Source: Novosphingobium sp. (lineage in GTDB: Bacteria > Pseudomonadota > Alphaproteobacteria > Sphingomonadales > Sphingomonadaceae). Taken from it: a DNA stretch of 35,707 bases. The notes below the pieces were generated by a model. The model saw only the letters and a program-made list of their open reading frames with translations, did no database searches and was not told where the DNA came from. The stretch spans positions 1 to 35,707 of the forward strand of contig JAGREN010000004.1 in assembly GCA_020446505.1 (NCBI GenBank). The letters are read 5' to 3'. Made by a program: the position numbers and the translations under genes. Shown here piece after piece: positions 1 to 35,707 of this stretch; positions within the stretch are counted from its first letter, which is position 1, and the number at the start of each line of letters is the position of its first letter.

Positions 1-1210
1 AGTCCGGCATCGAGACGCGTTCGGGGTTGAGGAAGCGTTCGAACAGCAGGCCGAGCCTGATCGGATCGAGATCGGTAATCGTCAGCGACCACGCGACCAG
101 CGAGCCCGCGCCCGAGCCGCGTCCCGGCCCCACCGGAATGCCATTCTCCTTGGCCCACTTGATGAAGTCGGCAACGATCAGGAAGTAACCGGGAAAGCCC
201 ATGCCCTTGATGACGTCGATCTCGAATTCGAGACGATCCTCGTAGGCCTTGCGCTCCTCGTCCGACAGGTCGCCATAGGGCTCCAGCCGCTTGGCAAGGC
301 CTGCCCGCGCATCCTCGGCCAGCATGCGTTCCTCGCCTTCGATGTCACCGGCAAGGCTGGGCAGGATCGGCGCGCGGCGCGGCGGCGCATAGGCGCAGCG
401 CTGGGCCACGACGAGCGTGTTGGAAATCGCCTCGGGCAGGTCGGGGAAGATTTCCTCCATCATCGGAGAACTCTTCACCCAGCGTTCGCGCGAGGAGCGA
501 GGCCGTTCGGCTGCATCGATGTGGGTCGAATTGGCAATGCACAGCAGCGCATCGTGGGCGGCGTGAAAGCCCGGCTCCGCATAGTTGGCGGGATTCGACG
601 CGACCAGAGGAATGTCGCGGGCATAGGCAAGGCCGATCAGCGCCTCTTCGCTTGCGGCCTCGACCGGATCGCCGGTGCGCGCAATCTCGATATAGAGCCT
701 GTCGCCAAACAGCCTCTGCAAAGTGTCGCAATAGTGTTCCGCCGCCTCCTGCCTGCCATCGGCGAGCAGTCGCGCCAGTGCGCCTTCGCCCGCGCCGGTA
801 AGGCAGATCAGTCCCCCGCTATGGCCTACCAGCGCATCGAGCGGAACGTGCGCGTCCATGTGGAGCGGCCGGTCGAGGTGCGCGGAGGAGACCAGATGGC
901 ACAGGTTCTGCCAGCCCTCCTCGTCCTTGGCGAACAGGGCCAGCCAGTCGACCGGCGGGTCGCCTGCCGGATCGGCCTCGCCGACAGGCCGTGCCACGCC
1001 GAGGAAGGTGCCGATGATCGGCTGAATTCCCGTCTCGCGACAGGCAGCGGCAAAAGCCACCGAGCCGTAAAGCCCGTTGCGGTCGCAGATGGCGATAGCC
1101 GGAAACCCGCGCTCCTTCGCCAGTTTCGCAATGATCTTGGGCTCCACCGCCCCTTCGAGCATCGTGAAGCTGGAAAAGACGCGCAGGGGGACGAAAGGAG
1201 CGAATGCCAT
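1..1210 (-). CDS. dnaE: DNA polymerase III subunit alpha, N-terminal part (cut by window edge)
   Basis: Replicative polymerase catalytic subunit; about 403 N-terminal residues are visible, the rest lies to the left of the window. The start [12 protein letters not shown] fits the beginning of the PHP domain, followed by [21 protein letters not shown] and, near the visible end, the C-family polymerase signature [20 protein letters not shown], then [14 protein letters not shown] and [16 protein letters not shown]. The start at 1210 is chosen by homology of the N-terminus; only a weak AGG sits directly before it. The PHP metal site looks degenerate: in the first motif ([13 protein letters not shown]) both histidines of the active HxH form are missing, so this domain probably has no proofreading nuclease activity and a separate DnaQ would be used. 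It is divergent from the Yip1 gene, with a 139-base gap. Identity is very sure. Confidence 0.96.
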
Positions 1211-1296
1211 CCTTGCATAGCTAGCGCGCAGGACACGGCGATCAACCCGCACAGCCCGCCACGATCCGCAAAGCTGGGGACAGCGCGCCTATACTT

Positions 1297-1306
1297 GTCA
1301 AAATTG
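1297..1306. promoter_or_regulatory. GTCAAAATTG motif upstream of the Yip1 gene
   Basis: An AT-rich ten-base word in the GC-rich dnaE/Yip1 divergent gap. The same ten bases occur in the cfa promoter spacer at 9758-9767, where they form most of a dyad. It may be a shared operator or only a chance match; no good -35/-10 pair was found around this copy. Confidence 0.2.
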
Positions 1307-1349
1307 CACGCTATGCTCGCGGCTTGGGGACCTAGCAGGAGGGACGGAC

Positions 1350-2522
1350 ATGACCGAAGGATTGGGGCCGATACCGGCGTCGCTGATCGATCGCGCCAAA
1401 GCGATCGTCCTGAAACCGAACGACGAGTGGCCGAAGATCGCCACGGAAACGCAGAGCCAAGGCGATATCCTGCGCAGCTACGTTCTGCCACTGGCAGCAA
1501 TCGGACCCATCGCGGGCCTGATCGGCAGCCAGGTATTCGGATATGGCGCGCTGTTCGTCTCGATCCGACCGAGCCTGATGTCATCGCTGACGTCTGCCGT
1601 GCTCAGCTTCGTGCTGACCATCGTCGGCGTATTCGTGCTCGCCGCGATTGCAGACTGGCTTGCCCCCAAGTTCGAGGGGCAGTCGAACAAGCTCAATGCC
1701 TTCAAACTCGTCGCCTATGGCGGCACGGCGGCGTGGCTGGCAGGCATTTTCAGCCTCGTGCCGATGCTGGCGGTGTTCGGCCTTCTTGGCCTCTACAGCC
1801 TCTACCTGTTCTACACCGGTTCCGGCCCGATGATGGCGATCCCCGAAGCAAAGCGGGTGGCCTACACGGCTGTCACCTTCCTCGCCGCGGCAGTCCTTTA
1901 CTGGATCGTTGCTCTGATCGTCGGCATGATCGTTGCCGCCATCGGCTTCGGTGCGGCCGGGATCGGCGCAATCGCCGGGGCATCGGCGGACGACGACGAG
2001 GTTACGATCTCGATTCCCGGCGTCGGCTCGGTCAATTCCAGCAAGATCGAGGAAGCTGCCGCGCGGGCCGAAAAGATCCAGAAGGGCGAGATCAAGCCCG
2101 TTCCAACGGACACGCTGAAAGCCATGTTGCCCGATTCGATCGGCAGCTTTTCACGCACCGGCTTCTCGACGATGGCCATGGGTGTCGCCGGTTCGGGCGT
2201 CGAGGGTGACTACAAGGCCGGCGACCAGCAGTTCAGCCTGAAGGTGCAGGACATGCTCGCGCTGTCCGGCATTGCCGGAATCGGTTCCGCCATGGGCATC
2301 GAGCAGGAAAAGGAAGACGAGAACGGCTACGAGCGCATCGGCACCGTCGATGGCCAGTGGCGCGAGGAACGCTGGCGCAAGAACAGCAACAGCGGAACCT
2401 ATGCGGTGATGATCGCCGATCGCTTCCGGGTCGAAGCCAGTGGCAATGTCGAAAACATCGACGTGCTCAAGGGCGCGGTCGCCTCGATCAACGAGGGCGA
2501 CCTCAAGAATCTCGCCGAATAG
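1350..2522 (+). CDS. Yip1-family multi-pass inner membrane protein
   Basis: A 390-residue protein. Residues about 10-205 match the Yip1 type: an N-terminal RAKAIVLKPNDEWPKIA segment, typical of bacterial Yip1 proteins, then about five hydrophobic segments (near 45-65, 85-105, 125-150, 170-190, 190-210) rich in Gly and Ala. The C-terminal 170 residues are soluble, charged and without a family I recognise; they contain a VNSSKIEEAAARAEKIQKGE helix and a sheet-like end (WREERWRKNSNSGTYAVMIA) that could be a surface domain. An AGGAGG sits 7 bases before the ATG, so the start is firm. It stands alone: dnaE diverges upstream and the next gene is convergent. Function in bacteria is unknown. The Yip1 call is from sequence pattern; the role of the C-terminal domain is open. 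Confidence 0.8.
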   Translation: MTEGLGPIPASLIDRAKAIVLKPNDEWPKIATETQSQGDILRSYVLPLAAIGPIAGLIGSQVFGYGALFVSIRPSLMSSLTSAVLSFVLTIVGVFVLAAIADWLAPKFEGQSNKLNAFKLVAYGGTAAWLAGIFSLVPMLAVFGLLGLYSLYLFYTGSGPMMAIPEAKRVAYTAVTFLAAAVLYWIVALIVGMIVAAIGFGAAGIGAIAGASADDDEVTISIPGVGSVNSSKIEEAAARAEKIQKGEIKPVPTDTLKAMLPDSIGSFSRTGFSTMAMGVAGSGVEGDYKAGDQQFSLKVQDMLALSGIAGIGSAMGIEQEKEDENGYERIGTVDGQWREERWRKNSNSGTYAVMIADRFRVEASGNVENIDVLKGAVASINEGDLKNLAE

Positions 2523-2534
2523 GCGGCGCTCCCG

Positions 2535-2810
2535 TCAGCCGCGAGGGAAATCCTCGCGGCGATGGAGCGAGCGGATTTCGCCGATCTCGAAACGCCGGTC
2601 GCCACTCTTCTGGATGGCATAGTCGCCTTGCTCGGCCTCGGGCAGGTTCATGACGAAAGTGATGAGCTCGGCGAAGGTGCCGCGCCGGATCGTCTGGAAA
2701 TTGAAGGCAACGCCCCCGCTCTCCCGCTTCAGGAGACTGGCACTGTCGTCCCAGTCCGGACCGGGTTGGCCGCCCGATTCACCCTGAAAGGTGGTGGGGT
2801 TGCTGCTCAT
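2535..2810 (-). other. possible internal translation start giving a 91-residue soluble protein
   Basis: In frame within the membrane protein gene, an ATG at 2810 is preceded by GGAAGGA at a 6-base distance. The product would start MSSNPTTFQGESGG and contain only the soluble domain. The join between the membrane part and the soluble part falls exactly here, which fits either an in-frame gene fusion or dual translation. Confidence 0.35.
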
Positions 2811-3167
2811 GGCGATTCCTTCCGTAGATGATGCGTCACTTTCCAACCTGGCTGCGCGGATCCTGGCGCGCGTGCTGCGCACGTTGGCGACTGCTTCATA
2901 AATGATCAGTGCGCCGAGAAAAATCCAGACCCAAAGCGGAATATTTCGTCCCGCGATGGCGAGGTAAAGGTAGGCGGAAACGAAGCAGAAACCCGCGCAC
3001 AGCGTCGGCACAACGGTCGACCGCCCTGCCTTGGCCCGCCTGACCAGCCATGCAATCGAGGCGAAGAAGAACGGGATAGCGCCGACATAGATCGTGCCGA
3101 ACAAGATCGGATTGACGCCGTAATCCCGGCCCAGCGACAGGAACCAGTCCTGCAGCTGGTCGAGCAT
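2535..3167 (-). CDS. membrane protein of unknown function, apparently two-part, third gene of the lol unit
   Basis: A 210-residue reading frame that I do not recognise. Residues 1-118 hold three hydrophobic segments (about 20-42, 52-72, 75-93) ending in an Arg-rich stretch (VRSTRARIRAARLE). Residues 120-210 are soluble and acidic, with AFNFQTIRRGTFAELITFVMN and a charged C-terminus. Its ATG overlaps the lolD stop by one base (TGATG), so translation is coupled to lolD. A second possible start (ATG at 2810, before SSNPTT) has its own Shine-Dalgarno GGAAGGA 6 bases upstream, so the soluble part may also be made alone, or two genes were fused in frame. Its place suggests a link to the cell envelope, but this is inference only. 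Confidence 0.6.
   Translation of the reverse strand: MLDQLQDWFLSLGRDYGVNPILFGTIYVGAIPFFFASIAWLVRRAKAGRSTVVPTLCAGFCFVSAYLYLAIAGRNIPLWVWIFLGALIIYEAVANVRSTRARIRAARLESDASSTEGIAMSSNPTTFQGESGGQPGPDWDDSASLLKRESGGVAFNFQTIRRGTFAELITFVMNLPEAEQGDYAIQKSGDRRFEIGEIRSLHRREDFPRG
2538..2560. terminator. GC-rich hairpin between convergent genes
   Basis: A perfect 9-bp inverted repeat, GCCGCGAGG and CCTCGCGGC, with the 5-base loop GAAAT. It lies just past the Yip1 gene stop and inside the last codons of the reverse-strand membrane protein. No T-run follows on either strand, so it may be a weak two-way terminator or an mRNA 3' end stabiliser. Confidence 0.45.
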
Positions 3168-3841
3168 CAGGAAAGCGTGCCGTCGTGCAGACGAACCACC
3201 CGATCCATCGACGCGGCCAGCCGCTCGTTATGCGTTGCGACGAGTGCGGCGCTGCCTTCTCCGCGCACCAGTTGCAGGAACTGGACCAGCACCTTGTCGG
3301 CAGTGGCTTCGTCGAGATTGCCGGTCGGCTCGTCGGCCAGCACCAGTTGCGGCTTGTTCGCCAGGGCGCGAGCGACGGCGACACGCTGCTGCTCTCCGCC
3401 CGACAGCTTGCTGGGCCGATGGTGCAGCCGCTCTCCAAGGCCGAGCGAGGTCAGCAGTTCGACAGCCCGCGCCTCTGCTTCCTCACGCGGCTTGTCAGCA
3501 ACCAGCTGCGGCAGGATGACGTTCTCCATCGCGTCGAAATCGGGCAGCAGGTGGTGAAACTGGTAGATAAAGCCCAGGTGATCGCGGCGGATCGCGGCGC
3601 GCGCATCTTTGCCGAGGCGCGAGGCGTCGTGGCCTGCAATCTCGATCTTGCCGCCGAACCCGCCTTCCAGCAGCCCGACTGCCTGAAGCATGGTCGACTT
3701 GCCTGAGCCAGAGGCGCCAAGCAGCGCGACGATCTCGCCGGGCCTGACCGACAGGTCGATGCCGCGCAGCACGTCGATCTTCACGCCGCCCTGCTCGAAG
3801 CTGCGGGTCAGCCCGACGATGCGAACCACGGGACTACTCAT
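3167..3841 (-). CDS. lolD: lipoprotein-releasing ABC transporter ATP-binding protein LolD
   Basis: A 224-residue ABC ATPase that powers release of outer-membrane lipoproteins from the inner membrane. Walker A is GASGSGKST (about residue 40), the signature is [15 protein letters not shown] (about 144), Walker B is [12 protein letters not shown] (about 165) and the switch His is in VATHNER (about 198). The order and the TGNLD ending are typical of the LolD/MacB/FtsE group; the partner gene decides for LolD. The start [11 protein letters not shown] at 3841 overlaps the end of the lolC-like gene by 8 bases; a longer frame to 3901 would run far into that gene and has no homology. The stop overlaps the start of the next gene. 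A coupled three-gene unit is likely. Confidence 0.93.
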
Positions 3842-5087
3842 AGCGCAGCACCTGAACCGGATCCGTACTCGCCGCCTTCCACGCGGGATAGAGCGTGGCA
3901 AGGAAGCTGAAGACCAGCGCCATCACGCAGATCGCCGCGATTTCGACAGGATCGCTGCGGCTCGGCAGTTCGGTCAGGAAGCGGATCGAGGGATCCCAAA
4001 GGTTCTGGCCGGTCAGCAGTTCGATCAGATGCACGATCGGCTGCCGGAAATAGAGGAACACGAAGCCCAGAACCAGTCCGACCACGGTGCCCAGCGCGCC
4101 GATCAGGAAGCCGGTCATCACAAAGATCTTCATCAGCGATGTTCGCGTCGCGCCCATGGTTCGCAGGATGGCAATGTCCCGAGTCTTGGCTCGCACCAGC
4201 ATGATGAGCGAGGACAGGATGTTGAATACGGCGACCAGCACGATGATCGACAGCACCACGAACATGGCGACGCGCTCTACCGCGAGCGCCTCGAACAGGG
4301 TCGCGTTGATCGTCTTCCAGTCGCTGATGATCGCCTTGCCCGCAAGCTTTTGCGAGAGAGGCGCGAGTATCTCGCCGACCCTGTCCGGGTCCTCGGTCGT
4401 GACCTCGATCATGCCGATGCTGTCGCCCGACAGCAGCAAGGTCTGGGCATCGCGCATCGGCATGACGACAAACGCCTGATCGTAGTCGTAGACGCCGATC
4501 TCGAAGATGGCCGAGACATTGTAGGCGATCTGGCGCGGCACCGTGCCGAAAGGGGTGGAGCGGCCCTGCGGATTGATGATCGTGATCGAATCGCCGACGC
4601 GCGCGCCGAGGTTCTCGGCAAGACGCGCACCGATGGCCACGTTGCCACTGCCCGGCTGCAAGTCCTGCCAGCGCCCGACTTTCATCTTGGGAGCGAGCCG
4701 GCGGATATCCTCGCCTGTGTTGCCACGCACCAGCACCGCTTCGACCCTGCCGTTGAAGCTGCCCAGCAGCGGCTGTTCGATCAGCGGGGACGCGCGGGTC
4801 ACGCCGGGCGTTGCGCGAACGTCCCTGAGCACGGACTGCCAGTTATCGAGCCTGCCGCCATAGGCCTGGATGATGGCGTGACCGTTCAGCCCCACGATCT
4901 TGTCGAACAGTTCGGCGCGGAACCCGTTCATCACACTCATCACGATGACGAGCGCTGCAACGCCCAGCATGACCGCGACAAGGCTGATGCCCGCGACCAG
5001 CGCAATGAAGGCCTCGCTCCTGCCCGGAAGCATGTATCGCTTGGCAATGGTCCATTCGAAGGGAGAGAGGAGCAAGCGTCGAGCCAT
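3834..5087 (-). CDS. lolC: lipoprotein-releasing system permease (LolC/LolE type)
   Basis: A 417-residue inner membrane subunit of the Lol export complex. The N-terminus [11 protein letters not shown] followed by a transmembrane segment (about 22-50) and [15 protein letters not shown] is the LolC/LolE hallmark. A large periplasmic MacB-like domain follows (about 50-265), then the FtsX-type region with three membrane segments, including [20 protein letters not shown], the coupling helix that contacts LolD. Only one permease gene is present next to lolD here, so the complex may be a homodimer, as known for some alphaproteobacteria, or a second permease lies elsewhere. The gene is first in the unit; no strong ribosome binding site is visible. 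The choice between the names lolC and lolE is arbitrary. Confidence 0.92.
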
Positions 5088-5253
5088 TCAGTCAGCGCGG
5101 GAGAGCACCGGGCAATAGAGTCTGGCTGCAAGGCTGGCAAGCACGCGAGCTGCTCTGTCCCCTGCGACCGGAACAAGGCTGGACAGGCCGGGGGACCATG
5201 TTCCATGCCACGCGCGGCGAGAGAAAAGGCAAAACAATCGAGGATTCGCGAAA

Positions 5254-5757
5254 ATGGACGAACAGGCACGCAAGACCGCGCTGCGCATGATCCCCTATGG
5301 CATCTATGTGATGACCGCCGAGGCAAAGGGCGAGGCTCCTGCCGCCGCGACGGTGAACTGGGTAACCCAGACGAGCTTTTCCCCGCCGCTGATCGCGGTC
5401 GGCGTCAAGACCGACTCGGGTGTCTATGCGGCCACCCGCGCGGCCGGGCATTTCGTGCTCAACATGCTCGGCAAGGGCCAGCAGGGCGCGGCCTTCACTT
5501 TCTTCAAGCCGGCCGAACTGGAAGACGGCAAACTTTCGGGCGAAGCGATCGAATGGGCCGCAAACGGCGCGCCCATGCTGAAAAGCGCGGCTGCTGCCGT
5601 CGAATGCAAGCTCGTCGAGGTCGTGGAACTGGGCGACCATCACACCTTCATCGGCGAAGTGACCAACGTCCATCTGCACACCGAGCCCGAAGGCCGGCCC
5701 GACGAGGCGATCCTTGAGATGAAGGAACTGGGCGAAAAGGTTTTCTACGGCGGCTGA
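5254..5757 (+). CDS. flavin reductase-like FMN-binding protein
   Basis: A 167-residue protein of the flavin reductase-like (DIM6/NTAB, split-barrel) family. Visible marks are the N-terminal IPYGIYVMTAEAKGE strand, the TVNWVTQTSFSPPLIAVGV segment that binds FMN in relatives, FVLNMLGKGQ, and a late DHHTFIGEVT followed by a short tail. Such proteins reduce flavin with NAD(P)H, serve as partner of two-component monooxygenases, or simply bind FMN; no monooxygenase is adjacent, so the role is open. GAGGA lies about 9 bases before the ATG. It is upstream of purF with a 104-base gap that contains a strong hairpin, so the two are probably not simply co-translated. Confidence 0.85.
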   Translation: MDEQARKTALRMIPYGIYVMTAEAKGEAPAAATVNWVTQTSFSPPLIAVGVKTDSGVYAATRAAGHFVLNMLGKGQQGAAFTFFKPAELEDGKLSGEAIEWAANGAPMLKSAAAAVECKLVEVVELGDHHTFIGEVTNVHLHTEPEGRPDEAILEMKELGEKVFYGG

Positions 5758-5769
5758 GGCCCTGATTAG

Positions 5770-5821
5770 GGGGCGGAGCGGCAATGCGGCGCGCTCTGCC
5801 CCTTGCAATTCATGCTGCAAG
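5770..5821 (+). promoter_or_regulatory. tandem hairpins in the purF leader
   Basis: First, an 11-bp stem 5770-5780 with 5792-5802 (GGGGCGGAGCG against CGCTCTGCCCC, one G-U pair, 11-base loop). Second, directly after and sharing one base, a 6-bp stem CTTGCA/TGCAAG at 5802-5807 and 5816-5821. They may end the flavin reductase transcript or control purF. No classical purine riboswitch pattern was seen. Confidence 0.45.
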
Positions 5822-5861
5822 CGCGCACATGCCCCGCATCGACGGCTGGCGCGGACCCTTG

Positions 5862-7343
5862 ATGAACATCACACATCCCTTCCTCGATGCTGACGGCGAC
5901 AAGCTGCGCGAGGAATGCGGCATATTTGGCGTGATCGGCGCTAGGGACGCCGCGGCCATGACCGCGCTCGGCCTCCATGCGCTCCAGCACCGTGGGCAGG
6001 AAGCGGTCGGCATCGTCAGCTTCGACGGTCATGAATTCTTCGCCCGGCGCGGGCTCGGCCATGTCGCGCAGGTGTTTGAAGAGGGCACTCTTTCGGAATT
6101 GCCGGGCGAGATGGCGTCGGGCCATGTCCGCTATTCCACCACCGGCGGTCAGGGCCTGCGCAACGTGCAGCCTCTCCACGCCGACCTGGCTCGCGGTGGT
6201 TTCACCGTGGCCCACAACGGCAACATTTCCAACGCGATGGCGCTCAAGCGCGAGCTGGTGAACAAGGGCGCGATCTTCCAGTCGAGCTCGGATACCGAGG
6301 TCATCATCCACCTCATCGCCACGAGCCGCTATCCGACGCTTCTGGACCGCTTCGTCGATGCCCTGCGCATGATCGAAGGCGCCTATTCGCTGATCTGCAT
6401 GACCACCAAGCGGATGATCGCCTGCCGCGATCCGCTGGGCATTCGCCCACTGGTGATGGGCAAGATCGGCGATGCGACCGTTTTCGCCAGCGAGACGGTC
6501 GCGCTCGACGTGGTCGGCGCCGAATTCATTCGCGAGATCGAGCCGGGCGAGATCGTCGAGGTACGGCAGGACGGCCGGATCACGAGCCATCGCCCCTTCG
6601 GCCCCCAGAACGCGCGCCCCTGCATCTTCGAACACGTCTATTTCAGCCGCCCCGATTCGACGATGGGCGGCCAGTCGGTCTACGCCGTGCGCAAGCAGAT
6701 CGGCGTTGAACTGGCCCGCGAATCGCTGGCCGATGCCGACATGGTCGTTCCCGTGCCGGACAGCGGCGTTCCTGCCGCCATCGGCTATGCGCAGGAATCC
6801 GGCATTCCGTTCGAACTGGGCATCATTCGCTCGCACTATGTCGGCCGCACCTTCATCCAGCCGTCTGACGGCGCGCGGCATGCGGGCGTAAAGCGCAAGC
6901 ACAATGCCAACCACCAGCTCGTCAAGGGCAAGCGAATCGTGCTGATCGACGACTCGATCGTTCGCGGCACGACCAGCCTCAAGATCATCGAGATGATGCG
7001 CGATGCAGGCGCTGCCGAAGTACACATGCGGATTGCCAGCCCGCCAACAGAGCATAGCTGCTTCTACGGCGTCGATACGCCCGAGCGGTCCAAGCTGCTC
7101 GCTGCGAACATGCAGATCGAGGCAATGGCAGACTTCATCAAGGCGGATAGCCTTGCCTTCATTTCCATCGACGGCCTCTACCGTGCCGTGGGCGAAGCGG
7201 GACGCAATGCGCAATGCCCGCAGTTCTGCGACGCCTGCTTTACCGGCGACTATCCGACGCGGCTGACCGATCTGGCCGAGCGTCAGTCGCCCGATCTGCT
7301 GACCCTGCCGCTCGATGATGAGAAGGCCAGCAAGGTCGCGTGA
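5862..7343 (+). CDS. purF: amidophosphoribosyltransferase (first step of purine synthesis)
   Basis: Makes 5-phosphoribosylamine from PRPP and glutamine. With the start at 5862 (MNITHPFLDADGDKLREECG) the protein has 493 residues; the glutaminase nucleophile is Cys19 in CGIFGV, exposed after removal of a short propeptide. The PRPP site is VLIDDSIVRGTTS near residue 365. Cysteines in CIFEHVYF, CFYGVD and CDACFTGDYPT match the four ligands of the [4Fe-4S] cluster of the B. subtilis-type enzyme. A longer frame begins at 5784 but its start is inside a hairpin and its extra 26 residues look unlike the family, so I reject it. The stop overlaps the GTG of the SDR gene by four bases (GTGA), so the two are coupled. 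Confidence 0.96.
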   Translation: MNITHPFLDADGDKLREECGIFGVIGARDAAAMTALGLHALQHRGQEAVGIVSFDGHEFFARRGLGHVAQVFEEGTLSELPGEMASGHVRYSTTGGQGLRNVQPLHADLARGGFTVAHNGNISNAMALKRELVNKGAIFQSSSDTEVIIHLIATSRYPTLLDRFVDALRMIEGAYSLICMTTKRMIACRDPLGIRPLVMGKIGDATVFASETVALDVVGAEFIREIEPGEIVEVRQDGRITSHRPFGPQNARPCIFEHVYFSRPDSTMGGQSVYAVRKQIGVELARESLADADMVVPVPDSGVPAAIGYAQESGIPFELGIIRSHYVGRTFIQPSDGARHAGVKRKHNANHQLVKGKRIVLIDDSIVRGTTSLKIIEMMRDAGAAEVHMRIASPPTEHSCFYGVDTPERSKLLAANMQIEAMADFIKADSLAFISIDGLYRAVGEAGRNAQCPQFCDACFTGDYPTRLTDLAERQSPDLLTLPLDDEKASKVA

Positions 7344-8056
7344 GCGAAAAACCGTTCTCTGGTGAAGTCGCCCTCGTGACGGGCGCGAGCCGCGGCATCG
7401 GTGCAGCGACCGCGCTGGCGCTTGCCGAGGCTGGCGCTCATGTCGTGCTGACGGCACGAGACGCCAAGGCGCTCGAAGAAGTGGAAGAACGCATCCATCA
7501 GGCAGGTGGCACCGCGACCATCGCGCCGGTCAACCTTTCCGAGCCAGACGGGATCGCGCGGCTCGCCACGGCCGTGTCGCAGCGTTGGGACAAGCTCGAC
7601 ATGCTCGTCATCAATGCGGCCCTGCTCCCCCAGCTCGGGCCGGTGACCGACATCGACCAGGGTGCCTTCAACAAGGCGCTGACAGTGAACGTGCTGGCAA
7701 CCCAGGCCCTGCTCGCCAATTTCTCTCCGCTCCTCAAGAAGAGCGGCAATGCGCGCGTGATCGGGCTGACCAGCTCGGTCGCGACTGCGCCCCGCGCCTT
7801 CTGGGGCGCCTATGCCTCGACCAAGGCGGCATTCGAAGTGCTGCTCGATTGCTATGCGCAGGAAACGAAGAATATCGCGAAACTGCGCGTTGCAGTGGTC
7901 AATCCGGGAGCGACCCGGACCCAGATGCGCGCCCGCGCCTATCCCGGCGAGGATCCAGCCACGCTGAAGGGCCCGGAAGTCGTTGCCGAACAACTGGTTC
8001 GCCTGCTTGGTGAACAGTTCGAGAGCGGCCATCACGAATCCGTTAACCACGCATGA
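7340..8056 (+). CDS. SDR-family oxidoreductase coupled to purF
   Basis: A 238-residue classical short-chain dehydrogenase. The Rossmann glycine motif is TGASRGIG (residues 14-21), the NNAG-like motif is INAALLP, the catalytic Ser is in GLTSSVA and the active-site pair is Tyr158/Lys162 in YASTK. TARDAKAL after strand 2 suggests NADP preference. The start is a GTG overlapping the purF stop (GTGA), so it is translated with purF. The substrate is unknown; the pairing of purF with this SDR is something I associate with sphingomonads, but I cannot show it here. The dehydrogenase class is certain; specific function is not. Confidence 0.9.
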   Translation: MSEKPFSGEVALVTGASRGIGAATALALAEAGAHVVLTARDAKALEEVEERIHQAGGTATIAPVNLSEPDGIARLATAVSQRWDKLDMLVINAALLPQLGPVTDIDQGAFNKALTVNVLATQALLANFSPLLKKSGNARVIGLTSSVATAPRAFWGAYASTKAAFEVLLDCYAQETKNIAKLRVAVVNPGATRTQMRARAYPGEDPATLKGPEVVAEQLVRLLGEQFESGHHESVNHA

Positions 8057-8132
8057 AAACGCCAAGTTAACGAAATCCCGGGATAGTTTGCTCGAACCCG
8101 CGTGCATTTCGCGCATGGTTGGAGCCCGTCCG

Positions 8133-8486
8133 ATGCCGATCACGAAGAACTTTGGCAACCGCTATGCCTTAGCTGCTCAGGAAGACCGCAGCGCGCCGCG
8201 CAGCCGTGTCTCCATTCCCGCTTCCCTGCGCCCTTCGGGCAGCAAAGGTTTCCAGACGGTCATCAACGACCTTTCGCTTTCCGGCTTTTCGGCTACCTCG
8301 ATCAACCGCATTCACCCCGGCACTGTCGTCTGGTTGACCATGCCCGGACTGCAATCGATGCAGGCGAGTGTCGTATGGTGGGAAGACAGCCTCGTCGGCT
8401 GTGCCTTCGAGCAGCTGCTCAGCCCGATCATCCACGACAACATTCTCAACCGCTGGACGAACGACGGAACCTACGACCCGCGCTGA
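8133..8486 (+). CDS. PilZ-domain protein (predicted c-di-GMP receptor)
   Basis: A 117-residue single-domain protein. The two ligand motifs are intact: RSAPR (RxxxR) near residue 20 and DLSLSG (DxSxxG) near residue 47. The following strands (GTVVWLTMPGLQ, ASVVWWEDSLVGCAFE) complete the PilZ barrel. It should bind cyclic di-GMP and pass the signal to motility, biofilm or envelope partners, none of which is adjacent. The start at 8133 is chosen because GGAG lies 9 bases upstream and the frame before it is not conserved-looking; an earlier ATG at 8115 lacks a binding site. It is 76 bases downstream of the SDR gene and convergent with cfa. Confidence 0.85.
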   Translation: MPITKNFGNRYALAAQEDRSAPRSRVSIPASLRPSGSKGFQTVINDLSLSGFSATSINRIHPGTVVWLTMPGLQSMQASVVWWEDSLVGCAFEQLLSPIIHDNILNRWTNDGTYDPR

Positions 8487-8501
8487 TCGGGGACGGCAGG
8501 C

Positions 8502-9746
8502 TCAGGCGCGCTTGACCAGAGTCACCTGCGCCACGTCGATACCGCGCCCGCGGAAACCGCCTTCGCAATACATCAGGTAAAAGCGCCAGAGGTCCACGAA
8601 CTCCTGGTCGAACCCGTGCGGCAGGCGGCCATCTGCAACGGCCCTGTCGAACCGCAGGCGCCACTGGCGCAGGGTTTCGGCGTAATCGAGAGCGAAGTGT
8701 TGGCGGTCCCGCCATTCCAGCCCGCGCTCTTGAGCCAGCCTGGCAAATTCGCTCTCACTGACGAGAAGCCCGCCGGGAAAGATGTAGGCCTGGATGAAAT
8801 CGGCGCTGTGGGAATAGTCCTCGAACAGGTCATCGCGCATCGCAATATACTGGATCGCCGCTCGCCCGCCCGGCTTGAGGTTGCGCGCGATGCAATCGAA
8901 GAAATTGGGCCAGTATTCGCGCCCTACTGCCTCGACCATTTCGACACTCACCACGCCATCGAACTGCGCATGCACATCGCGGTAATCCTGCTTGCGGAAC
9001 TCTATCGAAGCGCCTGCATGTCTTTTCCGCGCAAAGGCGAGTTGCTCGTCGGACAGGCTGATTGCTGTCACATGCGCACCGCCATCGGCGAGGTGCCGGG
9101 CAAGCGCCCCCCAACCGCAGCCGATTTCGAGAACCTCACGCGCGCCGTCGAGCCGTGCTGAAATAGTCTCCAGCTTGCGCTCTTGCGCCTTTTCGAGCGT
9201 GTCGCCCGGAGCAAAGCGCGCGCTTGAGTAGCACATCGTCGGATCGAGCCATGCTGCGTAGAAATCGTTCCCGAGATCGTAGTGCGCGTGGATATTGCGC
9301 TGAGAACCAGAGCGGGTGTTGCGATGAAACCAGTGGAACGCTCGCAATGCCCAACGCCACGGGCCATGCGCACGTCCCACGTCGCCCAGAGCCGTGGCAT
9401 TGTCCATGAACAGGGCGAACAGCGGAACCGGGTCAGGACTTTCCCATTCGCGCTGCTGCCAGCCCTGGAAGCATCCTATCGAACCGCTGGTCGCCAGCCG
9501 CAGCAAGGCGCGCCAGGAGTTGAGCCGCACCACTGCATCGAAACCGGGGCGTCGCCCGCCCAGCAGGCGCCGCGAGCCGTCCGGCAGGGTCAAACGGATC
9601 GAGCCGCGCTCCAGCCCCGCATCGATCCTGCCGACAATGCGTGAGACGCCGCCCGAAAGCATGCGGGCCAGCCAATCCGGTCCCACTCCCCAGCGCCAGC
9701 CCTCCGCAACGAGCTGCTCGCCTCTTCCTGGCATTTGCGAGCTCAT
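8502..9746 (-). CDS. cfa: cyclopropane-fatty-acyl-phospholipid synthase family protein
   Basis: A 414-residue SAM-dependent methyltransferase acting on unsaturated acyl chains of membrane phospholipids. After an N-terminal lipid-binding domain (1-130), NIHAHYDLGNDFYAAWLDPTMCYSSA (about 150-175) is the family hallmark, the SAM motif is VLEIGCGWGALARHLA (near 205), followed by SVEMVEAVGREYWPNFF and YIFPGGLLVSE. Length fits the family. It could also be a relative that acts on other lipids (mycolic-type or furan fatty acid enzymes); the class is sure, the exact product is not. A promoter with its -10 only six bases from the ATG is proposed, so the mRNA may have no leader. It lies downstream of phrB on the same strand. 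Confidence 0.9.
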   Translation of the reverse strand: MSSQMPGRGEQLVAEGWRWGVGPDWLARMLSGGVSRIVGRIDAGLERGSIRLTLPDGSRRLLGGRRPGFDAVVRLNSWRALLRLATSGSIGCFQGWQQREWESPDPVPLFALFMDNATALGDVGRAHGPWRWALRAFHWFHRNTRSGSQRNIHAHYDLGNDFYAAWLDPTMCYSSARFAPGDTLEKAQERKLETISARLDGAREVLEIGCGWGALARHLADGGAHVTAISLSDEQLAFARKRHAGASIEFRKQDYRDVHAQFDGVVSVEMVEAVGREYWPNFFDCIARNLKPGGRAAIQYIAMRDDLFEDYSHSADFIQAYIFPGGLLVSESEFARLAQERGLEWRDRQHFALDYAETLRQWRLRFDRAVADGRLPHGFDQEFVDLWRFYLMYCEGGFRGRGIDVAQVTLVKRA

Positions 9747-9752
9747 GACCGG

Positions 9753-9781
9753 ATTATGTCAAAATTGACGGCTTAGAGCAA
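9753..9781 (-). promoter_or_regulatory. predicted promoter of cfa with dyad in the spacer
   Basis: On the reverse strand, TTGCTC (9776-9781) and CATAAT (9753-9758) are 17 bases apart. The expected transcription start falls at or next to the A of the ATG at 9746. The interrupted dyad GTCAA-AA-TTGAC (9758-9769) lies in the spacer, a position suited to a repressor or MerR-like activator. Confidence 0.45.
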
Positions 9782-9807
9782 TTACCCGAGCATGAATGCG
9801 TAAGTGC

Positions 9808-11181
9808 CTATTCCTTTATTGCAGAATAGGCCTCAAGCGCGCGCGCCCTTGCTTCCTTGTGACCGATGATTTTTTCCGGGTATGCAGGTGGCCGCAGCAG
9901 CCCTTCGGGGTCGTGAATCTCGTCGTCCGACAGGTCGGCAAGCTCCGGCACCCATTCGCGAATATAACCCGCCGCATCGAATTTTTCGGACTGCGAAAGC
10001 GGGGCCATGATCCGCGGGAACATGTTGGAATCGACTCCGGTTCCGGCAACCCACTGCCAGTTGACGCCGTTGCTCGCGTAGTCGGCATCGACCAGCGTGC
10101 CCCAGAACCAGCGCTCGCCCTGTCGCCAGTCAATCAGCAGGTGCTTGATGAGGAAGCTGGCCGCGATCATCCGCACCCGGTTGTGCATCCAACCTATCGC
10201 CCAGAGCTGGCGCATCCCGGCATCGACGATCGGATAGCCGGTGCGGCCCTGCTGCCAGGCCTTGAGGTCGTCGTCCGCTGCCTTGCCGGTGCGCCATTCG
10301 AACCGGTCGAACCGCTCACGGTAGTTGCCGTCGGGATAGTCAGGGAACTGGCAGATCACGTTCTGTGCATAGTCGCGCCAGATCAGTTCTGACCTGAAGG
10401 ACGTCACGCCCTCGCCCCGCTTGCCTTCCAGCGCTTTCCACACCTGCGAGGGGGACAGTTCGCCATGATGCAGGTGCGGCGACAGGCGCGAGGAGCCGTC
10501 GACCGAGGGCAGGTTGCGGTCGGTTTCGTAGGCGGTAACGCTTTCGACAAACTCTTCCAGACGCGCGTGCGCCGGATCTTCGCCCCTCTCCCAAATTTCG
10601 CGCAATCCGCCTGCCCAGTCCGGCTTGCTCGGCTCAAGACCCCAGTCCTCAAGCCTTTCCGACTCCGGCCAGTTGTCAGGCAGGGTCATCGCGGGCTCCG
10701 GCAAGGGATCGCGCGCGGGAAGAATGCGCGAGATCGCCCGATAGAACGGCGTATAGATCTTGTAAGGCTCACCCGACCCGCTCGTGACGCTGCCCGGCGG
10801 CATCAGGTAATTGCCGTCATGCAATACGAGGTCGACCTTTGAAGACAGGTCCGCTTCTGCCTTGCGCCACCACGGTTCGTAATGGCGGATCGCATGAACG
10901 GTGCTCGCCCCCGTCTCCATCGCCAGCTCTGCGATCGCCTTCACCGCATCGCCGCGCCGCAGGATCAGGCGGGAGTTGTGCCGGCCAAGTCGCCGCGACA
11001 GGCTATCGAGGCTGCCATGCAGCCACCACCGCGCCGCGCCTCCCAGCTTGCGGTCGCCGGGGCGCTCGTCGTCGAGCACATAGACCGCGATGACCGGCCC
11101 TGCCTGAGCCGCCGCGCAGAACGCGGGCTGATCGGCGAGACGCAAATCGCGCCTCAGCCAGACTATGTGTGGTGCTGTCAT
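9808..11181 (-). CDS. phrB: deoxyribodipyrimidine photo-lyase (class I cryptochrome/photolyase family)
   Basis: Light-driven repair of cyclobutane pyrimidine dimers. 457 residues. The N-terminal antenna domain begins PHIVWLRRDLRLADQPAF; the C-terminal FAD domain holds SRLSPHLHHGELSP, ELIWRDYAQNVI, TGYPIVDAGMRQLWAIGWMHNRVRM and WFWGTLVDADYASNGVNWQW, the standard FAD- and DNA-binding blocks of the class I CPD enzyme. The start MTAPHIVW at 11181 has GGAG six bases upstream; the frame is open to 11490 but the extra residues are Arg-rich and unlike the family. It diverges from the PAP2 gene. The chain ends with RARALEAYSAIKE, a usual photolyase end. Confidence 0.95.
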   Translation of the reverse strand: MTAPHIVWLRRDLRLADQPAFCAAAQAGPVIAVYVLDDERPGDRKLGGAARWWLHGSLDSLSRRLGRHNSRLILRRGDAVKAIAELAMETGASTVHAIRHYEPWWRKAEADLSSKVDLVLHDGNYLMPPGSVTSGSGEPYKIYTPFYRAISRILPARDPLPEPAMTLPDNWPESERLEDWGLEPSKPDWAGGLREIWERGEDPAHARLEEFVESVTAYETDRNLPSVDGSSRLSPHLHHGELSPSQVWKALEGKRGEGVTSFRSELIWRDYAQNVICQFPDYPDGNYRERFDRFEWRTGKAADDDLKAWQQGRTGYPIVDAGMRQLWAIGWMHNRVRMIAASFLIKHLLIDWRQGERWFWGTLVDADYASNGVNWQWVAGTGVDSNMFPRIMAPLSQSEKFDAAGYIREWVPELADLSDDEIHDPEGLLRPPAYPEKIIGHKEARARALEAYSAIKE

Positions 11182-11203
11182 CCTCGCTCCCCTACACGAT
11201 AAT
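11175..11203 (+). promoter_or_regulatory. candidate promoter of the PAP2 gene
   Basis: CTGTCA (11175-11180) and GATAAT (11198-11203) with a 17-base spacer point to the PAP2 gene. The predicted start near 11210 agrees with the ATG at 11241 rather than the longer frame from 11169. The -35 box overlaps the first codons of phrB. Confidence 0.35.
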
Positions 11204-11240
11204 CCGGAACGAAAAATCTCGCGCAGGGTTGCTTGCCCCA

Positions 11241-11954
11241 ATGGCCGTATCGAACCAGACGATCTCTCATGAACCGAGCGGCCCTGCGAGCCGCCGATGG
11301 CACACGCTGATAGCCGGCTGCCTGTGCTGGGTGCTGTTCGCGATGGTCGCGTGGTGCGTGAAAAGCGGTTTGACGGGCAGTTTTGACGAGGCAGGACTGC
11401 GCCTCTGGCGCGATGCGAATCTCGCGCCCCTGGGACCGATCTGGCTTGGCGCCATCGTTCGCGCCGTAACCGACATAGGCGACTGGCCATTGCGCAACGT
11501 CTTCGCAGGCGCAGGCGTCATCGCGCTGGCTCTGCTCGGACGTCGTCACAGCGCGGCGGTATTGTTCTTCACCGTCGTGAGCGGCTGGATCGCCAATTCC
11601 CAGCTGAAACTGCTGTTCGAGCGCGAACGGCCCACGATCGTGCCGCACCTCGTCGATGCGAGCGGCCTGAGTTTTCCCAGCGGGCACAGCTTCAACGCGG
11701 CGCTGGTCTACCTGTCGCTGGCGCTGGCCTTTGCGCCGTTCAGTTCGCGCCAAAACGTGAGAGTGGCAATTTTCGCTGGTTCAACAGGTCTCAGCATCGC
11801 CATTGCCGCCAGCAGGGTGTGGCTGGGCGTACACTACCCGAGCGATGTCATCGCCGGATGGCTGGCAGGAACTGGCTGGGCGCTGATCGCAGCGGCCCTG
11901 TTTCTGCCAGCGGCGGACCGGGTCGGCGCTGGCCTTCCCGATCCGGATCGCTGA
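11241..11954 (+). CDS. PAP2-family membrane phosphatase
   Basis: A 237-residue integral membrane protein with all three acid-phosphatase motifs: KLLFERERP (KxxxxxxRP, near 130), PSGHS (near 150) and SRVWLGVHYPSDVIAG (near 196), with the catalytic His in each of the last two. Six hydrophobic segments surround them. Relatives hydrolyse phosphatidic acid, phosphatidylglycerol phosphate or undecaprenyl diphosphate; the sequence does not tell which. The start MAVSNQTISHEP at 11241 is preferred because the longer frame would overlap the phrB start and because of the promoter; the Shine-Dalgarno is poor (CAGGG at 13 bases). It meets korB tail to tail with a six-base gap. Confidence 0.88.
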   Translation: MAVSNQTISHEPSGPASRRWHTLIAGCLCWVLFAMVAWCVKSGLTGSFDEAGLRLWRDANLAPLGPIWLGAIVRAVTDIGDWPLRNVFAGAGVIALALLGRRHSAAVLFFTVVSGWIANSQLKLLFERERPTIVPHLVDASGLSFPSGHSFNAALVYLSLALAFAPFSSRQNVRVAIFAGSTGLSIAIAASRVWLGVHYPSDVIAGWLAGTGWALIAAALFLPAADRVGAGLPDPDR

Positions 11955-11960
11955 AACAGG

Positions 11961-12989
11961 TCAGCCTTCGACGGTCCAGGTCTGGCCCTTGCCAAGCAGC
12001 TTGCCGAGGTCGGCCACGCGGCCACCGCTCGACTTCTCGCGCTCGGCGACGACATCGGAGTCGAAAGTCGGCTTCGGATCGTCGTAGATGACGCCAAGAG
12101 CCATCGGGAACTCGCGGAATTTCGGCGCAACGCGCAAGTCGACGAGCATGTAGGCGACCGCACGGTTGGTGACGTCATGGACAATCACGCCTGCCGACTG
12201 CCAGTCACCATCGACGACATCGACGATCTTGAGCGAAAGCGTCTCGTGATCCATCGTGATGCCCTTGGTTCCGCCAGCGAACAGCATCGGTGCGCCGTTT
12301 TCGAGCCAGAGCTGCTGGTCCTCAACGCCCTTCGCCGCAGCGAAGTCGTCGAAACGGTCCTTGTTGTAGACGATGCAGTTCTGGAAAATCTCGATGAAGG
12401 CAGCGCCGCGATGGGCGTGCGCTGCCTTGAGCACGTCGGGCAGGTTCTTCGAAACGTCGAAACCGCGCGCAACGAACCGCGCGCCGGAACCGAGCGCGAA
12501 GGCGCAGGGGCTGGCCGGACGGTCCACCGAACCGATCGGCGACGAAGGCGAGTTGGTGCCCTGGCGGCTGGTCGGCGAGTACTGGCCCTTGGTCAGGCCA
12601 TAAATCTCGTTGTTGAACAGCAGGATCTGGCAATCGAGATTGCGGCGCAGCACATGCATGGTGTGGTTGCCGCCAATCGACATGCCGTCACCGTCGCCCG
12701 TCACCAGCCAGACGTCGAGCTCGGGATTGGCGAGCTTGATGCCGGTCGCAAAGGCAGGCGCACGACCGTGGATCGTATGGAAGCCGTAGCTCTCGACGTA
12801 ATAGGGGAAACGGCTGGAGCAGCCGATGCCCGAAACGAACACCGTCTTGGACGGGTCCGCGCCAAGCTGCGGCAGGGTGCGCTGCACCGCCTTGAGGATC
12901 GCGTAGTCACCGCAACCTGGGCACCAGCGCACTTCCTGATCGGTTTCCCAATCCTTGAGCGTGGTTTCGATCTTGGTCATCTCGTTCAT
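11961..12989 (-). CDS. korB: 2-oxoacid:ferredoxin oxidoreductase subunit beta
   Basis: Thiamine diphosphate-binding subunit of the CoA-dependent 2-oxoglutarate (or other 2-oxoacid):ferredoxin oxidoreductase. 342 residues. WCPGCGDYAILKA (near 22), GIGCSSRFPYYV (near 55) and NCIVYNKDRF (near 208) carry the four Cys of the single [4Fe-4S] cluster; GDGDGMSIGGNHTMHVLRRN and NNEIYGLTKGQYSPTS form the ThDP/Mg site. GRAPAFATGIKLANPEL is typical. Substrate choice (2-oxoglutarate against pyruvate) is inferred from family resemblance. The ATG overlaps the stop of the small ORF before it (ATGA), so it is coupled to the korA transcript. Confidence 0.93.
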   Translation of the reverse strand: MNEMTKIETTLKDWETDQEVRWCPGCGDYAILKAVQRTLPQLGADPSKTVFVSGIGCSSRFPYYVESYGFHTIHGRAPAFATGIKLANPELDVWLVTGDGDGMSIGGNHTMHVLRRNLDCQILLFNNEIYGLTKGQYSPTSRQGTNSPSSPIGSVDRPASPCAFALGSGARFVARGFDVSKNLPDVLKAAHAHRGAAFIEIFQNCIVYNKDRFDDFAAAKGVEDQQLWLENGAPMLFAGGTKGITMDHETLSLKIVDVVDGDWQSAGVIVHDVTNRAVAYMLVDLRVAPKFREFPMALGVIYDDPKPTFDSDVVAEREKSSGGRVADLGKLLGKGQTWTVEG

Positions 12990-13087
12990 TGGAAATTTCC
13001 AAAAATTAGGATGGGAAGAGCAAATCCGAGCCCCATCAATACCAAAACAATGACCAGCCGCTTCTGACTGGTCGTCAACCCTCCCAA
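12986..13087 (-). CDS. small single-span membrane peptide ORF between korA and korB
   Basis: A 33-residue ORF with TTG start at 13087. GGAGG, lying over the last codons of korA, is exactly 6 bases upstream; the stop overlaps the korB ATG as ATGA. The peptide starts MGGLTTSQKRL and then has one hydrophobic stretch of about 20 residues (VIVLVLMGLGFALPILIFG) ending NFQ. The pattern (positive residues then one membrane helix, both junctions coupled) looks like a real gene that gene callers would miss. It may serve to anchor KorAB at the membrane, or only keep ribosomes running to korB. A second TTG at 13078 has no proper spacing. I know no family for it. Confidence 0.55.
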   Translation of the reverse strand: MGGLTTSQKRLVIVLVLMGLGFALPILIFGNFQ

Positions 13088-13088
13088 A

Positions 13089-15038
13089 TCAAGCCTCCGG
13101 GCTCGGCAGCTGGGTATCGTTGACTGGCACTTCCCCGCCTTCATTGCCGGGAACACCGTCGAAATACTTGGCAATCGCCGCTTCCAGCTCGGCAATGGCG
13201 AAGGGCTGGCCCGACACCTTGTTGAGCGGCTTGGCGTCGATCAGGTACTGGTCGCGCAGCACGGTCTTGAACTGGCCGGTGTTCATTTCCGGCACCAGCA
13301 CGTTGTCGAACCCGCGCAGCAAGTCGCCAAGGTTGCTCGGCAGCGGCCAGATGTGGCGGACATGGACATGGCTGACGTCCAGCCCCTTGCGGCGCGCACG
13401 GCGAACCGCCTGATGGATCGGCCCGTAGGTCGACCCCCAGCCAACGACGACCAGCTTGCCGGTCTCGTTGCCGAGGCACACGTCCTGCGCAGGCGTTGCG
13501 CCAGCCACGGCATCGACCTTGCCCTTGCGTGCATCGGTCTGTGCCTGGTGCGTGTCGGGCGAATAGTCGAGGTTGCCGGTGTCGATGGCCTTCTCGATGC
13601 CGCCGATGCGGTGCATCAGGCCCGGCGTGCCCGGCTTGATCCACGGGCGCACGCCCCTGGCATCGCGCTTGTAGGGCAGAAGCGTATCGTCGGGGCCGTT
13701 CTTCTCTTCGAGGAAGGAGACCGGGAACGGCTCGAACGAAGAGGGGTCCGGCACCTTCCACGGCTCGGCCGCATTGGCGATATAGCCGTCGGTCAGCAGC
13801 ATGACCGGAGTCATGAACTGGACGGCGATACGGCAGGCCTCGATTGCGCAGTAGAACGAGTCGGACGGGCTGCGCGCGGCAATCACCGGCATCGGCGTGT
13901 CGCCGTTACGGCCGTAAACCGCCTGATAGAGGTCCGATTGTTCGGTCTTGGTGGGAAGGCCGGTCGACGGACCGCCGCGCTGCGAGTTGACGATGACGAG
14001 CGGCAGCTCGGTCATGGCGGCAAGGCCCATCGCCTCACCCTTGAGCGCGATACCCGGACCGGACGAGGAGGTCACGCCAAGCTGGCCAGCGTAGGACGCG
14101 CCGATGGCCGCGCAGATCGCCGCGATCTCGTCTTCCGCCTGGAAGGTCGTGACACCGAATTCCTTCACCTTCACGAGATTGTGCAGGATCGCCGAAGCAG
14201 GCGTGATCGGATAGCCGCCGAAGAACATCGGCAGGCCGGCAAGCTGTGCGCCGGCGACCAGGCCAAGGCTGATCGCCTCCGCGCCCGTGACCGTGCGGTA
14301 AAGACCTGGCTCGGCCGGAACCGAGTCGACGTGCAGGCGGCGCAGCGGGCCGGAAATCTCGGCCGTCTCGCCATAGGCATGGCCCGCGTTGAGCGCGGCG
14401 ATGTTGGCACCGGCAATGTCGGGCTTCTTGGCGAACTTGGCATTGATGCCGTCGATGATCGGCTGGCGATCACGGTCGAACATCCACAGCGCGAGGCCGA
14501 GCGTCCACATGTTCTTGCAGCGCAGGGCTTCCTTGTTGCCAAGGCCGAAGGGCTTGACCGCCTCGATGGTCAGGGCGCTGATGTCGAAAGCCAGCAAGTC
14601 CCACTTGGCAAGGCTGCCATCCTCGAGCGGATTGGTCTCGTACTTCGCCTTGTCGAGGTTGCGCTTCGAGAATTCGCCGGTGTCGGCGATGATGAGGCCG
14701 CCGAGCTTGAGCGCGCCAAGATTGGTCTTGAGCGCCGCCGGGTTCATCGCGACCAGCACGTCAGGCGCGTCGCCCGCCGTGGTGATCTCGCTCGATCCGA
14801 AGTTGATCTGGAATGCCGAAACGCCGAACAGCGTGCCTTGCGGCGCGCGAATCTCGGCCGGGAAGTCCGGGAACGTCGCAAGATCGTTGCCGGCAAGCGC
14901 GGTCGAGAGCGTGAACTGCCCGCCCGTAAGCTGCATGCCGTCGCCGGAGTCCCCGGCAAATCTTACGACTACTGCTTCGGGCGATTCACCGCCCGATTGT
15001 GCTAGTGCGGATTCCCGCTCTGCAGAAACTGTTGCCAT
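13089..15038 (-). CDS. korA: 2-oxoacid:ferredoxin oxidoreductase subunit alpha (gamma-alpha fusion)
   Basis: A 649-residue partner of KorB. Residues about 20-210 are the gamma domain (VVRFAGDSGDGMQLTGGQF, APQGTLFGVSAFQINFGS); about 240-640 are the alpha domain with GYPITPASAILHNL, FQAEDEIAAICAAIGASYAG, SSSGPGIALKGEAMGLAAMTELPLV and a C-terminal VVGWGSTYGPIHQAVRRAR domain. There is no ferredoxin-like cluster domain, so this is the simple two-subunit type known from oxygen-tolerant enzymes. It feeds or replaces 2-oxoglutarate dehydrogenase in the TCA cycle, giving succinyl-CoA and reduced ferredoxin. The start at 15038 has AGAGGA five bases upstream. The leader carries repeated CGGTTG half-sites. 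Confidence 0.93.
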   Translation of the reverse strand: MATVSAERESALAQSGGESPEAVVVRFAGDSGDGMQLTGGQFTLSTALAGNDLATFPDFPAEIRAPQGTLFGVSAFQINFGSSEITTAGDAPDVLVAMNPAALKTNLGALKLGGLIIADTGEFSKRNLDKAKYETNPLEDGSLAKWDLLAFDISALTIEAVKPFGLGNKEALRCKNMWTLGLALWMFDRDRQPIIDGINAKFAKKPDIAGANIAALNAGHAYGETAEISGPLRRLHVDSVPAEPGLYRTVTGAEAISLGLVAGAQLAGLPMFFGGYPITPASAILHNLVKVKEFGVTTFQAEDEIAAICAAIGASYAGQLGVTSSSGPGIALKGEAMGLAAMTELPLVIVNSQRGGPSTGLPTKTEQSDLYQAVYGRNGDTPMPVIAARSPSDSFYCAIEACRIAVQFMTPVMLLTDGYIANAAEPWKVPDPSSFEPFPVSFLEEKNGPDDTLLPYKRDARGVRPWIKPGTPGLMHRIGGIEKAIDTGNLDYSPDTHQAQTDARKGKVDAVAGATPAQDVCLGNETGKLVVVGWGSTYGPIHQAVRRARRKGLDVSHVHVRHIWPLPSNLGDLLRGFDNVLVPEMNTGQFKTVLRDQYLIDAKPLNKVSGQPFAIAELEAAIAKYFDGVPGNEGGEVPVNDTQLPSPEA

Positions 15039-15075
15039 CCTTGTCCTCTGAGGCGCCTTTTTGGAATTGACTGTC

Positions 15076-15136
15076 CGGTTGCCCTAGACCAACCGACTTG
15101 GCAGGCAATTCAGAAAATCTCTCCCGGTTGAAACCG
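15076..15136. promoter_or_regulatory. repeated CGGTTG half-sites in the korA/rppH divergent region
   Basis: CGGTTG (15076-15081) faces CAACCG (15090-15095) across an 8-base spacer, and CGGTTG (15125-15130) abuts AAACCG (15131-15136), one base off a perfect dyad. Four half-sites in 61 bases upstream of korA suggest a regulator operator; the first pair could also fold as an RNA hairpin in the leader. Confidence 0.3.
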
Positions 15137-15271
15137 TAATGATCCGCAAGAGGCGCATGCCCGTCGCTAGTCAAGTCCTGATCGACAGAAAACCAACAGG
15201 CTGTCTCGGTTTGAAAGCTTCGCGCTTACGCTTGCGTCTCGCCATCCATAGCACGTTGAACAGGCTGTAGA

Positions 15272-15754
15272 ATGAACGATTTTGCACATCTTCCTTATCG
15301 TCCCTGCGTTGGCGTGATGCTCGTCAGCACCTCCGGCCTCGCCTTTGTCGGCAAGCGGATCGACAATCAGGAGGGCGACTGGTGGCAGATGCCGCAGGGC
15401 GGAGTCGATCCCGGCGAGGACCTGCGCGATGCGGCCATGCGCGAACTGTACGAGGAAACCGGCGTCGTTGCCGAAAACGCCCAGATCATCGCGCAGACGC
15501 GCGAGGAGCACTTCTACGACCTCCCGCCCGAATTGCTCGGCAAGCTATGGAAGGGGCGCTATCGCGGCCAGCGCCAGCACTGGTTCCTTGCACGTTTCAC
15601 CGGAAGCGATGCGGACGTGCGGCTGGATGCGCACCAGCCGCCCGAGTTCTGCGAATGGCAATGGGTCCAGCCGGAGCGGCTGCCCGACCTCATCGTGCCG
15701 TTCAAGAAACCCGTCTATCGCGCTGTTCTGGAAGAATTCCGCGCGCTGATCTGA
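15272..15754 (+). CDS. rppH: RNA pyrophosphohydrolase (Nudix)
   Basis: Removes pyrophosphate from the 5' end of mRNAs and so starts decay by RNase E. 160 residues. The N-terminal YRPCVGVMLVS and WWQMPQGGVDPGED are typical of RppH, and the Nudix box GX5EX7REUXEEXGU is complete at residues 43-65 (GGVDPGEDLRDAAMRELYEE). LWKGRYRGQRQHWFLARF and a C-terminal IVPFKKPVYRAVLEEF further match the RppH group against other Nudix enzymes. It diverges from korA. A modest AGG lies about 8 bases before the ATG. It ends four bases from the TPR gene on the other strand. Confidence 0.94.
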   Translation: MNDFAHLPYRPCVGVMLVSTSGLAFVGKRIDNQEGDWWQMPQGGVDPGEDLRDAAMRELYEETGVVAENAQIIAQTREEHFYDLPPELLGKLWKGRYRGQRQHWFLARFTGSDADVRLDAHQPPEFCEWQWVQPERLPDLIVPFKKPVYRAVLEEFRALI

Positions 15755-15757
15755 CGA

Positions 15758-16264
15758 TCAGTTCTCGCTGACGACCGGGTTGGGCTTTATCGAATCCGCG
15801 TGGACGACGAGCCGGGTCGGCTGCGCGTCGAGCACAGTGGCCAGCTTGCGAGTCGCATCGCAATCGGTCCCGCACAGGGTTTCAAGCTGTGCAAGATTGC
15901 GGCGCGCCTTTTCAAGCGCGCCCTTTTCGGCCAGTGCAGCGCCCTCGCCGGAAATCGCCTGGACGTTGCGGGGGTCGGTCACGAGAGCGGAACGATAGTA
16001 GTGCAGCGCCTTGCCCTGCATGCCCTGCTTGCGAGTCGCTTCAGCAAGGTTGACTAGAACCGCGGGATTTCCGGGCTGCATCACCAGAGCCGCCTCGAAA
16101 GCGTCGATCGCGCCGTTTACATCGCCTTTCACCAGCCTGGCATGGCCATCCGCGACGAGTTCGGCAGCGCGCGGTCCCAGTTCATCTCCCGTACTTGACC
16201 AGGCAATGCTGGATGTGACGCCTGCGAGAAGCGACAGGGCAAGTGCAGCGGGAGTGAAGCGCAT
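15758..16264 (-). CDS. secreted tetratricopeptide-repeat protein
   Basis: A 168-residue protein with an N-terminal signal peptide (MRFTPAALALSLLAGVTSSIAW) and then about three TPR-like helix pairs: HARLVKGDVNGAIDAFEAAL, NPAVLVNLAEATRKQGMQGKALHYY and NVQAISGEGAALAEKGALEKARRNL. Two Cys near residue 135 (LCGTDC) may form a disulfide in the periplasm. Such proteins are scaffolds for envelope complexes; the partner is unknown. The start at 16264 is chosen because AAGGA lies 7 bases upstream and the signal peptide follows at once; the frame is open to 16300. It is last in the row guaB, rsmB-like, TPR, with a 46-base gap before it. Confidence 0.8.
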   Translation of the reverse strand: MRFTPAALALSLLAGVTSSIAWSSTGDELGPRAAELVADGHARLVKGDVNGAIDAFEAALVMQPGNPAVLVNLAEATRKQGMQGKALHYYRSALVTDPRNVQAISGEGAALAEKGALEKARRNLAQLETLCGTDCDATRKLATVLDAQPTRLVVHADSIKPNPVVSEN

Positions 16265-16310
16265 CAGATAATCCTTGGCCTGGAGTGCATACCGGGTCAT
16301 TTGGCCAAGG

Positions 16311-17489
16311 CTAACATATCCTGATTAGCCGTGCGATGAAAAATCCGTCCGTCCCGTCGCGGAACGGCGTCAGACGCAGACCTTTTCCACGACTCGTTCC
16401 AAATCCCGGCGACAGCGCCTGCGCTTCCCATTTTTCATGGCGTGCGAGGAACGAGTCGATCTGGTCCGCTCCCTCCTCGTCGAGCAGGGAGCAGGTGACG
16501 TAGATCAATGCCCCGCCTTCCTTCACCAAAGGCGCTGCCACATCGAGAAGGCGCGATTGCAATCCCGTCGTATCGGCAAGCCAGCCTTCCGAAAGCCGCC
16601 AGCGGGCTTCGGGATTGCGGCGCCAGGTCCCGGTTCCCGAACACGGCGCGTCGACCAGCACGGCGTCTGCGCAGCCTCGCAGGTCGGCGAGAGCTTCCGC
16701 CTCCCGGCGCGGGTCGAGCAGCCGGGTTTCGATGATCGCGCTCGCACCTGCCCGTTCGGCGCGCGGCGCGAGCCGTGACAGCCGGGAGCGGTCGGTATCG
16801 CAGGCGATGACCCTGCCGCGCTCGCCCACCCGCGCCGCCAGCGCCAGCGTCTTGCCGCCAGCCCCGGCGCAAAGGTCGATTACCGTGCTGCCTTCCGACA
16901 CCGAGACGGCCTGGCAGGCTAGCTGTGAGCCTGCATCCTGCACCTCGATTGCACCCGCCTTGAAGGCCTCGCTATCCTCGATTCGCGTGCCGTGCGGATA
17001 ACGCAGCGCACTGGCAATGCCGATCTGTTCGCCACCTTCGGGCGGACTGGCAGTACCGGACTTCAGAGCATTCACGCGAATATCGAGCGGCGCGCGCTCA
17101 AGCAGGGCCTGTGCTTCCTCACCGGTGATCTCGCTGCGTGCAAGTCTCTGTTCCAGCCATTCAGGCGCAATGCCCCCTGCAGCGACTGTCTCGCCGGGCT
17201 TGACTGGCTCAGGACCATAGCTCGATCCATCGAACAGCAAGGACAGGGAAGAATCGCTTTCAGCCAGCCGCAACATGGCCGCGCGACCGCTCGCCGGAAC
17301 TTCGCCACAGCAGCGAATTGCGGTGTAGACCAGATCGCGCACCGCCCTCCGATCCCTCGATCCAGCGAAGCGGCGGGTGCGGAACCACTCCGAAACGATG
17401 CGGTCGGCAGGTGCGCCGCCTGACCCGGCAGCGGCGATCACGAGGTCGAGTATCTCGATAGCGGCCTGAACCCGCGCGGACGGGGTCAT
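16311..17489 (-). CDS. rsmB: RsmB/NOP-family rRNA cytosine-C5 methyltransferase
   Basis: A 392-residue SAM-dependent RNA m5C methyltransferase. The first ~90 residues look like the NusB-like RNA-binding domain of RsmB (16S rRNA C967), although slightly short. The SAM motif is VIDLCAGAGGKTLALAA (near 205); the two catalytic Cys are in DAPCSGTGTWRRNPEARW (motif IV, near 283) and YVTCSLLDEEG (motif VI, near 335). The chain ends with GLRLTPFRDGTDGFFIARL, the usual family end. The E. coli enzyme is longer, so the target site may differ; I use rsmB with moderate certainty. The ATG is nine bases after the guaB stop, with no clear Shine-Dalgarno, which suggests coupling to guaB. Confidence 0.85.
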   Translation of the reverse strand: MTPSARVQAAIEILDLVIAAAGSGGAPADRIVSEWFRTRRFAGSRDRRAVRDLVYTAIRCCGEVPASGRAAMLRLAESDSSLSLLFDGSSYGPEPVKPGETVAAGGIAPEWLEQRLARSEITGEEAQALLERAPLDIRVNALKSGTASPPEGGEQIGIASALRYPHGTRIEDSEAFKAGAIEVQDAGSQLACQAVSVSEGSTVIDLCAGAGGKTLALAARVGERGRVIACDTDRSRLSRLAPRAERAGASAIIETRLLDPRREAEALADLRGCADAVLVDAPCSGTGTWRRNPEARWRLSEGWLADTTGLQSRLLDVAAPLVKEGGALIYVTCSLLDEEGADQIDSFLARHEKWEAQALSPGFGTSRGKGLRLTPFRDGTDGFFIARLIRIC

Positions 17490-17498
17490 GAGATAGGA

Positions 17499-19034
<1,536 letters not shown>

Positions 19035-19042
19035 CTAGTGCC

Positions 19043-20557
19043 TCATTTGACTGGCGGAGCGAAGCTCTTCGTATCGGCAAACCAGCGCACCAGCGCGACG
19101 TGGAGAGCCACGTCCTGAGCCGCGCCTCCAAGCTCCAGGTCGAGATTGAGATCGTCGCCCGGCCGATGATAATATTCGTCGAAATAGCGCTTGATCCGCG
19201 CCATATCGCCATAGGCGCTCGAAACCATGACGGCGGGCACGTCATGCTGAAGCAGGGCCCAGCCGTCTTGCCTGCGCACATACTGGTTGGCGTCTTTTCC
19301 GGATATGAGCTTGCGCTTCTCCTGCTTGACGACTTTCGCGATGTCGGCATCGAGCCCCGTCATGCCCTCGCCGACTATCGCAACGGGCGTGCCATACGGC
19401 GCGATGGCTACCGTATCGATGTTGAAGGCGGCGACAATGCTGGAAAGCGGAATGGGGGGAGCTTCGGCAAAGGCATGAGCGCCAAGCAGGCCGAGTTCCT
19501 CAGCCGTCGTTGCCAGAAAGTATACGTCACGGTCCGGTCGCGTCCCTTTCGCCAGCCTGCGGGCGATTTCGGTCAGCACGGCGACGCCGCTCGCATTGTC
19601 GATCGCACCATTGCAGATTAGGTCTTCGGCGGGCGGCTCGGCACATTCACCGAAATGATCCCAGTGCGCGGACAGCAGAACTGCCCCGGAACCGGGAGTG
19701 CGACCCGGCAGCCGGCCGATCAGGTTGTAGGTGTGGATCGTCGTCTCGCGAGTCGTGGCTTCCAGCGAAGCGGTGATTTCGAGCGGGATCGGCGTGAAAT
19801 TCTTTCGTCCTGCGATAGCTTCCAGAGAAGCGAGCGAACGACTGGTTCCACTCAGCAAGCGCGACATCGCCTTTGCGGTGATGAATGCCTCGAGATCGCC
19901 GCCAAGCGCATCGTCGGACAGGGCATATCCCGAACGCTTGCGCCTCGCCTCCACCTGGCTGAGCGACCTGAACCCGTCCAGCACCGTGATGACGGCCGAT
20001 GCGCCCTGTTCGAGAAGTGCGTCCTGCCGGAGCGACCCCTCTTCGCCCGCATCCAGCACGACGGCCACCCGGCCCGCCAGCTCATTGCGGGAAAATTCGA
20101 GGTTGTCGGCCCTGCCGACGAACAGCATCGGCGCATTGCGGACGAGGCTGCGCTTGCCACTGGTGATGACGATGACGTCCTGATCCGTCAGCGGCACATG
20201 GCGGCCGCGCGCAATGAACTGCGTGCGCGAAGCAGCAGGCTCGCGTGCGACCAGCGTCACCGGAGCAAACCAGGGGTTGCTCGGGTCGTTGGTTCCCGAC
20301 TGGAGGCCGATATCGAACCACTGCCTGCCAAGGTAGCGGAGGGTTTTGGCTTCCCCGTCGGTGCCTGGCTGCCGACCGTCGAAATCGTCGCTGGCAAGAA
20401 CCTCGATATGTTCGCGAAGGCGCTTTTCGAGCGCCTTGTCGCGACTGGCGGCCTCGGCGACCGTGGGCAGTACAAGAACGCCGCAAAGCAAGGCAAACAG
20501 GGCCGCCGCGCGAAGCGCCCCCCGACATTTACCCGGAATCGCAGTCAACCTGTTCAT
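19043..20557 (-). CDS. secreted M28-family zinc metallopeptidase
   Basis: A 504-residue exported aminopeptidase-like enzyme. Signal peptide at residues 1-36 (ALFALLCGVLVLPTVAEA). Between about 120 and 240 there is a PA-like insert, as often in this group. The M28 zinc ligands are visible: SAHWDHFGE (near 296), GAIDNASGVAVLTEIA (near 318, bridging Asp), TTAEELGLLGAHAFAE (catalytic Glu pair, near 350), FNIDTVA (near 378) and the final His in LLQHDVPAVMVSSAYGD (near 450). It probably trims N-terminal residues from peptides in the periplasm. It stands 63 bases downstream of the 3-hydroxybutyrate dehydrogenase gene and upstream of guaB, with no functional link to either that I can see. Confidence 0.9.
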   Translation of the reverse strand: MNRLTAIPGKCRGALRAAALFALLCGVLVLPTVAEAASRDKALEKRLREHIEVLASDDFDGRQPGTDGEAKTLRYLGRQWFDIGLQSGTNDPSNPWFAPVTLVAREPAASRTQFIARGRHVPLTDQDVIVITSGKRSLVRNAPMLFVGRADNLEFSRNELAGRVAVVLDAGEEGSLRQDALLEQGASAVITVLDGFRSLSQVEARRKRSGYALSDDALGGDLEAFITAKAMSRLLSGTSRSLASLEAIAGRKNFTPIPLEITASLEATTRETTIHTYNLIGRLPGRTPGSGAVLLSAHWDHFGECAEPPAEDLICNGAIDNASGVAVLTEIARRLAKGTRPDRDVYFLATTAEELGLLGAHAFAEAPPIPLSSIVAAFNIDTVAIAPYGTPVAIVGEGMTGLDADIAKVVKQEKRKLISGKDANQYVRRQDGWALLQHDVPAVMVSSAYGDMARIKRYFDEYYHRPGDDLNLDLELGGAAQDVALHVALVRWFADTKSFAPPVK

Positions 20558-20620
20558 ATCCCCGGCTTATACGATAGGCGGGTGGCCGAAAAGTGACCGG
20601 CACAAATAAGACCAAATGTT

Positions 20621-21376
20621 TTACTGCGCCGTCCAGCCGCCATCGACGGTTATGTTCGATCCGGTGATGTTCGCAGCCTCGTCCCTGCACAGGAAAAGCG
20701 CCATCGCGCCGATGTCGGAAGGATGGACGAACTTCTTGGTCGGCTGGCGTTCGAGCATCACGTCCTCAATCACCTGCTCGCGCGTCATGTTGCGGGCCTT
20801 CATCGTGTCGGGGATCTGGTTTTCCACCAGCGGAGTCCAGACATAGGCCGGACTAATGCAGTTGGCGGTGATGTTGAAAGTCGCCAGTTCGAGCGCCAGC
20901 GTCTTGGTCAGTCCGTCGAGGCCGTGCTTGGCGGAAACATAGGCGGACTTGAACGGCGATGCCGTCAGCGAATGGGCGCTGGCCACATTGATGATCCGGC
21001 CCCACCCTGCCTTCTTCATGTAGGGCACGGCAAGCCGCGACGTGTGAAACGCGGCCGTGAGGTTGAGCGCGATGATCGCGTCCCACTTCTCCACCGGGAA
21101 TTCCTCGACCGGGGCGACATGCTGCATGCCGGCATTGTTGACGACGATGTCGCAGTCACCCGCAGCCGCCATCAGTTCCTCGACGCCCTCGCGTTTCGAC
21201 AGGTCTCCGCCAACATGGCTGGCGTCCAGTTCTTCGCACAAGGCAGCGATTTCCGCCGCGTCGCCGAAGCCGGAAAGGACGACCTTTGCGCCCTTCGAAT
21301 GGAGCGCGCGCGCCACGGCCAAACCGATTCCCGATGTCGAGCCGGTAATCACCGCCCGCTTGCCTTCTAGGAACAT
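20621..21376 (-). CDS. bdhA: 3-hydroxybutyrate dehydrogenase (SDR)
   Basis: Oxidises D-3-hydroxybutyrate to acetoacetate with NAD+, in use of polyhydroxybutyrate or ketone bodies. 251 residues. TGSTSGIGLAVARAL (near 11) binds NAD; NNAGMQHVAPVEEFPVEKWD, NVASAHSLTASPFKSAYVSAKHGL (catalytic Ser, Tyr, Lys) and CISPAYVWTPLVENQIPD are blocks specific to the 3-hydroxybutyrate dehydrogenase group, not general SDRs. The C-terminus GSNITVDGGWTAQ is also typical. The start MFLEGKRAVITG at 21376 has AGGAG eight bases upstream; the frame stays open to 21454 without homology. It is divergent from the metallopeptidase gene. Confidence 0.92.
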   Translation of the reverse strand: MFLEGKRAVITGSTSGIGLAVARALHSKGAKVVLSGFGDAAEIAALCEELDASHVGGDLSKREGVEELMAAAGDCDIVVNNAGMQHVAPVEEFPVEKWDAIIALNLTAAFHTSRLAVPYMKKAGWGRIINVASAHSLTASPFKSAYVSAKHGLDGLTKTLALELATFNITANCISPAYVWTPLVENQIPDTMKARNMTREQVIEDVMLERQPTKKFVHPSDIGAMALFLCRDEAANITGSNITVDGGWTAQ

Positions 21377-21468
21377 TCTCGACTCCTGTCCGTCTATGTC
21401 GGTAAGCTGCGTGGGCCGCGGGCCTTCGCGTCTCGCGTTTTCGCAACTGCACAATAGAGGTTCTAGCC

Positions 21469-22332
21469 ATGCGTCTTCCCCGCTTCAACCCCGGCAGTGT
21501 CGATGTACGCGGTGGCGGCAGTGGTGGCGGGATGCGTGGAGGAACGCTGGGTTGCGGCACTCTCGTCATCGTGCTGATCGGCGCGCTGGTTTTCGGCATC
21601 GATCCCGGCCAGATGCTCGGAACTGTCGAATCGATGCAGGGCAATTCGCCGACGCAGCAACAGGGTCCGCAGGGCAATAATGCCGAGGAACTGTGCAATG
21701 CCAACGCCTATGCGCTGGAATCGTGCAACGCGCTGGGTTCGCTGAACGAGACCTGGCAGCCGCTTTTTACGAAGGCCAATGTCCCGTTCAAGCAGCCATC
21801 GCTTCACTTCTACACGGGCGGCACGCGCTCGGGCTGCGGCGCTGCGTCGAGCGCGATGGGACCGTTCTATTGCCCGGCCGATCACGGCATCTACATCGAC
21901 ACCAGCTTTTACAACACGATGGACCGGCAGATGGGCGCTGGCGGCGACTTTGCGCGCTATTACGTCATTGCCCACGAATATGGCCACCACGTCCAGAACC
22001 TGACCGGAATGGCCGATCAGGTTCGCAGCGCGCAGCAGCAGAACCCGCGGCAGGCCAATGCCCTGCAGGTCCGCATGGAACTGCAGGCGGACTGCTATGC
22101 GGGCGTATGGGCCGCGAAGCATCGTGACCTGATCGAACCGGGCGACCTTGAAGAAGGCATGACGGCAGCCAACGCCATCGGCGACGATACCCTGCAGCAG
22201 CAGGCCGGGCGCGGCGTCAATCCGGAAAGCTTTACGCACGGCTCAAGTGCGCAGCGCATGGAATGGCTGCGGCGCGGCTTGCAGACCGGCGACGACGAGG
22301 CCTGCGACACCTTTTCCGATCTCAGGCGTTGA
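21469..22332 (+). CDS. YpfJ-type neutral zinc metallopeptidase, membrane anchored
   Basis: A 287-residue protein. It begins MRLPRFNPGSVDVRGGG, then a Gly-rich stretch and one membrane segment (GTLGCGTLVIVLIGALVFGI, about 25-44). The zinc motif is HEYGHH (His169, Glu170, His173), followed by LQADCYAGVWA, which should give the third ligand. TRSGCGAASSAMGPFYCPADHGIYID is a conserved block of the family; its Cys pair may form a disulfide. Substrate and role are unknown in all species I know. GAGG sits 8 bases before the ATG. The next gene follows after 39 bases on the same strand and may be co-transcribed. Confidence 0.88.
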   Translation: MRLPRFNPGSVDVRGGGSGGGMRGGTLGCGTLVIVLIGALVFGIDPGQMLGTVESMQGNSPTQQQGPQGNNAEELCNANAYALESCNALGSLNETWQPLFTKANVPFKQPSLHFYTGGTRSGCGAASSAMGPFYCPADHGIYIDTSFYNTMDRQMGAGGDFARYYVIAHEYGHHVQNLTGMADQVRSAQQQNPRQANALQVRMELQADCYAGVWAAKHRDLIEPGDLEEGMTAANAIGDDTLQQQAGRGVNPESFTHGSSAQRMEWLRRGLQTGDDEACDTFSDLRR

Positions 22333-22371
22333 TCCGGGAAGAGCGGCATTGGGCCGCGACAGGAGGAACAC

Positions 22372-22959
22372 GTGATCCGCCACGCACTTCTCGCAACTGG
22401 CATGGCATTCTTGTTCGCCGCACCCGTGATGGCGTCCCAGGTCAAGCCGATCACCCAGGAAGACCCGGACGTGGTGGACGTCGCCAAGACGCCTGTCACG
22501 GACCTCAATATCGACAAGAAGGAGATCCCGGCGATCCTGCTGCAGGCGCAGGCGCGCCCCTATAGTCTGACCGGGCTTGGCCGCTGTAGCGCGCTTGTCA
22601 GCGAAGTTTCCGCGCTGGACGACGTTCTCGGGCCAGACCTCGACCTCCCCGAGGAAGAACGCGCCCGGATCAGCGCGGGCCGTGTCGCAAAGACGGTCGT
22701 CGGCTCCTTCATCCCGTTCCGCGGCCTGATCCGCGAAGTCTCGGGTGCGAACGATCATGACCGCAAGGTGCGCGCCGCAATTCAGGCCGGGCTCGCGCGG
22801 CGCGGCTTCCTCAAAGGCGCCGGTCAGGCCAAAGGCTGCGCCTATCCGGCAAGGCCAGCGTCCCGCAAGGAAGTCAGCGAATACATGGCTGAGCGTCAGG
22901 CGGAAGAAGACGCCAAGTCCTCCGAGGACAAGTCCGCTCAGGAAGCCACCAAAGATTGA
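22372..22959 (+). CDS. secreted protein of unknown function
   Basis: A 195-residue protein that I cannot assign. It starts with GTG behind a strong AGGAGG (6 bases between). A signal peptide is clear (ALLATGMAFLFAAPVMAS, cut near residue 22). The mature part has a conserved-looking core, PYSLTGLGRCSALVSEVSALDDVLGPDLD, a helical amphipathic segment AGRVAKTVVGSFIPFRGLIREVSG and a Cys in GQAKGCAYPARP; two Cys suggest a periplasmic disulfide. The last 35 residues are highly charged (Glu, Lys, Asp) and probably disordered. It lies 39 bases after the YpfJ-type gene; whether the two act together is unknown. Confidence 0.7.
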   Translation: MIRHALLATGMAFLFAAPVMASQVKPITQEDPDVVDVAKTPVTDLNIDKKEIPAILLQAQARPYSLTGLGRCSALVSEVSALDDVLGPDLDLPEEERARISAGRVAKTVVGSFIPFRGLIREVSGANDHDRKVRAAIQAGLARRGFLKGAGQAKGCAYPARPASRKEVSEYMAERQAEEDAKSSEDKSAQEATKD

Positions 22960-23046
22960 ACCAGCCCCAGGTCAGGCCTCGCTGGTTCGGGAGGCAACTG
23001 AAAAAACCGGTTCCCACTTTTTCTTGCGATGTTCTATGCGCCTGCC

Positions 23047-24195
23047 ATGCGCCTCAAAGACTGTCACAACATCGCGGACTTCCGCCTGCTCGCCAAGCAA
23101 CGCCTGCCGTGGCCGGTGTTCGATTACATCGACGGTGCCGCAGACGACGAACTGACCAAGAACCGCAACACCGATTCCTTCGCTGATTGCGATCTCGTTC
23201 CCGACGTACTTGCCGGCGTCGAGCACATCGACACTTCGGTCACGATTATGGGCCGCAAGAGCGCACTGCCCCTCATTCTTTCGCCCACGGCCCTGCAGCG
23301 CGTGTTCCACTGGCAGGGAGAGCGCGCCGTTGCCCGTGCGGCGGAAAAGTTCGGCCTGTGGTTCGGCATCTCCAGCCTCGCCACGGTCAGCATCGAGGAA
23401 ATCGCCGCACTGGTGTCCACCCCCAAGATGTTCCAGCTCTATGTCCACAAGGACAAGGGCCTCAACGCCTCCATGATCCAGCGTTGCAAGGATGCGAAAT
23501 TCGACGCGATCACGCTGACGGTGGACACTATCGTTGGCGGCAAGCGCGAAAGGTGCCTGAGGAGCGGCTTCGCCTCCCCGCCGACCTTCACGCCCAGCTC
23601 GTTCATGTCCTACGCGATCAAGCCGAAATGGGCGCTCGACTACCTGCTGCGCGAGAAGTTCGCCCTGCCCAACCTCGATACGCATGTCCGCGAAGGAACG
23701 GCCGAAGCCGTATCGATCCAGAAGTATTTCTCCGAAATGCTCGACCAGTCGATGGACTGGAAGATGGTCGAGCAGATCCGCAACGACTGGGGCGGCACCT
23801 TCTGTTTGAAGGGCGTGATGAGCGTCGGCGATGCAAGGCGCGCCGCCGACATGGGCATCGACGCGATCATGATTTCCAACCACGGCGGCAGGCAGCTCGA
23901 CGGCAGCCGCTCCCCGTTCGACCAGCTTCCCGAGATCGTCGACGCCGTGGGTGGGCGGATCGAGATCATCTGCGATGGCGGAATCCGGCGCGGCACCCAC
24001 ATCCTCAAGTCGCTGGCCGCAGGCGCCGATTGCGCCAGTGGCGGGCGGCTTTACCTCTATGCCCTTGCCGCGGCAGGCCAAGCGGGCGTCGAACGCGCGA
24101 TCCAGCTTCTCAAGGAAGAGATCGAGCGCGACATGAAGCTGATGGGCGTCACCAGCGTCGACCAGCTCAATCGTGAGCGGCTGCGCTGGCGCTGA
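23047..24195 (+). CDS. FMN-dependent alpha-hydroxy-acid oxidase/dehydrogenase, first copy
   Basis: A 382-residue (beta/alpha)8-barrel enzyme of the glycolate oxidase / L-lactate dehydrogenase / MftD family. Marks: FDYIDGAADDELTKNRNTDSF (first Tyr, near 24), ILSPTALQRVFHWQGE, FQLYVHKDK (second Tyr), TVDTIVGGKRERCLRSGF, and SNHGGRQLDGS with the catalytic His279 and Arg282; then CDGGIRRGTHILKSLAAGADC for FMN phosphate. The usual IGRPYLYGLA block reads GGRLYLYALA, a small variation. MRLKDCHNIADFR at 23047 fits the family start; the frame is open 18 bases further to another ATG and neither has a good ribosome site. It is followed 13 bases later by the EthD-like gene. Its substrate is unknown. Confidence 0.87.
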   Translation: MRLKDCHNIADFRLLAKQRLPWPVFDYIDGAADDELTKNRNTDSFADCDLVPDVLAGVEHIDTSVTIMGRKSALPLILSPTALQRVFHWQGERAVARAAEKFGLWFGISSLATVSIEEIAALVSTPKMFQLYVHKDKGLNASMIQRCKDAKFDAITLTVDTIVGGKRERCLRSGFASPPTFTPSSFMSYAIKPKWALDYLLREKFALPNLDTHVREGTAEAVSIQKYFSEMLDQSMDWKMVEQIRNDWGGTFCLKGVMSVGDARRAADMGIDAIMISNHGGRQLDGSRSPFDQLPEIVDAVGGRIEIICDGGIRRGTHILKSLAAGADCASGGRLYLYALAAAGQAGVERAIQLLKEEIERDMKLMGVTSVDQLNRERLRWR

Positions 24196-24208
24196 CCGGG
24201 AGAGTGGA

Positions 24209-24967
24209 ATGAATGCCAAGCTGATCTACCTTGCTCGCCGCAAACCCGGCACCTCGCGCGAGGACTGGCCGAAGCAGTGGAAGAGCCACGCGATCTACGC
24301 CAGCCAGTTCCCCTCGATCGAAGCGAGCCTCGAATGGCTGCGTTACGGCAACCGGGTGGACCAGCCCACGCTCGATGGGGCGCCGGTCGACCTGCCGATG
24401 CTCTCCACGGCCCATGACGGCGTCGCCAATGTCAATTCGGGCAAGAAGGGCGCGCCCCGCGCTGCTTCTGCCGCCGATCCGGAAATCCGCGCTGCGCTCG
24501 ACAAGGACGAGCTTCGCGTCTTCGATTCGCTGGTCAACGAGATCTCGTTCTCCTGCGAGGAAGAGCCGCTGCTCGAAGGTTTGCCGGGTGGCGCAGCGAT
24601 CTACGCGTTCCTGCCGCGCAAGGCCGGTCTGTCGAACGCGGAATTTCTGGCGCGCTATGAGGGAAGCCACGCCGATCTGGCGCGCGGCACTCTGCCTTTG
24701 CTCGCTGGCCTCAAGCGCTACGGCCACAACCGCGTGGTGACCGCGCCGCCGCCGCGCTTCCCGTTCGAAGCCATCTCGGAGATCTGGTTCGAGACGCCGG
24801 ACGATGCCGTGCGCGCGCTCAAGGATGGCGGGTTAGCGACGGTTCTCGACGATCTCGCAGAGTTCGCCGCCATGGACGAGGCCGTGATAATTCTCACGAC
24901 CCCGTGCCATGGCTGGCCGAAGGACGAAGCCCTGCTCAAGCGTGAGCAGGAACGCTCCGCCGGTTGA
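24209..24967 (+). CDS. EthD-like protein with two dimeric alpha-beta barrel domains
   Basis: A 252-residue protein made of two related halves: residues about 3-95 (KLIYLARRKPGTSREDWPKQWKSHAIYA) and about 135-245 (AIYAFLPRKAGLSNAEFLARYEGSHADLA). Each has the pattern of the EthD fold: a strand, a K/RxGxSxxEF helix and a His. EthD was first seen next to a P450 that degrades ethyl tert-butyl ether, where it is required but its chemistry is unknown; related folds include dehydratases and decyclases. GGGAGAGTGG lies just upstream of the ATG at 24209. The gene follows the first FMN enzyme closely and ends 32 bases inside the 3' end of the creD-like gene on the other strand. The P450 gene lies 1.6 kb away. 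Confidence 0.75.
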   Translation: MNAKLIYLARRKPGTSREDWPKQWKSHAIYASQFPSIEASLEWLRYGNRVDQPTLDGAPVDLPMLSTAHDGVANVNSGKKGAPRAASAADPEIRAALDKDELRVFDSLVNEISFSCEEEPLLEGLPGGAAIYAFLPRKAGLSNAEFLARYEGSHADLARGTLPLLAGLKRYGHNRVVTAPPPRFPFEAISEIWFETPDDAVRALKDGGLATVLDDLAEFAAMDEAVIILTTPCHGWPKDEALLKREQERSAG

Positions 24968-26366
24968 TCCCGCTCCAGTCGATGTTGCGGGTGGTGTACA
25001 TCACGCCCGCAAGCGCCACGAACAGCAGCACGGAGCCGATCAGCAGCGACCAGGCTTCGAGGTTCAGCAGCACATAGAGCAGCGCGTAAAGCCCGACCAG
25101 CAGCGCGCCGATGAACCGCGCCCTGCCCCAGCTTTTCAGCACCGCCGCGCTGTAGGCAGTCAGCAGTCCGATGATCGCGGCACTGGCGACGATATAGGCC
25201 CAGGCAAAGCCGATCACCTCGGCAAAGGCCAGCAGCATCACGAAGAACAGCACCAGCCCCGCACCAGTCATCAGGTATTCAGCCGCCGCGACACGCGCAC
25301 CGCCGACCACGTCGAACAGCAGGAAGGCGAGGAAGGTGAAGCCGATGAACAGGAACCCGTATTTCACCGAGCGGTCGACCTTCGAGTAGAGGTCGACAGG
25401 CTCGACCAGACCCACCGTCACTGCCCGCGACTGGCCCGAAACCATCTCCGAAGCACTCGCGCCGACCGTGGGAGGACGCATCGGCACCGAGAAATCCATG
25501 CCCGGCTCGGCATCGATTACGGGCGGGCCAAGGTCTTCGGTTGCAACCGGCGGCTGGCCCAGAGCCAGCTTGTCCACGGTATAGCCTGCCGAAAATCCGT
25601 CCTCACCGATCTTGCGGCCATCCGGCAGGAAAGCCCCGCTGAAACTGGGATTGCGCCAGGAGGACTTGACCTGCCAGCTCGTCTGCCCGCCGCGCGGGAC
25701 GAGGCTGAGCGAGCGGCTGCCGCGCAGGCCGAATGCGTAGTCGACATCCAGCTTTCCCTGTCCGTCCCACGGCAGGAAAGCGAAGAAGCCCTGCCCGCCC
25801 GTCGATCCCGGCCCCTTGCCCGGCTCCACCGCCAGAGCCTTGCCGCCTGCGACGAGCGTGCCGCCCTTGGTGAGGCCGCGCGCGTCCGACGCGCCCATGC
25901 GCAGTTCGGCGCGATCCCACAGCAGGCCTTCCGGCTTCACGCCAAAGCGCGGCAGGTCATCCGGCAGGGCGAAGCTGGCCTTGCCGGAGACCCTGGCTTC
26001 GTAAAGCACGCTCGAATAGATCGACTTGCGCCGTTCCTGCGGATCGATCTGCGTCGAAACCCGGTTCTCGACCGGCGAAATGTAGAGCAGGCGCTCGACC
26101 TCGACAGTGCGGGTAATGGCCTTGCCGCCCACTTCCTCGTTCTGCACTTCTGTCGTCTTAAAAGGCACGACCACGACCGGCCCGGCAATCGCCTGCGGCC
26201 CGCCCCAGCCGGAATTGATCGAAGCCTGAGCCGTACGCGACTGGTCCTGCCGGTCATAGACGAGCGCATAGACAAGCATCAGCGGTATCATGAGACATAG
26301 ACCGATCAGGCCTGCGAGAAGCAGCTTGATCCCCGGCGATCGCTCTTTCGGTATAGTCTCGTCCAT
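24936..26366 (-). CDS. creD: CreD-family inner membrane protein
   Basis: A 476-residue protein of the CreD (inner membrane protein of the Cre regulon, colicin E2 tolerance) type. Residues 10-33 form the first membrane helix (IKLLLAGLIGLCLMIPLMLVYA), a long periplasmic part follows (about 40-335) with GGPQAIAGPVVVVPF and VSTQIDPQERRKSIYSSVLYEARVSG, then DRSVKYGFLFIGFTFLAFLLFDV and at least four more helices to about 460. The family is poorly understood and linked to envelope stress in E. coli. GAGGGG lies about 9 bases before the ATG. No creB/creC regulator is adjacent. It interrupts the oxidative gene group on the opposite strand and is divergent from the P450 gene with a 166-base gap. Confidence 0.88.
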   Translation of the reverse strand: MDETIPKERSPGIKLLLAGLIGLCLMIPLMLVYALVYDRQDQSRTAQASINSGWGGPQAIAGPVVVVPFKTTEVQNEEVGGKAITRTVEVERLLYISPVENRVSTQIDPQERRKSIYSSVLYEARVSGKASFALPDDLPRFGVKPEGLLWDRAELRMGASDARGLTKGGTLVAGGKALAVEPGKGPGSTGGQGFFAFLPWDGQGKLDVDYAFGLRGSRSLSLVPRGGQTSWQVKSSWRNPSFSGAFLPDGRKIGEDGFSAGYTVDKLALGQPPVATEDLGPPVIDAEPGMDFSVPMRPPTVGASASEMVSGQSRAVTVGLVEPVDLYSKVDRSVKYGFLFIGFTFLAFLLFDVVGGARVAAAEYLMTGAGLVLFFVMLLAFAEVIGFAWAYIVASAAIIGLLTAYSAAVLKSWGRARFIGALLVGLYALLYVLLNLEAWSLLIGSVLLFVALAGVMYTTRNIDWSGINRRSVPAHA

Positions 26367-26532
26367 CTCGTCATCCCCTCTCGGTCAAGCACTTCATCGA
26401 TAAAAATACACGTTTCACCGACATGCCGCGTGTCGCATTACTCTTCGCTTAACGAATTTCCCGGTGCGAAATGCAACGGTGCTGGTGCTTTTTCTTGACA
26501 GGGCGCGCGTGGCAAGGAAGGTCCGCTTCGGG

Positions 26533-27726
26533 ATGAGTGTGCCAAGCGTCGATATTAATCTGTATGGTCCCGAGATGGCAGCGGACCCCTGGCCTGTGGT
26601 CAGGCATATCCGCGAGCTCGGCCCTCTGGTCTGGAATGAGCGCGGCCAGTGGATCACGGCGCATGACCGCGTCTGTCGCCAGATCATGAGCCGCCACGAA
26701 GAAGCCACGATGAAGGGCGTGATGACCTCGACCTTCGGCGAAGGCGCTTTCATCACGATGGACGACAAGCAGTCACACAATGCGCTGCGCAACGTGTGGG
26801 TCCACGCTTTCGGCAAGAACGGGGTCGACGGCCTGATCCCCTTCACGCGCCAGATGATCGAAGGCCGTCTCGACGCGGCCCTCGCCATGCTCGACGCCGA
26901 CGGCACGGTGGACATGCAGCCTGTGTTCTGCCGCCCGATCCCGGCCTATGTCATCGCGCACATGATGGGCGTCGGCGAGGAGATGATCCCCACGATCGTC
27001 GAATGGTCGGACAATATGGCCACAGGCACCACGAGCGGCCATCCCATCGACTACGAAAACGATTTCTACTGGCTCCGCGCCGAGAAATCGCGCGCCGACC
27101 TGGCGGACTTCCTGCTCGAACAGGTGCAGTACCGCCGCGACAATCCCGGCGAAGATCTCATCAGCCGGATCGTCCATTCCGAAATCGCCGCGACAACGCC
27201 TGACTGGCAGATGGTCGTCAACCTGCGGCAACTGCTGTTCGCTGGCAACGAGACGACCAGCAACTGGCTGGGCCATCTCGTGCATATTCTCGGTTCCCGA
27301 CCGGACGTGCGGGCCGAACTCGCTGCCGACCGTTCGCTGATCCCGCAGGCGCTGGAGGAAATGCTCCGCTGGCTCGGTATCGTTCAGGCCGTGCCGCGCA
27401 TGGTCGGCGAGGGTGGCATGGATGTCGCTGGCACGCATGTGCCCGAAGGCGCGCATATCATGGCGCTGATCGGCGCTGCCGGACGTGATCCGGAGCGCTA
27501 CGCCGATCCCGACACCTTCGACATCCACCGTGAGGCCAAGCCCCACCTCGGCTTCGGCTTCGGCATGCACACCTGCCTCGGTGCGATTCTGGCTCGAATG
27601 GAGACGGCGCAGGCAGCCAATGCCCTGCTCGACCGGATGCCGCCCTATCGCTTTGCCGAGCCTGTCACCTACGATTCGTTCATGCTGCGCGGTCCATCCC
27701 GGCTCGTGATCGAGCGCGCCGACTGA
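26533..27726 (+). CDS. cytochrome P450, first gene of the P450-FMN-Coq4 operon
   Basis: A soluble bacterial-type P450 of 397 residues. The oxygen-activation helix holds AGNETT (residues 237-242), the ExxR pair is Glu276/Arg279 in EEMLRW, and the haem ligand is Cys348 in FGFGMHTCLG. Start MSVPSVDINLYGPEMA at 26533 is preferred to the longer frame because relatives begin here; AAGGAAGG lies about 11 bases upstream. It needs a ferredoxin and a reductase, which are not in the window. It is four bases before the second FMN enzyme and seems to lead a five-gene unit. The TTGACA at 26495-26500 looks like a -35 box but lacks a matching -10. The family and substrate are unknown; a small or medium hydrophobic compound (terpenoid, fatty acid, steroid) would be usual. 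Confidence 0.93.
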   Translation: MSVPSVDINLYGPEMAADPWPVVRHIRELGPLVWNERGQWITAHDRVCRQIMSRHEEATMKGVMTSTFGEGAFITMDDKQSHNALRNVWVHAFGKNGVDGLIPFTRQMIEGRLDAALAMLDADGTVDMQPVFCRPIPAYVIAHMMGVGEEMIPTIVEWSDNMATGTTSGHPIDYENDFYWLRAEKSRADLADFLLEQVQYRRDNPGEDLISRIVHSEIAATTPDWQMVVNLRQLLFAGNETTSNWLGHLVHILGSRPDVRAELAADRSLIPQALEEMLRWLGIVQAVPRMVGEGGMDVAGTHVPEGAHIMALIGAAGRDPERYADPDTFDIHREAKPHLGFGFGMHTCLGAILARMETAQAANALLDRMPPYRFAEPVTYDSFMLRGPSRLVIERAD

Positions 27727-27730
27727 CTCG

Positions 27731-28960
27731 ATGAGCACGTTCCGCTTCCGGCTCGATCCGGGCGTACCCCCGGTCAATGTCGAGGAATGGCGGCAGGCAG
27801 CGCGGCGCAAGCTGCCCGGCCTTGCCTGGGGCTATATCGACGGCGGCGCGGACGATCTCGTCACCAAGCAGGCCTGCGAAGCCGGTTTCCGCCGCTGGCG
27901 GCTGCGCCAGCGTGCCCTGACCGGCGTGATCGCGCCCGACCTGACGGCGAAGATCGGCAATACTGAAATCTCCCTGCCCGTCGCGCTCTGCCCGGTCGGC
28001 GCGACCGGCCTTGCGCACTGGACCGGCGAGCCAGCCGCCGCGCGGGCCGCAGAAAGCTGCGGCACCCGGCTGATGCTCAGCACCGCGGCCAGCTACCGCG
28101 CCGAGGAAGTGGCCGACGCGACGCAGGAGAACCACTTCTTCCAACTCTACCCGGTCGGTCGGCGCGAGCGCATCGCCGCCTTGCTCGACCGCGTCAAAGC
28201 CGCGGGTTACGCCGCTCTTTTCGTCACGATCGACGTGCAGACAGTCGGCAACCGCGAGGACGAAAAGCGCTGGCAGTTTACCCTGCCGTGGACAGTCACC
28301 CCTTCCCGCGCGCTGCACATGGCGCGACACTGGCGCTGGGTCTACGAGGCGCTCAGGCACCGCCGCCTCGCCTCTGCGCATCACGCCGACGAGGCGAAGC
28401 TGCGCGCGCAGGAAGCAGAGGGCACGGCCTCGACCGGCAAGCTCACCGCAGCCCTTGCCGAAGCCGAGGCCTCGCAAAAATACATGGCCCGCGTCCTCAT
28501 CCAGTCCGACATGACCTGGGAAGACCTCGCCTGGATCCGCGACCACTGGCAGGGCCCACTCTATGTGAAGGGCATCCTCGATGCCGACGATGCCGCCCGC
28601 GCGGTCGATCAGATCGGCTGTCAGGGCGTGGTCGTCTCCAACCATGGCGGCAGGCAGCTCGACCGCTCGCCTGCCTCGATCGAAGCCCTGCCTGCCATCG
28701 CCGAGAGGATCGGCGACAGGGGCGAAGTGTTCCTCGATGGCGGAGTGCGGCGCGGCAGCGACGTCATCACGGCGCTGGCCTTGGGCGCCAAAGCAGTGTT
28801 TATTGGCAGGCCATATCTCTACGGTCTCGCCGTCAATGGTGAACAGGGCGTGCGCGATGTGATCGAGCTGTTCCGATCCGAGATCGCACGCGATCTGATT
28901 CTCATGGGTTGTCCTGCATCAAGGGCGCTTGACCGGGACTGGCTTATCCCCGCACCTTAA
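27731..28960 (+). CDS. FMN-dependent alpha-hydroxy-acid oxidase/dehydrogenase, second copy
   Basis: A 409-residue member of the same family as the first copy but clearly distinct in the substrate loop. Marks: WGYIDGGADDLVTKQ (near 38), CPVGATGLAHWTGEPAAARAA, FFQLYPVGRRERI, TIDVQTVGNREDEKRW and VVSNHGGRQLDRSPASIE with catalytic His305 and Arg308, then FLDGGVRRGSDVITALALGAKAVFIGRPYLYG. The GNREDEKRW block and the WTVTPSRALHMARHWRWVYEAL loop resemble the mandelate dehydrogenase-like group. It should oxidise a 2-hydroxy acid to a 2-oxo acid, passing electrons to quinone or O2. It lies between the P450 (gap 4) and the Coq4-like pair (gap 22), so it is probably part of the same pathway. Confidence 0.88.
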   Translation: MSTFRFRLDPGVPPVNVEEWRQAARRKLPGLAWGYIDGGADDLVTKQACEAGFRRWRLRQRALTGVIAPDLTAKIGNTEISLPVALCPVGATGLAHWTGEPAAARAAESCGTRLMLSTAASYRAEEVADATQENHFFQLYPVGRRERIAALLDRVKAAGYAALFVTIDVQTVGNREDEKRWQFTLPWTVTPSRALHMARHWRWVYEALRHRRLASAHHADEAKLRAQEAEGTASTGKLTAALAEAEASQKYMARVLIQSDMTWEDLAWIRDHWQGPLYVKGILDADDAARAVDQIGCQGVVVSNHGGRQLDRSPASIEALPAIAERIGDRGEVFLDGGVRRGSDVITALALGAKAVFIGRPYLYGLAVNGEQGVRDVIELFRSEIARDLILMGCPASRALDRDWLIPAP

Positions 28961-28982
28961 CGGGATCTGGGAAGGATACGAC

Positions 28983-29852
28983 ATGGAACGCGACTACACC
29001 TATTTCACCTCGGGCATCCGGCATGCCGAGCCGACCAGCAGCAACCTGCAGAGCACGTCGAAGTATCTCAACCATCCGGGCCTGCGTGACTGGCTGGTGA
29101 CGCATTTCCTGCGCCGCAACGGACCGGACATTCCGATCCCTTCCGATCCCGTGATGGGACTGACCCAGGCCATGGACGACCTGCGCGACGAGGCGGAATA
29201 CACCCGGCTGATCGACGCGGAGAAGGAAAAGAACCCGAAGGTCCGCAAGTGGCTGGACGAGGAACGGCCCTACATGAGCCTGACCAAGGAGGACTTTTCC
29301 AAGTTCGACCCCGAGACGTTTGGTGGCGTCTATTATCGCTATATCGCTGACAACAACTACGAGCTCAATCTCGGCTGGGGTTACGAGGTTCCAAAGGATG
29401 ACCTCACCTATATCCGCATCCGTTCCGGCCAGATCCACGATTTCGAGCACCTGATGACAGGCGGCCAGTTCAATACGCTGGGCGAACTGCTGCCCTACTA
29501 CTTCCGCATGTCGAACCCGTTTTCGCACGTTTCGCCCGAACTGGCGGCTTGCATGTCGCAGATGTACATCTTCGGCGGACATCGCCTCGTCATGCGCAGT
29601 TTCCTGCATTATCCGCAAACATGGCCGACCGTACTCGACCTCATCACGCGGGGCATCAAGATCGGCCAGACCTCGGAATGCACCTATATGATGGACTACG
29701 AGTCGGCGCTGCACCTGCCGATCCCCGAAGCCCGCGAAAAACTCGGCTTCCGTAACGCGGAAGACGTCGACACCTACGAGATGGACCTGATCTACACCGA
29801 GCAGGTCATCCCCGGCCAGGGCGAGCCGCCCATGCAGGAAGCTGCCGAGTAA
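28983..29852 (+). CDS. Coq4-like protein A
   Basis: A 289-residue protein of the Coq4 (ubiquinone biosynthesis) family. The metal-site motif HDxxH-x11-E is intact: His152, Asp153, His156, Glu168 in HDFEHLMTGG...LGE. Also visible: FDPETFGGVYYRYI, RIRSGQ before the motif, and FLHYPQTWPTVLDLITRG. Mitochondrial Coq4 binds polyprenyl intermediates and was recently assigned an oxidative decarboxylation at ring C1; whether these bacterial paralogues act on quinones is not known. The start MERDYTYF at 28983 has AAGGA seven bases upstream; the frame is open to 28929, overlapping the FMN enzyme. It is followed seven bases later by paralogue B. Compared with B it has a C-terminal tail GQGEPPMQEAAE. Confidence 0.88.
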   Translation: MERDYTYFTSGIRHAEPTSSNLQSTSKYLNHPGLRDWLVTHFLRRNGPDIPIPSDPVMGLTQAMDDLRDEAEYTRLIDAEKEKNPKVRKWLDEERPYMSLTKEDFSKFDPETFGGVYYRYIADNNYELNLGWGYEVPKDDLTYIRIRSGQIHDFEHLMTGGQFNTLGELLPYYFRMSNPFSHVSPELAACMSQMYIFGGHRLVMRSFLHYPQTWPTVLDLITRGIKIGQTSECTYMMDYESALHLPIPEAREKLGFRNAEDVDTYEMDLIYTEQVIPGQGEPPMQEAAE

Positions 29853-29859
29853 ACGGGCA

Positions 29860-30690
29860 ATGGAACGCGACTACAGCTATTTCACCAGCGGCATCCAGCA
29901 TGCCGAACCCAGTAGCAGTGCGCTGCGCTCCACCTCGAAGTATCTGAACCACGCAGGCCTGCGCGACTGGCTGACAACGCATTTCCTGCGCCGCAACGGG
30001 CATGATGTTCCGATCCCCTCCGATGCCGCGTCGGGCCTGTTGCAGGCGCTCGACGAAATCCGCGACGACACCGAAGTCCAGGCGCTGATCGACGCGGAAA
30101 AGGAGCGCAACCCGTCTTTCCGCGACTGGATCGACGAAAAGTGGCTCAGCACCATGCAGGTCGAGGATTTCGCGAAGTTTGATCCGGAAAGCTTCGGCGG
30201 CATCTTCTATCGCTACATGGTCGAGAACGGCATTGCTCTGAACCTTGGCTACAAGGATCCGGCCCCGAAGTCGGACATCGAATTCATCAAGATCCGCTCG
30301 GCCCAGATTCACGATTACGAGCATCTGATGACGGGCGGCGGGTTCAACTCGCTGGGCGAACTGGTCCCCCTTTTCGGTCGCATCTCCAATCCCTTCGCGC
30401 ACTATTCGCCCGAACTCGCCGCGAACATCGCCCCGCATTACATCTTCCTGTCGCACCGCATGGTGATGCGGGCATTCCTGCATTACCCGCAAACCTGGCC
30501 GACGGTGCTGGGCCTGATCCAGCAGGGCATCGCGGTCGGCCTGGCATCGGCATCGGTCTATGAAGCGCGCTACGAGGATGCCCTGCATCTCAGCATTCCC
30601 GATGCGCGCGACAAGCTGGGTTTTGTGGGCGCGACGGACTTCGACAGTGCCGATGCCGATCTCATCTTTTCCGAACAGGTGGTTGCATGA
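29860..30690 (+). CDS. Coq4-like protein B, tandem paralogue
   Basis: A 276-residue paralogue of protein A. 41 of the first 50 residues are identical by eye, and the region of the metal site is nearly the same, but the middle part (residues 90-140) and the C-terminus differ. The motif HDxxH-x11-E is intact: His151, Asp152, His155, Glu167. Both copies keeping the site suggests two active enzymes with different substrates, or a heterodimer, rather than one decaying copy. No separate strong ribosome site: AACGGGCAATGG has only weak pairing, so it probably depends on translation of gene A. Its stop overlaps the ATG of the cyclophilin gene by four bases (ATGA). Confidence 0.88.
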   Translation: MERDYSYFTSGIQHAEPSSSALRSTSKYLNHAGLRDWLTTHFLRRNGHDVPIPSDAASGLLQALDEIRDDTEVQALIDAEKERNPSFRDWIDEKWLSTMQVEDFAKFDPESFGGIFYRYMVENGIALNLGYKDPAPKSDIEFIKIRSAQIHDYEHLMTGGGFNSLGELVPLFGRISNPFAHYSPELAANIAPHYIFLSHRMVMRAFLHYPQTWPTVLGLIQQGIAVGLASASVYEARYEDALHLSIPDARDKLGFVGATDFDSADADLIFSEQVVA

Positions 30691-31325
30691 AGCCTGCTCT
30701 CTGGGCGCTGCCCGTCGCTCTGTTTGTCGCCATGCCGGTGGTGGCGCAGGACGGCCCGCCTCCGCCGCCCGAGCCGCAAACGGTCGAAGTCGTGCTCGAA
30801 ACGACGAAGGGCGACATCGTCCTTGCCATCGAGACCGAGCGCGCGCCGATCACCGCCGCCAACTTCCTGCGCTATGTCGACGAAGGGCGGCTCGATGGCA
30901 CCGTGTTCTACCGCGCGATGAAGCTCGACTGGGGCGAACAGCCCAATGGGCTGATCCAGGCAGGCACGCAGAACAATCCGAAGCTCACCCTGCCCCCGAT
31001 TGCGCACGAGCCGAGCACGGTGACGGGAGTGAAACACATTGCCGGAGCCATTTCGATGGCCCGCTATGCGCCCGGGACCGCCAGCGGCGATTTCTCGATC
31101 CTGCTGCGCGAACTATCCAGCATGGATGCCAAGCCTGACGGCAAGGACGAGGAAGAACGTGCCGGCTACGCTGCCTTCGGCCATGTGGTGAAAGGCATGG
31201 ACGTCGTCTTTGCGATCCACGCCGCGCCGATCGATCCCGAAAAGGGTTCCGGCTGGATGAAGGGTCAGATGCTGGCCGATCCGGTCAGGATCGTGGATGC
31301 GAGGCGAGTGGCCAGCAAGCCATGA
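30687..31325 (+). CDS. periplasmic cyclophilin-type peptidyl-prolyl isomerase
   Basis: A 212-residue exported prolyl isomerase. Signal peptide MKPALWALPVALFVAMPVVAQ (cut near residue 21), then a Pro-rich linker (DGPPPPPEPQ) and the cyclophilin domain: EVVLETTKGDIVLAIETERAP, NFLRYVDEGRLDGTVFYRAM with the catalytic Arg in FYRAM (usual form FHRV), LIQAGT, GAISMARY and AAFGHVVKGMDVVFAIH. The segment between the last two strands (ELSSMDAKPDGKDEEERAG) is a small insertion. The start overlaps the Coq4-like B stop (ATGA), so the two are coupled, which is unusual because cyclophilin is a general folding aid. It may help fold a periplasmic partner of the operon, or be carried along. Confidence 0.9.
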   Translation: MKPALWALPVALFVAMPVVAQDGPPPPPEPQTVEVVLETTKGDIVLAIETERAPITAANFLRYVDEGRLDGTVFYRAMKLDWGEQPNGLIQAGTQNNPKLTLPPIAHEPSTVTGVKHIAGAISMARYAPGTASGDFSILLRELSSMDAKPDGKDEEERAGYAAFGHVVKGMDVVFAIHAAPIDPEKGSGWMKGQMLADPVRIVDARRVASKP

Positions 31326-31346
31326 CCCCTCGCAGGCAAGGCTGTC

Positions 31347-32021
31347 TCAATTACCCGCCATTGTTCGTTTGAACCGGAGCGTGCGTTCATAGCGAACCAG
31401 TTCGAACGCCCCGCCATTGGCCCGCAGGAATTCGCCCGAGAATCCCGCGAAGCCAATGTCGTTGGGCTGGAACGAGATTGCCAGCGCCGCTCCGCCGCCC
31501 GGCACGACAAATTCAGGGCCAAGCAGATCCATCACCGGCAGCACTGGTCGGATCGACACGACCGGATTGTCTCCCATCGGAATGTCGAGACCATCGCTCG
31601 ACATTGTCTCGAACGAGGCCGAGCCGGCCTTGCGATGGATGTTCACCGCGAAATACTGCGGGTCGTAGCCATCCGGCACCAAGAGCCTGACCGAAAGCGC
31701 ACCACTCTTGCCTGGACTTTCGGTAAACGCGAAGGCCGGGGCCTTGAACGGATCGCTGTCGAGTACGATGCCGCCCTCCGCCCTCTTCCATATGCCGGCA
31801 GACCATTCATCGAGCGCGCCGTAGGAAAGCTGGTATCTGTACCGGCCGTCCTTTCCCAGTTCGAGCGCCGCGGCAATCTCGGTCTGGTTGCCGTCATAGA
31901 GCCCCGCAAGATCATCATCGGCACCCTGGGCGGCAGCCGGAACACCGCTCATGATCGCAGTGAAGGCAATCGCCGACGCCATGCGAACGGCATGGCTGAA
32001 ATTGAAAATCCTCTGGATCAT
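31347..32021 (-). CDS. secreted protein of unknown function, coupled to an acyltransferase
   Basis: A 224-residue protein with a likely signal peptide (AVRMASAIAFTAIMSGVPAAAQ, cut near residue 32). The mature part begins with an acidic GADDDLAGLYDGNQTEIAAALELGKDGRYRYQLSYGALDEWSAGIW, a beta-rich motif like that of many small periplasmic lipid- or sugar-binding proteins; the rest is beta-rich without a recognisable family. The ATG overlaps the stop of the acyltransferase gene by four bases (32018-32021), so the two are translated together and a shared envelope job is likely. I cannot name a function. It ends 21 bases from the convergent cyclophilin gene. Confidence 0.65.
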   Translation of the reverse strand: MIQRIFNFSHAVRMASAIAFTAIMSGVPAAAQGADDDLAGLYDGNQTEIAAALELGKDGRYRYQLSYGALDEWSAGIWKRAEGGIVLDSDPFKAPAFAFTESPGKSGALSVRLLVPDGYDPQYFAVNIHRKAGSASFETMSSDGLDIPMGDNPVVSIRPVLPVMDLLGPEFVVPGGGAALAISFQPNDIGFAGFSGEFLRANGGAFELVRYERTLRFKRTMAGN

Positions 32022-33850
32022 CGCCGGTCTCCTAGCGACTTCAGGATTCTCCAGGGTCCGGGTCTGGTTGCGTCCAGCCGTCCGGCAAGAAACCTTGCGC
32101 CGTAAAGTGTCAGGTGGTTGCGGTCGGGCGTGAGCGGATTGCCTTGCTCATCGAAGACATGGACGGTCTTTCCGTCTGGCCCGAGCAATCGGATTACGTC
32201 GATATAGCGCGCCCCGATCCGCTGTGCGATTTCGTCGTTCGTCGCCAAGATCGCATCAGGCACACGCGCCATCGCCTCGGCCCGGTCTTTGGCCGGGAGC
32301 GGCGCATAGGGATTGATGTTGTAGCCGAAATTCTTCGACCCGAAGACGACGACAGGCGCGTCGGATTCCTTCGCGGCCACGGCGACAATCCTGTCGGTTC
32401 CATCGACCAACGCTTTGCTGATCGCGGTCTGGTCCAGCCCGTCGCTCACGTCCTGCCTGCCGACCGCGATCACCACAGCGTCAGCCTTTTTCAGAATAGG
32501 AAGCGCCGCATGAACGAAGCCGAGCGGATCGCCCGCGGCGACTTCGTCCGGCAGATAGACCATGTTTGCATGGTCGAGCAGTCCAGCTTCGATCAGCACA
32601 TTGCCAATGTCGCGCCCGAAACTGTTGCCGATCAGAGCGATATTGGGCCGCCCGTTGTCCGGGAACGTGTCGGCGGCATAGGCGTAGATGCGCTCGTTGT
32701 AAGAGATGTAGACATCGCTCGAATTCGCCACGCCCGGAAAGCGCCACTGGGGAAATCCTCGCGCGAAGTGAGCGGAGAGGCCCAGGCCGATCAGGGCCGC
32801 TGCCGACAGGCCAATGCCCGTCAGCAACGGGCGCAGCGGCACGGCCTTGCGACTGCGACAGGGCGTTTCGACATAGCGCCAGCTCAGGACCGACAAAACC
32901 AGTGTCAGGAGAACCAGACCGGCAGACTCGGCCGGACCCGGCGGCTCAAGACTGGCTGCCCGCGCGAAGGCGAGGATCGGCTGGTGCCACAGGTAGGCCG
33001 AATAGCTGATGAGGCCGATGAACACGGCAGGGCGAAGCGACAGGATGCGCCATGCGAGACTGCCGGGCTGTGTGAACACCAGCACGCCCGCCGTTCCCAG
33101 CACCGGGACCGCCGACCATATGGAGGGCGATGGCGTGGCGTGAGAGTAGACGAACATCGGCACGACCACGGCTATCAGCGCGGCGGTCGACAAGACCTGA
33201 CCGCCACGAACGGGTCGCCACGCCACATAGGAAGCCAGACTGCCGATCATCAATTCCCATGCCCGCGTCGTCGGCAGGTAGAAGCTGGCATCCGGCCAGG
33301 CTCGCCAGCCGTATTCGGCAAGGGCAACGCTGATCGCTGCTATCACAGCCAGGGTCGCGATCTGCCCGCGACGGTTCAGCCGCACGATCAGCATCATCGC
33401 GAGAGGAAATACGATGTAGAACTGTTCCTCGACGCCAAGGCTCCAGGTGTGAAGCAGAGGTTTGAAGGCGCTCTCGAGCTCCCAGTAGCCGGACGTGTGG
33501 GCGAGCAGCAGATTGTTCGAAAACAGCAGCGTCGCGACAACGCTCTGGCCGAAGTTCTCGAGGAAATCGGGCATCAGGAGCCAGACCGCGAAGGGGATCG
33601 ACACCGCGACCACGACCAGCAAGGCCGGCAGAATACGCCGTGCCCGCCGCTCGTAGAAGCCGAGCAGCGAGAAACGTCCGTCTTCCAGACCTTCGCGGAT
33701 GATGCGGGTTATCAGGTAGCCGGAGATGACGAAGAAGACATCGACACCGAGAAACCCGCCTTGAAGAAACGGCACCCCGGCGTGGGCAAGGATAACCGAC
33801 AGGACCGCGACGGCTCGCAGTCCGTCAATGTCAGTCCTGTGTTGCATCAT
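32018..33850 (-). CDS. OafA-type acyltransferase with C-terminal SGNH domain
   Basis: A 610-residue acyltransferase-3 protein. The N-terminal ~350 residues are the membrane acyltransferase: IDGLRAVAVLSVILAHAG, GGFLGVDVFFVISGYLITRII, FYERRARRILPALLVVV and TWSLGVEEQFYIVFPLAMML, with about ten membrane helices. Residues about 390-600 are the SGNH hydrolase-like part: IALIGNSFGRDIG (block I, with GNS instead of GDS) and DRNHLTLYGARFLAGRL (Asp-x-x-His). Such fusions O-acetylate polysaccharides, LPS or peptidoglycan in the periplasm. The start is one of two adjacent ATGs at 33850 and 33847. It follows the small membrane gene after sdhA by 35 bases. Confidence 0.9.
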   Translation of the reverse strand: MMQHRTDIDGLRAVAVLSVILAHAGVPFLQGGFLGVDVFFVISGYLITRIIREGLEDGRFSLLGFYERRARRILPALLVVVAVSIPFAVWLLMPDFLENFGQSVVATLLFSNNLLLAHTSGYWELESAFKPLLHTWSLGVEEQFYIVFPLAMMLIVRLNRRGQIATLAVIAAISVALAEYGWRAWPDASFYLPTTRAWELMIGSLASYVAWRPVRGGQVLSTAALIAVVVPMFVYSHATPSPSIWSAVPVLGTAGVLVFTQPGSLAWRILSLRPAVFIGLISYSAYLWHQPILAFARAASLEPPGPAESAGLVLLTLVLSVLSWRYVETPCRSRKAVPLRPLLTGIGLSAAALIGLGLSAHFARGFPQWRFPGVANSSDVYISYNERIYAYAADTFPDNGRPNIALIGNSFGRDIGNVLIEAGLLDHANMVYLPDEVAAGDPLGFVHAALPILKKADAVVIAVGRQDVSDGLDQTAISKALVDGTDRIVAVAAKESDAPVVVFGSKNFGYNINPYAPLPAKDRAEAMARVPDAILATNDEIAQRIGARYIDVIRLLGPDGKTVHVFDEQGNPLTPDRNHLTLYGARFLAGRLDATRPGPWRILKSLGDRR

Positions 33851-33885
33851 GCCGGATCACCTGCTCGCCGACTGCTGCCCGATTT

Positions 33886-34392
33886 TCATCTTCGGTGCGC
33901 CACAGGAAGGAAGCCGTCGAGCCGGGATCTGAAATCGCGGTATGTCCGGGTATCGTGGAACTGAGGCGCGGCGAAATTCAGTTTGGAACCGTTTCGCAGG
34001 GATATTTCCACGCCGTCGATACCCCGCGTTCTGTAGTCGACCAGTTTGTCGATCTCGGCGTAAGACACCTCGCGAAGAACTCCATCCAGATCGAGGCCAG
34101 AAACGACGATCCGGTTGGGATCGAGCGCGACATATTTTTCGCGTCCGATATTCTGAAGCGATCGCACCAACAGGTAAATTGCTGACACGCCAAACAGCAT
34201 GGCGATGGCAATCATTGCCCACCACGCCGTTTCGGCTCCCGCGATCCGGCGGCCGAAAACAACGATGGCTTCGACCTCGCCAACAAGCGCGGCTCTCGCG
34301 AAATAGCCCGCCGAGCCGGCCAGCATCAGGAAAACCAGCGAGGTAGCAAAGGGACCGGTTCCCAACCGGTACTTTACTGCCTCCGGCCTCAC
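33886..34392 (-). CDS. small membrane protein of unknown function, right after sdhA
   Basis: A 168-residue protein with GTG start one base after the sdhA stop codon. It has two hydrophobic segments (about 14-35 and 55-76, the latter WWAMIAIAMLFGVSAIYLLV) and a soluble C-terminal part of about 90 residues (KYVALDPNRIVVSGLDLDGVLREVSYAEIDKL, GVEISLRNGSKLNFAAPQF) that has the look of a bacterial PH-like domain. The GTG has no proper Shine-Dalgarno, so it probably depends on sdhA translation. I do not know its function. It sits where sdhB might be expected; it has no Fe-S Cys motifs and is not sdhB. Confidence 0.6.
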   Translation of the reverse strand: MRPEAVKYRLGTGPFATSLVFLMLAGSAGYFARAALVGEVEAIVVFGRRIAGAETAWWAMIAIAMLFGVSAIYLLVRSLQNIGREKYVALDPNRIVVSGLDLDGVLREVSYAEIDKLVDYRTRGIDGVEISLRNGSKLNFAAPQFHDTRTYRDFRSRLDGFLPVAHRR

Positions 34393-34393
34393 A

Positions 34394-35707
34394 TCAGTAC
34401 ACCCGCGCCTTCGGCTTGATGTATTCGACGTCGTCGGTGAGCGTGTATTCGTGGACCGGGCGATAGCCGATGGACACGCTGCCGCCCTTGCCGCCCCAAC
34501 CGTCGAACGAAGCGACGGTGTGCTTCATCCACTCTGCATCGTTGCGGTCCGGGAAGTCCTCGTGCGCGTGGGCGCCGCGGCTTTCCTTGCGGTTGTGCGC
34601 GGAATGCATCGTCACCTGTGCCTGGGCGATCAGGTTGTCGAGCTCCATCGTCTCGACAAGGTCAGAGTTCCAGATCAGGCCACGGTCGGTAACGCCGATG
34701 TCTTCCATCCGCTTGTAGGTCCTAGCGAGCTTTTCCTTGCCCTCGGCCATCAGCTCGTCGGTGCGGAACACGGCAGCGTGCTGGCTCATGGCGCGCTGCA
34801 TCTCGCCACGGATTTCCGCCGTTGGCGAGCCGCCCGAAGCATGACGGAAGTGGTCGAGGCGGCCGAGCGCCAGATCGGCGGAGTCCGCAGGCAATTCGGC
34901 CTGCGCGGCGGCGGGATCGATCGTCTCCTTGAGGCGATGGCCGGTCGCGCGGCCGAACACCACGAGATCGATCAGCGAGTTCGAGCCAAGACGGTTCGCG
35001 CCGTGGACCGAAACGCAGGCCGCTTCGCCCACCGCGAACAGGCCCGGCACAATCGCATCGGGATCGTCGGCGGTCGGATTGATGACCTCGCCCCAGTAGT
35101 TACAGGGGATGCCGCCCATGTTGTAGTGCACGGTCGGCACCACGGGCAGCGGCTGCCGGGTCAGGTCGACGCCAGCGAAGATCTTGCCCGACTCGGTGAT
35201 GCCCGGCAGGCGTTCTGCCAGCACCTTGGGATCGATATGATCGAGGTGCAGGTAGATGTGATCCTTCTCCGGGCCGACGCCGCGACCTTCGCGGATTTCC
35301 AGCGCCATAGAGCGCGAGACGACGTCGCGGCTGGCAAGGTCTTTCGCGGAAGGTGCGTAACGCTCCATGAAGCGTTCGCCCTCGGAATTGGTGAGATACC
35401 CGCCCTCGCCGCGCGCGCCCTCGGTGATGAGCACGCCCGCGCCGTAGATGCCAGTCGGGTGGAACTGCACGAACTCCATGTCCTGCAAGGGCAGGCCAGC
35501 GCGCAGCACCATGCCGCCACCGTCGCCGGTGCAGGTGTGGGCAGAGGTTGCGGTGTAGTAGCAGCGACCGTAGCCGCCGGTCGCCAGCACCACGGCCTTG
35601 GCGCGGAAGCGGTGGATCGTGCCGTCATCCATGCACAGCGCGATTACGCCGACGCACTTGCCGTCCTTCATGATGAGGTCGATGGCGAAGTATTCGATGA
35701 AGAAGTC
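34394..35707 (-). CDS. sdhA: succinate dehydrogenase flavoprotein subunit (N-terminus beyond window)
   Basis: The C-terminal 437 residues of the FAD subunit of respiratory complex II; the frame is open to the right edge. Visible blocks: [34 protein letters not shown] (FAD contact), [28 protein letters not shown] with the substrate-site His and Arg, [46 protein letters not shown], and the C-terminal [23 protein letters not shown]. The order matches bacterial SdhA, not fumarate reductase or L-aspartate oxidase. Its stop is followed after one base by a GTG of an unrelated membrane protein, whereas sdhB would usually be next. Confidence 0.97.

Follow-up and report, generated by a model that had tools for sequence, protein, structure and literature searches.

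Tandem Coq4-like genes joined to P450 and FMN-dependent dehydrogenase genes in a sphingomonad: a possible oxidative catabolic module

Introduction

COQ4 of ubiquinone synthesis was, to our knowledge, long a protein without a known reaction. In a review, human COQ4 is described as an oxidative C1 decarboxylase (PMC11495197), and another paper reports a Coq4 homologue with bound lipid and Mg2+ and gives HDxxH-x(10-13)-E as the Coq4 metal motif (PMC9774615). Other described systems with related components are the FMN-dependent enzymes LldD, mandelate dehydrogenase and MftD, the Atu (acyclic terpene utilisation) cluster, and the steroid-type catabolic clusters of sphingomonads.

Here, we analyze an operon from a 35,707-nucleotide stretch of a Novosphingobium sp. 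genome (the window). It resembles the Coq4 proteins of ubiquinone synthesis (Alr8543, PDB 6e12; 3msq) in the Pfam match and predicted fold of one product, Coq4a, and in the metal motif retained in both of its Coq4-like proteins, but identity to the solved structures is only 13–20%; Coq4a and Coq4b are duplicated, lie away from ordinary sphingomonad Coq4 in the tree, and are joined to genes for a P450 and an FMN-dependent enzyme, FMN1. The latter shares the FMN_dh domain and conserved active-site residues with LldD, mandelate dehydrogenase and MftD, but falls under the LldD and MftD score cut-offs. Homologues of AtuA from the Atu cluster adjoin the sister group of Coq4a and Coq4b, whereas the window contains no AtuA match, and the one AtuA found in the genome is on another contig (C67). 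Similarly, KshA-type (PF19298), KstD-like and OYE genes, as in the steroid-type clusters, occur in some Coq4-like loci, but not in the window operon. No description of the operon was found in the open-licence literature searched, a result of little weight since that literature is partial.

Results

Organization and Conservation of the Operon

Five genes lie on the plus strand: the P450 gene (26533–27726; 397 aa; PF00067, 79 bits), FMN1, encoding an FMN-dependent 2-hydroxy-acid dehydrogenase of the LldD/mandelate dehydrogenase type (27731–28960; 409 aa; PF01070, 399.7 bits), the Coq4-like gene Coq4a with the metal motif (28983–29852; 289 aa; PF05019, 36.6 bits), its tandem paralogue Coq4b (29860–30690; 276 aa; 63% identity to Coq4a), and a cyclophilin gene (30687–31325; Pro_isomerase, PF00160, 90 bits), whose start is signal-like as judged by eye. 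The gaps of 4, 22 and 7 bases and the ATGA overlap joining the Coq4b and cyclophilin genes, as given in the first-pass annotation, were verified, and the motifs it had named (Cys348, ExxR and AGNETT of the P450, His305 and Arg308 of FMN1, HDxxH-x11-E of both Coq4-like proteins) were all found intact. Scanning of positions 26300–31500 detected no promoter (0.9 expected) and six terminator-like sites (3.2 expected), and neither result is informative. Genes for a transporter, an acyl-CoA ligase or a ferredoxin are absent from the operon.

The operon had been proposed to comprise five genes, and comparison with related loci retains four of them, with the P450 gene first, followed by FMN1, Coq4a and Coq4b. 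This unit is found, whole or in parts, in loci L057, L058, L059, L060 and L080, each partly cut by contig ends; L057 and L080 belong to one MAG, so that four other sphingomonad assemblies bear the unit. The cyclophilin has no match at 1e-8 in 80 related loci (best 80 of 102), including L058, L059, L060 and L080, where sequence downstream of the unit is visible (L057 stops within Coq4b); a five-gene unit was ruled out on these grounds, and the cyclophilin gene is local. Eleven comparisons, two or three for each gene, against a total of four relatives gave dN of 0.07–0.23 vs dS of 0.68–1.25, and dN/dS of about 0.09 to 0.22, which shows purifying selection on the unit genes and more than a chance association.

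The unit is situated between guaB and sdhA, and is missing from this interval in all eight same-genus genomes examined; judging from these comparisons, it is an accessory (optional) island in some Sphingomonadaceae. Plasmid searches yielded only matches of <60% identity for Coq4a, FMN1 and the P450, and do not place the unit. A second FMN_dh gene of the window, FMN2 (23029–24195, plus strand; PF01070), was ruled out as a unit member because it is a backbone gene, with copies 79–84% identical in five of the eight same-genus intervals that lack the unit. A possible additional member is an EthD-domain gene (24173–24967, plus strand; PF07110, 59.1 bits), which has no match in the eight same-genus intervals and is 58% identical to L057_7, the gene directly preceding the P450 gene in L057. 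In the window, creD (24936–26366, minus strand; PF06123) lies between the EthD and P450 genes; in genome G111, it comes right after FMN2.

P450 and FMN1

The P450 has the family domain PF00067, the heme-cysteine motif FGFGMHTCLG with Cys348, the I-helix motif AGNETT at 237 and the ExxR motif (EMLR) at 276, and scores below every cut-off for the named bacterial P450s of NCBIfam (best, 148 of 500). Its solved relatives include natural-product P450s, e.g., PikC, and this, together with the compact, single-strand arrangement and the lack of an uptake gene in the operon, would fit a biosynthetic tailoring cluster acting on a secondary metabolite or modified lipid. We consider such a role unlikely, as no synthase or other scaffold-making family was seen among the scanned part of the window genes, and degradative-type genes lie near relatives of FMN1, the P450 and the Coq4-like genes.

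The active-site set of FMN-dependent 2-hydroxy-acid dehydrogenases, which we take to be Tyr, Asp, Arg, Lys, His, Arg, is represented in FMN1 by Tyr140, Asp168, Arg175, Lys280, His305 and Arg308, the last two within the motif SNHGGRQ; with the FMN_dh domain, this assigns FMN1 to that family. Identification of FMN1 as LldD or MftD was rejected by the NCBIfam scores (238.6 of 550 and 261.5 of 470.85, respectively); the score for PRK11197 is 269.4 of 376. The central insert of FMN1 is longer than that of FMN2.

The linkage of the P450 and FMN1 is borne out by two other genera (genomes G156 and G341), where the same pair is adjacent, with identities of 44–45% and 53–60%. The surroundings comprise an FMO-like gene, a Cyclase-family gene and an SDR in G156, and an HpcH/HpaI aldolase, a Ring_hydroxyl_A gene and a TonB receptor in G341; HpcH/HpaI aldolases act on 2-oxo acids, and the presence of one beside FMN1 fits the formation of a 2-oxo acid. 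In neither genome is there a Coq4-like gene by the pair within the stretches examined. This, and the fact that Coq4-like genes elsewhere adjoin AtuA or Amidohydro_3, would be expected if the island merely housed two functional pairs, P450 with FMN1 and Coq4a with Coq4b. That reading seems to us rather doubtful, since the genes remain closely linked in the relatives, with gaps of 2–32 bases, even in L057, where the identity of the P450 is down to 67% (87% in L058, over the part seen).

Coq4a and Coq4b

The HDxxH-x11-E motif is at 152 in Coq4a and at 151 in Coq4b. Coq4a exceeds the PF05019 cut-off (36.6 bits vs 22.9), whereas for Coq4b the Pfam scan gives nothing at E 0.001, despite the 63% identity between them. 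The predicted structure of Coq4a (pLDDT 84.9) matched 3msq_A, 6e12_A and 6e12_B in Foldseek with E about 1e-6, no other match being under 0.001; the TM-scores of 0.69–0.73, by target length, vs the solved Coq4 structures indicate that Coq4a has, according to the model, the Coq4 fold.

A standard ubiquinone role had been regarded as unsupported, and in the tree the Coq4-like proteins are distinct from ordinary Coq4: 18 ordinary sphingomonad Coq4 rows are on their own side with support 100/100, in a tree that is midpoint-rooted, has long branches flagged at this split, and omits rows of <200 residues, one 208-residue row and identical copies. The P450/FMN1-linked rows occupy one side of a branch with support 100/97, their sister being AtuA-linked rows, and Coq4b forms a clade of its own with rows from L058, L059 and L060. 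By this tree, Coq4a and Coq4b result from a duplication within a Coq4-like branch well apart from ordinary Coq4.

The same tree bears on whether the pair could serve ubiquinone synthesis, replacing a decarboxylase missing from the genome. UbiD was not found in this genome, and occurs in only seven of 149 family genomes; a genus-typical Coq4 is present in eight of nine other same-genus genomes, and here the same search gives only a weak 28% match to a paralogue on contig C11. These absences are weak evidence because the genome is 94% complete and in 178 contigs. Genomes G288, G084 and G071 likewise lack the genus-typical Coq4 by that search, other Coq4-like genes exist here (two, on C11 and C26), and the distance of Coq4a and Coq4b from the ordinary rows (100/100) makes a ubiquinone role highly improbable.

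Neighborhoods of Coq4-Like Genes

The Coq4-like family has up to eight matches per genome. Among the 102 confirmed relatives, the best 80 were kept, and all counts out of 80 rest on those. AtuA adjoins 28 of these 80 loci and Amidohydro_3, 24; 22 are without a partner, including L060 and L080, unit orthologues cut at contig ends. The two partners do not fall into clean clades (eight and seven changes on the tree, respectively). The suggested linkage of Coq4-like genes to P450 and FMN genes holds for direct orthologues and fails elsewhere in the best 80 of 102 loci, where AtuA or Amidohydro_3 is often found instead: outside the direct orthologues, FMN1 is near no Coq4-like locus of this set, and distant P450s (25–29% identity) are found in only four.

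The association was also seen from the AtuA side. When four weak or partial matches were left out of the 22 listed, 11 of the remaining 18 AtuA had a same-strand Coq4-like match within 0.8 kb (one being a 63-residue fragment, in G118), one had a Coq4-like gene on the other strand, and six had none on hand or a far one.

Compared with 22 other loci, a weak comparison given that the queries were drawn from Coq4-like loci and the samples were unmatched (1435 kb vs 314 kb), the best 80 Coq4-like loci more often contain KshA-type oxygenases (PF19298; 17/80 vs 0/22), OYE genes (13/80 vs 0/22), KstD-like genes (8/80 vs 0/22; a KstD-like gene is under the NCBIfam cut-off, 544.5 of 789) and acyl ligases (17/80 vs 1/22). 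FMO and acyl-CoA dehydrogenase genes are equally dense in the comparison loci.

Discussion

Our preferred reading, which we hold tentatively and give a little less than an even chance, is that the four-gene operon serves the oxidative catabolism of a hydrophobic carboxylic acid resembling a terpenoid or a steroid. The P450 would hydroxylate a hydrophobic substrate, and FMN1 would oxidise a 2-hydroxy acid, yielding the 2-oxo acid, with quinone as the electron acceptor. The hydrophobic product would be bound within the Coq4 fold of Coq4a and Coq4b, which might form a heteromer, and would undergo a metal-dependent follow-on step there, a first guess being oxidative decarboxylation, by analogy with the reaction reported for human COQ4. 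The proposed succession of hydroxylation, oxidation and decarboxylation is compatible with the enzyme families.

A bolder generalization, probably too bold to hold in full, is that sphingomonad Coq4-like proteins left quinone synthesis to become a family of catabolic metalloenzymes that oxidatively decarboxylate or hydroxylate hydrophobic acids, many of them acting with AtuA or Amidohydro_3 in terpenoid or steroid breakdown; in the window operon, the P450 and the quinone-linked dehydrogenase would then feed a Coq4a/Coq4b heteromer, amounting to a bacterial alpha-oxidation.

The cluster suggests that the Coq4-like family has found uses beyond quinone synthesis. Members of the bacterial Coq4-like branch, encoded beside AtuA, Amidohydro_3 or P450/FMN genes, can be deleted and assayed and may have functions unrelated to quinone synthesis; in such bacterial relatives the chemistry of the Coq4 fold could be tested apart from the CoQ complex.

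Organization and conservation of the unit

The P450 (26533–27726; Pfam p450), FMN1 (27731–28960; FMN_dh), Coq4a (28983–29852; Coq4), Coq4b (29860–30690; 63% identity to Coq4a, no Pfam match at E 0.001), and cyclophilin (30687–31325; Pro_isomerase) genes all lie on the plus strand. The first four, encoding a P450, an FMN-dependent 2-hydroxy-acid dehydrogenase and tandem Coq4-like paralogues, are separated by gaps of 4, 22, and 7 bases, and Coq4b and cyclophilin share an ATGA overlap, as described in the first-pass annotation. The catalytic motifs it had reported as intact are indeed so in the P450 (Cys348, AGNETT, ExxR), FMN1 (His305, Arg308), and both Coq4-like proteins, each with a complete HDxxH-x11-E motif.

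Its five-gene unit, in turn, reduces to four genes. A scan of named genomes with the Coq4 alignment confirmed 102 relatives; all counts out of 80 below refer to the best 80 of these 102 loci. Five of the 80 are direct orthologues of the unit: L057 (Sphingomonadaceae MAG DC_out238; P450, FMN1, Coq4a, start of Coq4b), L058 (MAG labelled Novosphingobium sp. Chol11; partial P450 and FMN1, Coq4a, Coq4b), L059 (Novosphingobium MAG; FMN1, Coq4a, Coq4b), and L060 (Sphingomonadaceae MAG) and L080 (same MAG as L057), whose sequences start within the Coq4 genes. Where both gene ends are seen, intergenic gaps are 2 to 32 bases. Identity to the window is 67–87% for P450, 76–90% for FMN1, 80–84% for Coq4a, and 68–78% for Coq4b; dN of 0.067–0.229 against dS of 0.679–1.248 (11 pairwise comparisons) indicates purifying selection on all four genes.

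Searched at 1e-8, none of the 80 loci matched the cyclophilin, and other genes follow Coq4b in the orthologues: in L058 and L060, directly, the opposite-strand gene that comes after cyclophilin in the window; in L059, a different opposite-strand gene and then that same gene; in L080, sdhA. Cyclophilin is therefore a local neighbor and was rejected as a member of the unit. In L058 (4755–6801), a gene for an acyltransferase, split over two frames and adjoining an IS4/5-type transposase frame, lies between the unit and sdhA.

Genomic position

The interval from guaB (IMP dehydrogenase; window copy, PF00478, 523.7 bits) to sdhA was fetched whole from eight same-genus genomes. The RsmB-like, IMPDH, M28 peptidase, and sdhA genes are retained in all eight, the zinc peptidase in seven, FMN2 (a second FMN_dh gene; 23029–24195, plus strand) in five, and creD in one; in G111, creD directly follows FMN2. 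Matches to the P450, to Coq4a and Coq4b, and to the EthD gene (24173–24967, plus strand) are absent from all eight intervals, as is an FMN1 distinct from FMN2. Hence the unit is an accessory insertion, real and conserved, and FMN2 is a backbone gene. In G172, the ninth same-genus genome, the two interval markers are about 880 kb apart, and no match to the window P450 was found.

Only two loci show the EthD gene: the window, where creD (24936–26366) separates it from the P450, and L057, which has it immediately upstream of the P450. The creD of G111 (L187) adjoins a BlaR1-type M56 peptidase gene and a penicillinase-repressor gene.

The Coq4-like family and its neighbors

Among solved structures, the predicted model of Coq4a (pLDDT 84.9) matches only the two Coq4 homologues 3msq and 6e12 below E 0.001. 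Coq4a relatives were identified in 19 out of 149 family genomes, with up to eight per genome (E 0.001); plasmid records that carry them number 12 in Sphingobium, six in Novosphingobium, and one in Synechococcus.

In a 124-row tree, midpoint-rooted and with a long-branch warning at the root, the 18 rows of ordinary sphingomonad Coq4 are placed together on a side of their own (100/100). The P450/FMN1-linked rows form one side of a branch (100/97) and divide into Coq4a and Coq4b clades; the window, L058, and L059 are in both, and thus the duplication predates their split. Sister to them are AtuA-linked rows from G016 and Erythrobacter litoralis, and the next pair outward comprises one Amidohydro_3-linked row and one without a partner. 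The AtuA and Amidohydro_3 labels are strongly clustered, yet require eight and seven changes, respectively, which implies swapping of these partners. A further Coq4-like gene of the window's own genome (contig C11, L052) lies between an SDR and an epimerase/3Beta_HSD-like gene, about 5.7 kb from an Amidohydro_3-like match; its nearest rows are L124, L126, and L128.

AtuA lies on the same strand within 1.3 kb of the main Coq4-like gene in 28 out of 80 loci and on the opposite strand in three; Amidohydro_3 accompanies it in 24 loci and FMN1, with or without P450, in three; 22 loci have none of these partners, two of them being cut orthologues. Distant P450s (25–29% identity) occur elsewhere in four loci. 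Conversely, among 18 AtuA genes from 13 genomes selected for carrying Coq4-like genes, 11 have a same-strand Coq4-like match within 0.8 kb, one has it on the opposite strand, and six have none nearby.

KshA-type (17 out of 80), KstD-like (eight; the KstD-like protein scores 544.5, below the cut-off of 789), and OYE genes (13) were each absent from 22 comparison loci, and acyl ligases were found in 17 versus one, in a comparison biased towards a catabolic reading, as the queries were drawn from the Coq4-like loci themselves, and with an unmatched sample (ordinary Coq4 loci and guaB–sdhA intervals; 314 kb against 1435 kb). The two sets have the same density of FMO and acyl-CoA dehydrogenase genes. 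SDR, TonB receptor, and TetR-type genes form recurrent clusters near the Coq4-like genes (L057–L136).

P450 and FMN1 without Coq4

Of the 397 family genomes, four are listed with an FMN1 relative of at least 55% identity (own, G071, G156, G341) and five with a P450 match at 1e-50 (own, G088, G093, G156, G341). The P450 and FMN1 sit side by side on one strand in G156 and G341, about 40 and 980 bases apart, respectively, with no Coq4-like match in the stretches fetched around them; G071 has FMN1 without the P450. The surrounding genes look degradative in type: G156 has genes for an FMO-like enzyme, a Cyclase-family protein, and an SDR; G341 has those for an HpcH/HpaI aldolase, a TonB receptor, and a Ring_hydroxyl_A protein; and G071 has a KshA_C Rieske oxygenase and amidohydrolases.

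Possible function

The Coq4 pair could instead serve ubiquinone synthesis, given that the own genome yielded no UbiD and, with an ordinary Coq4 query, nothing beyond a weak match (28%) to the C11 paralogue; however, this genome is 94% complete, so these absences carry little weight, and we give the explanation low weight. The genus-type ordinary Coq4 is present in eight out of nine other same-genus genomes, including the query source, and was not found in G288. With UbiD matches in seven and PF05019 in 82 out of 149 family genomes, neither search accounts for ubiquinone decarboxylation in many family members.

The likeliest reading is a catabolic module acting on a hydrophobic acid. FMN1 carries the conserved active-site residues of 2-hydroxy-acid dehydrogenases, a set which, together with a quinone as electron acceptor, we take to be that of the quinone-linked enzymes. 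The P450 would presumably form or alter the hydroxy acid, and FMN1, as a quinone-linked dehydrogenase, would yield a hydrophobic 2-oxo acid. By analogy, its metal-dependent decarboxylation by the Coq4-like proteins is a natural guess, because human COQ4 converts a ring carboxyl to a hydroxyl in a single step (PMC11495197) and a Coq4 homologue has bound lipid and magnesium (PMC9774615). AtuA itself is assigned as a lyase only tentatively (PMC4847356, PMC9973270).

Thus, the possibly undescribed oxidative pathway of the first-pass annotation is supported in part: it retains a conserved four-gene unit, for which no description was found in the one open-access library searched, and loses its fifth gene; its substrate and final step we infer. 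The Coq4-like genes accompanied by AtuA or Amidohydro_3 are perhaps a more useful lead than the operon itself.
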